A DNA stretch of 64,000 bases from Dehalococcoidia bacterium (GCA_035528575.1 DATKYK010000030.1:1-64000); one strand, 5' to 3'; counted from the first letter of the stretch, positions 1-64,000 are shown. Numbers and translations are program-made. The notes: generated by a model not told the origin, from the sequence alone.

Positions 1-371
1 GCGGGTATCGTCAGGGATATCGACACAAACTGATGTTCGTCTGGATCGAGGGTCATTGTCTGGGGATTGAAGGTGAACCACTCAGCCGGCGGCTTGATAT
101 CCGTCTGTCCTGGCATGTAACCTATGTGCACTTCGTAGATACCGCGCCCATCGCCGCTGTTGATGACAGCGATCTCGGGCAGGTCGTAGCTCTCCCCTTG
201 AATCAGCGGGCACTCTAAGACGATCCTGGCAGTATCCGTGGCCACTCCCCAGCTAGCAGCGGAAGCCACCGTACTAACGATGAGAGTCATCGGGGCTGCT
301 GGCACTACCACCGCTGCCAGCGAGAAGATCAGCACAAGTGCTGCTACTATGTAAACCATCTTTGCTTTCAT
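1..371 (-). CDS. Secreted or surface protein, N-terminal part only (runs off the window)
   Basis: The frame opens with ATG at 369-371 and stays open to base 1, giving about 123 residues of an incomplete protein. It begins MKAKMVYIVAALVLIFSLAA, a basic N-terminus followed by a hydrophobic stretch as in a Sec signal peptide. The following region contains phrases such as LPEIAVINSGDGRG and IGYMPGQTD that look like an extracellular beta-sandwich, but I cannot assign a family. There are no conserved catalytic residues to point to. The protein is probably exported; its function is unknown. The missing C-terminus would decide whether it is anchored. Confidence 0.7.
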   Translation of the reverse strand, partial: MKAKMVYIVAALVLIFSLAAVVVPAAPMTLIVSTVASAASWGVATDTARIVLECPLIQGESYDLPEIAVINSGDGRGIYEVHIGYMPGQTDIKPPAEWFTFNPQTMTLDPDEHQFVSISLTIP

Positions 372-479
372 TTCTCTGCTCTTGTTATTGGTTTTGTACT
401 TAGGTACTACTCCGATTAAAATCCCGTCCGAGAAGAATGCGACGAGTTTTAAGCGGAACTTAGAGTGGAGTTTAAATAA

Positions 480-858
480 GAAAACCTCAAGCGATAGGCT
501 TCTCTGCCCAGCTTAAAGGCTTGTTTTTGGGCAAAACCATAGATTCACCATACTTCCTTATTAGCCGATATTCATTTTTTTTAGTGAATCCTCGGTTTTC
601 CCGTATGTGATTGTGGCTATCTGCAGGAAGTGCCTGGCGAAACGCTCATATAAATAGTAACACAAGATGCGCCATTTGTCTGTAGAGAAACTCTGTATTT
701 TTTGTGGGGAAAGTATGTATCTTTTAGTGTGGGGAAAACCCTTACAAAAATGGGGTTTTTTGTAGGGAGGCCTTGGCACAGGTCAATATCGTAGTGCGGG
801 CCGGCGGGCTCAAGGATGCTGGCTATAAGAGAGGCCACCCATGTTGGCTAGCCCCAGT
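480..858 (+). repeat. Dispersed ~0.35-kb repeat, copy A
   Basis: This segment matches the reverse complement of 22441-22790 along nearly its whole length (roughly three quarters identical by eye). Blocks shared exactly or nearly so include ttgggcaaaaccata, taacacaagatgcgccattt, gtggggaaaacccttacaaa and ggctcaaggatg. One end reads aaaacctc and the other gtagcccc or ctagcccc. No long ORF is shared, so it is a non-coding repeat, either a miniature mobile element or a structured RNA. Copy A lies upstream of the leftward secreted-protein gene at 1-371. Confidence 0.75.
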
Positions 859-908
859 AATCCGCCTGGCTAGCATATTTGCGCCACTGCCCGTTGTGAA
901 AGCGATAG

Positions 909-1058
909 TACTCCTGGGGGCATAGCAACATTGGTATCACCCTCGATACCTACTCCCACGTGATGCCCAGACTCCAAGAAGCAGCGGCACTTCGCTTCGA
1001 GAAAGGGCTACAGGAAGCCTCAGAGCAGCCCTCTCAGGAAATGTTTGCAAATGGTTAG
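909..1058 (+). pseudogene. Tyrosine recombinase (integrase) C-terminal fragment, copy 1
   Basis: Fifty codons end with TAG at 1056-1058 and contain GHSNIGITLDTYSHVMP. This is the box II region of phage-type integrases, with the GH(S) motif and the catalytic Tyr in TLDTYSH. An in-frame TAG lies just upstream (906-908) and the rest of the gene is missing, so this is a remnant. A second, almost identical fragment lies at 3613-3762. The stop is 18 bases before the -35 box of the adjoining tRNA promoter. Confidence 0.75.
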
Positions 1059-1076
1059 CAATTCTGGCCTAGCCGG

Positions 1077-1106
1077 TTGACAGCATGTGATTATTGTATG
1101 TATATT
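1077..1106 (+). promoter_or_regulatory. Promoter of truncated tRNA-Arg copy
   Basis: TTGACA (1077-1082) and TATATT (1101-1106) are separated by 18 bases and end 7 bases before the tRNA sequence. The arrangement is identical to the one in front of the intact tRNA-Arg at 3781-3810. Confidence 0.7.
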
Positions 1107-1113
1107 AGAAAGA

Positions 1114-1152
1114 GCGCCCGTAGCTCAGCGGACAAGAGCATCGGTCTTCGGA
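1114..1152 (+). pseudogene. Orphan 5' half of tRNA-Arg(TCG)
   Basis: Bases 1-39 of the intact tRNA at 3818 are repeated here (acceptor 5' strand, D arm, anticodon 5' stem and loop), with a small change in the D loop. The sequence then diverges immediately after the anticodon loop, so no mature tRNA can form. It is probably one end (att site) of an insertion into the tRNA. Confidence 0.85.
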
Positions 1153-1411
1153 GGATGAGCAAGGCACGACGTCCCATATAGTCTGAGATAGTTACGCTGT
1201 CCGCTCCGGCACCCAAAACTACGAGACGACACATTTTACCACAAAAACTACCACCGTCGGGGAGCGTCACGGGGAGCGTCACCCATTCTCGGATAGCCCC
1301 CCAATCAATCCAAGTCTAATATTAAAATCGGCTTAGTTTAGGGGGGCAGGTCAGAGATCCATTAGGATGACATAGATACGATGGTATATGGTATAGAAAT
1401 GAGAAGGGGAA

Positions 1412-2218
1412 ATGCCTAAAGCGAGGGTGAATGGGATCAGCCTCAACTACAATGTAGAGGGACAGGGAGAACCCTTAATCTTGATGATGGGCTGTGGGGG
1501 CCCGGGTCGTTTTTGGTTTTTCCAAACCCGTGTTTTCAAAAAGCATTACAAGGTCGTTACCTTTGATGCCAGAGATGCTGCATTCGGAAAAACAGATAAT
1601 CCAAGCGAACCTTATACTATGAAGACGATGGCGGATGACACGATCGGTTTGATGGATCATCTTGGCATTGATCGAGCTCATATACTGGGATTCTCGATGG
1701 GAGGTATGATTGCGCAGGAGCTTACCATCAATTATCCCGAACGGGTACAAAAGCTTGTCTTGGCGTCGACGGTCTCGTCGGCAAGTCAAATTGCCCCAGA
1801 GTTGCTGGGACTTTTTGGTCTCCATGAGGATTTCTCTGACGGGGACTGGGCAAGTGTAGATGTTAGGCAGGGCTTCGGCTCGGCAACTTCCCTAGCTTTC
1901 AACAGCAGGCTGTACAGGATGCTTGTGGGGCTGCTATTCCCTATCTGCGATAGATTGGGTTGGTTTGAGCGTCTTAAGGGGCAACGTGGGGCAGTTGCAG
2001 GTTGCGATACCCTCGACAGGCTGCACACCATTAGAGCTCCAACCTTGGTGATTGTGGGAACTGAAGAAAGGTGTGTGCAAATTCACGTCTCAGAGGTGAT
2101 GGCAAGCAGGATACCGAATGCTAAGCTGGTCAAAGTTGATGGCGGGTCACATGCACAAGTTTTTGAAATGAGGAGTAGATTTAACAAGGAGGTCTTGGAT
2201 TTCTTGCGCAGTGGCTGA
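1412..2218 (+). CDS. Alpha/beta hydrolase
   Basis: A 268-residue protein with the alpha/beta-hydrolase fold. The nucleophile elbow GFSMGG places the catalytic Ser at about residue 95, preceded by the typical DHLGIDRAHILGFSMGG strand-turn-helix. The catalytic His is likely H247 in GGSHAQVF. At the usual acid position (GxxD before V/P) the sequence reads GTEERCV, so the acid may be Glu218 or Glu219. The start ATG follows a GAGAAGGGGA ribosome binding site. It sits alone in the island between the two tRNA-Arg repeats, so it may be cargo of an old insertion. Substrate unknown; an esterase or lactonase-like role is possible. Confidence 0.85.
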   Translation: MPKARVNGISLNYNVEGQGEPLILMMGCGGPGRFWFFQTRVFKKHYKVVTFDARDAAFGKTDNPSEPYTMKTMADDTIGLMDHLGIDRAHILGFSMGGMIAQELTINYPERVQKLVLASTVSSASQIAPELLGLFGLHEDFSDGDWASVDVRQGFGSATSLAFNSRLYRMLVGLLFPICDRLGWFERLKGQRGAVAGCDTLDRLHTIRAPTLVIVGTEERCVQIHVSEVMASRIPNAKLVKVDGGSHAQVFEMRSRFNKEVLDFLRSG

Positions 2219-2708
2219 TTGTGATCCAACTACCAATGGGTATTTTGTAGATGCTATTGAGGTAGAATTATTAATGACTGTTTGTGCGTTGCACTATTAT
2301 AGTACAAGCAAATCAAACATCCCTATGTTCGTGAATTGGTAACCTCTGAAGCTGTGGTAGGTTCAGGAACCATCTGAAGTAGTGACCTCAATTTGGGCTG
2401 GACTGTGCTGCAATGACCAGCCCCCGGTTATTATATCACTCCCAGAGTTAGACTTTCCGGTATTTGACCTGCACCCACTATTTTGTCCACTTATCAGTTT
2501 AGTATTGCCAGCATTATACCACCACAAGACAAGGAGATTTCTCTACTGCTGAACCGACTCCTGGGTGACGTTAGGTTAATCAAGTAGCCGCCAGTCCCAG
2601 GACGAAGCCCGCTCGGGCAAGGCAAGGCTACGCTGGCGTTCAAGTGAGGCAATAAGAAGGGGAGCTATCTTAACATCTCTAGTAGACCGCTGTTCTATTC
2701 ACTTCAAG
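2219..2708. other. Intergenic stretch with no recognised gene
   Basis: No ORF with a convincing start or family resemblance was found. The sequence lies inside the tRNA-Arg island and is probably decayed mobile or filler DNA. Confidence 0.4.
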
Positions 2709-2876
2709 CTATCTTGAGAAGAGTTTCAAAAGAGAAGCGAAAATACCACCAGGTAATAATGTAAATAATCCCACAAAAAGAGCACCTAGACCTATAACCG
2801 ATAGTACAAGGTTAATCGCCCAACCCGTCTCTAGCCAGCTGATTATATAGCCGATTAGAACGGCTACTCCAATCAA
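2709..2876 (-). CDS. Possible small two-helix membrane protein
   Basis: An open frame ends with TAG at 2709-2711 and can start at TTG (2874-2876), giving 55 residues. It is strongly hydrophobic in two blocks (LIGVAVLIGYIISWLE and LVLSVIGLGALFVGLFTLL), as in a helical hairpin. The same frame is open back to the TAG that ends the upstream Pro/Thr-rich gene, so it may be its in-frame continuation after a stop. There is no clear ribosome binding site and no ATG. It could be a decayed C-terminal membrane anchor. Confidence 0.3.
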   Translation of the reverse strand: MIGVAVLIGYIISWLETGWAINLVLSVIGLGALFVGLFTLLPGGIFASLLKLFSR

Positions 2877-2921
2877 TGAGAGTCTAGCAATAATGCAAAG
2901 GCGATTATCGTCTTCATGAGA

Positions 2922-3584
2922 CTAATAATTTTGACAATACACTGGTTCATCGCCCAAAGTATCACCTGTTGCTACAAGTGTAATACAATATCCTGTACTA
3001 CTCTGAGAACATGGCACAATATTAACGGTCATATAATAACGATTTCCCGTTGACTGGAACTCATAATCAACATTGCCGTATACGTGCAATGGAGGACATA
3101 CATAAATAAGATGGGGTTCATCTATGTAAAAATTATCGTTTTTATTGTCATTAATAGTCGCAGAATAGTAGCGTTGACAACACTCAAGGTTGGCGGTGAA
3201 ATTGCTAAACGTCTTTGTGATTCCTTGACCTGCATCCTCACAACTGAAGACTACAGCCCAAGATTTGTAGTCTGACATGCAAGTTACAGTGCATGGTGTC
3301 TGAGTGGGTGTGGGTGTTGGAGTTGGCGTCGGAGTGGGGGTAGGAGTCGGTGTGGGAGTTGGAGTCGGTGTGGGCGTTGGAGTCGGTGTTGGGTACAGTG
3401 TAGGTGTAGGTATCGGTATCGGTGTTGGTGTGGGTATGAGTGTTGCCATAGAGGTAGGGGTAGGAGTTGGGGTAGGGATAGGAGTAGGAGTAGGGGTGGC
3501 TGTCGGTCCTGCAGTGCCAATTGCAATAATCGAAACTATAGCAATTAGGCATATTGCTATTATTACCACGAGAATTATTTTCAT
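2922..3584 (-). CDS. Membrane-anchored surface protein with Pro-Thr repeat stalk and Cys-rich head
   Basis: A 220-residue protein. Residues 1-24 form a hydrophobic segment ([19 protein letters not shown]) that acts as signal or anchor. Residues about 28-95 are almost pure Pro-Thr dipeptides, an extended stalk typical of bacterial cell-surface proteins. Residues about 96-220 form a globular part with eight Cys, suggesting disulfides outside the cell. A GGGGGGAG ribosome binding site precedes the ATG. The repeat DNA is prone to slippage, so stalk length may vary between cells. No enzymatic motif is visible; function unknown. Confidence 0.6.
3300..3515. repeat. Hexamer-like microsatellite encoding Pro-Thr repeats
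   Basis: About 215 bp of degenerate GGNGTN units (gtgggtgttggagtcggtgt and variants). All three minus-strand frames and one plus-strand frame stay open through it, so spurious ORFs with Gly-Val runs arise on the other strand. Length variation by slippage is likely. Confidence 0.85.
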
Positions 3585-3612
3585 TGGCTCCCCCCAATCC
3601 GCCTGGCTGTAC

Positions 3613-3762
3613 TCTTTGCGCCATTATAGCAAAATTGGCATTACCCTTGATACCTACTCCCACGTGATGCCCGGACTCCAAGAAGCAGCGGCACTTCGCT
3701 TCGAGAAAGGGCTACAGGAAGCCTCAGAGCAGCCCTCTCAGGAAATGTTTGCAAATGGTTAG
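3613..3762 (+). pseudogene. Tyrosine recombinase C-terminal fragment, copy 2
   Basis: Contains KIGITLDTYSHVMPGLQ, with the catalytic Tyr in TLDTYSH, and ends with TAG at 3760-3762. From the Tyr box to the stop it is almost identical to copy 1 at 909-1058. Upstream the frame runs into the Gly-Val shadow frame of the microsatellite, so the catalytic Arg and HxxR parts are absent. It is the broken end of an integrase gene abutting the tRNA promoter. Confidence 0.7.
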
Positions 3763-3780
3763 CAATTGTGGCCTAGCCGG

Positions 3781-3810
3781 TTGACAGCATGTGATTATTG
3801 TATGTATATT
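3781..3810 (+). promoter_or_regulatory. tRNA-Arg promoter
   Basis: TTGACA (3781-3786), an 18-base spacer and TATATT (3805-3810), 7 bases before the tRNA. This promoter lies within the duplicated, element-derived segment. Confidence 0.75.
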
Positions 3811-3817
3811 AGAAAGA

Positions 3818-3890
3818 GCGCCCGTAGCTCAGCGGATCAGAGCATCGGTCTTCGGAACCGAGGGTCGAGGGTTCGAATCCCTCCGGGCGC
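3818..3890 (+). tRNA. tRNA-Arg (anticodon TCG)
   Basis: Complete cloverleaf of 73 nt. The acceptor GCGCCCG pairs with CGGGCGC; the D stem is GCTC/GAGC; the anticodon stem TCGGT/ACCGA encloses loop CTTCGGA with anticodon TCG; the T arm is GAGGG TTCGAAT CCCTC. CCA is not encoded. An orphan copy of its 5' half lies at 1114-1152. Confidence 0.95.
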
Positions 3891-3969
3891 GTATCTTAGT
3901 AAAACTCTCCTACAGACATTTTGCCGACAAACCTTCTACGTACGCTTGCGCCTGAGGTGTTGATCCCAA

Positions 3970-5592
3970 TTATTTTCTACCTGCATCGTCAGTCTCCCAC
4001 CTAAAGCCCTGCCCTACGGCTGCCGAGTTGCGGTAATCCTCAACCTGACGTCGCTGCTCGTCAGGATTCCACCCTAGTAATCGCCCCATCTCGCGCGCTA
4101 TAGTATCTGTAGCATCCAGTCCCTGACATGAGCGCATTCCCACGGTACTGCGGCGGAGTAGGAAGTCGCTCAATGTTATTGCTCCCTCATCGATAGAGTA
4201 CCAAACTTGGGCAAGAATATCCGGGCTATGAGGACAGAGATTCTGGCCTCCCCGTGCATCCTTTTCAACCAGGTCGAGCACACGGCGGAAGCGAGAGCCG
4301 TAGAGGTTACCAAGGTGAGTAATAGTATCCATGGAGAGACCGCTTTCAAGCGCAGCTTGCTCCATTGCTTCTTGTGAAGGAGACGGTGCTCCGGGCAGAG
4401 GAATTTTTGCCGTGCTGCTGAGAGTTTTTAGGCCAAGCTTGCGACAAACCAGATTCACTGTATCCTCCGCTACAGCACGGTATGCTGTTATCTTGCCACC
4501 TAATACCGATATAAAACCACCCACACCATCTTTTTTCTCATGATCTATAACCTGGTATTTCCTGGACAAGTCTCTTGTACTTCGGCTACCCGAATCAGCC
4601 AGGGCCCGCAACCCTGCCACGGTATATAATACGTCCCCCAATTCCAAACTAGGGAAGGCTTCACGCACGCCTTCGAGTATATATACCACGTCCTCTTTCT
4701 TGGCTTCTACGATATCCAGGTCTCCCGAGTACTCTGTGTCAGTTATCCCAATAAGGGAGTAGTCCAACCATGGAATAATAAAGAAATGCCTCCCTTTGGC
4801 GATGGAGAACATAGCAATGGCGTGGCGGGAGATTTGAGGTGTAACGATATGAATACCTTTGCTTCGACGCACTACAGGTGGCGAGCCTGTGCCCATCATC
4901 TCGACTACCGACTGTGCCCAGTGACCTGTAGCGTTTACCACGAGGCGTGATCTCACCTTATAAGCTTCCCCTGATAGGACATCGCGGACCTGCACCCCCG
5001 AGACAGAGCTGCCTAATCTCTGGAGTCCGGTAACCTCGGCATAATTGACTGGAGAGGCACCGAGTTCTGCAGCTGCGATGACGTTTTCCAGGCAAAGCCG
5101 CTCCACAAAGGGAGCCTGGCAGTCATAATAGAGATAAGAGCCCTTCAGCCCCTTCAGTTCCAGGTCTGGCTCCATTTCTATAGTCTCATGACGGGTAAGG
5201 CGCTGACGCGAAGGAAGAGACTTATCGAATGAAAGCATATCGTAGAGGGGTAGTCCGAATGCCAGCGCCACCCGCTGCGAGGTACTGTTCATCGGTATAA
5301 TAAAAGAACGGGGATGCACCAGGTGGCTAGCAATAGAGAGGAGTATCTCCCGCTCCCGGAGACCCTGACGCACCAGACTAAAATCAAGATGTTGCAGGTA
5401 GCGCAACCCCCCGTGAATAAGTCTCGACGAGCGGGAAGTCGTGCCAGAGGCGAAATCCTGCTTCTCCAGGAGTAGGGTATGAATACCGCGGAGTGCAGCA
5501 TCCCGGGCGATACCTGCACCCATAATGCCTCCTCCTACGACAATAAGATCGAAGGTCTCAAATTTAAGACTATCGAAGTCCCTCTTGCTCAT
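3970..5592 (-). CDS. glpD: Glycerol-3-phosphate dehydrogenase (FAD-dependent)
   Basis: A 540-residue protein of the GlpD/GlpA family, which oxidises sn-glycerol 3-phosphate to dihydroxyacetone phosphate at the membrane and passes electrons to quinone or another acceptor. The FAD-binding Rossmann motif VVGGGIMGAGIARDAALRG is at residues 18-36, followed by the family signature GTTSRSSRLIHGGLRYLQ (50-67). The C-terminal helical domain typical of full-length GlpD follows residue 400. ATG follows AAGGGGGGATTAT, a strong ribosome binding site. It stands alone. Together with plsY elsewhere in the window it links glycerol metabolism to ester-lipid synthesis. Confidence 0.93.
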   Translation of the reverse strand: MSKRDFDSLKFETFDLIVVGGGIMGAGIARDAALRGIHTLLLEKQDFASGTTSRSSRLIHGGLRYLQHLDFSLVRQGLREREILLSIASHLVHPRSFIIPMNSTSQRVALAFGLPLYDMLSFDKSLPSRQRLTRHETIEMEPDLELKGLKGSYLYYDCQAPFVERLCLENVIAAAELGASPVNYAEVTGLQRLGSSVSGVQVRDVLSGEAYKVRSRLVVNATGHWAQSVVEMMGTGSPPVVRRSKGIHIVTPQISRHAIAMFSIAKGRHFFIIPWLDYSLIGITDTEYSGDLDIVEAKKEDVVYILEGVREAFPSLELGDVLYTVAGLRALADSGSRSTRDLSRKYQVIDHEKKDGVGGFISVLGGKITAYRAVAEDTVNLVCRKLGLKTLSSTAKIPLPGAPSPSQEAMEQAALESGLSMDTITHLGNLYGSRFRRVLDLVEKDARGGQNLCPHSPDILAQVWYSIDEGAITLSDFLLRRSTVGMRSCQGLDATDTIAREMGRLLGWNPDEQRRQVEDYRNSAAVGQGFRWETDDAGRK

Positions 5593-6292
5593 ATAATCCC
5601 CCCCTTCTAATAAATCCAGTTCTAGTATTTTACCTGGACCGATTTTTGGGGTCAGGTCACTTCATAGAGTAGGCTTGCATCGGTCCGTTTCATGTTTTCC
5701 ACGGAGACTATAACATTCACCAGCAATATGTCAACAGTGTCCCTGAATTGCTCGAGCAGCGAATGGCTGCATTGCACTATGCCAAGTCATGCCTATTTGC
5801 TTTCACTGCAATAAAAGTGGCACAGTTCTTGCTACACTACAAAACAGATGTCGTAGTGGCTAAAGAAAGCTTGTCAGGGAAGGGCCTGGATATGCATTTG
5901 CTGATGCCGGCGTAGAAACCATACAAACGGAAAATAGGTCTTTGAATGAACTGATGGGCTAAATACTAAGGAACTTGCCTTCAAGCTAGAGGATGATGTT
6001 GCCGTAGTCAAATCGTCGAGCCCATTTAAATATCTCAAGCCACAGTATCCTTTGAGACAGTGTCCAGGAACTGTTCAAAGCAGCCATAGACCTAACGTTC
6101 AAGATGCGACGTATCGTTCAGGACATTCTCATTAGTTGGTTTCTACGATTAAGATAGCCCGGCAAGGTAGATAAAGGAGCTAGCGAAGAGGAAATCTCAA
6201 GTAGTTAACATTATGTCATTTGTCAGGAGCTAGAGAGGAGAATATCGCTTAAAGTTCGATTTTAGGCGACAGTGAGCGGCATTCTGCATTTT
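5593..6292. other. 700-bp gene-free stretch
   Basis: Contains the glpD ribosome binding site and presumably its promoter at the left edge. A short open stretch near 5789 (MPICFHCNKSGTV) has a CxxC pair like the start of a zinc-finger transposase, but stops follow soon after. I cannot assign it; probably decayed DNA. Confidence 0.4.
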
Positions 6293-7186
6293 CTATTTTG
6301 AGTGGCCGTCTATTCCAGCAGCAGCCAGTATATCCGGGACCACTTCCTCTTTGCCGATTGCCATTATATGTACTCCATCGCAGATTGAATTTTTTTTCAG
6401 TGTGGCGATCATGCGGCCGGCAATCTCTATACCCTTGTTGAGCGCCTCACCCTTGGGAGCGCTCGCCAGTTCATCGATCAGGTTCTGGGGCACAAATATG
6501 CCCGGTACGTTCTCGTTCATATACTTCGCCATTCTGGCTGATACCAGCAGGACTATCCCTGCCAGGATCTTGACGGGGAACTGTCGGGCATAGTCCATGA
6601 ACTTGCTGAAGTTATCCAGGTCATAGATTGCCTGGGTCTGGATAAACTCGGCTCCGGCCTCCACCTTCTTTTCGAACTTGATCAGCTGGGGTTCGATAGG
6701 GTTTGCCTCTGGAGTTACTATGGCCCCGGCACAGAACTCAACCGCACCATCGAGGTCGTTTCCTCCCAGGTCCTTTCCCGATTCCATTTGTCTGATTGTC
6801 CTGAGCAGTTGGACCGAGTCGAGTTCGAAAACGCCTTTGGCCTCCTTGTGATCTCCAACCGGTATGGCGTCACCGGTGAGGCAGAGGACATTCCTTATAT
6901 CCCTGGTGTATGCCAGCAGGAGTTCGGCTTGAAGCGCCATTTGATTACGGTCGCGGCAGGTCATTTGCAGTATAGGTTCGCCACCTCGCTCTCTGATCTC
7001 CAGGCAGCCGCCGATAGAGGGAAAGCGCATCACCGAGCTCTGGTGATCGGTAACATTTAAGGCGCTCACCTTGTCCTTGAGGATGTCTATATGGTGGCGC
7101 ATCTTCTCGATGTTGGTGCCTTTTGGCGGGCCGATCTCGCTGGTCACTATGAACTTACCGGAGTTAAGCGCTTCCTTGAAGCTCAT
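6293..7186 (-). CDS. metF: Methylenetetrahydrofolate reductase
   Basis: MetF family TIM-barrel flavoprotein of 297 residues. It catalyses 5,10-methylene-THF to 5-methyl-THF, the last step of the methyl branch of the Wood-Ljungdahl pathway or of methyl supply for methionine. Visible family features are FIVTSEIGPPKGTN near the N-terminus, SALNVTDHQSSVMRF (residues about 43-57) and FIQTQAIYDLDNF. ATG at 7184-7186 is preceded by GAGGAG and is better than an upstream in-frame start at 7321, which would overlap metV by over 100 bases. It lies 11 bases after metV; in acetogens MetF and MetV form a complex. Confidence 0.92.
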   Translation of the reverse strand: MSFKEALNSGKFIVTSEIGPPKGTNIEKMRHHIDILKDKVSALNVTDHQSSVMRFPSIGGCLEIRERGGEPILQMTCRDRNQMALQAELLLAYTRDIRNVLCLTGDAIPVGDHKEAKGVFELDSVQLLRTIRQMESGKDLGGNDLDGAVEFCAGAIVTPEANPIEPQLIKFEKKVEAGAEFIQTQAIYDLDNFSKFMDYARQFPVKILAGIVLLVSARMAKYMNENVPGIFVPQNLIDELASAPKGEALNKGIEIAGRMIATLKKNSICDGVHIMAIGKEEVVPDILAAAGIDGHSK

Positions 7187-7197
7187 TTTTCTCCTCC

Positions 7198-7842
7198 TCA
7201 CTGGATTATGGTGATGCGTGGACGGGGCATCACCTGGGAATTCCTGGGGGGATGGTACTTTTTCATCAGGTCTAGCCTGCCTTGCTGCTTGAGGCGATTG
7301 TAGATAAGCGTCCAGGCGCAATCTTTATCAGGGTCGACTTCGCATTTTCCATTGTTTGTGCCGCCGCAGGGCCCGTTCAGCATTCCCTTGTGGCATGCGG
7401 TGAGGGGGCAGATACCGGCGGTATAGCCCAGCACACATTGGCCGCACTGGTCACAAACCTCGTGGAAGCAGCCTGGCCCATCCTCGAAGCCGATGAATAG
7501 GGTGTCCAGGGCGGGGATGACCGGCTTTTCCATATAGGAGCCTACTCTCTGCACCCCCAGGGCGCAGGACATCACCAGGAGGCAGTCAGCACTCTGAATG
7601 GCGCCATTTACTTCGCTCAGGGATACCTCGGTCATCTCATCGCAGGCGGTGGGAATGACCGTCCATCCGCTGACCATCTTGTCCAGGCCCTGCAACCTCT
7701 CCTTCATATCCAGGACCTCTTCCCTGCCGCCGGTCCTGGTCATGGTAGCGCAAGTGCCACAGCCAATGATGTAGAGTCTTTTCAGTCCGTCGAGTTGCTG
7801 CTCGATCTCCTCAAGAGACTTTTGCCTAGTAATTGATTTCAT
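7198..7842 (-). CDS. metV: MetV-type methylenetetrahydrofolate reductase partner (zinc / Fe-S protein)
   Basis: A 214-residue protein matching the MetV (MTHFR C-terminal domain) family, partner of the short, NAD-independent type of MetF. Cysteines are abundant: CGTC at 28-31, C67, then a cluster at C125, C130, C133, C136, C145, C150 and a GPCGGTNNGKC motif (158-167). The family is known to bind Fe-S clusters and zinc and to wire MetF to other electron carriers. It is translated just ahead of metF. The redox genes upstream (8040-14287) are read in the same direction after a 0.2-kb gap and are plausible electron partners. Confidence 0.88.
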   Translation of the reverse strand: MKSITRQKSLEEIEQQLDGLKRLYIIGCGTCATMTRTGGREEVLDMKERLQGLDKMVSGWTVIPTACDEMTEVSLSEVNGAIQSADCLLVMSCALGVQRVGSYMEKPVIPALDTLFIGFEDGPGCFHEVCDQCGQCVLGYTAGICPLTACHKGMLNGPCGGTNNGKCEVDPDKDCAWTLIYNRLKQQGRLDLMKKYHPPRNSQVMPRPRITIIQ

Positions 7843-7864
7843 GCTCTACCTCCGTAGAATAAAT

Positions 7865-7882
7865 CCGAATTTCTAAATTCGG
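7865..7882. promoter_or_regulatory. 8-bp perfect inverted repeat upstream of metV
   Basis: CCGAATTT-CT-AAATTCGG, a perfect palindrome in the 0.2-kb gap between the NuoF-like gene and metV. It lacks a following T-run on the transcribed strand and is 22 bases from the metV start, so an operator or weak hairpin is more likely than a terminator. Confidence 0.35.
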
Positions 7883-8039
7883 AACGAATTCAAAATCCCC
7901 ATACTGAATATTTAAAATGCAGATACCAAATGTGACAACCCGAGCATAGATCCCTCAAAATACTTCTGTCACTTCGATTCCTCTGGATAACACCATTTCA
8001 GAGGGTACACCGGTTATTAGTGATTTAGAGGTCAATATT

Positions 8040-11000
8040 TCATGTTTCCAGGTCGCACCTCAGGCAACGCCTGGCTTCTTGCCTGGCTACCTCCTCGGAG
8101 AAGCCTCGCTCGATCTCTTCAAAGGTAGTTTTTCTTTCCTGAGCAAGAAGCTTCGGCATCTCTAACCTGGGCTGGATTTCCCAGGATTCCTCGCCCTCTT
8201 GGCCGCCTTTTTCTCCGTTGCCCCTCTGCCTTAGATCGTACATTTCCACACGTGAGGTATCGTCCCTAAGATACTTGTCTATTGCAATGGCCACTCTCCT
8301 CCCGGCAGCGACGGCGTCTATGATGAAACCTGGCCCGAAGACAAAGTCCCCTCCAGCAAAGACACCGGGAACATTGGTCGACAGAGTATTGCTATCGACA
8401 GCTAGCCTCTCCCATCGAGTGCGCTCTAGAGCACTATCGGCGGGTAGAAACGACAGGTCAGGGGCTTGACCTATGGAAACAATAACTGTGTCTGCCTCAA
8501 CGAAGAACTCGGAACCGTAAATCGGGACAGAGCGTCGCCGTCCGCTCTCGTCCATCTCACCCAACCTCCTCCTGATACATTGAAGTCCGGTTACCCTCCA
8601 ATTATCGCTGACCATCCGGACGGGGCTAGTTAAGAAATTGACTTTAATGCCCTCAGCCACGGCTTCCTCGTAGTCGGCATCGGTGACAAGCACCTGTTCC
8701 CGTGCCATCATTTCATAGGCGTTTACTTCTTCGGCTCCAAGGCGAACAACGGTAAGGCAAACATCTAGTGCCACATTGCCAGCACCGATAACGGCCACTC
8801 TTCGTCCAATATTGATCGGCCGTCCGATCTTCACATCGCGCAGGAACTGAAGACCATAGTAGAGTCCCTCTATGCCTTCAACTTCGCCGGGTATACCTAC
8901 ACGCTGGCTTCTCTGAGCCCCAGCGGCGATAAACACTGCATCGAACCCTTCTCTCTTCAGATGATCGATGGTGTAGTTGGTATTGATCGGGGTGTTGTAT
9001 TTTATTTCCACTCCCTTTTTGGCGATATAATCGATTTCCCTCTGGATAACCTCTCCTGGCAATCGGAATGCTGGGACGGCGACGGAGAGCATCCCTCCAC
9101 CTAATGGCAGCGCCTCAAAGACTGTAACTGGATAACCTGCCTGAGCCAGAAAGTAAGCGCAACTCAGCCCGGTGGGCCCTGCTCCGACCACAGCTACTCT
9201 CTGGCTCTGGGTTTGGGGGAAGGGTTCCGGTGGGGGCAATTCACCCGCGTGGTCGAAATACCAGTCGGCGGCGAAGCGCTTGAGTGGTCTTATAGCTACT
9301 GACTCGTCGAGTTCCCCGCGGCGGCAGCGCCCCTCACAGGGATGATGGCAGATGCGGCCACAGATCGAGGGAAAGGGGTTCCGCTCCCTGATTGTTTCAA
9401 TAGCATCCAAATATTCGCCCGCGGCGATGTGAGCCACATATTTGGGTATGTTGATCCCCGCCGGACATGTATGCTGGCAGGGGGATATCATCAAAGCATC
9501 GCAGACTGCACCTGGGCATTTCTTCTCCTTTATGTGGGTCTCATACTCACCGAGGAAGTATTTGAGAGTGGTAAGCACAGGGTTGGGGCAGCTCTGGCCA
9601 AGGCCACAGAGCGAGCATTCCTGGACAACCTTGGCGATAGTGATCAAAGTGTCGATGTCTTCATCACGTCCCTTTCCCTGGGTGATCCTGGTCAGGATCT
9701 CCAGCATTTGCTTGGTCCCTAAACGGCAAGGGATACATTTCCCGCAGGACTCTGCTTGGGTGAAACTGAGGAAATATCTAGCTATTTCTACCATACAGGT
9801 GCTATTGTCCATCACCACCATTCCGCCTGAACCCATGATAGAGCCGAGTTTGGCCAGGGAATCGAACTCCACAGGGACATCCATAAACTGGGTTGGAATG
9901 CATCCACCCGAAGGGCCGCCTGTCTGTACCGCCTTAAACTGCTTACCCCGGGGGATACCGCCTCCAATATCGAAGATGATAGAGGCAATGGAGGTGCCCA
10001 TAGGCACCTCGACCAATCCGCTAATGGCAATCTTCCCGGTGAGGGCGAACACGGCTGTTCCCTCATTCTTCTCCGTGCCCAGGCTGCTGAACCAGTCAGC
10101 TCCCTTGCTTATGATCTGCGGGACATAGGCGAAGGTCTTGACATTGTTCAGCACGGTTGGTTTGCCATCCAGCCCCTTTTCCACCGAGCGAGGTGGTGTC
10201 TGTCGTGGCATACCTCGTTTGCCCTCAATAGAGCGCATCAGTGCCGTGGACTCCCCACAGACGAAGGCCCCTGCCCCTTCGCGAATCTCAATATCGAAGC
10301 TGAAGTCCGAGCCGAAAATATTCTTGCCCAGAAAGCCATGCTGTATCGCTTGGAAGATCGCTATCCTGAGCCGCTCAACCGCCAGGGGGTATTCGGCACG
10401 GACATATATGTAGCCCTTGCTGGTTCCCACAGCGTACCCGGCAATAGTTAACCCTTCGATAACTGCATGAGGATCGGCCTCAAGGATGGAACGGTCCATA
10501 AATGCACCCGGGTCACCTTCATCACCGTTACAGATGACATACTTGGGCGTGCCCACGGCTCGGCGACATCCCTCCCACTTGCGTCCGGTGGGAAACCCTG
10601 CACCACCACGGCCCCTTAGGCCGGACCTCTTGATCTCCTCGATGACCTCCTCAGGCGTCATCTTAACAAGAGCCTTCTCTAAGGCTTGGTAACCGCCATT
10701 GGCAATATAGTGATCGATTTTCTCAGGGTTTATGTGTACAATGTTTTGCAGGATAATGCGCTGCTGTTTCTTGTAGAAGTTTATGTCTGAATAGAGAGGT
10801 ACGGCTTGCCCAGTCACGGGGTCACGGTAGAAAAGACGCTCAACCGGCTTGTCATCGCGAAGATGGGAACTCACAATCTCCGCGACGTCCTCAGTTTCAA
10901 CATGGGTATATAAGATGCCGTCGGGCTCAACGAGCACATTAGGCGCCTCGGTACAGAAATCATCACAGCCGGTGAACTCCACCTCTGCGTTTGTTAGCCC

Positions 11001-11102
11001 TTGCCTCTCTACCTCGACCTTGAATGCCTCGTAGATGGTATCAGCTCCTCTGGAGATACTCCCTGTCCCTCGCCAAACGAAGACGGTGCGGTGATTCACC
11101 AT
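8040..11102 (-). CDS. NuoF-like NADH:flavin subunit fused to a GltD/NfnB-like NAD(P)H oxidoreductase
   Basis: A 1020-residue fusion. Residues 1-90 are thioredoxin-like as in NuoF/HydB, but only one Cys pair (CDDFC) of the usual 2Fe-2S set is present. About 110-525 form the 51-kDa NADH/FMN domain: GLRGRGGAGFPTGRKWE, GAGAFVCGESTALMRSIEG, and 4Fe-4S ligands in ESCGKCIPC and CSLCGLGQSC. About 540-620 hold an Fe-S region (CQHTCPAGINIP, CGRICHHPC). The rest is GltD-like: FAD motif VAVVGAGPTGLSCAYFLAQ and nucleotide motif VAVIGAGNVALD. ATG at 11100-11102 lies one base after the nuoE stop; a GTG at 11114 is an alternative. Two nucleotide-binding modules suggest electron transfer between NADH and NADPH, or bifurcation, inferred only. 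Confidence 0.85.
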   Translation of the reverse strand: MVNHRTVFVWRGTGSISRGADTIYEAFKVEVERQGLTNAEVEFTGCDDFCTEAPNVLVEPDGILYTHVETEDVAEIVSSHLRDDKPVERLFYRDPVTGQAVPLYSDINFYKKQQRIILQNIVHINPEKIDHYIANGGYQALEKALVKMTPEEVIEEIKRSGLRGRGGAGFPTGRKWEGCRRAVGTPKYVICNGDEGDPGAFMDRSILEADPHAVIEGLTIAGYAVGTSKGYIYVRAEYPLAVERLRIAIFQAIQHGFLGKNIFGSDFSFDIEIREGAGAFVCGESTALMRSIEGKRGMPRQTPPRSVEKGLDGKPTVLNNVKTFAYVPQIISKGADWFSSLGTEKNEGTAVFALTGKIAISGLVEVPMGTSIASIIFDIGGGIPRGKQFKAVQTGGPSGGCIPTQFMDVPVEFDSLAKLGSIMGSGGMVVMDNSTCMVEIARYFLSFTQAESCGKCIPCRLGTKQMLEILTRITQGKGRDEDIDTLITIAKVVQECSLCGLGQSCPNPVLTTLKYFLGEYETHIKEKKCPGAVCDALMISPCQHTCPAGINIPKYVAHIAAGEYLDAIETIRERNPFPSICGRICHHPCEGRCRRGELDESVAIRPLKRFAADWYFDHAGELPPPEPFPQTQSQRVAVVGAGPTGLSCAYFLAQAGYPVTVFEALPLGGGMLSVAVPAFRLPGEVIQREIDYIAKKGVEIKYNTPINTNYTIDHLKREGFDAVFIAAGAQRSQRVGIPGEVEGIEGLYYGLQFLRDVKIGRPINIGRRVAVIGAGNVALDVCLTVVRLGAEEVNAYEMMAREQVLVTDADYEEAVAEGIKVNFLTSPVRMVSDNWRVTGLQCIRRRLGEMDESGRRRSVPIYGSEFFVEADTVIVSIGQAPDLSFLPADSALERTRWERLAVDSNTLSTNVPGVFAGGDFVFGPGFIIDAVAAGRRVAIAIDKYLRDDTSRVEMYDLRQRGNGEKGGQEGEESWEIQPRLEMPKLLAQERKTTFEEIERGFSEEVARQEARRCLRCDLET

Positions 11103-11103
11103 G

Positions 11104-11592
11104 CTACCCCCCACCCTTCCTGTTTGCGAAGAGTTGAGCTATCTTCTTGGGATTCATGTTGCCATGGGTGTCCTTTCCAACGACTATGTTGGGTGCCAAG
11201 GCACAAACGCCGATGCAGGCAACGGTCTCCAGGGTGTATTCAAAATCGGGACTAGTCTCACCTTCTTCGAGGCCGAGATGATGCTTTACCAATTTAAGTA
11301 TGGTCTTTCCGCCACGTACATGGCATGCGGTGCCTCGGCATACCCGGACAATCTTTTTCCCGCGGGGGGTAGTGTAGAGCTGTTCATAGAAGGTGATCAC
11401 CCCCTGCACCTGTGTTGGGAAAAGGCCGGTACCTCTGGCTATGAGCTCTATTGCCTGGGGGGGAATATATCCGCATTCCTGCTGGATATCCTGAAGCAAG
11501 GGGATTAAGGGCCACCCCTGATATCGGTAGCTCTCTATGATCTCGACTATCCGTGTCATGTCGGGTTCAGGCATTTTCTGAAGATTACCCAT
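11104..11592 (-). CDS. NuoE / HymA-like 24-kDa 2Fe-2S subunit
   Basis: A 162-residue thioredoxin-fold 2Fe-2S protein of the NuoE family. The cluster ligands fit the CxxxxC ... CxxxC pattern: C85 and C90 in VCRGTACHVRGG, C126 and C130 in ACIGVC. It usually pairs with a NuoF-like subunit, whose gene follows directly. It starts 4 bases after the stop of the molybdopterin oxidoreductase gene, so all three are translated from one message and probably form one soluble complex, as in NAD(P)-linked formate dehydrogenases and bifurcating hydrogenases. Confidence 0.9.
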   Translation of the reverse strand: MGNLQKMPEPDMTRIVEIIESYRYQGWPLIPLLQDIQQECGYIPPQAIELIARGTGLFPTQVQGVITFYEQLYTTPRGKKIVRVCRGTACHVRGGKTILKLVKHHLGLEEGETSPDFEYTLETVACIGVCALAPNIVVGKDTHGNMNPKKIAQLFANRKGGG

Positions 11593-11596
11593 GATG

Positions 11597-14287
11597 TTAA
11601 ATCCTTTTCAGCCTTACGGCACATGCTTTGAGTGCTGGGGTCTTTGCCCGGGGATCAAGAACGATATCAAATAGTTGATTGACAGGTGCCCGCGGGAAGC
11701 AAACAGGCATGAAAAGAACCCCTTCAGGTAGCGCATCGGTGAGTCTGGCTACTGCCGTTACCTCACCTGCGGGCGATATAACCCTGACCTGGTCACCCTG
11801 GCTTATCCCGACCCGCTTAGCATCAGACTTGCCAAGTTCTACGAATGCCTCTGGCGAGAACTCTCTCAGGCGTGGGGACCTGGAGCTTCTGGAGCCGTTA
11901 CCGGCATGGTAGAGGATGCTCCCGGTTAGCAGGGTGAGATTATAACTGTCTTTTAATGTCTCCGTTGGCGGCTCATATTGCACCGGGGAGAAGCGGCCGA
12001 ACCCGCTGGGAAACTGGCCCTTGTACAGGCGCCTTGCTTTAAGCGGGTCACGGTCCAGCTTAGCCCGGGATATAACCTTGGGCTCTCTTTCCTCTGTGAC
12101 CTGATACAGCGGAACCAGTTCCCGCATTTCATCCATGACCTGCTGGAGTGAGGAATAAGGCATCGGATAGCCCATTTTATTGGCTAGCCTGAGGATTATT
12201 TCCCCGTCTGGTAAGCTGTCACCAAGTGGCTGGATAACCCTGCGCACCTGTTGTACCCTTCCCTCGAAATTGGTGAAGGTGCCTTCCTTTTCGGCGAAGC
12301 TAACAGCAGGTAGGACTACCTTCGCCAGTTTGGCTGTCTCGGTAAGGAACATGTCCTGAACCACTAGGATATCGAGGGATTCCAGCGATTCCCTTATCAG
12401 TGCCGGGTTGGGGAAGCTCAAGAGTGGATTCTCTCCCATGATGTACATACCCTTGAGCTTTCCCTCTCTTGCGCGGTCCATCATTTCTATAGCGGTTAGT
12501 CCGGTATCAGCAGGCAGTTCAGTTCCCCAGCGATCTGCGAACTTCTTCCTTGATTGCTTATCCTCCACCGGCTGGTAGCCGGGGAGCAGATCAGGCAAAG
12601 CACCCATGTCACACGCGCCTTGCCCGTTGCAGTCCCTTTGTAGCGCAAAAATGCCTCCACTGGGCCCGATGTTCCCGGTCAGCATGGCCAGATCAGCAAG
12701 CGCTGTTACGCTATCGGCTCCAGTTATATGCTGGGTGATCCCCTCGCCATAGATAATCGAAGCAGAGTTCGCTCCGGCGAATAGCCGTGCTGCGTTACTC
12801 ACCTCTTCACAGGGAACACCGGTGACCTCCTCCACGTACTCAGGCGTATATTTAGCTATAGCATTGCTGAGTGCCTCAAAGTTATCTGTTTTTCTGGCAA
12901 CAAACTCTTCATCTAAAAGGCCCTCATCGATAATAACCCTTGCCATACCATTTATGAGAGCTATATCTGTACCGATATGGGGTCTTAGCCAGAGTTTGGC
13001 AAACGAAGCAAGTCTTGTTTGTTGTGGGTCAACCAGTATTAACCTGGCGCCTTTATATTTGACTGCTCGTTTCAATGCATAGCTAACAATAGGGGCAGAT
13101 GAGGCAGGGTTAGCCCCGATAACCATGAGCACCTGTGATTCTTCAATGGCATCAATATGGTTTGTGGTGCCTGGAAAGCCAACGGCCGATCCCAGGCCGA
13201 TAATATTTGCTGTGCTATACATACGACTGCCGTTGTCAATGTTGTTGGTGCCCAACACACTGCGAGCCAACCGCTGTAACAGGTAATTTTCCTCGTTGGT
13301 GCACTTGGAGGAACTTAGAAAAGCTAGGCTACTGGGGCCATTATTCTGCTTTATCCGGATGAGTTCGGCGGCTACCAGTTCCAACGCATGTTCCCAGGAT
13401 ATCGCCTCAAAGTCTCCGTTTACCTTTACCAGGGGGCTGGTTAGTCTTTCGGGGCTATGCACGAAATCGTAGCCATAGCTTCCCCTGACACAGAGTGTGC
13501 CATGGTTGACCGCACTTTCCTTAGCCGGTCTCGATCTTAATATTAGGTTGTCTTTAACCTCAAGGTCGATGCTGCACCCACAGCCGCAAAGCGGACAGAT
13601 AGTTGATACTGTTTTCGACGCTGTACCGCTGTATGTCCGCTTCTTCTCCATTAGCGCGCCGGTGGGACAAATTGCAACACAGATGCCGCAGAAGGTACAC
13701 TCTGATTTTTCCAGTGAAACATCTTGCAGTGTCGCTGGCTTTGATGCAAACCCACGGTTCATGTAGTCGATAGCGCCCTCGACAACTAGTTCGTGATCCG
13801 CCCGGATGCACTTAGCGCACAGGATACATTTGCTCAGGTCTCTCTCGATGAAAGGGTTAACCTCTTCAATTACGGCTGGCTGGGGTATCTTACAGAGATC
13901 CACCAACCCGATTCCCAAATCTGAAGCGATCCTGCGTAGCTCGCAGCGGTTACCCTTATCGCACACCAGGCAGGAGTCGGGATGGCTTGCCAGTATAAGT
14001 TTGATAATAGTCTTGCGGCATTCCTCAACCTTGGGTGACTTGGTATTGATTACCATTCCCGGGTTTATGGGGGTTACGCAGGATGCCAGGAGTGCACCTG
14101 CGCGTTCGTCTTCAACCAGACAGATGCGACAGGCTCCAATCGGGGTTAGATGGGGATCGTGGCACAGTGTGGGTATTTCTACACCAGATTCTCGCGCTAG
14201 TTCCAGTAAAGTCATTCCGGGGTGGCCGCTGACCTCAACTCCATCAAGTGTAATAGTAATAGCTTCCAATAGTAGTCTCCCTGACAT
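11597..14287 (-). CDS. Formate-dehydrogenase-like molybdopterin oxidoreductase lacking the catalytic Cys/Sec
   Basis: An 896-residue protein with FdhA/NuoG layout. N-terminal 2Fe-2S domain (C42, C53, C56, C70), NuoG-type His-Cys cluster (H102, C106, C109, C115), two ferredoxin-like 4Fe-4S sites (CILCAKC at 154-160, CTFCGICVAIC at 197-207), molybdopterin 4Fe-4S site (C231, C234, C238, C266), then the Mo-bisPGD domains. Formate dehydrogenases carry Cys or Sec plus His in an AR-C/U-H motif. Here the aligned stretch reads NGSRMYSTANIIGL, with Tyr357 and Ser358 at these positions (codon 13217-13219). Family membership is clear; formate oxidation is therefore uncertain. It heads the operon with NuoE and NuoF-GltD. 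Confidence 0.85.
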   Translation of the reverse strand: MSGRLLLEAITITLDGVEVSGHPGMTLLELARESGVEIPTLCHDPHLTPIGACRICLVEDERAGALLASCVTPINPGMVINTKSPKVEECRKTIIKLILASHPDSCLVCDKGNRCELRRIASDLGIGLVDLCKIPQPAVIEEVNPFIERDLSKCILCAKCIRADHELVVEGAIDYMNRGFASKPATLQDVSLEKSECTFCGICVAICPTGALMEKKRTYSGTASKTVSTICPLCGCGCSIDLEVKDNLILRSRPAKESAVNHGTLCVRGSYGYDFVHSPERLTSPLVKVNGDFEAISWEHALELVAAELIRIKQNNGPSSLAFLSSSKCTNEENYLLQRLARSVLGTNNIDNGSRMYSTANIIGLGSAVGFPGTTNHIDAIEESQVLMVIGANPASSAPIVSYALKRAVKYKGARLILVDPQQTRLASFAKLWLRPHIGTDIALINGMARVIIDEGLLDEEFVARKTDNFEALSNAIAKYTPEYVEEVTGVPCEEVSNAARLFAGANSASIIYGEGITQHITGADSVTALADLAMLTGNIGPSGGIFALQRDCNGQGACDMGALPDLLPGYQPVEDKQSRKKFADRWGTELPADTGLTAIEMMDRAREGKLKGMYIMGENPLLSFPNPALIRESLESLDILVVQDMFLTETAKLAKVVLPAVSFAEKEGTFTNFEGRVQQVRRVIQPLGDSLPDGEIILRLANKMGYPMPYSSLQQVMDEMRELVPLYQVTEEREPKVISRAKLDRDPLKARRLYKGQFPSGFGRFSPVQYEPPTETLKDSYNLTLLTGSILYHAGNGSRSSRSPRLREFSPEAFVELGKSDAKRVGISQGDQVRVISPAGEVTAVARLTDALPEGVLFMPVCFPRAPVNQLFDIVLDPRAKTPALKACAVRLKRI

Positions 14288-14339
14288 TTAGGGGCTAGGC
14301 ATCTTATAGGTCCGACACGGTTACATGTAGCATAAGGGC

Positions 14340-15149
14340 TCAGTCCGAAGCTGGAGCAGGCCTTTGCAGACGCTTTCCCACATAATGGACAGCCCTTATA
14401 GCATTCACCAGTTGAGCGCTTGCAGCTCGCTTAGGGATGAAACCATAAGCTCCTATCTGCTCGGCGGCAAGGATATTCTCCTCGTCGTCGTATTGAGATA
14501 ACATCACAACTCTCGTTTGAGGGTATTTGTTATATATCTGCTTGGTCGCTTCTAGACCGTTCATTTCAGGCATCACTATATCCATTATCACAATGTCAGG
14601 GGAAAGATTACCTACTTTTTCCAGCGCATCTTTCCCATTCTCAGCTTGACCAATCACTTCAATGTCAGTTTGTAGCTCTAGTACAGATTTGATGCCGTCC
14701 CTGACTACCCAATGGTCATCCACTATCAGCACTTTTATGCGCTTGGTTGCCCTTTCCAGAATTGTATGGGCTCTGGAGGCTAACGCACCAGGCTCAACCG
14801 GCTTTGAAACATAGTCCTCGGCATCCATCAACGCTGCCTCGTCTCTCCTCCACCCCTTGACGAGTTGCTTTTCAGGGGGTGCATCCATGACTATAATGGG
14901 CAAATCCTTGGTCTTGGGATTCTCTCTCAACCATTGATGCAGCGAGAACGCTTCTCCACGGGGGCTCAGTGTTCCCAGAATTACCAGGTCAGGATTTAGC
15001 GTCTTGACTGCTTCCTGTGCCTCTGCTTTGCTGGAGGTGGTAACAACCTCACATGCCGCACTCGTCAGAGCGCCTTTTAAAGCTGAGGCAAAATCCGGTT
15101 CGTCATCTACGATTAGGATCTCTCTCTTCTCCACCCGCTTCTCTTCCAT
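14340..15149 (-). CDS. Double-receiver response regulator without output domain
   Basis: A 269-residue protein made of two CheY-like receivers. Receiver 1 (about 9-125) keeps the acidic pair (ILIVDDEPDF) and Lys116 (YVSKPVE), but the phospho-acceptor Asp is replaced by Gly59 (DLVILGTLSP). Receiver 2 (about 138-255) is NarL-like and intact: VLIVDDHWVVRDG, Asp190 in DIVIMDIVMP, Lys240 in FIPKRAAS. There is no HTH after it. It may act through protein contacts, perhaps competing for phosphate with the neighbouring NarL-type regulator. It lies between the redox operon and the kinase operon; a bidirectional terminator separates it from the latter. Confidence 0.8.
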   Translation of the reverse strand: MEEKRVEKREILIVDDEPDFASALKGALTSAACEVVTTSSKAEAQEAVKTLNPDLVILGTLSPRGEAFSLHQWLRENPKTKDLPIIVMDAPPEKQLVKGWRRDEAALMDAEDYVSKPVEPGALASRAHTILERATKRIKVLIVDDHWVVRDGIKSVLELQTDIEVIGQAENGKDALEKVGNLSPDIVIMDIVMPEMNGLEATKQIYNKYPQTRVVMLSQYDDEENILAAEQIGAYGFIPKRAASAQLVNAIRAVHYVGKRLQRPAPASD

Positions 15150-15285
15150 GAATCTCCTCCCGCTATTTACTATGATATATTTATTATAAATCGCCCGCGT
15201 CTATACGTGAATAGGGATTTACCCTCAGATGTGGAAGGATTGCCCCTTGAATCATGGGAAATAACCCCTCAATTGTGAAATGATA

Positions 15286-15321
15286 AAATAAGGGGCAAAC
15301 TCGGAGGTTCGCCCCTTATTT
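15286..15321. terminator. Strong hairpin terminator
   Basis: AAATAAGGGGC pairs with GCCCCTTATTT around a 14-base interior that contains a further aac/gtt pairing. Runs of A and T at both ends make it usable in either direction. It follows the regulator gene that ends at 15369. Confidence 0.75.
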
Positions 15322-15368
15322 GTATCTCTAGCGGGATGAAGGCATGAATCGTCGTGCTTGGGTGAGGT

Positions 15369-16022
15369 TCACACGGTTATGATTCCTCGCCGTAAAGCAT
15401 ACTTGACCAGCTCTATCGTATTATGAATGCCCAACTTGTTCATTAGACTGGTCTTGTGCCCCTCAACCGTTTTGGGAGTAATAGTCAACATCTCCGCTAT
15501 CTGTTGGGTCTTGTATCCTTCAACAACTAGTTTGAGTATTTCTCGCTCTCTATCGGTCAGTTGCTCATAATGATCTTTTATATCCTCCTTTAGTGCTACC
15601 CGCTGATAGTCTTCAACGAACAGCTTAGCTATAGCAGGAGATAAGTAGGATTCTCCAGCAAATATAGCCCGGATCCCGGAAATAAGCTCTGAAGACGCTG
15701 CAGTCTTGCTAATGAATCCATTAGCTCCGGCTTGGATGACTGGGAAAACGTGGTCTTTATCATCATACTGAGTGAGAATCAGGATCTTGATCTCTGAAAA
15801 TTCCTTTCGTATACGGCGTATGGCTTCCAAGCCACCCATAATGGGCATGGCCATATCCATCAGAATGACATCTGGCAGTAATTGCCGAGCCTTTTCTAGC
15901 CCTTCCCTTCCATTAGCTGCCTCGCCCACTACCTCCATATCTCCAGCCAATGCCAACAGGCTGCAAATACCATCTCTAACAATGGCGTGATCATCCACTA
16001 TCAGCACGTTTATCTTTCGCAT
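15369..16022 (-). CDS. NarL/LuxR-family response regulator
   Basis: A 217-residue regulator. The receiver has the acidic pair VLIVDDHAIVRDG, phospho-acceptor Asp56 in DVILMDMAMP and Lys in FISKTAAS. The C-terminal LuxR-type HTH (about 150-212) includes LTDREREILKLVVEGY and TPKTVEGHKTSLMNKL. Its start overlaps the end of the upstream histidine kinase gene by 32 bases, so the two are co-translated and form a cognate pair. It probably binds promoters as a dimer when phosphorylated. Targets are unknown; the redox operon nearby is a candidate by position only. Confidence 0.92.
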   Translation of the reverse strand: MRKINVLIVDDHAIVRDGICSLLALAGDMEVVGEAANGREGLEKARQLLPDVILMDMAMPIMGGLEAIRRIRKEFSEIKILILTQYDDKDHVFPVIQAGANGFISKTAASSELISGIRAIFAGESYLSPAIAKLFVEDYQRVALKEDIKDHYEQLTDREREILKLVVEGYKTQQIAEMLTITPKTVEGHKTSLMNKLGIHNTIELVKYALRRGIITV

Positions 16023-17316
16023 CAGCTTTGCTCCAATACACTGGTACTCTTACCAAGATACTAGTGCCTTTTCCTGGCTGTGACTGGATATCACAGGTAC
16101 CATCAAGGAGGTTCGCTCTCTCTTTCATGCTGAATAGTCCTCGTCCGCGACCGCTTTCGTCCACCTCAATTGGCATCGATGCATCAAACCCCTTGCCATC
16201 ATCCTCGATTTGCATTGTTAGCTCGTCTGAATTGCACCGCAGACTTATCACTACGTTCTTGGCCTGGGAGTGCAAAGCGATATTGGCGATTGACCCCTGT
16301 GCGATGCGGTAAAGCCCGAATTCAACCTCGGAAGGCATGCGTTCCTCCATACCTTCCTGCTCTACCGATACGTTGATCCCTGCCGACTGAAGGCGATTCT
16401 CGGCTATTTGGCGGATGGCGGGGCCCAGCCCGAGACTATCCAAAGCTGTTGGCCTGAGAGACTTCATTATTTTATTGATCTCCGAATTTAGCTGAAGGGA
16501 GATATTATAGGCCTGTTCAAGCTTGGCCTTGAAGGCGGCATTGCCAAAGTCGGAGGCATTAGCGATGTTTAGGAGTGCTTGCATGTTAAGTGAGAGACCG
16601 GTCAGCGACTGGCTGGTTTCGTCATGTAGTTCGCGGGCGACCCTGCCTCGCTCTGCTTCCTGTGCTATCAACATATAACGGGCAAGTTGTCGATAGTTCT
16701 CCCGTTCCTTTCTCAACTGGCTATATAGCTCAGCCTGCTCAATAGCAACACCCACCTGATCCCCAATTGTGTGTAGTAAATGCATATCATCCTGGGTGAA
16801 GTGATGCGGCAGACGACTGGCAACATTCAACACACCGAGTACAGTGTCTTTGGCGCGGAGGGGGACGCTTAGAAATGCCTTAAGACCCTCTGTGCTTATC
16901 AAAGTGAGCCAGGCAGCGCGCGGGTCGGTAGAAATGTCCTCGAGCAGCACGGCCTTTCCATTTTGGGCCACCCTGCCGGCAACACCCTCACCGACCTCGA
17001 GGCGTATCTCCTCAGCATATTTGTCGGACAGTCCACGGTGGACGCGGTAGGAGAGCGTTTGCGTTTGTTCATCTATAATGAGGATTCCTCCGATAGTACC
17101 TTGCATGATCTCAAGCACGGTATCTAGGGCGACGTTAAGGACAGCATCCAAATCCCACAACCCGCTTACTGCAGCTGAGATCCGGCTTAGGGCTAGAAGC
17201 TCGCGATAGGGCTTCTTGGTCTTGCCTTCTACGTCGTGAAGGTTAGACCCCAAGCTGGTAGGGTTAGCATATTGTGTATCTCCTTCGTTTTTCGCTTCCA
17301 TTCCTGTTACCTTCAC
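15991..17316 (-). CDS. GAF-domain sensor histidine kinase (NarX/DegS-type, cytoplasmic)
   Basis: A 441-residue kinase without membrane segments. A GAF domain spans about 45-195. The HisKA_3 dimerisation segment has the phospho-acceptor His231 in RVARELHDETSQSLTGL. The ATPase domain shows the N box (GSIANIALHS), DDGKGFD and GRGLFSMKERA. This architecture senses a soluble or bound signal inside the cell and phosphorylates a NarL-type regulator, encoded in overlap downstream. The start may be GTG at 17316 or ATG at 17301; AAGGTAACAGGA before the ATG could serve as its ribosome binding site. The tRNA-Glu insertion lies immediately upstream. Confidence 0.9.
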   Translation of the reverse strand: MKVTGMEAKNEGDTQYANPTSLGSNLHDVEGKTKKPYRELLALSRISAAVSGLWDLDAVLNVALDTVLEIMQGTIGGILIIDEQTQTLSYRVHRGLSDKYAEEIRLEVGEGVAGRVAQNGKAVLLEDISTDPRAAWLTLISTEGLKAFLSVPLRAKDTVLGVLNVASRLPHHFTQDDMHLLHTIGDQVGVAIEQAELYSQLRKERENYRQLARYMLIAQEAERGRVARELHDETSQSLTGLSLNMQALLNIANASDFGNAAFKAKLEQAYNISLQLNSEINKIMKSLRPTALDSLGLGPAIRQIAENRLQSAGINVSVEQEGMEERMPSEVEFGLYRIAQGSIANIALHSQAKNVVISLRCNSDELTMQIEDDGKGFDASMPIEVDESGRGRGLFSMKERANLLDGTCDIQSQPGKGTSILVRVPVYWSKADAKDKRADSG

Positions 17317-17524
17317 TTCTCAGAGAATTAAGCGTACATGAAGTTACATATTCTTGTCAATCGGTAGTGGGTGAGCATGCAGCGATATGCAGTAGACAAC
17401 CTCGATGATAATTTTGGTCGCTATGAGTATTTGAAAGATGTTGACATCTTGAGACGTTGTGTATTATGCTCTCTGCAGTGGGAGTCCATGTGTACGCCGG
17501 GTGGACGCTACGGGGTTGGTTGTA

Positions 17525-17749
17525 TCAAAATTTTACCAGGGCTAAATTGTAAAAGGGTAAAGAGGCGCATTCGTCTAGTGGTTTAGGACACCTCCCTCTC
17601 AAGGACAAATTAGCTTTGAAGTTCACAACTCCCAGTGAACGAAGTCTGTCAACAAGTTCAGGATTTGCCTTCCTCTGTCCTGATAGAATCATTGATAAGT
17701 AGGACTTGCTGATACCGAGTTCTTTTGCTATATCGTTCTGTCTTCTCAT
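17525..17749 (-). CDS. XRE-type HTH protein; N-terminal part of an att-split HTH-recombinase gene
   Basis: In the integrated state this reads as 74 residues. Residues 3-40 form a Cro/CI HTH (NDIAKELGISKSYLSMILSG). ATG follows GAGAGG at good spacing. After residue 48 the frame enters the att core, read antisense to the tRNA (SLRGRCPKPLDECA), and ends in chromosomal sequence (LPFYNLALVKF). In the excised circle the same frame would run through the core into the recombinase at the other end of the element. In the integrated state a free HTH peptide could act as a repressor; that is inference. Confidence 0.75.
   Translation of the reverse strand: MRRQNDIAKELGISKSYLSMILSGQRKANPELVDRLRSLGVVNFKANLSLRGRCPKPLDECASLPFYNLALVKF
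17562..17605 (+). other. Left attachment site (attL) with orphan 5' part of tRNA-Glu
   Basis: These 44 bases repeat 25610-25653 with one mismatch (17579 T versus C). Bases 17564-17605 equal nt 1-42 of the intact tRNA-Glu, from the acceptor 5' strand to the anticodon 3' stem; the sequence then changes to element DNA. The original chromosomal flank, and probably the original tRNA promoter, lie to the left. Confidence 0.9.
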
Positions 17750-17813
17750 TGTTTACCTCTCTTCGGTTTTCTCTTCCTTTTATAGTCTAGGCTCAGTACT
17801 ACCCAGTCACGTC

Positions 17814-18506
17814 CTATTTTCTTGCCCTTAGCCATTCCGCTATGGCTTCTCTGACAATCTCGTCTATTTGTCTCCCCTCATCATTTGCTATGAGTTGGAG
17901 TTTCTCGTAGGTGTTAGGCGCTATGTTCATGTTAAGATTTGTGCTACTGATTTGTTGAGGTACTGTTGCTCCAATCGTCTGCTTTACAGAAGTTACCCCT
18001 TCACTTAATTCTTCAAAATAAGCTTCACGCTCAGAATCGATATATCTGTACCGCCCCATAAGCCATTTCCTACCAACAAGCTGAAGGTCACTTAAGTTGG
18101 TAACCCACTTGTCCCTGGGTAGTGGTTCAAATGGGTTGAAGTGTATGAACGCAAAACCAGCCTCGTCTTCTCTATCCCCGCCAGCAGGTTTATCATCAAC
18201 TCCACGAACGGTTGTCTTACCCCACATAGTATAATTCCCATCCGGTTGCTTAGAAATGAAGAAGACCTTCATTCCAGGATAAGCGCGAGAGCCAAATGTT
18301 CTACCCTTCGGTGTGCAACCCCAACGGTATTTAATGCGTAGGTCCTGCTCCCAGCAGTGGCCCTTACATACTTCGTCTTCTGGAGAGGGATGGCTGATTT
18401 TCACATTTTCTTCGAAGCATAGCCAGCACAAGCTATCCTTACCAGGATTTCTACATGGTGCTTCCCAACTCTGATTATTGTAGAGAACTCGAATTACTAA
18501 CCCCAT
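17814..18506 (-). CDS. Cys-rich element protein with C-terminal ribbon-helix-helix-like region
   Basis: 230 residues from ATG at 18504-18506, preceded by GAGGTGG (an upstream ATG at 18521 is contiguous with this site). The N-terminal half has Cys and His pairs (CRNPGKDSLCWLCF, CKGHCW, WGCTPKG) suggesting a zinc site, followed by a strand-rich part (MKVFFISKQPDG, YTMWGKTTV) reminiscent of PUA/ASCH-like folds, not proven. The last 45 residues (LNMNIAPNTYEKLQLIAN, IDEIVREAIAEWLRARK) look like a CopG-type RHH DNA-binding or dimerisation domain. The AT-rich repeats just upstream could be its operator. Function unknown; possibly a partition or copy-control protein. Confidence 0.6.
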   Translation of the reverse strand: MGLVIRVLYNNQSWEAPCRNPGKDSLCWLCFEENVKISHPSPEDEVCKGHCWEQDLRIKYRWGCTPKGRTFGSRAYPGMKVFFISKQPDGNYTMWGKTTVRGVDDKPAGGDREDEAGFAFIHFNPFEPLPRDKWVTNLSDLQLVGRKWLMGRYRYIDSEREAYFEELSEGVTSVKQTIGATVPQQISSTNLNMNIAPNTYEKLQLIANDEGRQIDEIVREAIAEWLRARK

Positions 18507-18526
18507 TATTAACCACCTCATACTAA

Positions 18527-18570
18527 TAGTATACTATATGATATCTTAGTGTATATAGTATCACATGATA
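18527..18570. promoter_or_regulatory. Paired operator-like repeats
   Basis: TAGTATACTATATGATAT (18527-18544) and TAGTATCACATGATAT (18556-18571) are near-direct repeats starting 29 bases apart, just upstream of the RHH-like gene. RHH repressors commonly bind such paired AT-rich sites and regulate themselves. Confidence 0.45.
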
Positions 18571-18653
18571 TAAAGATTGTCAATACCCAAGGGGTAGATT
18601 GGAGCCTAACTATGAGGTAAATGGTAAAAAGAAAAAGCCTTGTATAGCCGACA

Positions 18654-19490
18654 CTATTTGAGTTGAGAAAACTCAGTTCGATAGTCACGAGGGCATGCGT
18701 CGCATATGACTTCGGGTATTCTCGGAATGTATAAGTAAAGCTCTCTAAAAAGTCGGCGAGCCAATGTCCACATCCACTCCTTAAACATTATGTAGATTTC
18801 ATCGTCAGGTTGTGAATCCCAATATGGCTCTGGACAGTCTTTGTTTAATAATTTCCTCATATCTGTGAGATATATAGACTTATCTTTTTTCGGAAGTATT
18901 TGTATATATAGGTCTATCATATCTTCTAATTGGTCTAAATCGTTCCACAGTTCACTATCAGGGATATGCTGCTTTAAATATTTAAAAAGCGGGTTTAATT
19001 TAAAGTGCCATCTTTGGTTGTTTAGACGGCGTAGTTTGGATACCTTGCCTTTAGAGCTTGATTTTTGTTCTATTTTACAAAAATCCTTTGACCACGCCAT
19101 TATTTCTATGCCAATATCCTTTAAATTAATGAAGTGTTTTTGTAGTGCTGACTCATAGATACTGGCTGGAACAGGCACTTGGCTCTCGACCTGTTGGCTA
19201 TCATCATGCTGCCCTGATTTCAGCCGTCCTTTGGCATCCGGTCTTTCTTTTTCCACCAGAGATTGAACCTCTGGTAGCTCACTCACCAGTTTTACTAGCA
19301 ATTCTACGGGCAATTCCAATAGCTCATCTCGCACCGCTCTTATAGTGTCTCTATGGATTACTCTACCCTCTAACTCCAAAGCAATAACTGTTTTTGAAAC
19401 ATTATCCCCGTATGCCCAATGAGCCCAAATCTCTTTCCTAGTCTCCCACGATTCATTTGTCTTTGCCCAATCAGGCCCTTTTTTAGTCAT
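18654..19490 (-). CDS. Element-encoded protein of unknown function
   Basis: 278 residues, soluble. The N-terminal part (GDNVSKTVIALELEGRVIHR with WETRKEIWAHWAYG before it) resembles a short HTH, then a charged low-complexity linker (about 85-105), then a helix-rich, Trp/Tyr-rich C-terminal region (FKEWMWTLARRLFRELYLYI). No catalytic motif is visible. It is divergent from the excisionase-like gene at 19605, and the 115 bases between them hold two AGTATAAC-type repeats, so the two may share control. It could be a replication or transfer accessory; I do not recognise a family. Confidence 0.55.
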   Translation of the reverse strand: MTKKGPDWAKTNESWETRKEIWAHWAYGDNVSKTVIALELEGRVIHRDTIRAVRDELLELPVELLVKLVSELPEVQSLVEKERPDAKGRLKSGQHDDSQQVESQVPVPASIYESALQKHFINLKDIGIEIMAWSKDFCKIEQKSSSKGKVSKLRRLNNQRWHFKLNPLFKYLKQHIPDSELWNDLDQLEDMIDLYIQILPKKDKSIYLTDMRKLLNKDCPEPYWDSQPDDEIYIMFKEWMWTLARRLFRELYLYIPRIPEVICDACPRDYRTEFSQLK

Positions 19491-19531
19491 CCTCAGACCT
19501 CAGAAATTCAGCATATATTCAACATTTTATC

Positions 19532-19575
19532 AGTATAACTTAGCACATAATAGGTTCAACTAAGTATAACATAGC
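19532..19575. promoter_or_regulatory. Two direct repeats AGTATAAC(T/A)TAGC between divergent genes
   Basis: Copies at 19532-19544 and 19563-19575, 31 bases apart or about three helical turns, in the intergenic region between 18654-19490 (leftward) and 19605 (rightward). The spacing places both on one face of the helix, as for a dimeric regulator such as the MerR-like protein encoded next door. Confidence 0.4.
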
Positions 19576-19604
19576 TGCTAGGTAATATTAAAAGGAGGTG
19601 CCTT

Positions 19605-19781
19605 ATGGAAATAATGACCGTAAGCAAGGCTGCTAGGCAGGTCGGATGCTCTGAGAGGTGGCTACGACAAGCCGAGAAACAAGGTAAGATTCCCACAGCC
19701 CGTCGTGATTTGAACGGGTGGAGGGTCTATACAGAGGAAGACATTGAGAAGTTGAAGTCTTTGCTAATACCCGAAAGCTAA
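19605..19781 (+). CDS. Small MerR/excisionase-type HTH protein
   Basis: 58 residues starting MEIMTVSKAARQVGCSERWL and ending before TAA at 19779-19781. The pattern (TVSKAARQVGCSERWLRQA, then GWRVYTEEDIEKL) is that of the HTH_17 / MerR-like excisionase family: a winged HTH with a final helix starting YTEEDI. A strong AAAGGAGGTG ribosome binding site lies 4 bases before the ATG. In an element with a tyrosine recombinase it is the natural candidate for the directionality factor (Xis), or else a transcription activator of the replication genes to its right. Confidence 0.7.
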   Translation: MEIMTVSKAARQVGCSERWLRQAEKQGKIPTARRDLNGWRVYTEEDIEKLKSLLIPES

Positions 19782-19793
19782 GACAAAAAGCAA

Positions 19794-19829
19794 GCCCCGA
19801 CACGCAGCGGTCAACTGGATAGTCGGGGC
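19794..19829 (+). other. Hairpin between excisionase-like and downstream gene
   Basis: GCCCCGAC (19794-19801) pairs with GTCGGGGC (19822-19829) around a 20-base loop. No T-run follows; it may slow transcription or stabilise the downstream message. Confidence 0.4.
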
Positions 19830-19854
19830 AAGACCGAACACAGGAGGTTATCCC

Positions 19855-20262
19855 ATGCCCATTTCTGATTGTATAACTGTAACTGGGGGAAGTCAATCCT
19901 ATAGTGGGGTTATTCGTGTCCCCTCAGACGAAGGAAGCCGAATAATAGGCGTTATTCGTGATTCAACCTTCACTAAGAGCAACTGGCACTACTCCAAGCA
20001 TATGTGCTGGAAACATCACGCTATCGGCCTAGATAGGGGGGCTTTTGTCGATTATGTGAAATCCCTTGCTACCACTATCATCGTTACTGATAAGGATACC
20101 GGGCGGGAATATCGGGCGAGTGTAGAGGATTTCGAGCGGCTTTCCATTGAGGATAACCTGGGCTGGGGGCAGCAGCTCTTTTTACCTCTTAAACACTGGG
20201 AGGTCATTGAGCCTGATGGCCATAAACCCCTCCAACTTGCGTTATGGGGAGGTAGGGGGTAA
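19855..20262 (+). CDS. Element protein of unknown function upstream of RepA-like gene
   Basis: 135 residues with no recognised family. ATG follows AGGAGGTTATCCC. The sequence is soluble and mixed alpha/beta (VTGGSQSYSGVIRVPSDEG, TIIVTDKDTGREYRASVEDF, WGQQLFLPLKHWEV). Its TAA ends two bases before the ATG of the RepA-like ATPase, so the two are translationally coupled and probably work together in replication. The conserved His/Trp/Cys cluster near residues 42-55 (NWHYSKHMCWKHH) could bind metal. Function unknown. Confidence 0.6.
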   Translation: MPISDCITVTGGSQSYSGVIRVPSDEGSRIIGVIRDSTFTKSNWHYSKHMCWKHHAIGLDRGAFVDYVKSLATTIIVTDKDTGREYRASVEDFERLSIEDNLGWGQQLFLPLKHWEVIEPDGHKPLQLALWGGRG

Positions 20263-20264
20263 GG

Positions 20265-21509
20265 ATGAGCGCTCCGACAGTACATGAAAATATAGGTCAT
20301 ACGCTCCTTGTATGGGAAGAGGAGCAGTTAAGAATAATAGTCCGGCGAGTGCGGGTTAATCAACGGGATGGCAACGTAACCGGGCAAATCACGATAACAA
20401 GTGATGCTCCTAGCTTTGCGGATAATCATCATCTTCACGAATCAGGGTTTAACTTCACTTCTGCAAGTGCGAGACGAACTTTAGCGAAAGATTTAGGAGA
20501 GCGGTATCAGGAATTTGATTGGTCACGGATACTGGAGCAGTTATGCAAGGAATTGACGCATATCGTTCGTCGCGGCGAGCCAGCAGTGGAGATTTATACA
20601 AATGAAGACGTAGAACCGCCCAAGTATCTGCTATATCCTTTATTACCCCTAAACCTTCCGACCATTGTTTTTGGAGATAGCGGAGTCGGGAAATCAGAGT
20701 TTGCCTTGGTAGTAGCGACCTGCGTTCGACTTCCCTGGAGGGATAACACATTAGGGTTTGAGGTTGGCGAAGAAGGGGGCGGAGTACTTTACCTTGATTT
20801 TGAGACCGATAAGTCAGACATAGCGTGGCGATTGAAGTGCTTGCAGAGAGGCTTTAATCTACCTGATTTCTCCATCCACCACAGATATTCCACATTAAGC
20901 CTCGCCGACGATATAGAGCAAATCCAAGAGATAATATCCCAAAAAAAAGTTAAGCTCATTATTGTTGACAGCCTCGGAGCGGCCTGCGGTGGAGACCTTA
21001 ATGCTGCGGATGTGGCCCTTCGCTTCTTCAACGCCTTACGCTCCCTTAAGACAACAACCCTAATAATCGCCCACACATCGAAAGACCCTAATGTGAAGCA
21101 GAAGACAATCTTCGGCTCTGCGTTCTTTAAGGCTGCGGCACGCTCAGTATGGGAGTGCCGAAAAGCGCAGGAGACTGGTGAGGATGATATAAGCATAGCC
21201 CTTTTCCATCAAAAGGCCAATATATCGAAACTTCACCAACCCATCGGCTTCAAGTTCTCCTTTGAAACAGACAAGACTTATTGCAGGCAGCAAGATGTGA
21301 AGGGTGTTGCAGAATTCAGAGATGCGTTATCTGCCGCTGTTCAAATACGGGATGTCCTGAAAAGAGGAGCTATGTCAACAGAGGAGATACAGGATGAGAC
21401 AGCACTAGCGAAAGATACCATACGCAAGACCTTGAATCGGATGAAGGACCGGGGAGAGGTCATCAAACTAGGAACGCATAAATGGGGGTTAGCTTCCCAT
21501 GAAGAATAA
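20265..21509 (+). CDS. RepA-like hexameric AAA ATPase / plasmid replication helicase with C-terminal winged HTH
   Basis: 414 residues. A RecA-like ATPase core spans about 120-345, with Walker A GDSGVGKS (137-144), a GVLYLDFETDKS strand and Walker B LIIVDS (231-236), then LIIAHTSKD as sensor. This order matches the AAA_25 / RepA family of plasmid and phage helicases. The last 70 residues form a winged HTH (MSTEEIQDETALAKDTIRKTL) that could recognise the origin. The iteron cluster starts 10 bases after its stop, as expected if the protein acts in initiation there. ATG at 20265 is coupled to the preceding gene. Confidence 0.8.
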   Translation: MSAPTVHENIGHTLLVWEEEQLRIIVRRVRVNQRDGNVTGQITITSDAPSFADNHHLHESGFNFTSASARRTLAKDLGERYQEFDWSRILEQLCKELTHIVRRGEPAVEIYTNEDVEPPKYLLYPLLPLNLPTIVFGDSGVGKSEFALVVATCVRLPWRDNTLGFEVGEEGGGVLYLDFETDKSDIAWRLKCLQRGFNLPDFSIHHRYSTLSLADDIEQIQEIISQKKVKLIIVDSLGAACGGDLNAADVALRFFNALRSLKTTTLIIAHTSKDPNVKQKTIFGSAFFKAAARSVWECRKAQETGEDDISIALFHQKANISKLHQPIGFKFSFETDKTYCRQQDVKGVAEFRDALSAAVQIRDVLKRGAMSTEEIQDETALAKDTIRKTLNRMKDRGEVIKLGTHKWGLASHEE

Positions 21510-21518
21510 CGTGACACA

Positions 21519-21703
21519 AAAACGGGACAGGGGTATATATATATACCCCCCTGTCCTGTCCTGTTTTTGGGACGTCACGGGACACCTGTCCCGTTGTCCC
21601 GTTTTATAGCTAAGAATTTGAGGCTTAGCTATGAGGAAGTGTCCCGTTTTCAAAGCCCTTCAAAACCCTCAAAATGGGGGTGTCCCGCCAACTGTCCCGT
21701 TTT
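21519..21703. repeat. Iteron cluster, putative replication origin
   Basis: The 11-mer TGTCCCGTTTT occurs on the plus strand at 21595-21605, 21640-21650 and 21693-21703 and inverted at 21519-21529. Partial copies lie at 21587-21595, 21681-21688 and further out at 21905. Between the first copies is a long palindrome, gacaggggtatatat and its complement, near 21526-21554, with an AT-rich centre that could melt. Iterons directly after a RepA-like gene are typical of plasmid origins. Confidence 0.75.
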
Positions 21704-21924
21704 GCAGGTTACATATTCCATGCTACTATGCCAGATTATACATATTAACCAGCTATACCATTTCTCACCATCGCCCCAGGCTTAGAATTAGGCTAAAGCG
21801 CTCGTATTTGACCTGTACTGGCTACGTGTTTATATTCGAGGGATATTTTTATATGGCCAGGTGCGGAGCTGGGAGGTCGAATAGTGATTCTCGACTGGTG
21901 AGCTTGTCCCGTCGAATTTTGCGT

Positions 21925-22010
21925 TGAATAGCTATAAGAATTAATATGAAAAAGCCCGTGAATAGCTATAAGAATCAACTTTGAATAAGCCATTGAATAG
22001 CTATGGTATT
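21925..22010 (+). repeat. Three tandem repeats of about 34-35 bp
   Basis: TGAATAGCTATAAGAAT recurs at 21925 and 21959, and TGAATAGCTATGGTAT at 21994, a period of 34-35 bases, with aagcc before the second and third. They lie between the iterons and the next gene and could be partition (centromere-like) or incompatibility sites. Confidence 0.65.
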
Positions 22011-22101
22011 CAATGGCGGTATGCTATTCTATCCTACCCATTCAGCCAACCTGCAGCCTTGAACCTGACAGCCTATTCACGCTCACTGGTGCCTTGAGGG
22101 A

Positions 22102-22130
22102 TTGACAGGGTATATTACGAGGTATACAAT
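22102..22130 (+). promoter_or_regulatory. Sigma-70-type promoter
   Basis: TTGACA (22102-22107), a 17-base spacer and TACAAT (22125-22130), 33 bases ahead of the ATG of the small membrane protein. Confidence 0.7.
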
Positions 22131-22162
22131 TGCTGCCACATAAAGGTCAGGAGGTAATAACG

Positions 22163-22411
22163 ATGAAAAAAGGGCGATTTGCAAAACTGCTCATATTATT
22201 TAGCACTGTTAGTTTGCTACTTTTAGTATTTTGTGGGAATCTGGTAGTATTCGCCAACGATAATGAAAACGGCCATAGGGAGATTCCTGTAGGTGGCGAT
22301 GTATATCCAGTGAGTATGCTGGATATCCTTGCACCATGGTTGGGGCTTGTGGCGTTAATGGCAGTAGCTATGGCAGTTATAGTGTTGATTAAGAGGAAGA
22401 GAGTAGCGTAG
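22163..22411 (+). CDS. Small exported protein with C-terminal membrane anchor
   Basis: 82 residues from ATG at 22163, after CAGGAGG (an upstream in-frame start at 22130 lies within the promoter). Residues 1-31 form a signal peptide (KLLILFSTVSLLLLVFCGNL, then VVFA). A short exposed stretch (NDNENGHREIPVGGDVYPVS) is followed by a hydrophobic helix ending in a basic cluster (AVIVLIKRKRVA), the layout of a C-terminally anchored surface peptide. It has its own consensus promoter and is cargo of the element. Function unknown. Confidence 0.65.
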   Translation: MKKGRFAKLLILFSTVSLLLLVFCGNLVVFANDNENGHREIPVGGDVYPVSMLDILAPWLGLVALMAVAMAVIVLIKRKRVA

Positions 22412-22440
22412 GTTTTCCAACAGCGTACGGAAAAACAACA

Positions 22441-22790
22441 GGGGCTACCCAATAATGGGTGGTCCCTATTTATACCCGCATCCTTGAGCCTGCCAGCCCA
22501 CACTACGGTATTGGCATGTATCAGACCCTCCTTACAAGAAATCACATTTTTGTAAGGGTTTTCCCCACACAAAAAGATACATACTTTCCCGACATACAAA
22601 TGGCGCATCTTGTGTTACCGTTAGTATGAGCGTTTCGCCAGAGGCGCTTCCGGTATATAGCCACAGACGGGGAAAACTGAGGATTCACATACAAAAGAAT
22701 ATAGGCTCAGGAAGTATGGTGACCTATGGTTTTGCCCAAAAATAAACCTTTAAGCGGGGCACAGAAGCCCATCTCTGGAGGTTTTTTTAT
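22441..22790 (-). repeat. Dispersed ~0.35-kb repeat, copy B
   Basis: Reverse-complement partner of 480-858; see copy A for shared blocks. One end is ggggctaccca at 22441, the other the T-rich ggaggttttttt at 22778-22788. The first 26 bases (ggggctaccc...gtgg.ccct) recur weakly at 23563, suggesting a further end fragment. Lies inside the tRNA-Glu element, with the same relation to the next gene start (23037) as copy A has to the gene at 1-371. Confidence 0.75.
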
Positions 22791-23036
22791 CGACGCACAA
22801 CCTAGTATTCACCCCGACCAGGGCGTCAGGTCAGGCTATTTCCAGTCGCACTATATTGTAAATATTGATTTATGTGAGGATACGGTACGTTGACAGAATG
22901 TATACATGATGCTATAAACTCAGTTGAGAATCCCGCACGTCAAACATCCTCGTAGTGCGTTTCCTATTGCCCCCAACATTGACAGGCAAAGCTCAACGGA
23001 GTATTAATAGTTAAATTTGGCGCTTAGAGAAAAGCT

Positions 23037-23528
23037 ATGGAATGCTCTAACTTATTACTATATTTGGGCACCATATTTATTGCCTCAGATTTAATTAGCC
23101 GTATTAGTTATCTAAGTAATGTTGGATTATTGCTTCCATTTGTCATTATTAGTCTGTTCTTATTAAAAAAAACCTTTGTCCGGAATATGAGACAGGAATC
23201 CCATTTCACTTCAGTTTGCCTGAAAATTCTCTTTTTGGTTGTTGCCCCAATTATCGTAATAATGGCGCTAATTCTTCTTTTAATTAACATCGCTCTGTTT
23301 TTACCAGGCGTCTTAGCCATTTTTATTAATGTTCTATTGAACGGCTTGTATCAATTAGAAATAAACCTGGTAGGACGTGAACGGTATATTGCACTCAGGA
23401 AGAAGTTGCTTGCGACAATGAAAAAAGAAAAGCAGATTGAAGAAAAATTGGCAACTCCTATACCTTTTCTTGGCACGATTGGATTAATGCTGGTAATCAC
23501 CAGCTTTGTTATGGAATTAGTTGGCTGA
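23037..23528 (+). CDS. Element-encoded integral membrane protein
   Basis: 163 residues with about four hydrophobic segments: 5-18, 27-43 (VGLLLPFVIISLFLLKK), 64-102 (a long stretch that could form two helices, VVAPIIVIMALILLLINIAL) and 146-161 (LGTIGLMLVITSFVME). A basic cytoplasmic loop (RKKLLATMKKEKQIEEKL) lies between. No family recognised. The codon use is AT-richer than the chromosomal genes, like its neighbours in the element. No strong ribosome binding site (AGAGAAAAGCTATGG). Confidence 0.5.
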   Translation: MECSNLLLYLGTIFIASDLISRISYLSNVGLLLPFVIISLFLLKKTFVRNMRQESHFTSVCLKILFLVVAPIIVIMALILLLINIALFLPGVLAIFINVLLNGLYQLEINLVGRERYIALRKKLLATMKKEKQIEEKLATPIPFLGTIGLMLVITSFVMELVG

Positions 23529-23818
23529 CTGCTAATATCGATGTAGATTAGAGAGAAAGTGAGGGGCTACCCGAGATAAGTGACCCCTATTACGCATCGC
23601 AGCATTGACAGGCTATGCGCCTAGGAGTATCGTCGCAATTATATGAAGGTAATGGGGTAAGGAGCCAAGGTAGGCGGATTTATAGAATGAGCTGCATGAG
23701 GAGCTTCAGGAGATACGGGGAAAAAGTGTGCCAAGGGAGTTAATCGGTATCTAAAGAGACACGGTGTACTCTTATCGCACAATAATCTCGACCGTCACGA
23801 ATCCAGAGGAGGCTCGGT

Positions 23819-24595
23819 GTGTTAACCTTTGTGTTTAAAGATGAACTTGAGAAAGTACTAAATGGGCTCTTAACCAACATCGGGAGAATCTGGCAGCTCA
23901 GTACGCTAGCTGGTTCATCTGACATTACTTTCAGTACGTATCTTGGCAGAAAAGAGTTTTTAAAGCACCACCCTGTTGATAAGATAAGGGGCTATGCAGA
24001 GACATACCCAGACCTACAGGAATATATTGATAAATATGGTCCAAGAGAAGGATTCTGGAGATATGAGAGGAGTCTGCCACGCAAGGTAAATAGACTATTG
24101 TATAAGCAAATGGTAGTACTCTTGATAACGATTTTTGAGGCTTTTATAGGAGATGTATTGCTAATCACCTTCCGTGCTGAACCAAGATGTCTTTCAAGTG
24201 GGAAGAATATATCTTGGGAGAAGATAATAGAGCTAGGGGATTATAATTCTATAATTGAATATATTGCATCGGAAAGGTGCGCTGTTGTACTTTCTGGTGA
24301 TTGGTACAAGATAGAAGCAGAGTTTAGCAGGCTTTTCAATATAGACTTAAGTGGTGAAATTGAGGAGAAAGCAATTGCAGAAATTTTTGAAATAAGGCAT
24401 GCGGTGGTACATAGGGTTGGCCTTGTTGACCAAAGGTTTATTGATAAGGTAAATTCGTCAGAATGGGGAATAAATTACAGCTCGGGTAAGGAAATAATAA
24501 TTAGTAGGCGGGAAATTCGGAGAATGGCCAGTTTTATTGAATACGCAGCTTTTACCATCTATAACCAGATAATCGCCAAATTTAAAGGGGATTAA
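23819..24595 (+). CDS. HEPN-like protein, possible ribonuclease / defence cargo
   Basis: 258 residues starting with GTG after AGAGGAGG. The C-terminal half is helical and has FEIRHAVVHRVGLVD, with R193-x4-H198 matching the Rx4-6H signature of HEPN ribonuclease domains and the common IRN/HxxxH...G(L/I)VD phrase of uncharacterised HEPN families. The N-terminal half (KQMVVLLITIFEAFIGDVLL) is also helical. HEPN proteins act as RNases in toxin-antitoxin, abortive infection and phage defence systems, so a protective cargo role is plausible but not shown. No partner antitoxin gene is visible next to it. The low-GC composition fits recent transfer. Confidence 0.6.
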   Translation: MLTFVFKDELEKVLNGLLTNIGRIWQLSTLAGSSDITFSTYLGRKEFLKHHPVDKIRGYAETYPDLQEYIDKYGPREGFWRYERSLPRKVNRLLYKQMVVLLITIFEAFIGDVLLITFRAEPRCLSSGKNISWEKIIELGDYNSIIEYIASERCAVVLSGDWYKIEAEFSRLFNIDLSGEIEEKAIAEIFEIRHAVVHRVGLVDQRFIDKVNSSEWGINYSSGKEIIISRREIRRMASFIEYAAFTIYNQIIAKFKGD

Positions 24596-24798
24596 TAATC
24601 AGCCGAATTAAATAGATAACAATTCTTACTTTATAAAGGCAAGTCCCCTCTTAATAGCTACCCAGCATCCCTTCACCCCAATGGCGGCTTATAAAACTTC
24701 AGGCTATCGTTAAAGCTTACCGACCTGGTATATCTTTGTACCATCTATAGAATTCAGATACGATTTAGACCATCTCCCTACTAAGGATAATTTCATAT

Positions 24799-25707
24799 TT
24801 AGTTGTTCACAAACAGTTCACAGTGATTTATTCGACGATAGAGGCTCAATGCCTCATCGAAGTTAAGCGATTTTGAATACTTCTCTACCATCGTGATATT
24901 CTCCCATCCACCTAGAGCTTGGACTATTCTCGTAGACAAGCCTGATTTAACCTGGTGGACACAAAAGCCTCGTCTGAAGGCATGAGCATTACATTGTATG
25001 CCAGTCTCAACCTTAAGTCTCTTGAGCATAGTCTGAGTGCCACCTTTGTTAATCTCAAAGTTATCGTGAGTGCTAAACCAGTCTCTTACCAGACCATTAC
25101 CAGCAAGGCACTTCCGATAGCGATTACCCTTGCCTAATACGACCACAGTTCCCTCTCCCCAGTCAAAGTCCTTAGCTCTTACATTCACAGCTTCCGATAG
25201 CCTAGTGCCTGAATACCATAAGAAGCTAATAAGAGCCCTATCCCGTTCACAATGACAATGAGCCAGCAAGGTGTCTAGCTGCTCCTTTGACACAGCAGGC
25301 AGTAGCTTCTTTTGCGTCTTAGGTGGTGAGACCTTCTCAATAATGTTCTCAGGTATGTAACCATTCTGATATAACCATCTGGATAGTGCTCTAATGCAGG
25401 AGTAGAACTTGGCCTTACCATTCCCGCATCTAAGACTAGCCAGATAGCTGTTTATGCCTTCAGGGGTAATAGGATAGCCAACGAAGTTGTCTAGGGTGTA
25501 ATGGTAGCTTTCAATGCTTCTGTAGCTTGCCCCTTGTGGACGGGATATGATAAACTTGTCGAGTAGCTCGGTTGTGAACTTTGTGAACTTTTTACCATCA
25601 TCGACACGTGAGGCGCATTCGTCTAGCGGTTTAGGACACCTCCCTCTCAAGGAGGAGATCACGGGTTCGAATCCCGTATGCGCTACCAATAAGCACCTCA
25701 TCGCCAT
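24799..25707 (-). CDS. Tyrosine recombinase (integrase) of the tRNA-Glu element; 5' end replaced on integration
   Basis: Catalytic residues in the 302-residue frame: R169 (SGTRLSEA), K193 (LGKGNRYR), H242 and R245 (HAFRRGF), W268 (GGW) and Y277 (MVEKYSKS); the core-binding domain lies at about 48-130. Residues 1-18 are chromosomal or antisense to the tRNA-Glu 3' half, and 19-33 (SLRGRCPKPLDECAS) are the att core read antisense. No ATG, GTG or TTG follows within the next 60 or so codons. The native start is therefore probably the HTH at 17749, reached only in the excised circle, giving 332 residues. In the integrated state expression could only start from ATG at 25707 or 25701, in flanking DNA. 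Confidence 0.88.
   Translation of the reverse strand: MAMRCLLVAHTGFEPVISSLRGRCPKPLDECASRVDDGKKFTKFTTELLDKFIISRPQGASYRSIESYHYTLDNFVGYPITPEGINSYLASLRCGNGKAKFYSCIRALSRWLYQNGYIPENIIEKVSPPKTQKKLLPAVSKEQLDTLLAHCHCERDRALISFLWYSGTRLSEAVNVRAKDFDWGEGTVVVLGKGNRYRKCLAGNGLVRDWFSTHDNFEINKGGTQTMLKRLKVETGIQCNAHAFRRGFCVHQVKSGLSTRIVQALGGWENITMVEKYSKSLNFDEALSLYRRINHCELFVNN
25610..25653 (+). other. Right attachment site (attR)
   Basis: 44-bp core shared with 17562-17605 (one mismatch). It forms the 5' part of the intact tRNA-Glu, so everything upstream of this tRNA, including its promoter, now comes from the element. Just inside it are ttgtgaact direct repeats (25572-25589), and agttcacaact lies just inside attL (17619-17629); these could be arm-type recombinase sites. 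Confidence 0.88.
25612..25688 (+). tRNA. tRNA-Glu (anticodon CTC)
   Basis: Acceptor GGCGCAT pairs with ATGCGCT (with one G-U), anticodon stem CCTCC/GGAGG with loop CTCTCAA (anticodon CTC), T arm ACGGG TTCGAAT CCCGT, discriminator A at 25685 and an encoded CCA at 25686-25688. It is the integration target of the element to its left. Confidence 0.95.
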
Positions 25708-25713
25708 GACATC

Positions 25714-26181
25714 CTAGCGGAGCCGAGTAACGGCGATAAAGATGGCAAGGGCAAGACCGATGAGGGTGTAGAAGCTTAACCAGGGGACGAAAAGGTAGTA
25801 GACAGTAAAGCTTGTCGCTACACTGATGCCGGCGATGGTTTGTAGGCCGGGGCCGCGCTTCCGGTTAGTGGCAAGGCTGATGAGTTCACCTATAGCATAG
25901 CCGATACCTGCCGCTATTAAGAGGGAGAGGAATAGGAAGGGTACCGCCCTCCAGATCAGGGCCCAGACAAATCCGGCAGCAGTGGCGACAGCAATGCCAA
26001 CCCCCACGGCAATCAGATAATGCCGCAGGGATATCTCATAGGTCGGCAGGCGTTTCAGATTCGCACAGCCAGGGCAACGCGGTCCTACAAGCGTCTGCAC
26101 CACGCATTTCGGGCAGATGGGGTTCCCACAACGGCCACAACTAAGGTTTGTTTCCACCTCCGGGTGGGTCAAGCATATCAT
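25714..26181 (-). CDS. Zinc-ribbon membrane protein
   Basis: 155 residues. The N-terminus has a B-box-like zinc site (CLTHPEVETNLSCGRCGNPI, CPKCVVQT, CPGC) followed by three to four hydrophobic segments (LIAVGVGIAVATAAGFVWAL, FLFLSLLIAAGIGYAIGEL, SVATSFTVYYLFVPWL and FYTLIGLALAIFIAVTRL). Proteins of this layout are common in Gram-positive bacteria and Chloroflexota, with unknown function, perhaps linked to membrane proteolysis or trafficking. Its ATG overlaps the plsY stop by 4 bases, so it is translationally coupled to plsY. Cysteines are reduced in the cytosol here, so zinc binding inside the cell is likely. Confidence 0.75.
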   Translation of the reverse strand: MICLTHPEVETNLSCGRCGNPICPKCVVQTLVGPRCPGCANLKRLPTYEISLRHYLIAVGVGIAVATAAGFVWALIWRAVPFLFLSLLIAAGIGYAIGELISLATNRKRGPGLQTIAGISVATSFTVYYLFVPWLSFYTLIGLALAIFIAVTRLR

Positions 26182-26891
26182 TTCTTTTGCGCTGGATCCT
26201 TCATATTGATGGGATCTCGGTAGATCCAGGCCTCCCGGTCACGGGTATCCCGGTCCAGGACCAAACGATAAATCATTACCCGCTTCCAGTTGTTAAGGGG
26301 GATAGTGCGCTCTGCTAAGAGCCGCTTGAGAATTATGAGAAGCAACATGCCGAGCATAACCCAGACCCGTTCTAGTTCTGCGGATTCTCCGGGCAGATCT
26401 AAGCTGGCTAAGTACCACGCTAAGCTGGCAAGAGGCATGGCAGCGGCACCGAGGATCATCCACAATGGGGAGTTCTTCAGTAGGGCGATACCGAGGAGAC
26501 AAATGACGATAAACAACAGGAGTTCCCACGGGGCTATAATAATGAGCACGCCTATCATGGTGGCGAACCCTCGCCCTCCGTCAAAGCCAAGGAAGATGGA
26601 CCAGCTGTGGCCGGCTATAGCTGCCAGCCCCACGATTCCTGCTGCCCAAATATCGAAACCCAGCACATAGCATGCGATAGCTACGGGGATGGCACCTTTC
26701 AGGACATCGAAAATCCCTACGGGAACTACTGTCCATCGAGAAACCGAGTGCCATACATTTGATGCGCTGGCCACTCCGCTGCCATAATTCCTAATATCGA
26801 TCCCTCTGAGCAGCCGGCCAGCGATGTAGGATGTTGGTATCGCACCGAGAAGATAAGCGCCTATTGTTAGGAGTATCAACTGGATCAGCAT
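26178..26891 (-). CDS. plsY: Glycerol-3-phosphate acyltransferase PlsY (divergent)
   Basis: 237 residues, multi-helix membrane enzyme that transfers acyl groups from acyl phosphate to glycerol 3-phosphate, the first step of phosphatidate synthesis. The three family motifs are recognisable: GAIPTSYIAGRLLRGIDIR, YGSGVASASNVWHSV (usually GSGNxGATNxxR) and GHSWSIFLGFDGGRGFAT (usually GGKG). The changes make it a divergent member. The C-terminus has about 35 extra cytoplasmic residues compared with typical ~200-residue enzymes. It lies in a leftward operon with the hydrolase, PHP and RNase Y genes. Confidence 0.8.
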   Translation of the reverse strand: MLIQLILLTIGAYLLGAIPTSYIAGRLLRGIDIRNYGSGVASASNVWHSVSRWTVVPVGIFDVLKGAIPVAIACYVLGFDIWAAGIVGLAAIAGHSWSIFLGFDGGRGFATMIGVLIIIAPWELLLFIVICLLGIALLKNSPLWMILGAAAMPLASLAWYLASLDLPGESAELERVWVMLGMLLLIILKRLLAERTIPLNNWKRVMIYRLVLDRDTRDREAWIYRDPINMKDPAQKK

Positions 26892-26907
26892 AACCGATCA
26901 TCCTTGC

Positions 26908-27732
26908 CTAGGTTAACACCGAAACGAGCCATGAAATCCATTTCTCCCTGAGCTTGCCGGGGAAAAGGGGGGCGGCGTGAAAACCGCCCTCGGACAATAA
27001 TAACTCCTTTGGTGGCTGGGCCCTCTCATAGAGCTTAAGGACTCCTTCATAAGGGACCCACTTGTCCCCTTTACAATTAATAAAAAGCTTAGGGAAGGCC
27101 CCCATTTTCTCTATGTTGGTAGAAGGGTTGAGCTTTTCCCAAGAATCAAGACTTTCCTCCAGGTTAATACGTAGTCGATAACCCTGAATCCACATCCAGA
27201 GCCTGGAGATCATTCCCTGGAACTTCCCCAACATAGGCAGGTATCCAATATGAGGAAACTCAATAACGAGGCTTCCTGCCCGTGCTGCCTTGGGATAAAG
27301 GGGAGCCCAACCCCCAGCAAATCCGCTGTTGAACTCAGCGGGACTGGATAGGGAAATCAGGGCCTGGATATTTTGTAGAGTGGTGGCTGCATGAATGGCT
27401 GCTATCGCTCCCATGCTGTGCCCTACCAGGGCGATGCGATGAGGGTCGATATTGACCTGGCGACGTATAAATTCTACCGCTGCCACGACGTCCTGAGCGA
27501 GATCGCCATTAAGTACCCCCTCGCTCTTACCATGACCGCGAAAATCGAAGGTGAGCGTCGCGATGCCCCGGCGCACCAGTCTCTGGGCGCTGGGGCTCAT
27601 GGCGCGGTGCCCGGATCCTATCCCGTGGCAAAGAACCGCTGCCGGGAAGGGGCCATCACTAGTGGGGAGAAGTATCTCCCCATGCAGTGCACCTCCATTA
27701 GCGGGGAAAGCTACTGTCTTAGAATACCACTT
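26908..27732 (-). CDS. Alpha/beta hydrolase (serine aminopeptidase / esterase-like)
   Basis: About 274 residues. The nucleophile elbow is GHSMGA (in HRIALVGHSMGAIAAIHAA), the oxyanion region is LCHGIGSGH, and the His is probably in GGFHAAPL near the C-terminus, with the acid in NCKGDKWVP. FDFRGHGKSEG is characteristic of this family. TTG at 27730-27732 overlaps the stop of the PHP gene (TTGA) and suggests coupled translation; an alternative TTG at 27792 would overlap the PHP gene by 61 bases. Substrate unknown; a lipid or ester hydrolase is possible given the plsY neighbour. Confidence 0.82.
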   Translation of the reverse strand, partial: KWYSKTVAFPANGGALHGEILLPTSDGPFPAAVLCHGIGSGHRAMSPSAQRLVRRGIATLTFDFRGHGKSEGVLNGDLAQDVVAAVEFIRRQVNIDPHRIALVGHSMGAIAAIHAATTLQNIQALISLSSPAEFNSGFAGGWAPLYPKAARAGSLVIEFPHIGYLPMLGKFQGMISRLWMWIQGYRLRINLEESLDSWEKLNPSTNIEKMGAFPKLFINCKGDKWVPYEGVLKLYERAQPPKELLLSEGGFHAAPLFPGKLREKWISWLVSVLT

Positions 27733-28580
27733 CAATGTCTTATCATCTCTTGGGAGCGTTGCCGCTCCAGGGCCATAAGATGCTCGGCGCAATCGAAGGG
27801 GACATCTACCCCTCCAATGGGTGTCTCATTGTCGTCACCGAGACCGTGAAAATCGCTGCCCCCGGAGGCGATAAGCCCATGCTTGGCAGCCAGGTGGACC
27901 AAGCTATCGATCAACTTCCGGTCATATCCGTCATAGTATGCCTCCAAGCCCACCAATCCGACCCCTTTCAGCTTGACCACGAGTTCCTCGACGTTATCGA
28001 TATCTGCCGGGTGTGCCAGCACGGGTAGACCCCTTGCATTTACAACTAGCTTAACTGCCTCTTGTGGGGAGAGCCTCGCCCGTTCGACATACGCTGGTCC
28101 CAGCCGACCGATGTATTTGGTAAATGCTTCTCGGAACGAAGAGATATAACCCCTCTCAAACATCGCCTGAGCGATGTGCGGTCGCCCCACGGAGGCACCC
28201 CCGGCCAATTCCAGGACTCGATTCCACGCAATATCGATCCCTAATTCCCCAAGCCTGGTAATCATCTTTAGCGCTCGTGCCTCACGGGAGTTACGCAACT
28301 TTTCGAGAGCTTGCTTGAGCTTCTTATCCCGATTGTCTACAAAGTAACCCAGAATGTGAACCTCATTGTTGGGGATGTCGGTGTTTATCTCAAGTCCGGG
28401 TATCACTATGAGGGGGGGGAGGGACTCGGCTGCTAGAAGGGCCGGTTCAATCCCTGCTAGAGAGTCATGGTCGGTGATGGCGATCACGCTCAGCCCCTGT
28501 TTCGCCGCAACACGCACCACCTCCTCCGGGCTCAATCGCCCATCGGAGGCCGTAGTATGAATGTGGAGATCAACCTTCAT
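27732..28580 (-). CDS. PHP-domain metal-dependent phosphoesterase
   Basis: 282 residues with the PHP (polymerase and histidinol phosphatase) fold. Metal-binding motifs visible are DLHIHTTASDG (residues 4-14), ITDHDSLAGI (35-44), PGLEIN and, near the end, SGGSDFHG. Proteins of this subfamily (YciV/TrpH-like) hydrolyse 3',5'-nucleotide bisphosphates or oligonucleotide 5' ends; the exact substrate here is inferred. It starts 7 bases after the YmdB-type gene in a run of RNA- and nucleotide-processing genes. Confidence 0.85.
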   Translation of the reverse strand: MKVDLHIHTTASDGRLSPEEVVRVAAKQGLSVIAITDHDSLAGIEPALLAAESLPPLIVIPGLEINTDIPNNEVHILGYFVDNRDKKLKQALEKLRNSREARALKMITRLGELGIDIAWNRVLELAGGASVGRPHIAQAMFERGYISSFREAFTKYIGRLGPAYVERARLSPQEAVKLVVNARGLPVLAHPADIDNVEELVVKLKGVGLVGLEAYYDGYDRKLIDSLVHLAAKHGLIASGGSDFHGLGDDNETPIGGVDVPFDCAEHLMALERQRSQEMIRH

Positions 28581-28587
28581 AGCATTT

Positions 28588-29358
28588 TTATTCTATTTCC
28601 CGGTCGATTCGGCTTATATAATTCGCCCTGCCTGTACTCTCATCCACCTCTATTAGAACGGAATTAAACAGGACATTTCCCTTGCCCACGGATATGCGAT
28701 GGGGAAGCTGGGTAAGAAACCTCGTGAGCACCGTCTCAATATCATCTCCTATTACTGAATCGAGGGGGCCGGCCATGCCCACATCGGTGATGAAGGCGGT
28801 GCCTTTGGGTAGTAACCGGGCATCGATGGTGCCAACATGGGTATGAGTGCCCAACACCGCACTAACCCGGCCGTCTAGATACCAGCCCATAGCTACCTTT
28901 TCCGAGGTAGCCTCGCCGTGAAAATCAACTATGATTACGGGGGGTTTATCATCGGCAAGTTCCTCGAGGAGTTGGTCCATTGCTCGGAAGGGGCAATCGA
29001 AGTTTCCGATAAATGTACGCCCAAGTAGGTTTACTACCAGGACACCCTTCTTGATAAGGTAGCCGTGACCGGGAACATTGGGTGGGTAGTTTAGTGGGCG
29101 CAGGATGGCCAGGTTGCTATCGAGTGAGGGTATAATCTCCCGTTGATTCCAGATATGGTTTCCCGAGGTGATGACATCGATATCGGCCTCAAAGAGTTCC
29201 TGTGCTGTTTCCTTGGTCAGGCCAAGACCCCCGGCAGCGTTTTCACCATTGGCGATTACCAGATCTAGGGCATATTCTTGGCGTAACACGGGCAATAATG
29301 TACGCATCGCCCGTCTGCCGGGCCTGCCGATTATGTCGCCCACCATGAGAATTCGCAA
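28588..29358 (-). CDS. YmdB-family metallophosphoesterase
   Basis: 256 residues of the TIGR00282/YmdB family, which hydrolyse 2',3'-cyclic nucleotides in vitro. Motifs: MVGDIIGRPGRRA at the N-terminus, NGENAAGG (about 37-44), TSGNHIWNQ, VDFHGEATSEK and GTHTHVGT, all with metal-binding Asp, Asn or His. The start is TTG at 29356-29358 after AGGAGAGA. It follows rny directly, the same order as in many Firmicutes and Chloroflexota, which supports both assignments. Confidence 0.88.
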   Translation of the reverse strand: MRILMVGDIIGRPGRRAMRTLLPVLRQEYALDLVIANGENAAGGLGLTKETAQELFEADIDVITSGNHIWNQREIIPSLDSNLAILRPLNYPPNVPGHGYLIKKGVLVVNLLGRTFIGNFDCPFRAMDQLLEELADDKPPVIIVDFHGEATSEKVAMGWYLDGRVSAVLGTHTHVGTIDARLLPKGTAFITDVGMAGPLDSVIGDDIETVLTRFLTQLPHRISVGKGNVLFNSVLIEVDESTGRANYISRIDREIE

Positions 29359-29366
29359 TATCTCTC

Positions 29367-30893
29367 CTATTTTGCGTAGTCGACTGCTCTGGTTTCTCTG
29401 ATGACCGTCACCTTTATCTGACCCGGATACTCCAGGGTCTCCTCGATCTTCTTCACAATGTCTCGGGAAAGCCTCAATGCTTCAAGGTCATCTATCTCAG
29501 TAGGTTTAACCATAATACGGATCTCGCGACCAGCCTGGATGGCATAGGATTTCTCTACACCTGAAAAGCTATTGGCTACATTTTCCAGCGCTTCCAGGCG
29601 CTTCAGGTAGTGATCGAGGGACTCCCTTCTGGCCCCTGGCCTCCCCCCGCTGATGGCATCAGCGGCAGAGATAATAAAACCCAGTACGCTCATTGAGTCG
29701 GTTTCCCCATGATGCTCTGCCACGGCATTGACCACCTCGTTAGATTTATCCCATTGCTTAACCAGGTCAGCGCCTATCTTGGCATGTGGTCCCTCCACCT
29801 GGAAATCTACTGCCTTGCCGATATCGTGTAGCAGGCCCGCTTTCTTGGCTAGAGCAACCTTGGCACCCAGCTCCGAGGCGATCATGCCGGCTAGGTGTGC
29901 TACCTCGATGCTGTGCTGCAGTATGTTCTGTCCATAGCTGAAGCGATACTTGAGACGACCCAACAGCTTGATTAGGTTTGGCTGCAGACCGGGCATTCCC
30001 AGTTCGTGTGCTGCCCGCTCCCCTTCTGCCTGGATCGTTGCCTCGACCTCGCTTCTCGCCGTAGCCACTGTATCTTCAATGCGGGCAGGGTGGATTCTGC
30101 CATCGAGGATAAGCTTTTCCAGTGCGATCCGAGCGATCTCGCGACGTACCGGATCGAAACTCGAGATGGTTACTGCCTCGGGGGTATCATCGACTATTAG
30201 GTCCACACCGGTGGCATTCTCAAGGGCTCTGATGTTCCGCCCCTCGCGCCCGATGAGGCGTCCCTTCATCTCATCGCTAGGTAGTGGAACTACGGATACA
30301 GTGCTCTCGGAGACTACATCGGTGGCACAACGCTGAATAGCCTGTGAGAGGATCTCCCGGGCCCGCTCAGCAGCCTCCCGTTTAAGCTGAGCCTCAGTCT
30401 CTTGAATACGGCGTGAGACAGCCTCATGGACCTCATCCTCTACCGCCTTGATCAGGAGTTCTTTTGCCTCATCGCTGGAGATCCTGGAGATAAGCTCCAA
30501 CTGCTGAATCTGCTTCTGTTTCAACTCTTGAAGATGAGCATGCAGGTCTTCGGCCTCCTTTTCCTTGGCGATTATCCCCTTTTCTCGACGTTCCAAGGAA
30601 TCAAGCTTCTTATCCAGGTTGTCCTCTTTTTGAGAGATTCTGTTTTCGTATCGCAGAATCTCAGCGCGACGCTTGCGAACTTCTGACTCCGCTTGAGATT
30701 TGATCTTTAGCGCCTCTTCTTTGGCCTCAAGGATCGTTTCCTTGTGCTTTGTCTGGGCATCGGTGCGGAGAGCTTCAATCTCACTTTGGGCGGCGCGAAT
30801 ATGGCGACCAACAACCAGCCGCCATGCCAGGAAAGCAACGCCACACCCAAGGCCAATCCCCCCCAACGCTGCCACGATTATTTCCCACGGCAT
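29367..30893 (-). CDS. rny: Ribonuclease Y
   Basis: 508 residues. N-terminal membrane helix ([20 protein letters not shown]), a long coiled coil (about 30-190, rich in Lys/Glu/Arg), a KH domain (about 200-260, [15 protein letters not shown]) and an HD domain ([12 protein letters not shown] and [11 protein letters not shown]). This is the full RNase Y architecture: a membrane-bound endonuclease that starts mRNA decay. ATG follows AAAGGGGAGATAGAA. RecX and RecA genes lie upstream and ymdB downstream, a common grouping. Confidence 0.95.
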
Positions 30894-30989
30894 TTCTATC
30901 TCCCCTTTCGTCTGGAGCCTTCCAGATAATATCAGGCTATCTTAAATACTCTATTATAAAAAATCCTGTTTGCTTCGAAGTTAATAGAG

Positions 30990-31610
30990 CTACTCTAGTT
31001 CCTGCCAAAGGCGTTCAGTGGTGCGCTTGACTACTTCATAACTGAAGCCTCTCCTGCGTAGAAAAGCGCCCATCTTCCGCCTGAAGGTTTCATAGTCCTC
31101 TTTGCCCAGGGCGCGCATCCTCCTTTGCGCTGCTCGGTAGGCGTTTTCATCATCGTTAATCCCATCCAGCACGTCATCGATTATCTCTGGGTCAACCCCT
31201 TTATGCCTGAGCTCCACTTTGAGTAGCTGCCTGCCGCGGGGGCTAAAGGAGTCCCGCTCCTCTCTCCAGAATGCTGCGAAGGTGGCGTCATCTATCATTT
31301 GCCTTGCCCTGAGCTGAAAAATGACCCCCTCAATGGCTTCCGTATTGAATCTTCGGCTGAGCCTGGTTCTGATCTCCGCCTCGCTTCGTGGGCGATATCT
31401 CAGCAGGCGAAGGGCAGCATCAAGGCACTTTCCGTAGATGTCGGTGTTCGCCAGTTTCTCTATCTGGGAATCGGAAAGTACCTGCCCAGGGTAGAGACCA
31501 TGCTCTTCGACCATGTCTCTTCCCAGGCTGAAAGCGAAGAGACCATCCAGGAAGATACTGGCGCGCTCTCCCTTCCTTTTATTGGCCTCGATAGAGGTTA
31601 TGGTCTTCAT
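30990..31610 (-). CDS. recX: RecX, regulator of RecA
   Basis: 206 residues from ATG at 31608-31610 (MKTITSIEANKRKG); a longer frame starting at 31637 would run into the terminator and is unlikely. The protein shows tandem three-helix RecX repeats: YRPRSEAEIRTRLSRR (about 70-85), MIDDATFAAFWREERDSFSP, GRQLLKVELRHKGVD and DYETFRRKMGAFLRRRGFSY. RecX binds RecA filaments and limits their growth. It lies directly downstream of recA, separated by a hairpin terminator that would keep RecX levels below RecA levels. Confidence 0.9.
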   Translation of the reverse strand: MKTITSIEANKRKGERASIFLDGLFAFSLGRDMVEEHGLYPGQVLSDSQIEKLANTDIYGKCLDAALRLLRYRPRSEAEIRTRLSRRFNTEAIEGVIFQLRARQMIDDATFAAFWREERDSFSPRGRQLLKVELRHKGVDPEIIDDVLDGINDDENAYRAAQRRMRALGKEDYETFRRKMGAFLRRRGFSYEVVKRTTERLWQELE

Positions 31611-31620
31611 AAATAAACAC

Positions 31621-31655
31621 AAAAAGGCTGGACACACAAGTCTCCCAGCCTTTTT
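31621..31655 (-). terminator. Intrinsic terminator between recA and recX
   Basis: Read leftward, AAAAAGGCTGG pairs with CCAGCCTTTTT around a 13-base loop and ends in a T-run. Partial read-through would give a low level of recX mRNA. Confidence 0.75.
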
Positions 31656-31679
31656 TCGCCTTTCCGCCTATGACGGGCT

Positions 31680-32705
31680 CTATTGCTCGGCTACATCGCT
31701 TTGATTAGGGCTTTGATGAGGGAAGGCTACCGCTCGGATCTGACGCTCGATTTCCTGGGCTACCTCTTTATGCTCTGTTAGGTAATCTCTGGCGTTCTCT
31801 CGACCCTGACCAAGGCGGGTGTCGCCAAAGGAGTAGAATGCGCCCGTTTTCTGCAGCAACCCGATTCCAACTCCCAGGTCGAGAAGGCAGCCTTCGCCGC
31901 TAACCCCCTGAGCGAACATGATGTCAAACTCGGCGTTCTTGAAGGGAGGAGCGACCTTGTTCTTCACGATCTTGGCCCTAACCCGGCTCCCTACAAGCTC
32001 GTCTCCTTTTTTAATGGTTTCCACTCTTCTCAGATCGATCCTTACCGAGCTATAGAATTTCAATGCTCGACCCCCTGGGGTCACCTCGGGGTTGCCAAAG
32101 AAAACCCCCACCTTCTCACGCAATTGATTGATGAATATGACCGCGGTTTGCGATCTGTGGATGGTAGCAGAAAGCTTTCTAAGCGCCTGGGACATCAAGC
32201 GAGCTTGCAGTCCCACATGGGCATCCCCCATATCCCCCTCAAGCTCTGCCCTAGGTACAAGGGCAGCTACGCTATCGATAACTACCACATCCACCGCCCC
32301 GCTACTGACCAAGTGCTCTGTGATCTCCAGCGCCTGCTCCCCCGTATCCGGCTGGGAAAAAATTAGTTCATCCACTTTGACACCACATTTGGCGGCATAG
32401 CCAGGCTCAAAGGCATGCTCAGCATCGATATATGCTGCCGCACCACCTCGATTCTGGGCTTCAGCGATAATATGAAGTGAAATGGTCGATTTTCCGCTCA
32501 TCTCTGGCCCAAAGATCTCAGTAACCCGACCCCTGGGGATACCCCCAATGCCAATGGCTAGGTCCAGTGATATGGCACCGGTGGGGATAAAGTCCACCGG
32601 TGTCCTGATCGAATCCTCACCGAGCCTCATGATCGAGCCCTTACCGAACTTCTTCTCGATCTGGCTTATAGCCAGATCGAGTGCCTTTTCCTTCTCTGTA
32701 ATCAT
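31680..32705 (-). CDS. recA: Recombinase RecA
   Basis: 341 residues. Walker [10 protein letters not shown] (usually GPESSGKTT), the DNA-binding and polymerisation segments, and the phrases [38 protein letters not shown] and [21 protein letters not shown] identify RecA. It forms filaments on single-stranded DNA for recombination and the SOS response. ATG at 32703-32705 gives the usual N-terminus [13 protein letters not shown]; a TTG at 32723 is in frame but would add six residues of no conservation. Confidence 0.97.
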
Positions 32706-33141
32706 CTTGCCGCCTGGCGTCAAAGAGATTCCTCAAAAGCATAATATCACAGTGATGTTGCTAACACAAGGGGATTGTCCTCGTCGGTACATTAATGGCA
32801 TAAACATATCTTATGTCAACTTGAAACTTTGCATCCTGTCCTTGCCACAAAAATCTAATTTCGGGCAATTCGAGGGTTACATTTTACTTACTTCATTCGA
32901 TTAGGTAGATAACCTTTGCATGATCATGTGGAGATCGCGCTGGTCGAAGTTATCACCCCCAAATCATAAGGCTACTGATGAACGAACTCCTCCACAGTCA
33001 ATACACACTCAGTTGAATCCTTCACAAAGCCTTTGGCAATTGGTATGTTGGATTTCGAGCCGCGAAGCGAGCGTATACTCTTGCTAAGGTTAAATTTCGC
33101 GACTGGTTTAAACAACCTTAATTCGCTATGATCAAAGCGAT
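32706..33141. other. 436-bp gene-free stretch between recA and nadE
   Basis: Contains the recA upstream region. Near 32980-33070, read leftward, a short frame gives SNIPIAKGFVKDSTECVLTV, and a related phrase (NIPIANGTAKGKMGDYRLV) occurs leftward near 45740-45810. Both look like decayed ends of the same unknown family; neither is an intact gene. Confidence 0.35.
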
Positions 33142-33864
33142 TTAAAAGGGCGGTATGGCGGGCAAGGCTCTCTTATGGGCGCTTCCTGTTATCCTGGCAT
33201 CGACCTTCTTCTTCACCTCCTCTGCAGCCTGACCTGTGATGAGATAATGGTCAAGTTCCTCGTATGTTATTCCCATCTCCCCCTCATCGGTTTGCCCCAC
33301 CCATAGGCCTGCAGAGGGAGGCTTCTGGATGATTTCTTTCGGGATATCCAGATAGACCGCCAACTCCCGAACCTGTCTTTTCACAAGATTGCCCAGAGGC
33401 AGGATATCCACCGCGCCATCGCCATATTTAGTGAAGTATCCGATAGATATTTCACTCCTATTGCTGGTACCCACTACCAGATAGCCAAGCTGAGTAGCTG
33501 AGTAGTATAGTGCGAGCATTCTCAGTCTGGGTTTTAGATTAGCTTCAGCCAGTTTCTTGTTAACCGGCTCATGATCGCCAGCAGATAGTACCCTTAGCAG
33601 TGAGTCGAACGCCTCTTCCAGAGCAATAGTGCTAGTGGGGATGTGGAATTTATTAACAACCGCCTCGGCATGTTCGATATCGGTTTCGCTGCTGTAGCAT
33701 GGCATTATTAACGCTAGGGCGTTGGCGGGGAAGGCACGCTTACAAAGCACTGCTACCACCGCGGAGTCAAGACCGCCGCTCAGTCCAAAGACTACACCTC
33801 TGCGCTTCGCTAGTGCTACCTGATCCCTTATCCAGGCTGTTAGTTTATTTGCCAGTTCTTCCAT
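33142..33864 (-). CDS. nadE: Ammonia-dependent NAD synthetase
   Basis: 240 residues, the short NH3-dependent form that converts deamido-NAD to NAD. The PP-loop GLSGGLDSAVVAVLC is at about 24-38. Substrate-binding phrases GTSNRSEISIGYFTKYGDGA and LPLGNLVKRQVRELA follow, then KPPSAGLWVGQTDEGEMG, typical of the family. No glutaminase domain is fused, so ammonia must come from elsewhere. It is the first gene of the leftward run and is divergent from the ABC transporter genes. Confidence 0.94.
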   Translation of the reverse strand: MEELANKLTAWIRDQVALAKRRGVVFGLSGGLDSAVVAVLCKRAFPANALALIMPCYSSETDIEHAEAVVNKFHIPTSTIALEEAFDSLLRVLSAGDHEPVNKKLAEANLKPRLRMLALYYSATQLGYLVVGTSNRSEISIGYFTKYGDGAVDILPLGNLVKRQVRELAVYLDIPKEIIQKPPSAGLWVGQTDEGEMGITYEELDHYLITGQAAEEVKKKVDARITGSAHKRALPAIPPF

Positions 33865-33937
33865 AAATACAAATTGACGAACTAGAATGCTTGCAGTATA
33901 CTCTGCAAATGGCTATCAAGTCAAAGGGCCGAGCATA

Positions 33938-35110
33938 ATGGACACCACCCTTTTTATTATCGTCGTTGTTGCTATTGTCTTCGCAGTAATCCTGCGCATT
34001 ATGTTGCGATCCTTCAGACGGCGACAGGCGGGGCGAGATAGGGACGAAGAGTGGAGAAAAGGCGAAGAGGTGTCCTCGCTGGAGAAGACTATTCCGATGG
34101 CAGAGGGCATACCATCGCAGATAGAGACCCGGCTTAAAGAAGTCGAAAAAGCCTTCCATGTGGAGAGTACAACCCCGTTAGCGGAAATTACCCCATCGGA
34201 AAGTAAGACGGATGTTAAAAAAGAGGTTCAAGTCGAAATCTCCCATATCAGTAAATCCTTCGGGGGCAATATGGTGGTACAGGATGTTTCCTTCACCATT
34301 GAGACGGGAGAGGTCTTTGGCCTGGTAGGGCCCAATGGCGCGGGAAAGACCACCACCATAAGGATGCTCATGGACATCATAAGGCCTGACTCCGGGGAGA
34401 TCAGGCTCTTCGGCCAGCCTCTGGGGGAAGAAAGCAAGAACAGAATCGGCTATCTTCCCGAGGAGAGGGGCCTATACCGAAAAATGAGGGTGTCCGATTC
34501 TCTGGTATACCTGGCCAGCCTGAAGGACGTGGAGACAAGGGTTGCTAAGGAGCGGGCGGAGGAGCTACTGAGACAGGTGGATATGCTCCCCCACAAGGAT
34601 AAAAAGGTAAGCGAGTTGAGCCGTGGCATGGGGCAGATCATCCAGTTCCTGGTCACTATTACACACAGTCCGGATCTAATTATCCTCGACGAGCCCTTTG
34701 CCGGACTCGATCCGGTGAACAGGCAGCTCTTGAAGGACATCGTTCTCGGGCTTAAGCGGCAGGGGAAGACGATCATCCTTAGTACCCATATGATGAATGA
34801 GGTGGAGGAGATGTGCGACCGCATCCTAATGATCGACAAGGGGCACGTTGTCCTCTATGGGAACCTGGCTGAGATAAAATGGCGCTTCCGCAACAACTCC
34901 GTATTTGTGGATTGCGATGGTGATATCGGTGAGCTTGAGGGGGTAAGCGGCAGAAAGGAACACGGCAAATATGTGGAGCTATTCCTCGATGGCGACACCC
35001 CTCCTCAGAATATACTCAGCCAGCTTGTAGCAAGAAATCTCAGAGTAGATCGCTTCGAGGTTTCCACTCCGTCTCTAAATGAGATATTCATTCAGGTTGT
35101 GAAGCAATGA
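33938..35110 (+). CDS. ABC transporter ATP-binding protein with N-terminal membrane helix (NatA-like)
   Basis: About 390 residues from ATG at 33938; an upstream in-frame start at 33887 overlaps the divergent nadE promoter region. Residues 1-20 are a membrane helix (TLFIIVVVAIVFAVILRIML), unusual for this family, followed by a charged linker to about 95. The ATPase has Walker A GPNGAGKTT, signature LSRGMGQ in place of LSGGQ, Walker B LIILDEPFAGLD and switch His in STHMMNE. It overlaps the permease gene by 4 bases (ATGA). The pair forms an exporter of the ABC-2 type; substrate unknown (sodium, drugs or lipids in relatives). Confidence 0.85.
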   Translation: MDTTLFIIVVVAIVFAVILRIMLRSFRRRQAGRDRDEEWRKGEEVSSLEKTIPMAEGIPSQIETRLKEVEKAFHVESTTPLAEITPSESKTDVKKEVQVEISHISKSFGGNMVVQDVSFTIETGEVFGLVGPNGAGKTTTIRMLMDIIRPDSGEIRLFGQPLGEESKNRIGYLPEERGLYRKMRVSDSLVYLASLKDVETRVAKERAEELLRQVDMLPHKDKKVSELSRGMGQIIQFLVTITHSPDLIILDEPFAGLDPVNRQLLKDIVLGLKRQGKTIILSTHMMNEVEEMCDRILMIDKGHVVLYGNLAEIKWRFRNNSVFVDCDGDIGELEGVSGRKEHGKYVELFLDGDTPPQNILSQLVARNLRVDRFEVSTPSLNEIFIQVVKQ

Positions 35111-36327
35111 AGAAGACATGGACCATTGCAAGGCACGAATTTATAACCACCATAAGGAGAATATCCTACATCCTGCTTACTTTAAGCTTCCCTGTTCTAG
35201 GTCTGCTGGGGATACTGATCTATACAGGTGTCACACAGTGGGGTGGTGAAGGCCCGCCACCTGAGGATTTAAAGGTCGGCTATGTTGATAATACAGGCAT
35301 GTTCGATGAATATACCGACCCTGATGGTGTTGTTTTCATTCTTTATGACACCAGCGATGAGGCCAGAGAGGCGCTGTTTATTGAAGAGATCAGCGAGTAT
35401 TTTATCATTCCTGAGAACTACTTAGAAATGGGGCTGATCGAGAGATATACCACGGAGCGGGAGCTGGGGCTGCCGGGCGCAACTATGGTGCTAATGGAAG
35501 ACTTTCTCATTGCCAATCTTCTTTCCGGGGAGGTGAGCGATGAAGTTCTGCAGCGGGCACAGTCCCCAATGCTGTCAGTATCCACTAGACTGGATCCAGA
35601 AACGGGAGAGGTCATACCTGCGGAGAGCGAGTTTGCCGCCTTTGCCATGCCATACATCTTTGCCCTACTATTCATGATGTCCCTATTCTTTACCTCGGGA
35701 TATTTGCTTCAAGGGGTCAGCGAGGAGAAGGAGAATCGACTCATTGAAATTTTGTTGTCCTCGGTCTCGGCTAGACAACTGTTGACTGGAAAGGTAATAG
35801 GGCTCGGTGCTGCCGGGCTGATTCAGATAGTGATATGGCTTATCTCTGCCATGGCACTGCTCGCTATTGCCTCGCTATCTATTTCGCTACCCGAGGGGCT
35901 CACCATTCCTATCGGCCTCTTCATCTTTGGTATCATTTATTTCATCCTCGGGTACCTTCTCTTTGGCATTATGATGACCACTCTAGGCTCCATCGGCTCT
36001 ACCGCCAGGGAGAGCAGCCAGTGGACAGGTATAATCGTCATGCCGGCAGTAGTCCCTCTAGTCCTCGTTGGCCTTTTCGGCAGCAACCCCGATCACATCA
36101 TCTTCACCATTTTCACCCTTTTCCCATTGACTGCTCCGGTAGCGGCTATAATGAAGCTTAGCATTGGCGCACTCCCCATCTGGGAGCTACTGCTTAGCCT
36201 TGCTATACTCATTGCCTCGATTTTGGGGGCAATGTGGCTTGCCGCCCGGGTTTTTCGCACCTTCCTGCTGATGTATGGCAAGCGTCCCAGCTTGAGAGAG
36301 ATGCGCAGGTATATCCGAGAGGGTTGA
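35107..36327 (+). CDS. ABC-2 type permease (NatB-like)
   Basis: 406 residues. A first membrane helix (about 19-40, ILLTLSFPVLGLLGILIYTG), a large extracellular loop to about 170, then five C-terminal helices, including FAMPYIFALLFMMSLFFTSG, VIGLGAAGLIQIVIWLIS, FIFGIIYFILGYLLFGIMM and LLLSLAILIASILGAMWLAA. SEEKENRLIEILLSSVS is the cytoplasmic coupling motif typical of NatB/ABC-2 permeases. It overlaps the ATPase gene, so the two subunits are made together. Exported substrate not predictable. Confidence 0.88.
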   Translation: MKKTWTIARHEFITTIRRISYILLTLSFPVLGLLGILIYTGVTQWGGEGPPPEDLKVGYVDNTGMFDEYTDPDGVVFILYDTSDEAREALFIEEISEYFIIPENYLEMGLIERYTTERELGLPGATMVLMEDFLIANLLSGEVSDEVLQRAQSPMLSVSTRLDPETGEVIPAESEFAAFAMPYIFALLFMMSLFFTSGYLLQGVSEEKENRLIEILLSSVSARQLLTGKVIGLGAAGLIQIVIWLISAMALLAIASLSISLPEGLTIPIGLFIFGIIYFILGYLLFGIMMTTLGSIGSTARESSQWTGIIVMPAVVPLVLVGLFGSNPDHIIFTIFTLFPLTAPVAAIMKLSIGALPIWELLLSLAILIASILGAMWLAARVFRTFLLMYGKRPSLREMRRYIREG

Positions 36328-36718
36328 TTTGCCCTTTCCGCCCATTTCGCCATTTTTACCTTTTACAGAATGAAATCGGTAATTAATATTTTTTCCTCTG
36401 GTTAAAATTATATCGACTATAGTAGATATCTCGTACCTATAACCCTATCTAAATCAACATCGACTATAGTAGTGGGCAATGGTAGAATAATACCAGCCTC
36501 GGGGAAGGGAAAAGGTCTTTACCTATCATGGAGAGGTGGAAGAGGAGAGCCAAGAGAGGTTGAGTACCATCTAGAACAATAGATGATGTCTTATTGGCCT
36601 AAGGGATCATTAAGAAGGTTGCTGAATCAATAAATAGTTGAAAGTGAGGCGTTTGGAGCATTTATTCCTAGAATACCTGTGAAGTTGTAAAAAAGGAATA
36701 TTTAGGAACCAAAAAGAA
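36328..36718. other. Intergenic region upstream of mnmG with a repeated 14-mer
   Basis: ATCGACTATAGTAG occurs at 36411-36424 and 36459-36472, 48 bases apart, in AT-rich DNA; each contains the near-palindrome CTATAGTAG. Possible operators or promoter elements for mnmG. No gene was found. Confidence 0.4.
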
Positions 36719-38578
36719 ATGTATGAGGTTATTGTTGTTGGAGCGGGGCACGCTGGCTGCGAGGCGGCCCTGGCAGCAGCGCGGATGGGCTGCAGAACGC
36801 TCCTTCTTACCATAAATCTGGACAACGTCGCCCTCATGCCCTGTAATCCCTCAATAGGCGGACCGGCCAAGGGCCATCTGGTACGGGAGATCGATGCCCT
36901 GGGGGGTGAGATGGCCCGTAATATCGACCGCACCTTCATCCAGATCAGGGTGTTGAATACAGGTAAGGGACCTGCGGTTCAAGCGCTCCGGGCTCAGGCG
37001 GACAAAAAAAGCTATAGCTTGGCGATGAAATATACCCTGGAGCGTCAGCGGAACCTGGATATAAAACAGGCGCTTGTGGATGATATTGGCGTGAAGAATT
37101 CCATCCTCTGGGTAAAAACGAACATCGGCATGGTATACGAGGGGATGAGTGTGGTGCTCACCACGGGGACCTCACTAGCCGGTCAAGTCATTATAGGTGA
37201 CAGGAGCTATTCGGCAGGGAGGGCAGGGGAGTTCCCTGCAGAAAAACTGTCTACCAGCCTGCGCTCCCTCGGTTTTAACTTGGGAAGGCTTAAGACGGGT
37301 ACGCCGCCCCGAATCGATGCCCGAACCATAGATTTTGAGCGCACCATCATTCAGCCCGGTAGCGAGGTACCGCTCTATTTCAGCATGTGGGCAGAGAGGG
37401 TGACACACTCCAAGTTCCCCCAGCCAAACCCGGTTTATCCTCTGGCCCCTTCACCATGGAGACCTCAGTTGCCATGCTACTTGGTCTACACCAACGGGAA
37501 AACCCATGAGATAATACGGAAAAATCTGGATCGCGCTCCCCTGTTCACTGGCCTTATCCACGGCATCGGTCCCAGGTACTGCCCATCCATTGAAGATAAA
37601 ATCGTTAAATTTGATCACAAGGATTCACATCCCCTCTTCCTTGAGCCTGAGGGATGGGAGACCAACGAGGTCTATGTTCAGGGGGCTAATACAAGCCTAC
37701 CCGAGGATGTGCAGCTTGAGATGCTGCGCACCATACCAGCACTTAGGCGGGTGGAGATAGTGAGAGTGGGCTACGCCATCGAATACGATTATTTGCCTCC
37801 CAATCAGCTCTCGGCTAATCTGGAAACCAGGCTTGTTCCGGGCCTGTTCTTCGCCGGACAGATCAATGGCACCACCGGATATGAGGAGGCGGCAGGACAG
37901 GGGCTCATCGCCGGGATAAATGCTTCCCTCAGAGTGAAGGGAAGGCCTCCCATTTTAGTGCGGCGGGACCAGGGTTATATTGGGGTGATGATAGATGACC
38001 TGGTGACCAAGGAGCTTACCGAGCCCTATCGCCTGTTTACCTCGAGAGCGGAGTATCGGCTGCTACTTCGACAGGATAACGCTGACCTCAGGCTCACCCC
38101 CCTTGGCTACGAGGTGGGTCTTGTCAATATAGAGCGCTATAAGGTGGTGGAAGAGAAGCGCCAGGCTATCGCAGGGGAGCTTGAGCGGTTGGAAAGGAGC
38201 TATATCAATCGAGAGGGGCACAGCGTGAGCGCTCTGGAATTACTGCGTCGCCCTGATGCTAGCTATCAAACCCTGGTTTCTTTGGGCTTTGGCTCACGTG
38301 GCTTGAAGGTCGATGAGATGGAGGAAGTAGAGATCGAGGCTAAGTATGCCGGCTATATTAAAAAGCAGGAGGTCGCTGTGACGCGCATGGCGAGGCTAGA
38401 GACGAGGCATATCCCACAGCGGTTTGACTATGATGGTATCGCTGGACTGCGCTATGAGGCGCGGCAGAAGCTTAGCCGGCTTCAGCCAGCGACGCTGGGA
38501 CAAGCCTCCCGTGTCGATGGCGTTACCCCCGCCGATGTGGCGGTACTAATGGTATACTTAGAGAGGGGACGCCAGTGA
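36719..38578 (+). CDS. mnmG: tRNA uridine-5-carboxymethylaminomethyl modification enzyme MnmG (GidA)
   Basis: 619 residues. FAD-binding motif [19 protein letters not shown] (about 6-24), the family hallmarks [20 protein letters not shown] and [51 protein letters not shown] (C-terminal FAD segment) and the C-terminal helical tRNA-binding region. With MnmE it modifies U34 of tRNAs reading split codon boxes; mnmE is not in this window. The start follows a weak AAAAAGAA. A stem-loop follows the stop. Confidence 0.96.
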
Positions 38579-38582
38579 ATCA

Positions 38583-38602
38583 CCCCTCAGTAAGCTGAGG
38601 GG
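38583..38602. repeat. REP-like palindrome 1
   Basis: CCCCTCAG-TAAG-CTGAGGGG, a perfect 8-bp stem just after the mnmG stop. With its flanks (gaatcacc and gcatctg) it matches the reverse complement of 48547-48566 and surroundings. May act as terminator; the T-run is missing. Confidence 0.65.
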
Positions 38603-38818
38603 CATCTGAAAGCTGTAGAATATGCGTAGTTGGAGGGAGTTCTCATTGTAGGTTTGATATTTAATATATTTCCGTCTGGACTTGTGTATCCAGAACAGGT
38701 GGTACTTAAGGTCAAAAACGGCATACTTCGTCTTTATAATTCCCATGTCGCAGTTATACAAGAAAAGGCTTTATTAAGGCAAGCGCCACTAACTTGCCTT
38801 GTGGCAAGCCGCTTTACT

Positions 38819-38838
38819 CCCGCTAGCAAGCTGACGGG
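38819..38838. repeat. REP-like palindrome 2
   Basis: CCCGCTAGCAAGCTGACGGG, sharing the AGCAAGCTGA core with the elements near 48437 and 48547. It ends 18 bases before the ATG of the ArsA-like gene. Another hairpin, aaggcaag...cttgcctt, lies at 38776-38800. Confidence 0.6.
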
Positions 38839-38856
38839 TATCCAGCAGGAGGTTTT

Positions 38857-39750
38857 ATGAAAAAAGATGTTGTAATGTTTTGCGGTAAGGGAGGGGTGGG
38901 CAAGACAACCTGTGCCGCAGCCACCGCTATGCATTATGCCACCGAGGGAAAGGAGACCCTGATTATATCAACCGACTTCACCCCATCGCTGAGGGATATT
39001 TTTAAGATTGAAGCGGGGCAGAAACCGGTAAAAATTGTTGACCGGCTCTATCTGGATGAAATTGGCTCTAAGGAAGTGGAACAGTTGTGGGACAAGAAGT
39101 TTGGCCCCGAGGTTTACGAGGTGTTTTCCACTGTGGTGGACATCGGCTATGAAGAGTTTGTCGCCTTCGTCACTACCATACTGCCCGGGATTAGGGACGA
39201 GTTCATGGTCGATTATATAAGGGAACTCAGCGAATCCGGGGAATATGAGAGGCTGGTGTGGGATACTGCCCCTGCTGGTCAAACGCTTGGGCTGCTCAGG
39301 ATGCCGTCGCTGGTAAATCAACATTTGAAGCCGGCCCCTCGTATCTACTCTAGACTCAGGGCTTCGAAAAAAACGAAGCGCTCAGTCCTTGATGTTATAA
39401 AAAGGTGGGAGGAATTGTCCAATAGGGATATGGAGTTTTTGAAGACCGGGGTTGAGTTCAATCTGGTTACAATACCGGAGGCGCTGGCAGTGCGCCAACT
39501 CGATGGTATTTTTAGTGAGTTCCGAAGCTATAGCCTTAATATCGACCACATAATTATCAATCAGGTAGTGAAGCAGCCCGATTCGGATTTTCTCCGTACC
39601 AAGGCGACTATGCAGCGGGGCTATATTTCAGAAATATCAGCTAGATTTAGTTGTAATAAACGGGTTCTTCCCATGTTTCCCTATGAGATAACAGGGATGG
39701 ATAGGTTATTAGAGGTGGAGAGGGTTCTATTCGGTAATAGCTATTTCTAA
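38857..39750 (+). CDS. ArsA/Get3-family ATPase
   Basis: 297 residues. The deviant Walker A CGKGGVGKTTCAAATAMHYA (9-28) and DFTPSLRDIF mark the ArsA/Get3 branch of the SIMIBI NTPases. The switch segment is WDTAPAGQTLGLLRMPSLV, close to the family's DTAPTGHTLRLLxxP. Bacterial single-domain members without ArsB neighbours are of unknown role, probably protein targeting or maturation rather than arsenite export. AGGAGGTTTT precedes the ATG. No arsenic genes are nearby. Confidence 0.88.
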   Translation: MKKDVVMFCGKGGVGKTTCAAATAMHYATEGKETLIISTDFTPSLRDIFKIEAGQKPVKIVDRLYLDEIGSKEVEQLWDKKFGPEVYEVFSTVVDIGYEEFVAFVTTILPGIRDEFMVDYIRELSESGEYERLVWDTAPAGQTLGLLRMPSLVNQHLKPAPRIYSRLRASKKTKRSVLDVIKRWEELSNRDMEFLKTGVEFNLVTIPEALAVRQLDGIFSEFRSYSLNIDHIIINQVVKQPDSDFLRTKATMQRGYISEISARFSCNKRVLPMFPYEITGMDRLLEVERVLFGNSYF

Positions 39751-39874
39751 CGGAGCCGGCGTTTCTGAAAGGACGAGGAGATAAGGGGGATCAAGGTGGA
39801 GATGACCATAGTTGGTGGTGGGATTACCTGGCAAGCTTGACCGCTAGTGCACTATGGGCTAGAATGATAGTGGT

Positions 39875-40114
39875 ATGCCGATATATGAATATTTCTGCTC
39901 CGATTGTGATGCCAAGTTCGAGTTGAGGCGCTCCTTCAGCGAGTCCGGTGAGGCTGTCTCGTGCCCCAAGTGCCAGGCATCAACCAAAAAGCTGTTCTCC
40001 TCTTTTGCCGCTTTCTCCAAGGGTGAAAGTGGCGAGTCCAGATCGATAGCGGGCGATGCCTGTAGCAGCACCTGCCCGGCTACAAGCTGTGCCACCTGTG
40101 GAACAGGCATTTAA
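39875..40114 (+). CDS. FmdB-type zinc-ribbon protein
   Basis: 79 residues. MPIYEYFCSDCDAKFELRRS with a second CPKC forms the FmdB/CxxC_CxxC zinc ribbon. The tail is low-complexity (Ser, Ala) with extra CxxxC-type cysteines (CSSTCPATSCATCGTG), usual in this family. Members are thought to be regulators (fmdB near formamidase or amidase genes), but this is not proven. It ends in a 4-base convergent overlap with the DUF1461 gene. Confidence 0.8.
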   Translation: MPIYEYFCSDCDAKFELRRSFSESGEAVSCPKCQASTKKLFSSFAAFSKGESGESRSIAGDACSSTCPATSCATCGTGI

Positions 40115-40791
40115 ACCCTTGTCTTTCTCCATCTGCGTATAAAAAAGCCTCCGAGGCCACCGATCACCAACGCTTCCACCACTATAGCACCGATGATGAA
40201 AAGCGCGGCATCGTAAAAGAAGCCCCCGGTGAAAATCTGTGGGAGGTAACCGGAGAGTATCCACGAATCACCGCTGAAGAAGAGGTGGTGAAATGTGGTG
40301 AAAAGCCAATCGAAGTCAGCCAGCGCCGCGATCCCCACAAAAGCGAGCAGGGCTATCGTAAGGATACTGCCGCCGACAATCATCCTTATAATTGGTGGCG
40401 TAAAACGCTTCCGCTGCCATATGAAGCCAGCAAGAGCGAATATGATTAGGTAGACAAGGGTGGCTTGCTGAACACAATAGCAAAGCACGATAAGGCTCCT
40501 GACATCTTCGAGGTGGACGACCTCGCGCTCATTGAATATTTCGAACTCCTCTCCACCATTCCCTGTGTTGAAGTAGTGAATTAATCCCTGTGCCACGTCG
40601 AGCAGTTCCTCATCGCTGAATCCCGTTTTCTCGCTCACCATGTATTTATTGAAGCCGTATTCATAGAGTCGTATCTCATTGACCGCCCAGCGCAGATTGG
40701 TTGTAATCAGAAAAAACGGGATGCAGAGTATAAAGAGACCTATCCCAAGGGTACCGAGAAATCTTAGGGGCCTATTTTTAACCATGGGCAC
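40111..40791 (-). CDS. TIGR01906/DUF1461-type integral membrane protein
   Basis: 226 residues with four membrane helices: about 9-29 (LGTLGIGLFILCIPFFLITT), 102-124 (LIVLCYCVQQATLVYLIIFA), 135-157 and 192-215 (FYDAALFIIGAIVVEALVIG). The extracellular loop after helix 1 has the family phrase YEYGFNKY...TGFSDEELLDVAQGLIHYF and FNEREVVHLEDVR, conserved in this family of unknown function. Start GTG at 40791, with an internal ATG at 40785. Divergent from mazG. Confidence 0.85.
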   Translation of the reverse strand: MPMVKNRPLRFLGTLGIGLFILCIPFFLITTNLRWAVNEIRLYEYGFNKYMVSEKTGFSDEELLDVAQGLIHYFNTGNGGEEFEIFNEREVVHLEDVRSLIVLCYCVQQATLVYLIIFALAGFIWQRKRFTPPIIRMIVGGSILTIALLAFVGIAALADFDWLFTTFHHLFFSGDSWILSGYLPQIFTGGFFYDAALFIIGAIVVEALVIGGLGGFFIRRWRKTRV

Positions 40792-40814
40792 ATACTAATA
40801 AAGTATGCTTCTGC

Positions 40815-40844
40815 TTGTCAATTCGGGGGCTTGACCGATATAAT
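40815..40844 (+). promoter_or_regulatory. Promoter of mazG
   Basis: TTGTCA (40815-40820), 18-base spacer, TATAAT (40839-40844), 28 bases before the TTG start. Confidence 0.6.
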
Positions 40845-40872
40845 ACGGGCGAAGACGGTATAGAGGCATAAT

Positions 40873-41643
40873 TTGGAAAGCTTTGATGAACTGGTAGCGA
40901 TTATCGGCAGGCTACGCAGCCCTAATGGTTGTCCCTGGGATCGGGAACAGACCCATTCCTCCCTCAAGGGTAACCTCACCGAGGAGACCTATGAGGTTCT
41001 GGAGGCTATTGATGAGGGTGATATGGGTAGGCTCTGCGAGGAGCTTGGTGACCTGCTTATGCAGATCGTGCTCCACGCACAGATTGCCAGCGAGGGGGGT
41101 GATTTCAATATCGACGACGTAACCCGCAGCATTAGCACTAAGCTAATCCGGCGTCACCCTCATGTATTTGGCGATGCCGAAGCTGAGGATGCACAGCAGG
41201 TCATTGCCAACTGGGAGGTGCTGAAGCGGGAGGAAGGCAAGGGCTCGCTCCTTTCCGGCCTGCCTAAAGATATGCCGGCGCTGGCATACTCTCAAGCTGT
41301 GGGGCGTCGTGTCGCCCGCGTGGGCTTTGACTGGGAGGATTTGACGGGCATTGTCGAGAAACTGGCTGAGGAGGTGGCGGAGTTCAGCGAAGCAATCGAG
41401 CACCAGCAGCGGGTGCGGGAGTTTGGCGATTTGCTTTTTACCCTGGCAAATATCGCTCGCCATATTGATATCGACCCCGAGGCCGCTCTGCGCGGGGCCA
41501 ACGAGCGATTCTACCGCAGGTTTTCCCATATGGAAGAGGTATGCCAGAAGAGAGGCATATCGCTTTCCAGCCTGTCCCTGAAGGAGCAGAACGCTCTATG
41601 GGAGCAGGCGAAGCGGGTGGAGTCCGAAAGAGAAGCGATATGA
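40873..41643 (+). CDS. mazG: Nucleoside triphosphate pyrophosphohydrolase MazG
   Basis: 256 residues with two MazG-type helical domains. The N-terminal domain reads LRSPNGCPWDREQTHSSLKG and LTEETYEVLEAID...GRLCEELGDLLMQ, giving the metal-binding EExxE...ExxD set. A second set EEVAEFSEAI...EFGDLLFTLANIAR occurs after 150. The family removes aberrant or excess NTPs. The start codon is TTG (40873-40875), giving the typical MESFDELVAII. It is followed closely by tRNA-Pro on the other strand. Confidence 0.94.
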   Translation: MESFDELVAIIGRLRSPNGCPWDREQTHSSLKGNLTEETYEVLEAIDEGDMGRLCEELGDLLMQIVLHAQIASEGGDFNIDDVTRSISTKLIRRHPHVFGDAEAEDAQQVIANWEVLKREEGKGSLLSGLPKDMPALAYSQAVGRRVARVGFDWEDLTGIVEKLAEEVAEFSEAIEHQQRVREFGDLLFTLANIARHIDIDPEAALRGANERFYRRFSHMEEVCQKRGISLSSLSLKEQNALWEQAKRVESEREAI

Positions 41644-41652
41644 GCGAAAATC

Positions 41653-41731
<79 letters not shown>

Positions 41732-41794
41732 ATGGTTACTACCGTCACAAATCTTACAGGAAGCTAAGCCTCGGACCTCCCCGATCAGATCGGG

Positions 41795-41823
41795 GCGCGC
41801 TAACCGGACTGCGCTACGCCCCG
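41795..41823 (-). pseudogene. Orphan 5' part of tRNA-Pro
   Basis: A perfect 29-bp copy of the tRNA-Pro 5' end (41703-41731), covering acceptor 5' strand and D arm, in the same orientation. It is preceded by a hairpin CCCCGATC/GATCGGGG at 41779-41795. It probably marks an old integration whose body has been lost. Confidence 0.85.
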
Positions 41824-42027
41824 TAGCAATCATTATAACCCTGGATACTAACGTTAGCAAGCCAGTGTACTCCTTCAGTACATTAGTGTTATGTCGACGT
41901 TTGCCTGTTGTGGCTGTCATCTCTAGTGAAGCGAATCAGTATTACATATATAACCTATCTATCTGAACCTGATCAGCTATATAGCTATCTTGCATATATT
42001 AATGGTTGTTGCTATATTAATAAAACC

Positions 42028-43236
42028 GTGAAATACTGCGTGCTGATAATTGATGGTGCCGCCGGCTGGCCGCTTCCGGAGCGGGAGCAGAAGACCTGTC
42101 TTGAGCTAGCGAAAACCCCAAACCTGGACAGGATGGCCCGTGAGGGCGTTATTGGTTTGGTACGCACAGTGCCGCCTGGGATGGAGCCCTCCAGCGCCTG
42201 CGCCTGCATGTCGCTGCTAGGATACGACCCAATAGTATACTATCGCGGCAGGAGTGCCATCGAGGCCAAAAGCATAGGCATCCCTGTCAGTAATGGTGAA
42301 GTCGTCTTTCGCTGCAATCTGGTTGCCGTTCAGGATGGAAAGATGTGGAGCTATTGCTCAGGTCATATATCTAGCGATGAAGGTCGTGCCCTGATAGCCG
42401 CCATTGAGGAGGGTCTCGGAAGTGACATAGTACACTTCTACCCTGGTATCGGTTACAGACATATATGCAAGATAGCAGGGCACGAGGAAACGCTTCTTGC
42501 TACGTGCACTCCGCCGCATGATATCCCCAATAAGCTTGTAGCGGAGTTTATGCCAGATGGGCAGGGAAGTGACCTGTTGCGGGAGCTGATGCACCGCTCC
42601 CAGAATGTATTACGGGATCATCCGGTGAACCTCGAGCGAAAATCTCGCGGCGAGATACCTGCCACAATGATCTGGCTCTTCTGGGGTAGTGGACGGATAC
42701 CTGATCTGATACCATTCAAAGAGCGTTATGGTTTGGATGCAGCGATGACATCGGGGGTTGACTTGTTGCGCGGACTCGCTATGATGGCGGAGATTGAGTT
42801 ATTAGAAATCTCCGGGGTGACCGATGGTCTGGATAACGATTTTGCAGCCCAGGTAGTGGGGGCACTGGAGGCGCTTGCGGAAAACGACCTCGTGGTTATC
42901 CACATCGAGGCACCGGATGAGGCTGCCCACTCTGGCTCCATTGATGATAAAATAGATGCCATCCAGCGGGTGGACCGAGAGGTGGTGAGTAGCCTGCTTC
43001 TATGGGAAGAGCGGGGAGGTAAGAAAACGGGAGAGGACCTTAGAATGCTGATCATGCCCGACCACGCCACGCCCATTGCCGTTCAAACACACACACCGGA
43101 GCCGGTTCCATTTATGCTGTGGGGGCAGGGTTTTGAAGCCAATGGGGCGAAACGACTTACCGAAGAAGAGGCGAAGAAAACCGGTTTATTTATTGCGGAG
43201 GGGCATACAATAATGGGTAGGCATATACAGGTGTAA
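42028..43236 (+). CDS. ApgM-like 2,3-bisphosphoglycerate-independent phosphoglycerate mutase family; possibly a homoserine kinase
   Basis: 402 residues from GTG at 42028 (MKYCVLIIDGAAGWP). The alkaline-phosphatase-like fold of archaeal-type iPGM is recognisable by TPNLDRMAREGVIGLVRTVP, PSSACACMSLLGYDP, RGRSAIEA, IHIEAPDEAAHSG and MPDHATP. A subfamily of these proteins is annotated as proposed homoserine kinase (TIGR02535-type) where it lies beside threonine-pathway genes. Here aspartate kinase follows 21 bases downstream, so a homoserine kinase role is a real alternative to glycolytic mutase. The second Asp of the N-terminal DGxxD motif is Gly. Confidence 0.8.
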   Translation: MKYCVLIIDGAAGWPLPEREQKTCLELAKTPNLDRMAREGVIGLVRTVPPGMEPSSACACMSLLGYDPIVYYRGRSAIEAKSIGIPVSNGEVVFRCNLVAVQDGKMWSYCSGHISSDEGRALIAAIEEGLGSDIVHFYPGIGYRHICKIAGHEETLLATCTPPHDIPNKLVAEFMPDGQGSDLLRELMHRSQNVLRDHPVNLERKSRGEIPATMIWLFWGSGRIPDLIPFKERYGLDAAMTSGVDLLRGLAMMAEIELLEISGVTDGLDNDFAAQVVGALEALAENDLVVIHIEAPDEAAHSGSIDDKIDAIQRVDREVVSSLLLWEERGGKKTGEDLRMLIMPDHATPIAVQTHTPEPVPFMLWGQGFEANGAKRLTEEEAKKTGLFIAEGHTIMGRHIQV

Positions 43237-43257
43237 CGATTTAATTTAGAGGATAAA

Positions 43258-44487
43258 ATGGCGCTTATTGTGCAGAAATATGGCGGTAGCTCGGTTGCGG
43301 ATGCAGAAAAGATAAAGAACGTTGCCCGGCGGGTCGCTGCCACCAGGGAGAAGGGAAACGATGTGGTGGTAGTGGTTTCTGCCATGGGGAAGAGCACCGA
43401 TGAGCTTATCGGACTAGCGCACCAGGTAACCGATAGGCCTGACGAGAGAGAGCTTGATGTTTTACTGTCCACTGGCGAGACTGTCTCCAGCACCCTGATT
43501 GCCATGGCGCTTAAATACCTAGGACATAAGGCGATCAGCCTCAGTGGTGCCCAGGCGGGTATCTGGACCGACGCATTTTATAGTCGAGCGCGCATCCTCA
43601 CCGTCGAGGCGCACCGCATTGTTAAGGAATTGGGCGAGGGTAATATCGTTATTGTTGCTGGGTTCCAGGGCATCACCCATGAGATGGATATCACCACCCT
43701 GGGGCGCGGGGGCTCAGATACCACGGCGGTGGCGATGGCGGCGAGCCTGGGGGCGCAGGTATGTGAGATCTACACCGATGTGGAAGGGGTCTATAGTGCC
43801 GACCCCCGCCTTGTCACGTCGGCGAGAAAAATCAGGGAGCTTGGTTATGAGGAAATGCTGGAGCTTGCCAGCCAAGGGGCGAAGGTGCTTCATCCCCGCG
43901 CCGTGGAGTTGGGGGAACTTTTTAACATACCCATCCTGGTGGCTTCCAGTTTCACCGAAGGTTCAGGAACCCTAATTCATGGAGGCATTGCTATGGAAGT
44001 ACGAAACAAGGTGAGAGGCATTGTTCATGACCTCAATGTGGCCAAGGTTACCGTCCTTGGCGTCCCCGACCAGCCGGGGATCGCTAGTGTCATATTTGAG
44101 CCCCTGGTCGGGGAGAATATCAGTGTCGACACCATAGTCCAGAACGCCAGCGTGGAGCGGGTAACCGACCTGACCTTCACCGTGGCTAAGAGTGACCTCG
44201 ATAAGGCAATGCGCGTGGTTGAGCCGGCAGCAAAATCTATCAATGCGAGGGGCTGTGTTGCTGATACCAGGCTGGGTAAGGTGAGCATCGTGGGCACGGG
44301 GATGCTGAACACGCCGGGCTACGCAGCAAGGATGTTTCGTGCCCTTTACGAGAGGGGAATAAATATCGAACTGATTACTACATCGGAGATCCGGATCACC
44401 TGCATTATAGACGAGACCAGGGTTGAGGATGCTCTCAACGCGCTGCATCGTGCCTTCGAACTGGAAAGAGGGGAAGAAATAAGCTAG
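43258..44487 (+). CDS. lysC: Aspartate kinase
   Basis: 409 residues, first enzyme of the Lys/Thr/Met branch (aspartate to aspartyl-4-phosphate). The kinase domain starts VQKYGGSSVADAEKIKNVA; GFQGITHEMDITTLGRGGSD and YTDVEGVYSADPRLV are the conserved ATP and aspartate sites. Two ACT domains follow about residue 265 (KVTVLGVPDQPGIASVIFE and KVSIVGTGMLNTPGYAARMF), implying feedback control by lysine or threonine. It follows the ApgM-like gene by 21 bases and is probably co-transcribed with it. Confidence 0.96.
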   Translation: MALIVQKYGGSSVADAEKIKNVARRVAATREKGNDVVVVVSAMGKSTDELIGLAHQVTDRPDERELDVLLSTGETVSSTLIAMALKYLGHKAISLSGAQAGIWTDAFYSRARILTVEAHRIVKELGEGNIVIVAGFQGITHEMDITTLGRGGSDTTAVAMAASLGAQVCEIYTDVEGVYSADPRLVTSARKIRELGYEEMLELASQGAKVLHPRAVELGELFNIPILVASSFTEGSGTLIHGGIAMEVRNKVRGIVHDLNVAKVTVLGVPDQPGIASVIFEPLVGENISVDTIVQNASVERVTDLTFTVAKSDLDKAMRVVEPAAKSINARGCVADTRLGKVSIVGTGMLNTPGYAARMFRALYERGINIELITTSEIRITCIIDETRVEDALNALHRAFELERGEEIS

Positions 44488-44558
44488 CCAGGGCTTCGGT
44501 TCTAAAAGAGCAGGCTAAGCAAAAAGAAGACAGTGTTGCGAGATCTACCCGATTCCTC

Positions 44559-44586
44559 TTGACAATGCTGGAAACTCCCTTAAAAT
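44559..44586 (+). promoter_or_regulatory. Promoter of the TPR-protein gene
   Basis: TTGACA (44559-44564), 16-base spacer, TAAAAT (44581-44586), 29 bases before the ATG. Confidence 0.6.
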
Positions 44587-44615
44587 AGTGCAGATGAAAT
44601 GAGTGGGGGTAACCA

Positions 44616-45443
44616 ATGCAATATCAGGCAGGAGAAGCTAGACTGAGGCGGCGGCGCGCTAAGGAGGCTATTGCTTTATCAATGCAAGGTCGTTGGGAAG
44701 AGGCGGTTGTTGCGAACAGGAGCATAATCGAGGTTTTTCCCAATGATATAAATGCTTATAATCGGCTGGGTAAGGCGTTGACTGAGCTGGGCCATTATGC
44801 TCAGGCAGGCGAAGCATATAGCCGGGCCCTGGAAGTGGATCCCAGAAATAGCATAGCCCGTAGGAACCTTGGGAGACTCTCGGTGCTCAATGAAGTGCCG
44901 GAAGTGCCCGGACCCGGATGCCAGAGGGTTATTCCCCAGCTTTTCATCGAGGAAACGGGAAAAGCGGGGGTGGTCAGTCTCGAGAAGCTGGCCCCGAGGG
45001 AGGTGCTCGCCAAGTTGGCTGCTGGTGAACCGGTATACTTGAGACCGAAGGGACAAGGGCTCATTGTGGAGAACAAGCATGGTGAGTATATGGGGAAGGT
45101 TCAGCCAAGGATCGGTTTGCGTCTGGCTAAGCTAATTGATATGGGCACCCGCTACAGCGCAGCGATCGCAAGTTCGGCGGATAGCGAGGTGAAGGTAATC
45201 ATTACAGAGGTATTCCAGCATCCCAGCCAGGCAGGACGCCCTTCCTTCCCCGCTAAAAGTTCTGACGGTTTTCGCTCTTATGTAAAGGAGAGCATCTTAA
45301 AATACGAGCTAGGGGAAAAAGAGGGGGCTTTGGACGAAAGCGGCTACCCTATTGAGTCGGAAGAGGAGGCAGAGGCCTTACCTGAGGGCATGTCCCTGAT
45401 AGTAGAGAATGAGGATGGTAATGTCCCCGATGAGGAATCCTGA
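44616..45443 (+). CDS. TPR-repeat protein of unknown function
   Basis: 275 residues. Two to three tetratricopeptide repeats occupy about 12-92 (ALSMQGRWEEAVVANRSIIE, AYNRLGKALTELGHYAQAGE, AYSRALEVDPRNSIARRNLG), a protein-binding scaffold. The second part (about 110-230) is a small beta-rich domain (VYLRPKGQGLIVENKHGEYM, GKVQPRIGLRLAKLI) that I cannot name. The tail is acidic (ESEEEAEALPEGM). GGGGGT precedes the ATG. Proteins of this layout occur in Dehalococcoidia, but the role is unknown. Confidence 0.7.
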   Translation: MQYQAGEARLRRRRAKEAIALSMQGRWEEAVVANRSIIEVFPNDINAYNRLGKALTELGHYAQAGEAYSRALEVDPRNSIARRNLGRLSVLNEVPEVPGPGCQRVIPQLFIEETGKAGVVSLEKLAPREVLAKLAAGEPVYLRPKGQGLIVENKHGEYMGKVQPRIGLRLAKLIDMGTRYSAAIASSADSEVKVIITEVFQHPSQAGRPSFPAKSSDGFRSYVKESILKYELGEKEGALDESGYPIESEEEAEALPEGMSLIVENEDGNVPDEES

Positions 45444-45960
45444 TATAATAACACCCCTTTACCTTTACGCCCGTTTCTTACCTCCCTTAGTGAAATAACC
45501 CGTTGACCTCCCAGATATAGATAGGTGACACACTCTTGTTGGTGGTTTTATCAATCAGGTTGGGACTACAGTAGTCTATAGGCGGTTCTTCATATCAGCC
45601 ACGAAAATACAGCTTCGGACTATTCGGGGATTATCTTGCAAACCAAGAATTCGATTCGGTATCGGGCTATTTGGTGGTCAACGTTCTATCGCATTATTCG
45701 AAGTAGATAACACCGACTGGTGGATACATCTATGATAGTGAACTCCATTACTAGCCTGTAATCGCCCATTTTCCCCTTGGCTGTGCCGTTGGCAATCGGT
45801 ATGTTTCATTGTGATCGAAGCAAGGCTGTTCCAGTGCATGAAAGTAGTGTGCCGCTAATTATATGCAAAGCTACGCTTCTTTGACGAACTGAGCGAAGCG
45901 TGATATTCTTTTATGAAGTTATAAAGATCTAATATATGATAACTGGGGATAGGGGGTTTG
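45444..45960. other. 517-bp gene-free stretch upstream of gyrA
   Basis: Contains the upstream region of gyrA. A short leftward open stretch (NIPIANGTAKGKMGDYRLV, near 45740-45810) resembles one near 33000-33070; probably decayed gene ends. No intact gene seen. Confidence 0.4.
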
Positions 45961-48372
45961 ATGGATATCGGAGCAGTTAAGCCAGTTGACATCGAAGAGG
46001 AGATGAAAAGCTCCTATATGGACTATGCCATGAGCGTGATTGTCTCCCGTGCCCTGCCCGATGTACGTGATGGGTTAAAGCCGGTGCAACGGAGGATTCT
46101 CTATGCCGCGGGAGATATGGGTCTTACCCAAACAAGTACCCACAAGAAGAGCGCTCGCATCGTTGGCGAGGTGCTGGGTAAATACCACCCGCACGGCGAT
46201 GCCCCGGTCTATGAAGCCATGGTGCGCATGGCGCAGGATTTTTCCCTTAGGTATATGCTTATCGATGGGCAGGGAAATTTTGGCAGTGTGGATAACGACC
46301 CCCCGGCGGCGATGCGTTATACCGAGGCTCGCCTTTCCTCAATAGCTCAGGAGATGCTCCTTGACATCGAAAAGGAGACCGTGGATCTTGTACTCAATTT
46401 CGATGGCACTCTCAGGGAACCCACTGTACTTCCGTCAAGACTCCCAAACCTGCTCATAAATGGGGCCTCTGGTATCGCGGTGGGTATGACTACCAACATC
46501 CCCCCACACAATCTAGGTGAGGTCTCAGATGCCATCTGCTATCTCATTGATAACCCTGAAGCCTCAGCAGACGAGCTCACCGATTTCGTTAAAGGCCCTG
46601 ATTTCCCCACTGCGGGTATTATTCTCGGCCGTGAGGGGATAAAGAATGCCTATGCCACTGGTAAGGGCAGGGTGTTAATCCGGGCCAGATATACGATTGA
46701 TGAGCTGACTAAGGGGCGCTATCAGATAGTGGTCACAGAGCTTCCATATCAGGTAAACAAGGCAGCTTTGGTGGAGCGGATTGCCCATCTGGTCAAGATA
46801 AGAAGGATGGAGGGGATTGCCGAACTGCGCGATGAATCGGACAGGCAGGGGATACGCATTGTTATCGAGCTGAAGAAGGGTGCCCAAGCGGAGCAGGTCT
46901 TAAACAACCTCTTTAAACATACACCGTTGCAGCAAACCTTCTTCGTTAACATGCTGGCCCTGATCGATGGGCAGCCCAGGGTGATTAGCCTGAAAACGGC
47001 GCTTCAGCAATATATCAGCTTTCGCCAGGAGGTCATAGTCCGTCGCTCCCGGTTTGAGCTTCGCCATGCCAGGGAGCGGGCTCATATCCTCGAGGGGCTA
47101 AAGATAGCCCTCGACAACATGGATGAGGTTATCCAATTAATTCGCCGTTCCCAAAGCGCTGAGGAGGCTCGGAATAATCTGATATCATCATTTAATCTGA
47201 CCCAGGCACAGGCCCAGGCAATCCTGGACATGCAGCTACGGCGCCTCGCTGCACTGGAGCGCCAAAAGATTATCGAAGAGTATACCGAGGTGTTAAAGAC
47301 CATAGCTTATCTGGAAGACCTGATAGCCAACCCGCGCAAGATCCTTTTTCTGATCAAGGAGGATGTCAGCGAGATAAAGACGAAGTATGGCGACCAACGG
47401 CGGACGGAGATCCTTGAGGAGGAGCCAGAGGAGTTCAGGGAGGAGGACCTGATCCACCATCAGAAGATGATGATCGTACTGACTAACCGGGGATATATTA
47501 AGCGAATGCCTATCGAGAGCTATCGGGTGCAGCAGCGAGGGGGCAGGGGGGTGATGGGTATTACTACCCGGGAGGCGGAGAGCTTGAGCCTGCTCCTGGT
47601 CGGCGACACCCTCGATACCCTGCTCTTCTTCACCAATCGGGGGAGGGTATACTCACTTAAGTGCTACCGGATACCACAGGAGACCTCTCGAGTTGCCAGA
47701 GGGATACCACTGGTAAAATTGATATCTATAGATGAGGCAGAGCAGGTTACCGAGATTCTGCCGGTATCAAGCTTTGTTTCCGGTGAATCCATGATTATGG
47801 CGACACGACGCGGTGATATAAAGCGGAGCGCTCTTAGGGGGTTCGCCGCGGTGCGCGCCAATGGTCTCATTGCCTTGAGGCTGAGAAAGGGTGACGAGCT
47901 GGTAGCGGCGAGGGTGGCTGATGAAGGCGACGAGGTCATTCTGGTGACAGAAGAGGCTCAGGCAATCAGGTTTGCTGTGGGTGGGCTAAGGACTGCCTCA
48001 CGCACCAGCGGTGGGGTGCGTGCCATCCATATAAACCCCGATGATCGTTTGGTAGCGATGGATGTTGTCTCCTCCGGTGCTTACCTGATGGTAATAACCA
48101 AGAATGGTTTTGGCAAGTGCACTCCCATATCCAGTTATCGCATACAGGCTCGTGGGGGCTCTGGGGTAAAAAGCCTCAGTTTAAAAGCAGGGAGGGTAGC
48201 GGCGGCACGCGTTATAAACACCTCTGATGAGGTGATGATGCTCTCTTTGAATGGGGTCATCCTTCGTATGCAGGCGGCTAATATACCTACTCAGGGGAGA
48301 ATCAGGCGAGGGGCAAGCCTTATGAAGATGGATGAGGGGGATGAGGTCATTTTTATTGCGGCACTACGCTGA
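45961..48372 (+). CDS. gyrA: DNA gyrase subunit A
   Basis: 803 residues. The breakage-reunion domain has [20 protein letters not shown] and [11 protein letters not shown], and the catalytic Tyr120 in [13 protein letters not shown]. The C-terminal beta-pinwheel has a GyrA box QRGGRGV (in [15 protein letters not shown]), which wraps DNA and favours gyrase over topoisomerase IV. A long helical coiled tower (about 360-490) is normal. ATG at 45961 is preceded by GGGGGTTTG; a TTG three bases earlier is in frame. gyrB is not in the window. Confidence 0.96.
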
Positions 48373-48436
48373 TCCCTTCTGCAAAATATTTGCAGAATTT
48401 AAATAAACGAATAATCTATAAAAATTAGCGAGAATG

Positions 48437-48456
48437 CCCGTCAGCTTGCTGGCAGG
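48437..48456. repeat. REP-like palindrome 3
   Basis: CCCGTCAGCTTGCTGGCAGG, the reverse complement of which resembles 38819-38838. Located downstream of gyrA. Confidence 0.6.
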
Positions 48457-48546
48457 ATGAATCGCAGGGTGGGGTGGAAAGAAGCGTCTATAGGCACTGC
48501 AAAGCGAATTCGATCTATAAAGGTGCGAGAATTCGCGCCACAGATG

Positions 48547-48566
48547 CCTCTCAGCTTGCTTGAGGG
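48547..48566. repeat. REP-like palindrome 4
   Basis: CCTCTCAGCTTGCTTGAGGG with flanks cagatg and tgattc; this is an inverted, slightly diverged copy of 38576-38608. A short open frame across this region (48457-48681) looks spurious. The rest of 48373-48937 holds only these repeats and the promoters below. Confidence 0.6.
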
Positions 48567-48706
48567 TGATTCGCAAACTGACTTCTTAAGGTCTGCCGAT
48601 TATTTTTCCCGGACCGGTGTAATCGTGGTTAGAGAGAACCCTGATAACCTAACTCCGGACAGTATAGAGGTTATGGTTTAGTAACGTACCGTAAGAGTAA
48701 AGACTA

Positions 48707-48776
48707 TTGACAAATGGTTGCATTTAGCGATATAGTTGCCAAAGGTATTGACATTCATTTTATTCTATGGTATACT
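48707..48776 (+). promoter_or_regulatory. Tandem promoters of the large surface-protein gene
   Basis: P1: TTGACA (48707-48712), 18 bases, TATAGT (48731-48736). P2: TTGACA (48748-48753), 17 bases, TATACT (48771-48776), near consensus. The leader from P2 to the ATG would be about 155 bases. Two strong promoters suggest high expression. Confidence 0.75.
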
Positions 48777-48937
48777 CTCCCAATTTATGGGTATGCTATC
48801 CGATAGTTTTAAATCGAGGTTGATGCGGTAAATTGGTGTTTCCTTGGTATTGGTGGGACAAGGCTGGAATGAGCTAGACATGTGTTGTCTGGCGGCTAGC
48901 CTTTTATTTATTTAGTAAAAGTGAAAGGAGAAGTGAA

Positions 48938-51541
48938 ATGAAAAAGAGAATAAACCCAGCATGGCGTATTGTCATAGCACTGCTACTGTTATTCGCCCTG
49001 GCGCCGGTGGTAGCACTTAGCATCCCGGCGCAGGCAGGTGCGCCACCGGATACTTACATAAACGATATACCTGAGTATCTCGGTCCTAATACACACCCCC
49101 TGATAATAGCGGGCACCGCCATAGCTGACTCGCCCAGCACGGTCAACCAGGTAAAGGTGCAGATCACGCACATAACCTCCAGTAAAACCTATTACTGGAC
49201 AGGTGTTGCTTGGACTACGATAGAGACCACCCTCATTGCGCCAGGATTCCCATCGATGTGGACTCCTCAATATGATTGGTCGGTAGCCTTGCCACCGCCA
49301 CCAGGTGGTGATTTTGCCGATGGTACGGAGTATACTGTCACTGCCTGGTCAGAGGACTCACCGAGCATGCAGCAAGACACCACGCCGGCAACACGCAGCT
49401 TCACGTGGGACGATGAGCTTCCGGGCTCAAGTGTTATTAAGACAATAGGTAACGCTGCTCAAACCGACTGGATTGCATCTACAATCGACACGATCAGCGG
49501 CACTACAGCAGATACCAATTCGGGCGTCGCCGGTGTATATGTGCGAATACAGCGCCTGACCGACGGTATGTACTGGGATGGCGTAACCTGGCAGCCTGTT
49601 CCGGTTTACATCATGGCTACGGGCACAACCTCGTGGAGCGTAACCACCACAACCACACCACCCCTTCCCAACTGGACGCATGGTGCAGGTTACAATGTTG
49701 AAGTCTATGCGGTTGACAATGCTGGCAACTCGGAAGCTCTAACACCAGCTACGCAGGCCTTCAGCTTCGCGAAGGTACTTACCGGGCTTGATGTATATAT
49801 AGATATCATCCCGGATTATATCCAGACCACGGCTCTCCCCGTAATCACGGGTACGGCGCATGCGGGGCAGGGCAATGTGGTACGGGTGGACGTGAAAATC
49901 CAGCGCCAGGAGGACCTTTATTACTGGTCCGATTTGAGCGCTGACTGGGTTACCTCTCTAACGTGGAACGAGGTCCCAGGTGCATCCGGTTTACCCAGCG
50001 TGGACTGGGTTTACCCTGCACCATTGTTAGAGGATGGCAAGGAGTATTATGTCTGGGCACAGGTCACCGATGGCAGCGGTAGTCCGAAGGCGTCATCGTC
50101 GCCGGCAACCTTCATCGCCGACGACACAGCGCCAGTCGGTACTCAGATATATGGCTCTTTCATTCCTGGTAGCACTTACCTCGGCCCCACTGTCTTCGAT
50201 CCGATTACGGTTGCGGGTGTTACCGGTTCCTCCGTCGATATAACCGGCGGCAGCAATCCCGGCATGCTGGATTCGGTTAAATTACTGATAGAGCGTATTG
50301 ACACCGGCTTTTGGTGGGACGGCGTCGCCTGGCAAGTGCCGGCAGGATTTTATATAGATGCTACCGGTACGAATTCATGGAGCATAACAGCGGTAACTAC
50401 GCGTCACCTTCCCCTCTGGGAGCATATGGTGTATTACAGCATCACCGCTATGGGGATGGATGAGGCGGGCAATCTGGAGCTCTCAGCTGTTGCGAACTTC
50501 GTGTTTATAGCGGATCTCACTGGGCTGGCTCCGCCGCCTGTACCGACACTTGCACCGACACCAACCCCGACACCGGCTCCGCCTGTTTTGAGCAGCATAA
50601 CCTGGAGCGATGTCGATGGTTCGGTCAATATCACTGCGGGAGATGAGCTAGTCTTCATATTCAGCAAGGAGATGGATACCACAACACTCGACACTGTTTC
50701 TGAAATAAATACCCGACTTGATAGTACAGCTAGTGGTACCACTGATTATGGAACAACCTTCAACTCCAGTTGGAATACGGCCAAGACCGAGCTAACAGTG
50801 ACCCTGGGAGCGGGCGAGGCTATTGTAGGTGGGGAGACGGTTAACCCGGCCAGCGATGTGAAGTCCGCAGCGGGTTTAGCCGATGCTACTCTGGCTCCAG
50901 GTCCGGCGATCCCAACAACGCCAACACCAACACCAACACCCGCGCCAACACCAACGCCAGCTGTTACAGTTACACCTACACCAACAGCAACACCCACGCC
51001 TACGCCTACGCCTACGCCTACCACTACACCAGCGGGGCCCGTCCTGAGCAGCATAACGGTGAGCGATGTAGATGACTCGGGCACTATCGACGTGGGAGAT
51101 ACGCTACAATTCAATTTCAACAAGGCCATGAATAAGACAACGATCGACAGTACCAACATCAACACCAGGCTGCCAGCCTCTTCTAGCCATAGCTACGGAA
51201 CACTGGAAGCCGCTAACGTTGTCTGGAATAATGCCGGGACTGAGCTCACGGTAACCCTGGGATCGGGTGAGACTATCGAAGACGGGGATACGGTTAACCC
51301 ATCTGGCGATGTGAAGTCGGCGGATGGTGCGTCTGATGCTACTACCGCTCCCGGGCCAGCGATAACTTTGCCAGAGGAGGGCTTGGTTTGGGAATGGTGG
51401 TATTACCTGTTGATCGGGCTGGGGGTGGTTATTATCATCGCCGCCATTGTCCTTCTCGTGGTTCTGCCAAAGAGGGGGGCTGGTGGAGAGTTACTCGATG
51501 AGGAGGAGCTTTACGGAGAAGAGGAGGAAGAAGAGTTTTGA
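48938..51541 (+). CDS. Large cell-surface protein with Ig/Big-like repeats, Pro-Thr linkers and C-terminal anchor
   Basis: 867 residues. Signal peptide 1-32 (IVIALLLLFALAPVVALSIP, then AQA). About 35-545 hold four related beta-sandwich repeats with phrases such as YYWTGVAWTTIETT, MYWDGVTWQPVPVYI and FWWDGVAWQVPAGFY, and ends like VDNAGNSE. Two later domains start SSITWSDVDGSVNITAGDEL and SSITVSDVDDSGTIDVGDTL, each after a Pro-Thr linker. A membrane helix near 827-848 (WYYLLIGLGVVIIIAAIVLL) and an acidic tail (EEELYGEEEEEEF) end it. A GAAAGGAG site precedes ATG. It is probably an abundant envelope protein, possibly S-layer-like. The 3' end overlaps the convergent radical SAM gene by 31 bases. 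Confidence 0.8.
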   Translation: MKKRINPAWRIVIALLLLFALAPVVALSIPAQAGAPPDTYINDIPEYLGPNTHPLIIAGTAIADSPSTVNQVKVQITHITSSKTYYWTGVAWTTIETTLIAPGFPSMWTPQYDWSVALPPPPGGDFADGTEYTVTAWSEDSPSMQQDTTPATRSFTWDDELPGSSVIKTIGNAAQTDWIASTIDTISGTTADTNSGVAGVYVRIQRLTDGMYWDGVTWQPVPVYIMATGTTSWSVTTTTTPPLPNWTHGAGYNVEVYAVDNAGNSEALTPATQAFSFAKVLTGLDVYIDIIPDYIQTTALPVITGTAHAGQGNVVRVDVKIQRQEDLYYWSDLSADWVTSLTWNEVPGASGLPSVDWVYPAPLLEDGKEYYVWAQVTDGSGSPKASSSPATFIADDTAPVGTQIYGSFIPGSTYLGPTVFDPITVAGVTGSSVDITGGSNPGMLDSVKLLIERIDTGFWWDGVAWQVPAGFYIDATGTNSWSITAVTTRHLPLWEHMVYYSITAMGMDEAGNLELSAVANFVFIADLTGLAPPPVPTLAPTPTPTPAPPVLSSITWSDVDGSVNITAGDELVFIFSKEMDTTTLDTVSEINTRLDSTASGTTDYGTTFNSSWNTAKTELTVTLGAGEAIVGGETVNPASDVKSAAGLADATLAPGPAIPTTPTPTPTPAPTPTPAVTVTPTPTATPTPTPTPTPTTTPAGPVLSSITVSDVDDSGTIDVGDTLQFNFNKAMNKTTIDSTNINTRLPASSSHSYGTLEAANVVWNNAGTELTVTLGSGETIEDGDTVNPSGDVKSADGASDATTAPGPAITLPEEGLVWEWWYYLLIGLGVVIIIAAIVLLVVLPKRGAGGELLDEEELYGEEEEEEF

Positions 51542-53364
51542 TAGCTTTTCTGGCAAGCGGGGTGTCGGCGCTCAAGCCCACAAGCGGCGCAGTGACTGAA
51601 GCGGCAATCAAGGGTATCGGTTCCTTGTAGGGAGCGCTGGTATTCCCTTTTCAGAAAAGTGGTGTTTACACCAACGTCGATGTGAGACCAGGGGAGGACT
51701 TCAGACAAAGGACGTTGGCGATTAGCGAAGAAAGCGGGGTCGAGCCCACATTCATGGAAGGCTCGACCCCATTTTTCATAGTTGAAAAGCTCGCTCCAGG
51801 AGTCGAAGGTTGCGCCCAATCGCCAGGCGTTATATATTACCTGAGAGAGGCGACGGTCGCCCCGCGCCAGTACACCTTCAAGCATGCTCATCCTGGGGTC
51901 CTGCCATGACAGTCGTAGCCCCGACTTTTTCAGGCCAAGCCTGAGCGAATCTATCCTGGCATTTAACTCCTCTTCGGTCGGCTGTGCCACCCACTGAAAT
52001 GGGGTATGTGCCTTGGGTACAAAAGCTGAGACGCTCACCTTAAGGTGGGGCGCTCTGGCACCTGGTTTCTTCCGCGCAGCTACACGCTTATGCACAAGCT
52101 CAGCAATGCTCTCTACGTCATCTGGGGTCTCCGTGGGCAAACCGAGCATGAAATATAGCTTAACGCTGCTCCAATAGTGCTCTGCAGCGTTCTCCAGGGT
52201 TTGGAGCACGTCATCATCGGAAATACCCTTGTTAATCACCCGCCGCAGCCTCTCACTTCCCGCTTCAGGGGCAAAGGTCAAGCCGGTCTTCCTCCTGGAG
52301 GTAATGGCATCCATCAAACTCAACGAGAAGCTATCGATGCGAAGGCTGGGCAGCGATATCTTTAGGTTGTGCTCTTGATAGCGTGACGATAGTGTACTGA
52401 CTAGGCTATCAATTTTTGAATAATCGCTGGTGCTTAGCGAAAGCAGGGAAAGCTCATTATAGCCACAATTCCGCAGCAGTTCACCCACCGCTGCCAGAAT
52501 CTCCTCCTTGGGTCGCTCCCGAAGCGGGCGATAGATAATCCCCGCCTGACAGAAGCGACAGCCCCTGGTGCAACCACGCTGGATCTCGATGGCTGCCCGG
52601 TCGTGAATCGTTGCTATATAAGGGATTACTGGCCTGGTCACCGCAGGGGGCAGCTTCGTGAGGATACGCCGCTTGATGCTTGAGCTTAGCCCCGGGGATG
52701 TAGGACTTATCTTGGAGATGGTGCCATCGTCATGGTAGTCAACCTGATATAGACTGGGCACATAGATACCGGTAATACTAGCTATTTGGCGAAGTAACTC
52801 CAGCTTCTTACGGGCACCATCGAGCTTCCACTGGCGAAAAGTTTCCAGTAGCTCTAAGAGAACCTCCTCTCCTTCTCCGAGCACGAAAAGGTCGATGAAT
52901 TCAGCCATAGGCTCCGCGTTGAGAGCGCAACTGCCGCCAGCGATAATCAGGGGGTAGGATTCATCGCGCTGAGCGGAGCGAACTGGTATCCCCGCCAGGT
53001 CAAGCATGTTGAGCACATTGGTGTAGGTGAGCTCATAGCCCAGGGAGAAGCCGATAATGTCGAAGTCCTTCAAGGGGCGTTTCGATTCTAGGCTAAATAG
53101 AGGGATGGCGGACTTCCTCATCTCCGCCTCCATATCGACCCAGGGGGCATAGACACGCTCGACAAGCACATTGGGCTCTCTATTTACTAGGTCATAGAGG
53201 ATAGCCAAACCGAGATTAGACATGCCGATCTCATAGAGGTCGGGATAGGCCAGAGCCATCTTGACATCAATGGCGTCCCAGTCTTTGGTGATGCTATTCC
53301 ACTCGCCCCCTGTATAGCGGGCTGGTCTGGTAACCCTGGGAAGGATGTGGTCTAGATTGGTCAT
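51511..53364 (-). CDS. TIGR03960-type radical SAM protein
   Basis: 617 residues. The radical SAM site is CTRGCRFCQAG (CxxxCxxC) in IEIQRGCTRGCRFCQAGIIY, about 265-284. The N-terminal part (YTGGEWNSITKDWDAIDVKM, LALAYPDLYEIGMSNLGLAI-like) is a cobalamin-type Rossmann region typical of this family; ENAAEHYWSSVKLYFMLGLP follows. The family is always found near a DUF2344 protein or the L21/L27 genes and its reaction is unknown; here rplU lies divergently 176 bases away. The last 20 residues are Ser-rich and overlap the convergent surface-protein gene. Confidence 0.88.
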   Translation of the reverse strand: MTNLDHILPRVTRPARYTGGEWNSITKDWDAIDVKMALAYPDLYEIGMSNLGLAILYDLVNREPNVLVERVYAPWVDMEAEMRKSAIPLFSLESKRPLKDFDIIGFSLGYELTYTNVLNMLDLAGIPVRSAQRDESYPLIIAGGSCALNAEPMAEFIDLFVLGEGEEVLLELLETFRQWKLDGARKKLELLRQIASITGIYVPSLYQVDYHDDGTISKISPTSPGLSSSIKRRILTKLPPAVTRPVIPYIATIHDRAAIEIQRGCTRGCRFCQAGIIYRPLRERPKEEILAAVGELLRNCGYNELSLLSLSTSDYSKIDSLVSTLSSRYQEHNLKISLPSLRIDSFSLSLMDAITSRRKTGLTFAPEAGSERLRRVINKGISDDDVLQTLENAAEHYWSSVKLYFMLGLPTETPDDVESIAELVHKRVAARKKPGARAPHLKVSVSAFVPKAHTPFQWVAQPTEEELNARIDSLRLGLKKSGLRLSWQDPRMSMLEGVLARGDRRLSQVIYNAWRLGATFDSWSELFNYEKWGRAFHECGLDPAFFANRQRPLSEVLPWSHIDVGVNTTFLKREYQRSLQGTDTLDCRFSHCAACGLERRHPACQKSYQNSSSSSSP

Positions 53365-53539
53365 AGTGTCTACTATTATATCAAAAGCCCCTCCCCTTTG
53401 ACATCCTGGAAAGAAAATGATAGGATTTATAAGCAGTTACGTGGACGTTGTATATAGTATATATAAATGAAGGCAACTCTAGGGGGGTGGCAAGGAATTT
53501 ACTCGTGGTGTGGGAGGAGCGTGATTCAGGAGGTATCGG

Positions 53540-53902
53540 TTGGCAGTTTCAAGTGTAAAGAGAAAAGAGATCACTAAAGAGGGCGAAAGGGTTTACGCCA
53601 TCGTTCAGACGGGGGGAAAGCAGTATAGGGTCTCATCCGGGGAGACCATCGATGTGATGCACCTTCCCGCAGTGGAGGGGAGCACAGTAGAGCTGGATCA
53701 AGTATTGCTGGTCGCCGATGGTGAGAGCGTTAGAGTGGGCACGCCTACCGTTGAGGGGGCGAAAGTTCTCGCTGAGGTAATTGGCGAGGGCAAGGGGAAG
53801 AAGGTCATCGTCTTCAAATACAAACCAAAGGTGCGATACCGCAGACTGAAGGGTCATCGACAGCTTTATACCAGGCTTGCTATAAAAGAGATTGTATGCT
53901 AG
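53540..53902 (+). CDS. rplU: 50S ribosomal protein L21
   Basis: 120 residues. YAIVQTGGKQYRVSSGETID is the L21 N-terminal signature, and YKPKVRYRRLKGHRQLYTRL the C-terminal rRNA-binding loop. It has about 17 extra N-terminal residues before VYAIVQTGGKQY, starting from TTG (53540-53542), which is well placed after AGGAGG. It is followed by a small membrane protein and rpmA. Confidence 0.95.
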   Translation: MAVSSVKRKEITKEGERVYAIVQTGGKQYRVSSGETIDVMHLPAVEGSTVELDQVLLVADGESVRVGTPTVEGAKVLAEVIGEGKGKKVIVFKYKPKVRYRRLKGHRQLYTRLAIKEIVC

Positions 53903-53965
53903 TATGTGGCCTGTCCAAAAGTATATGATCGCTGTCTTCAGGAGATAGAATAGAGGGAAGTGGAA

Positions 53966-54271
53966 ATGAGGGCTGGTTGCATTGGTTTTATTTGGGACGT
54001 TGCAGCATATGTAGCTAGTGCTATTGCCGTATCCACTTTCATGTGCCATTTTTGGTGGCCGGATGTGTTTACCGGACATGTGCTCTGGGGCGTATCTGGG
54101 GGCTTTGCAATATTCTCCATCTATGGTGGGATAATCAGAAGGGCCGATATTCAGGAGGAAGGTGTAAAAAGGGGGATGGCAACCGCCGCGGCAGTCATCG
54201 GATGCCTGGTGCTGCTGGGGTTAACCGTGAGCGCAGCATGGCTTATAATACCATTATCCTTATATTCCTGA
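53966..54271 (+). CDS. Small membrane protein between rplU and rpmA
   Basis: 101 residues, about three hydrophobic segments (GFIWDVAAYVASAIAVSTFM, GHVLWGVSGGFAIFSIYGGI, MATAAAVIGCLVLLGLTVSA). ATG follows GAGGGAAGTGGA. In many bacteria a protease or DUF464 gene (ysxB, cleaving L27) occupies this place, but this protein has no Cys-His pair of that type and is a membrane protein. No family recognised. It may be an insertion into the ribosomal operon. Confidence 0.55.
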   Translation: MRAGCIGFIWDVAAYVASAIAVSTFMCHFWWPDVFTGHVLWGVSGGFAIFSIYGGIIRRADIQEEGVKRGMATAAAVIGCLVLLGLTVSAAWLIIPLSLYS

Positions 54272-54356
54272 TCCCTATAGCCTTGCCATTAGTAATTTAG
54301 AAATCAGCCTAGATCCTGAATAGCATTTATATACAAAGAAGAAGGAGAGTTACTAG

Positions 54357-54608
54357 GTGGCGCATAAAAAGGGCGGTGGCAGTACCAGGCTGGGACGTGA
54401 CAGCAAGCCAAAGCGGCTTGGGGTCAAGCGATACGGTGGCGAGCAGGTACGCGCCGGCACCATTATCGTTCGCCAGAGGGGAACGCGCATTCTCCTGGGG
54501 GAAAACGTTGGTCTGGGGCGGGATCACACCATATTTGCGCTCATCGATGGCTACGTCAAGTTCGGACCAGCGTCTAAATATAGAAAGAAGGTAAGCGTTT
54601 ACCGCTGA
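54357..54608 (+). CDS. rpmA: 50S ribosomal protein L27
   Basis: 83 residues. [20 protein letters not shown] is the conserved N-terminus that reaches the peptidyl-transferase centre, and [20 protein letters not shown] follows. Starts with GTG at 54357 after GAAGGAGAG. The mature N-terminus has no Firmicutes-type extension to be cleaved. Its TGA overlaps the rpmE ATG. Confidence 0.96.
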
Positions 54609-54808
54609 TGAAGAAGGGTATACATCCTGAGTATATGGAAGCGCAGGTCACCTGCTCCTGTGGCAATAGCTTCACTATTGGTTCGACCAGGCCGGTGCTC
54701 AAGGTGGAGCTTTGCAGCAAGTGTCACCCTTTCTTCACCGGAGAGCGGCGAATCGTAGACACCGCAAAGCGGGTGGAGAAGTTCAAGAGACGATACAAGA
54801 TGGAGTAG
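54608..54808 (+). CDS. rpmE: 50S ribosomal protein L31 (zinc-binding form)
   Basis: 66 residues. CSCGNSF (with C16 and C18) and [10 protein letters not shown] (with C36 and C39) form the zinc site of the type with cysteines; MKKGIHPEY is typical. Translationally coupled to rpmA by the TGATG overlap. Confidence 0.95.
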
Positions 54809-54819
54809 AGCTATCCTAT

Positions 54820-55137
54820 CTACTCCTCTTTCTCCTTCAACCGTCGAAAGAAGCAACTCCTGTTCCCGGTGTGGCATACCGGTCCGGTGGCCTCAACCTG
54901 AATGAGCAAGGCATCATCATCGCAGTCCCTAAGGATAGCGCCAACACTGAGGTAGCTTCCTGATGTTTCACCCTTGTGCCATAGTTCCTGGCGACTTCGA
55001 CTGTAGAACCATACCTGACCAGTATCAAGCGTTCTTCTGAGTGACTCCTGGTTCATGTATCCCAACATCAGTACGTCCCCATTTTTCGCGTCCTGGATAA
55101 TAGCTGGTATTAGTCCCTTTTCATCAAACTTCAGCAT
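54820..55137 (-). CDS. hisI: Phosphoribosyl-AMP cyclohydrolase
   Basis: 105 residues, third step of histidine synthesis. Signatures: [37 protein letters not shown] and the metal/zinc set [20 protein letters not shown] and SCFF. The phosphoribosyl-ATP pyrophosphohydrolase domain (HisE) is not fused. Its start overlaps the methyltransferase gene by 14 bases. Confidence 0.95.
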
Positions 55138-55792
55138 AGCCCCTCCTAAAATTTACCACGTAGGCAAAGAAATTACCGTATTCCTGAAAGGGCTCGAATC
55201 CTGCTTGGCGAGCCCAAGCAATAGTGGTCCTCCTAAGTGGGTAATCGGGGTCGAGGAGGTACTCCGAGATGGAAAGCACCCCACCGGGACGAATCACGCG
55301 ATACAACTCCTGCAATGCCCGATCTTTATCGGGTATCTCACCCAGAACAGTGACCAGGTAGGCGAGGTTTAAACTGCCATCCTTAAACGGAAGACACTCC
55401 CCATTCCCCAACATTAATGCGACGTTTTCCAGATCATATCTTGTGACCTTGTTCTTAGCTCTGGCAATCATCGCCGGCTCGATATCCACGCAATAAAGCA
55501 TTCCCGGGCTTTCCGAATAACCCACTCGCCGCGCCGCCTCTATGGTGAAAAAGCCGGGGCCGGGACCTAGTTCCAGGACTCTCATCCCTGCCGTGATTCC
55601 TACTTTGTCCAGCAATTTCGCTGGGCTGAAAAGACGCCTGCGCACCGGGCTTTCCAGAATCAACGCCAGCAACGTTACCGAGCGACGCGATGCTGGAGCA
55701 AGACGGAATTTGCGAACAATACGGAACACCACAAGCCATAGGAAGAGGACCGTGCCGATTAAACCCAGAATAACGATTAGCGTCGGATGCAC
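55124..55792 (-). CDS. Membrane-anchored class I SAM-dependent methyltransferase
   Basis: 222 residues. A membrane helix ([19 protein letters not shown], about 4-22) precedes a Rossmann-fold methyltransferase. The SAM-binding motif I is [18 protein letters not shown], then [26 protein letters not shown] (motif IV-like) and [15 protein letters not shown]. It resembles UbiE/phosphatidylethanolamine methyltransferases in general form. Start GTG at 55790-55792 after TAGGAGC. It is embedded between hisA and hisI with overlap, though no histidine role is known. Substrate unknown; a lipid is plausible from the anchor. Confidence 0.8.
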
Positions 55793-55801
55793 CAGATGCT
55801 C

Positions 55802-56518
55802 CTATGCCGTAATATTGCCCACTGCCTTCTTCAGGTCAATATCGCCGGTATAGAGGGCGCGGCCTACTATCGCCCCCTCCACGCCAATGTCAATTAGCCT
55901 CTTCAGATGCCCCAGCGATGAAATGCCACCGGCAATTATGATGGGCAGGCTGGTTTTATCCACCAGTTCAGTTACGGCGTCAAAATTCGGTTCTGTGAGC
56001 GTGCCGTCGCGGGCGATGTCGGTATATATTAAGCGTTTCACCCCGAGGGACTGCATCTTATCCACTAATTCGATAGCGGTTACCTTAGTTCTCTCCTGCC
56101 AGCCACGGATTGCCACATAGCCATCACGGGCATCGATGCTGACAATTATGCGGTCTACGAACCTGCGGCAGGCCTCTTGAATCAAGGCATGGTCCTCTAT
56201 TGCTGCTGTGCCCAGTATAGCGCGTGCCGCCCCGAGTTCCAGCGCCTGAGCTATCGACTCGATTCGGCGAATGCCACCTCCTAGCTGAAGGGGGATGTGG
56301 ATTGCTTGTGCCATATCTGTGATAAGGGAGGCATGGCAGAGCTCGCCCCTGGCTGCACCATCGAGGTCAACTATATGAAGCCGCTTTGCCCCCAGCGATT
56401 GCCAGTGCAGGGCAATCTGCAGGGGCTCTTCAGAGAAGATAGTTTCCTGGCTGTAGTCTCCTTGATACAGGCGAACACACTTTCCACCCTTAAGGTCGAT
56501 AGCAGGAATAATCTCCAT
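55802..56518 (-). CDS. hisA: ProFAR isomerase
   Basis: 238 residues, TIM barrel. MEIIPAIDLKGGKCVRLYQG with the catalytic Asp8, and YTDIARDGTLTEPNFDAVTE with the second Asp, plus the phosphate-binding IIIAGGISSLGHL and GAIVGRALYTGDIDLKKA. It catalyses the fourth step of histidine synthesis. It heads the small operon hisA-methyltransferase-hisI. Confidence 0.95.
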   Translation of the reverse strand: MEIIPAIDLKGGKCVRLYQGDYSQETIFSEEPLQIALHWQSLGAKRLHIVDLDGAARGELCHASLITDMAQAIHIPLQLGGGIRRIESIAQALELGAARAILGTAAIEDHALIQEACRRFVDRIIVSIDARDGYVAIRGWQERTKVTAIELVDKMQSLGVKRLIYTDIARDGTLTEPNFDAVTELVDKTSLPIIIAGGISSLGHLKRLIDIGVEGAIVGRALYTGDIDLKKAVGNITA

Positions 56519-56795
56519 TATCAGCCCTCTATTTTAGCTACGGGCAATCTGTTACTCTCGGTTCGTATTTTTTCAATAATACTAGTGGCCCTTTTTTCTC
56601 AATCGCCTTTTATAATCTTTTTAAGTAAATTGTAAATTAGTGAGTTATCAATAAAACCTTGCCTGACCTAAGATAGATTCCACTCAGTCTTTGGTAGTGA
56701 GCGGTTATCCGGATGGGCCGAGGCCGGGCAATACAATCGTAATGCTCGCCTTGTATTACCTGACTGCAGATGTATCAATTACACAGATTGCTAAG

Positions 56796-57983
56796 CTATG
56801 GATTCTTTTCCGTGGGTAGTTGCAAACCCCTGATGGCAGTAATATTCCTTAGAATCTCAGAGGTGCCGCCCTGGATGGTATAGCCCGGGGAGAACAGATA
56901 GGACTCGGCGGCGCTCTCACGAAATGCGGGTGGAATCCACTTCGAGCCCTGTCGCAATTGTCCATAGAGGCCAGGTAGCTGTGTTGCCACATGGGCCATG
57001 TACTGCTCGAACGATGTACAGAAGGCCTTAGCCAGCGCCGCTTCAGTGGTGGGGGGGCGACCCTGGTCGAGCACCCAGGCTACTCGATAGGTGAGCAGGC
57101 GTCCCACCTCGTACCTGACGGTAAGGTCTGCCAGCCTACTGCGTACTGTTGGTTGCTCTGCAAGGGGTTTGCCGCCCTGATTGGTTTGCTTGGCGTACTC
57201 GATGAGATCTTGATATAGCGGGTAATTGGTCATTAACCGCTCAACGCCGCTTCTTTCATAATCGAGCTGCTCAGCGATCTGGTACCAGCCACGGTTAATC
57301 TCTCCAACCAGGCTTGACCTGGGCACACGTACATTATCGAGAAAGACCTCATTATAGTGGTGTCCCCCGGTCATATCGATCAGGGGGCGAACCTCGATTC
57401 CCGAAAGGTGCATGTCCACGATAAACTCACTTATACCCCTGTGCCTGGGTGCATCGGGGTCTGTACGTGCTATCAGGTAGAGGTAGTCGATATGGTGCGC
57501 CCCGCTGGTCCATACCTTCTGTCCATTCAGGATGTAGGAGTCGCCATCCTCGGTGGCTTTGGTGCGAAGGGAGGCGAGATCGCATCCAGCCTCCGGTTCG
57601 CTCATTCCAATGCCAAATACAAGCTCACCTCTCGCGATGCGAGGCAGGAAGTACTCCTTCTGTTCATCGCTGCCATAGCGGATTATCGAGGGTCCCATCT
57701 GGCGGTCGGCAAACCAGTGGGCGGCTGCCGGCGCTCCATAGCGGACGATCTCCTCGGTGAGCACCATACGGTCCATGTAACTCTTCCCCTGACCGTACCA
57801 CTCTCTGGGCCAGCACAGTCCGATCCATCCTCTCTGCCCTATCTTGCGGGAGAACTCTGGAGAATAACCACCCATCCAAGCATCGCAATGAACCTCGAAG
57901 CTTCCGTTCTTAAGCTCCTCTTCCAGGAACTGGCGGATCTCCTGCCTAAGCTTCTCCTGTTCTTCAGTGAAACGAAATTCCAT
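56796..57983 (-). CDS. Acyl-CoA dehydrogenase
   Basis: 395 residues with the acyl-CoA dehydrogenase fold. MEFRFTEEQEKLRQEIRQFL and FGIGMSEPEAGCDLASLRTKA (the FAD/substrate loop) are diagnostic; the C-terminal helical part reads YTIQGGTSEILRNITAIRGL, the usual family ending. It catalyses alpha,beta-dehydrogenation of an acyl-CoA. The substrate is not predictable from sequence; the nearby carboxyltransferase genes suggest short or branched acyl-CoAs. GAGGTGATT precedes the ATG, 31 bases after the biotin carrier gene. Confidence 0.9.
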   Translation of the reverse strand: MEFRFTEEQEKLRQEIRQFLEEELKNGSFEVHCDAWMGGYSPEFSRKIGQRGWIGLCWPREWYGQGKSYMDRMVLTEEIVRYGAPAAAHWFADRQMGPSIIRYGSDEQKEYFLPRIARGELVFGIGMSEPEAGCDLASLRTKATEDGDSYILNGQKVWTSGAHHIDYLYLIARTDPDAPRHRGISEFIVDMHLSGIEVRPLIDMTGGHHYNEVFLDNVRVPRSSLVGEINRGWYQIAEQLDYERSGVERLMTNYPLYQDLIEYAKQTNQGGKPLAEQPTVRSRLADLTVRYEVGRLLTYRVAWVLDQGRPPTTEAALAKAFCTSFEQYMAHVATQLPGLYGQLRQGSKWIPPAFRESAAESYLFSPGYTIQGGTSEILRNITAIRGLQLPTEKNP

Positions 57984-58014
57984 TTACAATCACCTCATCT
58001 TACCATGTGGGATG

Positions 58015-58227
58015 CTATTCGAGTTCTATCATGACATCCCCTTTTTTTATACCCTGTCCTATCTCCACCTTGATATCGCTGACCTTGCTGTTCTGCGGGG
58101 ATTTCACCGGCATCTGCATCTTCATGGCCTCAATAATAAGTAGCTCCTGGCCTTCTGTTACCTCCTCCCCCACCTTCACCTTGATATCAGTCACTTTTCC
58201 TGGCATTGGTGATACTATAGTAGTCAT
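58015..58227 (-). CDS. Biotin carboxyl carrier protein
   Basis: 70 residues from ATG at 58225-58227, preceded by GTGAGGG; a longer in-frame version (start 58269) would overlap the upstream gene. It is a bare lipoyl/biotinyl domain: MTTIVSPMPGKVTDIKVKVG and IIEAMKMQMPV with the biotinylated Lys in EAMKM. It carries CO2 between a biotin carboxylase (not in this window) and the carboxyltransferase encoded directly upstream. Confidence 0.92.
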   Translation of the reverse strand: MTTIVSPMPGKVTDIKVKVGEEVTEGQELLIIEAMKMQMPVKSPQNSKVSDIKVEIGQGIKKGDVMIELE

Positions 58228-58238
58228 ATTTTTAACCC

Positions 58239-59783
58239 TCACAGATTGATGTTTGAGTATTTCCTCCAAGGCCTGACAACGTTTTTATTCTCCGTCATGT
58301 CCAGTGCCCGGTTAATGTATTTCCTGGTCTCGCTGGGCATAATCACATCATCGATAAATCCCCTTTCCGCTGCGCAATAGGGGTTTTCAAAGAGATCCCT
58401 ATACTCAGCTATCCTCTGGGCTTTAATCGCCTTGGGGTCCTCTGCCTCCTTTATTTCCCTGGCGAAGATAATGCTGGCGGCGGTCTCGGCGCCAACGATA
58501 CAAATTTTGGCTATAGGCCAGGCGAACATGAAATCAGCCCCGGTATCCTTGCAGCACATTCCAGTGTAGGCCCCAGCGAAGGATTTACGTATGACCACAG
58601 TAATCTTGGGCACTGTAGCGTCGATATAGGAGTAAATCATCTTGGCACCGTGTCGTAAAATGCCCTTCCACTCTTCGGCTGACCCTATCCAGTAACCGGG
58701 GACATCATGGAGGGTTACCAGGGGTATGTTGAACAGGTCGCAGAACCTGACGAACCGGGCGACCTTGTCGGCGGCATCACAGTCCAGGGCGCCTGCGGCA
58801 CACATCGGCTGGCTGGCCACGATCCCGGTGGGTCGCCCACCGAACCTGGCAAAACCGATAAGCACGTTCTGGGCAAAGTCCTTCAGTAGCTCAAAGAAGT
58901 GGCCATTATCGATGATTCTCATAATTACGTCGTGCATGTCATAGGCGATGTAGGGCTCTTCAGGAACCAGATTGTCCAGTTCTGAGTCTATCCTCTCCGG
59001 GTCATCACCTGTATCCTGATAGGTTGACTTCCTCTCGTCCTTATTATTGTTGGCGGGTAAAAAGCTCAACAGTTCCTTGGCCTTATCCAGGCAATCCTTG
59101 TCGTCCTCAACCACCAGGTGCGTCTCCCCCGATTTAACGGCGTGAGCCTCCACGCCGCAAAGGGTATCAATGTCGATATCTTCACCCGTCTGCGTTTTTA
59201 CGAAGGCGGGACCAGCGATACCCATGCGGCCAGTCTCCCTGCATTGAAACACGAAATCCTGCATAACCGGGTGATAGGCTTGCCCTCCCAGGCAAGGACC
59301 CATGAGCAGTGCTATCTGGGGTATAATGCCTGAGGCCAGTACCTGGGATGTGAATAGCCATGCATAGCACTGCAAGGTATCCATTCCCTCTTGAAGCCTT
59401 GCACCCCCGGAGTCGTTCATGCCTACAAATGGTATCCCCATGTCTTTGGCCAGGTCGATGGCTTGCGAGAACTTTTTACCATGATATTCGCCAAAGGTAC
59501 CTGCCATTGTGGTATAGTCCTCAGCAGCGACCATAACCAACCTGCCGTTTACCTTTCCGAATCCGGTGATTACCCCTTCGGCAGGTATTTCCCTTTTATC
59601 CATACCAAAAGCTGTGGTGCGATGCTTGACGAATAGGCCTATCTCAGTGAAGGTGCCGGGATCGAAGAAGTACTCTATCCTCTCCCTAGCAGTCCAGCTT
59701 CCCCTTTTATGCTGTTGTGCCACAGCTTTGGGGCCGCCCATTTGCTTTACCTTCTCGCGCTTCTGCTTGTATTCATCCAGCAT
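58239..59783 (-). CDS. Acyl-CoA carboxylase carboxyltransferase subunit (propionyl- / methylmalonyl-CoA type)
   Basis: 514 residues of the PccB/MmdA family. The two crotonase-like halves have VGMNDSGGARLQEGMDTLQ (about 122-140) and VTLHDVPGYWIGSAEEWKGI, with GAYTGMCCKDTGADFMFAWP near 415, all conserved. Such subunits act in propionyl-CoA carboxylase, or in a sodium-pumping methylmalonyl-CoA decarboxylase if membrane subunits are present (none seen here). Operon order is carboxyltransferase, biotin carrier, acyl-CoA dehydrogenase. CAGGAGGACA precedes the ATG. Confidence 0.93.
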   Translation of the reverse strand: MLDEYKQKREKVKQMGGPKAVAQQHKRGSWTARERIEYFFDPGTFTEIGLFVKHRTTAFGMDKREIPAEGVITGFGKVNGRLVMVAAEDYTTMAGTFGEYHGKKFSQAIDLAKDMGIPFVGMNDSGGARLQEGMDTLQCYAWLFTSQVLASGIIPQIALLMGPCLGGQAYHPVMQDFVFQCRETGRMGIAGPAFVKTQTGEDIDIDTLCGVEAHAVKSGETHLVVEDDKDCLDKAKELLSFLPANNNKDERKSTYQDTGDDPERIDSELDNLVPEEPYIAYDMHDVIMRIIDNGHFFELLKDFAQNVLIGFARFGGRPTGIVASQPMCAAGALDCDAADKVARFVRFCDLFNIPLVTLHDVPGYWIGSAEEWKGILRHGAKMIYSYIDATVPKITVVIRKSFAGAYTGMCCKDTGADFMFAWPIAKICIVGAETAASIIFAREIKEAEDPKAIKAQRIAEYRDLFENPYCAAERGFIDDVIMPSETRKYINRALDMTENKNVVRPWRKYSNINL

Positions 59784-60893
59784 CCATTGTCCTCCTGTTT
59801 CCCCCTACACGCACTCTTTTCCTATCTATCTAAGTAATTGTTGGTGTGATCTATGGCTATAGAATCTTGGAGATAATCCCAGTAACCACATTCACTCGGG
59901 CATTATACCATGAGCAGGTACAAATTTCCACATAGCAACGTAAAAAGGGCAGCCATCATATAGGCGGTCTCCCTTTTCTTCATGACAAAAGTACAATTAT
60001 CTGCTATCGTAAGGCATCGTTATGTTAACATAGGCATTAAACATATTAACCGAATAGTGTGCCAGTATGGAACTTGTATTCCACCCTTGTCAATAATATC
60101 CAGGCTCTTCAGTTGCGCCATCGTTGCGAGGAGCGTGAGCAATGTAGCATTTCCAAAAGTATAACCGGTTGCTTGTCTTCGTTCGTATTGATAACAGGAC
60201 TTCTGCTGCTTATAATAGAATAGTTTGGCGAGACCGCCTTCCGCGAGCTTTGAGAAAATATGGGCTATAACATGCTCACAGCATAACAGGTTGCAGATCT
60301 GTTTCTAAACAAAGAGGTGACCTTCAATCTGCTCGATGCCTGGTATGAGAAGTTGTTCTCATTAACGGCTTCCGTTTTATGGTGTACTTCCTGAAGCTGA
60401 GCAAAAGGAGCCATTAAGCTGGATCTAGCTGGAACTCGCTAATACTTTCTATTGACCGATTACGTGAGTGAATAAATGCGATAGCATTTTCTCCAACCTG
60501 TAAAAAGAGCAATTTGCAGGCGGGAACCTGCAAATTGCTCTTAAGTAGCGTATAGCCAAGGGTGAACTTATATTAGTCTCTAAACTACATTATGTTGGTA
60601 ATATATCATAGATTAATATATTTGTCAAGTCTTTTGCTGCTTATTGGATAATATTATTATTAATTGGCTGGAGGTGATTTATTCGATTAGAGTAGACGCA
60701 TAGTATTTATCGCCGGCAATAGGTTGGTGGGGTGGGTAAAAACAAGATGCCAGCCTTGTAAAATTGTCGCTGCTTTAGTAATATATGGTTGACTGAAATA
60801 TAGAATAACCAAAGAAAATAATTAGATGCCTGCAAGAAATTCGGAGATAGACACCTGTAGGGTGATAAATGCGGACGGGCTTAATGGGCTCCC
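59784..60893. other. 1.1-kb gene-free stretch
   Basis: Separates the carboxylase operon from cobO. Short open pieces near 60270-60350 read QVADLFLNKEVTFNLLDAWY but are interrupted by stops, so it may hold a decayed gene. It contains the hairpin at 60505-60542. Confidence 0.45.
60505..60542. terminator. Long perfect hairpin
   Basis: A 16-bp perfect stem, AAGAGCAATTTGCAGG with its complement, around loop cgggaa. Read leftward it is followed by a T-run (ctttttaca), so it could end leftward transcription. No leftward gene lies immediately to its right. Confidence 0.5.
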
Positions 60894-61430
60894 ATGACCG
60901 ATAGACAACTCGCCACGGGGCTGGTGGAAGTATTCACCGGCAGCGGCAAGGGAAAGACCTCTGCGGCACTGGGGATGGTGCTACGTGCCCTGGGGCATGG
61001 GCTTAGAGTGCACGTCATTTTCTTTATGAAGGGCAATTATCCATATGGCGAGCGGAATATGTTGCCCCGATTACAAAATGTTAGCTTCCAGAGTTTTGGG
61101 CATGAGAACTTCGTCGATCCAAATAATGTTAAAAAGGAGGAAAGGGAACAGGCAAGTGAAGCGCTTCAGGCAGCTAGGGAATCGATAGCCAGTGGTAAGT
61201 TTGACCTCGTAGTGCTCGATGAGGTAAACGTCGCTGTCGCTTGGAAGCTCATCAATATTGAAGAGCTATTAGAGCTGATCCAGGAAAAGCCGCATAATGT
61301 TGAGCTTATCCTCACGGGTCGCTATGCCGATCAGAGGCTTATCGAAAAGGCCGATCTGGTTACCGAGATGGTGGAGGTCAAGCACCCCTATAAGAAGGGA
61401 ATAAAAGCGAGAAAGGGGATCGAGTATTGA
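60894..61430 (+). CDS. cobO: Corrinoid adenosyltransferase (CobO / CobA type)
   Basis: 178 residues. P-loop GLVEVFTGSGKGKTSAALG (residues 9-27), and LVVLDEVNVAVAWKLI and ILTGRYADQRLIEKADLVTE characterise the CobA/CobO family, which makes adenosylcobalamin from cob(I)alamin and ATP. The C-terminus HPYKKGIKARKGIEY is typical. AdoCbl would serve B12 enzymes such as methylmalonyl-CoA mutase, which fits the acyl-CoA carboxylase operon nearby. Start ATG at 60894 with a weak ribosome binding site. Confidence 0.92.
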   Translation: MTDRQLATGLVEVFTGSGKGKTSAALGMVLRALGHGLRVHVIFFMKGNYPYGERNMLPRLQNVSFQSFGHENFVDPNNVKKEEREQASEALQAARESIASGKFDLVVLDEVNVAVAWKLINIEELLELIQEKPHNVELILTGRYADQRLIEKADLVTEMVEVKHPYKKGIKARKGIEY

Positions 61431-61455
61431 AAACAGTGATGAAAGGAGAAATAAG

Positions 61456-62547
61456 ATGATTACCCTGAGTGTGATAAAGGCTGACATCGGCGGATATGTG
61501 GGGCATTCCAGCTCACATCCCTTGGTGTTGGAGAAGGCTGCTGAATGCATGGCGAAAGCAAAGCGTGACAAGCTGCTGGTGGATTTTCACGTTACCAGGT
61601 GTGGGGACGATCTGCAACTGATCATGACCCACCAGCGTGGAGTGGAGGACGAGGCTATTCACAAGCTCGCATGGGATACCCTCTTGGATTGCACCAAGGT
61701 AGCCAAGGAGCTGAAGCTTCATGGGGCGGGACAGGACCTCCTATCCGATGCCTTCTCGGGCAATGTCAAGGGGATGGGGCCCGGGGTCGCCGAGATGGAG
61801 TTTGAGGAGAGGGGATCGGAGCCGGTTCTCATCTTCATGGCCGACAAAACTTCGTCCGGGGCGTGGAACCTCCCCCTCTACAAGATGTTCGCCGATCCAT
61901 TTAATACTATTGGTCTGGTTATTGCCGAGAACATGCACGGCGGCTTTCGCTTCGAGATTCACGATGTAAAGGAGCATAAAAAGATAACCCTCGACGCACC
62001 GGATGAGATCTACGACATGCTCCTCTTCATGGGGGCGCCGGGCCGCTATGCGGTGAAGGCAGTCTACCACCGCGGCTCCAACGAGATAGCTGCTGTTTCA
62101 TCTACCGATAAGCTGAGCATGATGGCCGGTAGATATGTGGGCAAGGACGACCCGGTGTGCGTCGTCCGCTCCCAGGGGGAGTTCCCTGCGGTAGGTGAGG
62201 TGCTGGAGCCCTTTACCAATCCCTTCCTGGTGGAGGGATGGATGCGAGGCTCACATCACGGTCCGTTAATGCCAACTTCCATTGAGCAGTCAAACCCGTC
62301 CCGCTTCGATGGCCCGCCGCGGGTGGTCTGTGCTGGCTTCCAGCTCTCGGGTGGCAAGCTGGTGGGACCACGTGATATGTTCGACGACCCCAGCTTCGAT
62401 AAGGCGAGGCGGGTTGCGAACGAGGTTGCCGATTATATGCGGAGCCATGGGCCATTTGAGCCTCACAGGTTACCCCTGGAGGAGATGGAATATACTACCA
62501 TGCCACAGGTGGTGAGGAAGTTGGAGGGGAGATTCGTTGACCTTTGA
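61456..62547 (+). CDS. fbp: Fructose-1,6-bisphosphate aldolase/phosphatase (bifunctional)
   Basis: 363 residues of the archaeal-type FBP aldolase/phosphatase (class V FBPase), which joins dihydroxyacetone phosphate and glyceraldehyde 3-phosphate and removes phosphate. Motifs: SVIKADIGGYVGHSSSHP, RCGDDLQLIM, GNVKGMGPGVAEMEFEER, DKTSSGAWNLPLYKMFADPF, HGGFRFEIHDV and GPPRVVCAGFQLSGGKLVGP. This enzyme makes gluconeogenesis unidirectional and is common in archaea and deep-branching anaerobic bacteria. AAAGGAG precedes the ATG. Confidence 0.95.
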   Translation: MITLSVIKADIGGYVGHSSSHPLVLEKAAECMAKAKRDKLLVDFHVTRCGDDLQLIMTHQRGVEDEAIHKLAWDTLLDCTKVAKELKLHGAGQDLLSDAFSGNVKGMGPGVAEMEFEERGSEPVLIFMADKTSSGAWNLPLYKMFADPFNTIGLVIAENMHGGFRFEIHDVKEHKKITLDAPDEIYDMLLFMGAPGRYAVKAVYHRGSNEIAAVSSTDKLSMMAGRYVGKDDPVCVVRSQGEFPAVGEVLEPFTNPFLVEGWMRGSHHGPLMPTSIEQSNPSRFDGPPRVVCAGFQLSGGKLVGPRDMFDDPSFDKARRVANEVADYMRSHGPFEPHRLPLEEMEYTTMPQVVRKLEGRFVDL

Positions 62548-63146
62548 GGGTGACAAGGCTTCTCTTGGCGACCAAAAATCCTGCTAAGGTGCGAGAGTAC
62601 TCGCGATTGCTTCAGGGCATACCATATGAGATTGTCACCCTTTCTGAAGAGGGTATTTATCAGGTGGTTGACGAGACCGGGAAAACCCTGGAGGAGAATG
62701 CTTCACTTAAAGCTAAATCCTATGCATGTCAGAGCAATCTGCTAACCCTGGCCGACGACTCGGGACTGGAGGTGGATGCACTGGGTGGAGAGCCCGGTGC
62801 TCTATCTGCCCGCTTTGCCGGCGAAGGGGCATCGGATAACGAGAGAATCGACTATCTACTGGCAAAACTCACCGGCATCCCCTGGGAGGAAAGAACCGCT
62901 CGCTTCCGGTGCATGATAGCTATCGCCTCACCGCAAGGAGAAGTGGAGCTCTGCCAGGGAGAGTGCCGGGGCATCATAGCATTTGAACCGAAAGGTGAAA
63001 ATGGCTTTGGCTATGACCCCATCTTCTATCTTGACCAACTGGAAAAGACCATGGCGGAGCTATCTATGGATGAAAAGAACGAGGTGAGCCACCGGGGGCA
63101 GGCAGTCAGGAAGGCATGCCGTGTACTGGAGCGGCGAATAGCATGA
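62544..63146 (+). CDS. rdgB: XTP/dITP diphosphatase (RdgB / HAM1 family)
   Basis: 200 residues. LLLATKNPAKVREYSRLLQG, ADDSGLEVDALGGEPGALSA, RFAGEGASDNERIDYLL, and FEPKGENGFGYDPIFYL are family hallmarks. It removes deaminated purine nucleotides, a house-cleaning role like MazG. Start TTG at 62544 overlaps the FBP stop (TTGA); a GTG at 62550 is an alternative. Coupled to the preceding gene. Confidence 0.95.
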   Translation: MRVTRLLLATKNPAKVREYSRLLQGIPYEIVTLSEEGIYQVVDETGKTLEENASLKAKSYACQSNLLTLADDSGLEVDALGGEPGALSARFAGEGASDNERIDYLLAKLTGIPWEERTARFRCMIAIASPQGEVELCQGECRGIIAFEPKGENGFGYDPIFYLDQLEKTMAELSMDEKNEVSHRGQAVRKACRVLERRIA

Positions 63147-63250
63147 ATAAAACCGTGACCGCTTGATTAAACATAGCGAATGCTAAGGAGGCTCCCAAGG
63201 GTTCAAAAAGGCGGATCAAGAGAAAACAACGTCATGAAGAGTACAAAAGG

Positions 63251-64000
63251 ATGACTGGGCTTTCCGATTCTTTTCAGCGACCCATAAACTACCTAAGGAT
63301 ATCTGTCACCGACCGCTGCAATCTGCGCTGCATCTATTGTGTGCCCGCTGGAGGCATCCAGCACTTGCCCCGAAATGAGGTGCTGCGCTACGAAGAGATC
63401 CAGGCGGTGGCTCAAGCAGCAGCATCTCTGGGCATAAATAAACTGCGGCTTACCGGGGGTGAGCCTCTGGTAAGGGCAGAGTTGATCCGGCTGGTGCAAA
63501 TGCTCTCCCATATCGCGGGCATTGATGATGTTGCACTAACCACCAATGGGGTGCTGCTCAGAAAACACGCCACCTCCCTCAGGGAGGCCGGGTTAAAGCG
63601 GGTCAATGTGAGCCTCGATACGCTTAAACGGGATAAATACAAACAAAATGCCCGTCGCGACCGGCTGGGCGATGTTCTCGATGGTATAACAGCGGCAAAA
63701 GAGGCAGGTCTTGAGCCGGTCAAGGTGAATATGGTGGTTATGCGGGGTATAAACGATGATGAGGTGCTGGATTTCGCTCGCCTCACCATTGAAGAAGGGT
63801 GGCACGTTCGCTTTATCGAGCTTATGCCTTTTGCCAATGGAGAAAGCCTCCAGTCTGTTCCAACGAAAGAGGTCATGCAGCGTCTGCGTTCTATAGGCAA
63901 ACTTGAGCCTTGCATTTCCAGCCAGGGCAACGGTCCTGCCAAGTACTTCCGATTTCCAGGAGCGGAGGGTACAGTGGGCTTTATCAGTCCCATCAGCGAG
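63251..64000 (+). CDS. moaA: GTP 3',8-cyclase MoaA, N-terminal part (runs off the window)
   Basis: At least 250 residues. The radical SAM cluster motif CNLRCIYC lies in SVTDRCNLRCIYCVPAGG (about 19-36), followed by LRLTGGEPLVR, TTNGVLL and VNVSLDTLKRDKY, all typical of MoaA, the first enzyme of molybdopterin synthesis. ATG at 63251 is preceded by AAAAGG with little spacing; no better start is in frame. The end, including the C-terminal 4Fe-4S motif, is outside the window. Molybdopterin is required by the formate-dehydrogenase-like enzyme at 11.6-14.3 kb. Confidence 0.93.
   Translation, partial: MTGLSDSFQRPINYLRISVTDRCNLRCIYCVPAGGIQHLPRNEVLRYEEIQAVAQAAASLGINKLRLTGGEPLVRAELIRLVQMLSHIAGIDDVALTTNGVLLRKHATSLREAGLKRVNVSLDTLKRDKYKQNARRDRLGDVLDGITAAKEAGLEPVKVNMVVMRGINDDEVLDFARLTIEEGWHVRFIELMPFANGESLQSVPTKEVMQRLRSIGKLEPCISSQGNGPAKYFRFPGAEGTVGFISPISE

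Follow-up and report, generated by a model that had tools for sequence, protein, structure and literature searches.

A plasmid-like integrative element of Dehalococcoidia whose tyrosine integrase gene very probably spans its own attP

Recombinases that disrupt their own gene have been reviewed as exclusively archaeal and of a single origin (Badel 2021, PMC8371274). In these suicidal, or SSV-type, integrases, known from SSV1/2, pTN3 and pT26-2, an attP of 40-50 bp that is often tRNA-derived lies in the integrase gene, integration separates Int(N) from an Int(C) that holds the catalytic part, and leaving is thought to depend on the intact integrase of a relative (PMC8371274). For the myxophage Mx8, the accounts of Tojo 1996 and Magrini 1999, as cited in PMC4383910 and PMC6070905, place attP at the 3' end of int, where integration alters the C-terminus of IntP and the enzyme is active. 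In ICEclc and ICEKp1, int lies beside a tRNA at one end of the element, and a promoter at the opposite end drives it only after circularisation (PMC13023037). Mycobacteriophages with integration-dependent immunity such as BPs carry attP in the repressor gene (PMC4557955), and in the Dehalococcoides ssrA islands with dsiB the integrase gene overlaps the att site (PMC3146451). We found no report in the open-access literature of a bacterial integrase that loses its start codon and N-terminal domain by integration.

Analysis of a 64,000-nt stretch of DNA from a Dehalococcoidia bacterium (GCA_035528575.1, DATKYK010000030.1:1-64000; hereafter the window) showed an integrated element inserted in a tRNA-Glu gene and bounded by a direct repeat of two 44-bp cores with a single C/T mismatch (Table 1). 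In three genomes from the window's family (G001, G013 and G004) the site is empty: the histidine kinase, the tRNA-Glu and the genes downstream of it match those of the window but are directly adjacent, confirming both the insertion and the ends of the element. The HEPN-like cargo protein weakly matches the HEPN protein of DRT (reverse-transcriptase) defence systems.

Table 1. Features of the integrated element and its target in the window (positions counted from the first nucleotide of the window)
Feature	Position	Strand	Evidence
Integrated element, 8,048 bp including one core	17562-25609		44-bp direct repeat at tRNA; empty site in three same-family genomes; excised circle predicted
Left att core, 5' half of tRNA-Glu with one mismatch	17562-17605		
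5' part of integrase gene: start codon, XRE-type HTH, linker	17606-17749	-	Pfam HTH_3, 1.9e-7
Inverted repeat GTTCAC-N8-GTGAAC beside core, HTH side; putative arm-type site	17621-17640		GTTCAC/GTGAAC sites common to the window's subfamily
29-aa remnant of excisionase-like gene; TGA overlaps ATG of the HTH (ATGA)	17746-17835	-	Homology to full-length genes
235-aa element protein with C-terminal RHH-like stretch (sub-threshold)	17814-18521	-	
58-aa MerR/excisionase-like DNA-binding protein	19605-19781	+	
AAA_25 (RepA/helicase-like) ATPase, plasmid-like replication gene	20265-21509	+	Pfam, 3.4e-25
HEPN-like cargo protein	23819-24595	+	Weak match
3' part of integrase gene: core-binding and catalytic domains	24799-25609	-	Pfam Phage_integrase, 1.3e-20
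Direct repeat GTGAACtttGTGAAC beside core, recombinase side; putative arm-type site	25574-25588		
Right att core, inside intact tRNA gene	25610-25653		
tRNA-Glu (CTC), integration target	25612-25688	+	ARAGORN

When the HTH frame (17749 to 17606, 144 nt), the core (17562-17605) and the recombinase frame (25609 to 24799) were joined in silico as in an excised circle, all three fell in one phase, with the core translated as SLRGRCPKPLDECA between HTH and recombinase. A preliminary description of this locus had claimed that the att core splits an HTH-recombinase gene and cuts the integrase off from its own start, and the in-phase joined frame, the empty sites and the comparison of relatives below bear this out. 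Its length of 999 nt for the joined frame is correct but comprises 332 codons and a stop codon, not 333 open codons, and its 44-bp core in the same phase at both ends holds except for the claimed identity. Likewise, its statement that element DNA offers the recombinase no start before the core-binding domain is right past the right core, where the window has no in-frame ATG, GTG or TTG as far as residue +50 of the recombinase part, but not for the core itself, which holds one in-frame TTG without a Shine-Dalgarno sequence. The HTH begins at an ATG at 17749 with a good ribosome-binding site (AGAGAGG), and after integration its frame extends across the core and a further 12 codons of host DNA, giving a 74-aa ORF (17525-17749). 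At the other end, the window's host flank contains an in-frame ATG at 25707 with a weak AGGA upstream, located directly past the stop of a host gene (25714-26181); since this ATG could start a 302-aa recombinase without the HTH, the integrated copy may not be silent. Together with the relatives described below, these features of the genome sequence make it very probable, in our view, that the window contains a plasmid-like integrative element with attP located inside its own tyrosine integrase gene.

The recombinase part has the R-K-H-R-H/W-Y residues and two-domain fold of a tyrosine recombinase, with R, K, H, R, W and Y all in place, and in an alignment of 16 recombinases the A3 columns R151, K175, H224, R227 and W250 are invariant and Y259 nearly so. 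Its AlphaFold model (pLDDT 76) has a disordered tRNA-encoded N-terminus, and a Foldseek search found it to resemble XerA and Brujita Int (5vfz), the latter among the nearest solved folds. The HTH was modelled with modest confidence as three helices followed by a disordered, low-confidence tail encoded by the core.

Relatives were collected from searches of related genomes and GTDB contigs, and circles were joined in silico where both ends were found. All 22 named relatives (GTDB contigs) are Dehalococcoidia/Chloroflexota MAGs. The rest of Chloroflexota yielded only generic recombinases as relatives, other phyla were covered by a genome-contig scan and by plasmid and phage collections, and no close relatives were found in the plasmid, phage and IMG/VR collections. 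No contig contained a contiguous gene for HTH, core and recombinase. Among elements with both ends intact and a long core, the joined junction was open and in phase through the core in 20 of 20, of which 15 read HTH, tRNA core, recombinase (type 1) and five, a sister group, read short leader, core, HTH-recombinase (type 2). Type 1 elements target tRNA-Glu (the window, L084, L085, L124) or other tRNAs (L049, Ala; L053, Arg; L134, Met; L066, Gln; L094, Phe), and one of them, L050 (Val), is a second element in the window's own genome. Type 2 is represented by L063 (Glu-TTC), L065 (Met), L104 (Arg), L105 (Lys, in a complete genome) and L068 (Phe), the last again from the window's own genome, which has at least two relatives of the split-integrase family.

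A held-out set, made up of the five previously unused loci whose cores measure 45 bp or more (L241, L245, L248, L250 and L251), was likewise open, in phase and preceded by an HTH, which in L248 is a remnant. The phases of one element match by chance in 1/3 of cases, giving (1/3)^20 = 3e-10 for the series, or ~2e-7 when only 14 target lineages are counted as independent; we therefore rejected chance alignment of the frames on the 20 in-phase junctions, held-out set included. The exception is L099, where a single base absent in the other core copy creates a stop in the recombinase-side core. Repeat pairs without a recognisable HTH or leader (L087, L090, L115, L118, L119 and L136) were set aside as decayed or spurious, since in most of them the recombinase is truncated or the interval very short. 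Repeats that are short or diverged (L072/L087, L090, L115, L118, L119, L136, L144, L235 and L237) were not counted as elements.

The tRNA itself is also read through. Where a tRNA lies directly upstream of a recombinase, 34 of 36 recombinase frames are open through 48 nt of tRNA plus the gap, compared with 10 of 72 cases for the other two frames; both failures are distant outgroup recombinases, leaving the family open in 34 of 34. The corresponding binomial value of ~1e-27 overstates the strength of this result because the counts include close relatives. About ten tRNAs serve as targets, on either strand. In a tree whose main clades are mostly well supported, type 2 forms one clade, and tRNA targets switch repeatedly, as does sense versus antisense reading of the tRNA.

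In most elements the circle provides an ATG or GTG start with a GGAGG-like site, positioned 46-55 codons before the core in type 1 and 7-16 codons before it in type 2; L084 is without a clear start, and the N-terminus of the HTH is indistinct in L248. Across the family elements, starts are conserved neither past the core nor in the host flanks, and the flanks of L049, L053, L065, L066, L068 and L094 have no ATG, GTG or TTG at all. HTH and recombinase form one unbroken frame in the element DNA of L068, L063, L065, L104 and L105, which shows that in this family both domains are encoded in a single reading frame, and the type 1 core sits in the linker between these same two domains.

It is very unlikely, in our judgement, that the window instead contains two genes, a small HTH regulator that runs into the core by accident and a recombinase with its start at the core, beyond it or in the host flank. 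XRE regulators are common near integrases, and both the ATG at 25707 with its AGGA and the TTG in the core could serve such a gene; but the ATG has no conserved counterpart in other elements, and neither the uniform phase match, nor the open frame through the tRNA in every family member, nor the continuity of HTH and recombinase in the sister group fits with separate genes. The preliminary description had named two patterns that would speak against its own reading, and neither was seen: homologous recombinases do not share a start at the tRNA-flank ATG or after the core, and HTH homologues do not end unfused at the core. The split it saw in one case extends to a widespread Dehalococcoidia family. 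That the locus is a fossil, a degenerate island whose frames align by historical chance, is scarcely credible: the same genome does contain related copies with stops and truncated recombinases, but here the catalytic residues are intact and the cores 98% identical, and close homologues in unrelated families share the design.

A further alternative agrees that the gene is split and departs from our reading only in what the split does. According to this proposal, which we regard as unlikely, integration would act as a state-dependent switch of regulation and N-terminal domain, comparable to the promoter switching of ICEclc/ICEKp1 or to Mx8 IntP, and the integrated form would still make a shorter active recombinase, transcribed from the host or the tRNA and translated from a fortuitous start. 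Integration does leave the core-binding and catalytic domains intact, many elements are co-directional with the tRNA, and the position of the window's host ATG just past a host stop codon would suit such expression. Against it stand host flanks that lack a conserved start with a ribosome-binding site, including the six flanks without any start codon. The stronger claim that the integrated form makes no active integrase is speculative, as is a role of the free 74-aa HTH as a self-repressor.

Reading the locus as an integrase gene split at its attP, we compared it with the described systems. The family shares with SSV-type integrases an attP inside the integrase ORF and a gene split on integration. 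Unlike those, its recombinase is assigned by Pfam to PF00589 with no match to Phage_integr_3 (PF16795), the monophyletic archaeal family; its hosts are Chloroflexota in 22 of 22 named relatives, not archaea; it begins with either an XRE-type HTH or a short leader; and its distal end often carries an excisionase-like gene. On this predicted layout, the family works like a suicidal integrase and is not a member of the SSV-type family. Mx8, as cited in PMC4383910 and PMC6070905, likewise has attP within the int gene of a bacterial element, but at the 3' end with replacement of the C-terminus, whereas here the core lies in the 5' part and the catalytic part is intact. ICEclc and ICEKp1 exchange only the int promoter, and int keeps its own start in both states (PMC13023037); the Dehalococcoidia family exchanges the start codon and usually a protein domain, the window having no start between the end of the core and the core-binding domain and the distal end supplying a ribosome-binding site and an upstream gene in the circle. 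As in BPs and Brujita, attP lies in coding sequence and integration alters a protein, although there the gene is the repressor and not int (PMC4557955). In integration-dependent immunity the integrated form makes a shorter, stable repressor; here a 74-aa HTH ORF persists after integration. The ssrA islands with dsiB come from the same bacterial class, but have a serine recombinase, an overlap at the 3' end and a tmRNA target (PMC3146451).

Short repeats flank the core on both sides and lie inside the coding sequence, as GTTCAC/GTGAAC in the window's subfamily and GTTAAGC/GCTTAAC in type 2, and look like putative arm-type sites of the integrase. Another GTTCAC pair is found at the extreme 3' end of the window's recombinase gene (24805-24821). 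The VKQ.VKQ leader of type 2 was rejected as an instance of protein conservation, and was not used to argue for protein selection, because the GTTAAGC DNA repeats account for it. In L050, L053b, L063, L065, L066, L068 and L105, an excisionase-like HTH_17 gene is found at the distal start or close to it. Full-length homologues of the window's remnant occupy the same place in L050, L066 and L068 and lie nearby in L065 and L105, and in L050 the stop of this gene overlaps the integrase start, as the remnant does with its ATGA. A conserved promoter upstream of the distal start was considered and rejected, as the sequence there is mostly the 3' end of the excisionase-like gene.

The in-phase joined frames, together with the in-coding repeats around the core, place attP towards the 5' end of a bacterial integrase gene, which is severed from its start and usually from its HTH domain when the element integrates. 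In the circle, where an excisionase-like gene often precedes it, the gene would be expressed from a start codon served by a ribosome-binding site, and its open frame runs through the HTH, the tRNA-derived core as a peptide linker, and the core-binding and catalytic domains. The resulting fusion protein would be the active integrase and would recombine the core with the matching tRNA gene; the sites and the empty site of this reaction are seen in the sequences. After integration the start and HTH are found at one end of the element, whereas the catalytic part follows host DNA at the opposite end, which would shut off synthesis of the full-length integrase and probably make the element self-limiting. 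Since full-length integrase would be made only from the circle, the reaction would be biased towards integration, and excision would require either an outside source of integrase or a start that host DNA happens to supply. The arm-like sites next to the core are probably bound by the HTH, replacing the usual arm-binding domain. We tentatively suggest an independently evolved bacterial class of self-splitting integrases. In it, the DNA-binding and catalytic domains would be connected by a translated tRNA core, an exchangeable linker read in sense or antisense, and integration would be a one-way switch that frees an HTH protein able to repress incoming relatives or exclude them.

Self-splitting in a bacterial family whose catalytic domain belongs to another family and whose N-terminus is an HTH would represent convergent evolution. 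Its ~20 natural variants over about ten tRNA targets provide material for understanding direction control by attP within int, as well as target switching. In annotation, such genes appear as startless recombinases with tRNA-encoded N-termini, plus orphan HTH genes.

Several related loci were noticed. The window's own genome contains ~10 isolated 3' ends of type 2 integrase genes (L217-L223; contigs C36, C9, C29, C20, C40, C22 and C24), each only the last 80-120 nt up to the stop codon and several paired 0.8-1.4 kb apart, which are perhaps att sites of nested elements, or remnants. Contig C9 of this genome also has a decaying array (L218), in which a type 2 integrase with a frameshift accompanies three cores in tandem. 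In L244 (positions 156-2408; G792 contig 63), a 750-aa frame joins an unrelated, complete tyrosine integrase of phage type, across a tRNA core, to an HTH-recombinase of the family, and probably reflects two elements in tandem at one tRNA. Finally, a second unit of 2.2 kb stands in tandem behind the full element of L053/L141 (JAUWQY010000044.1, whose contig title gives a coverage of 858), with its own HTH, excisionase-like gene and core and without a recombinase.
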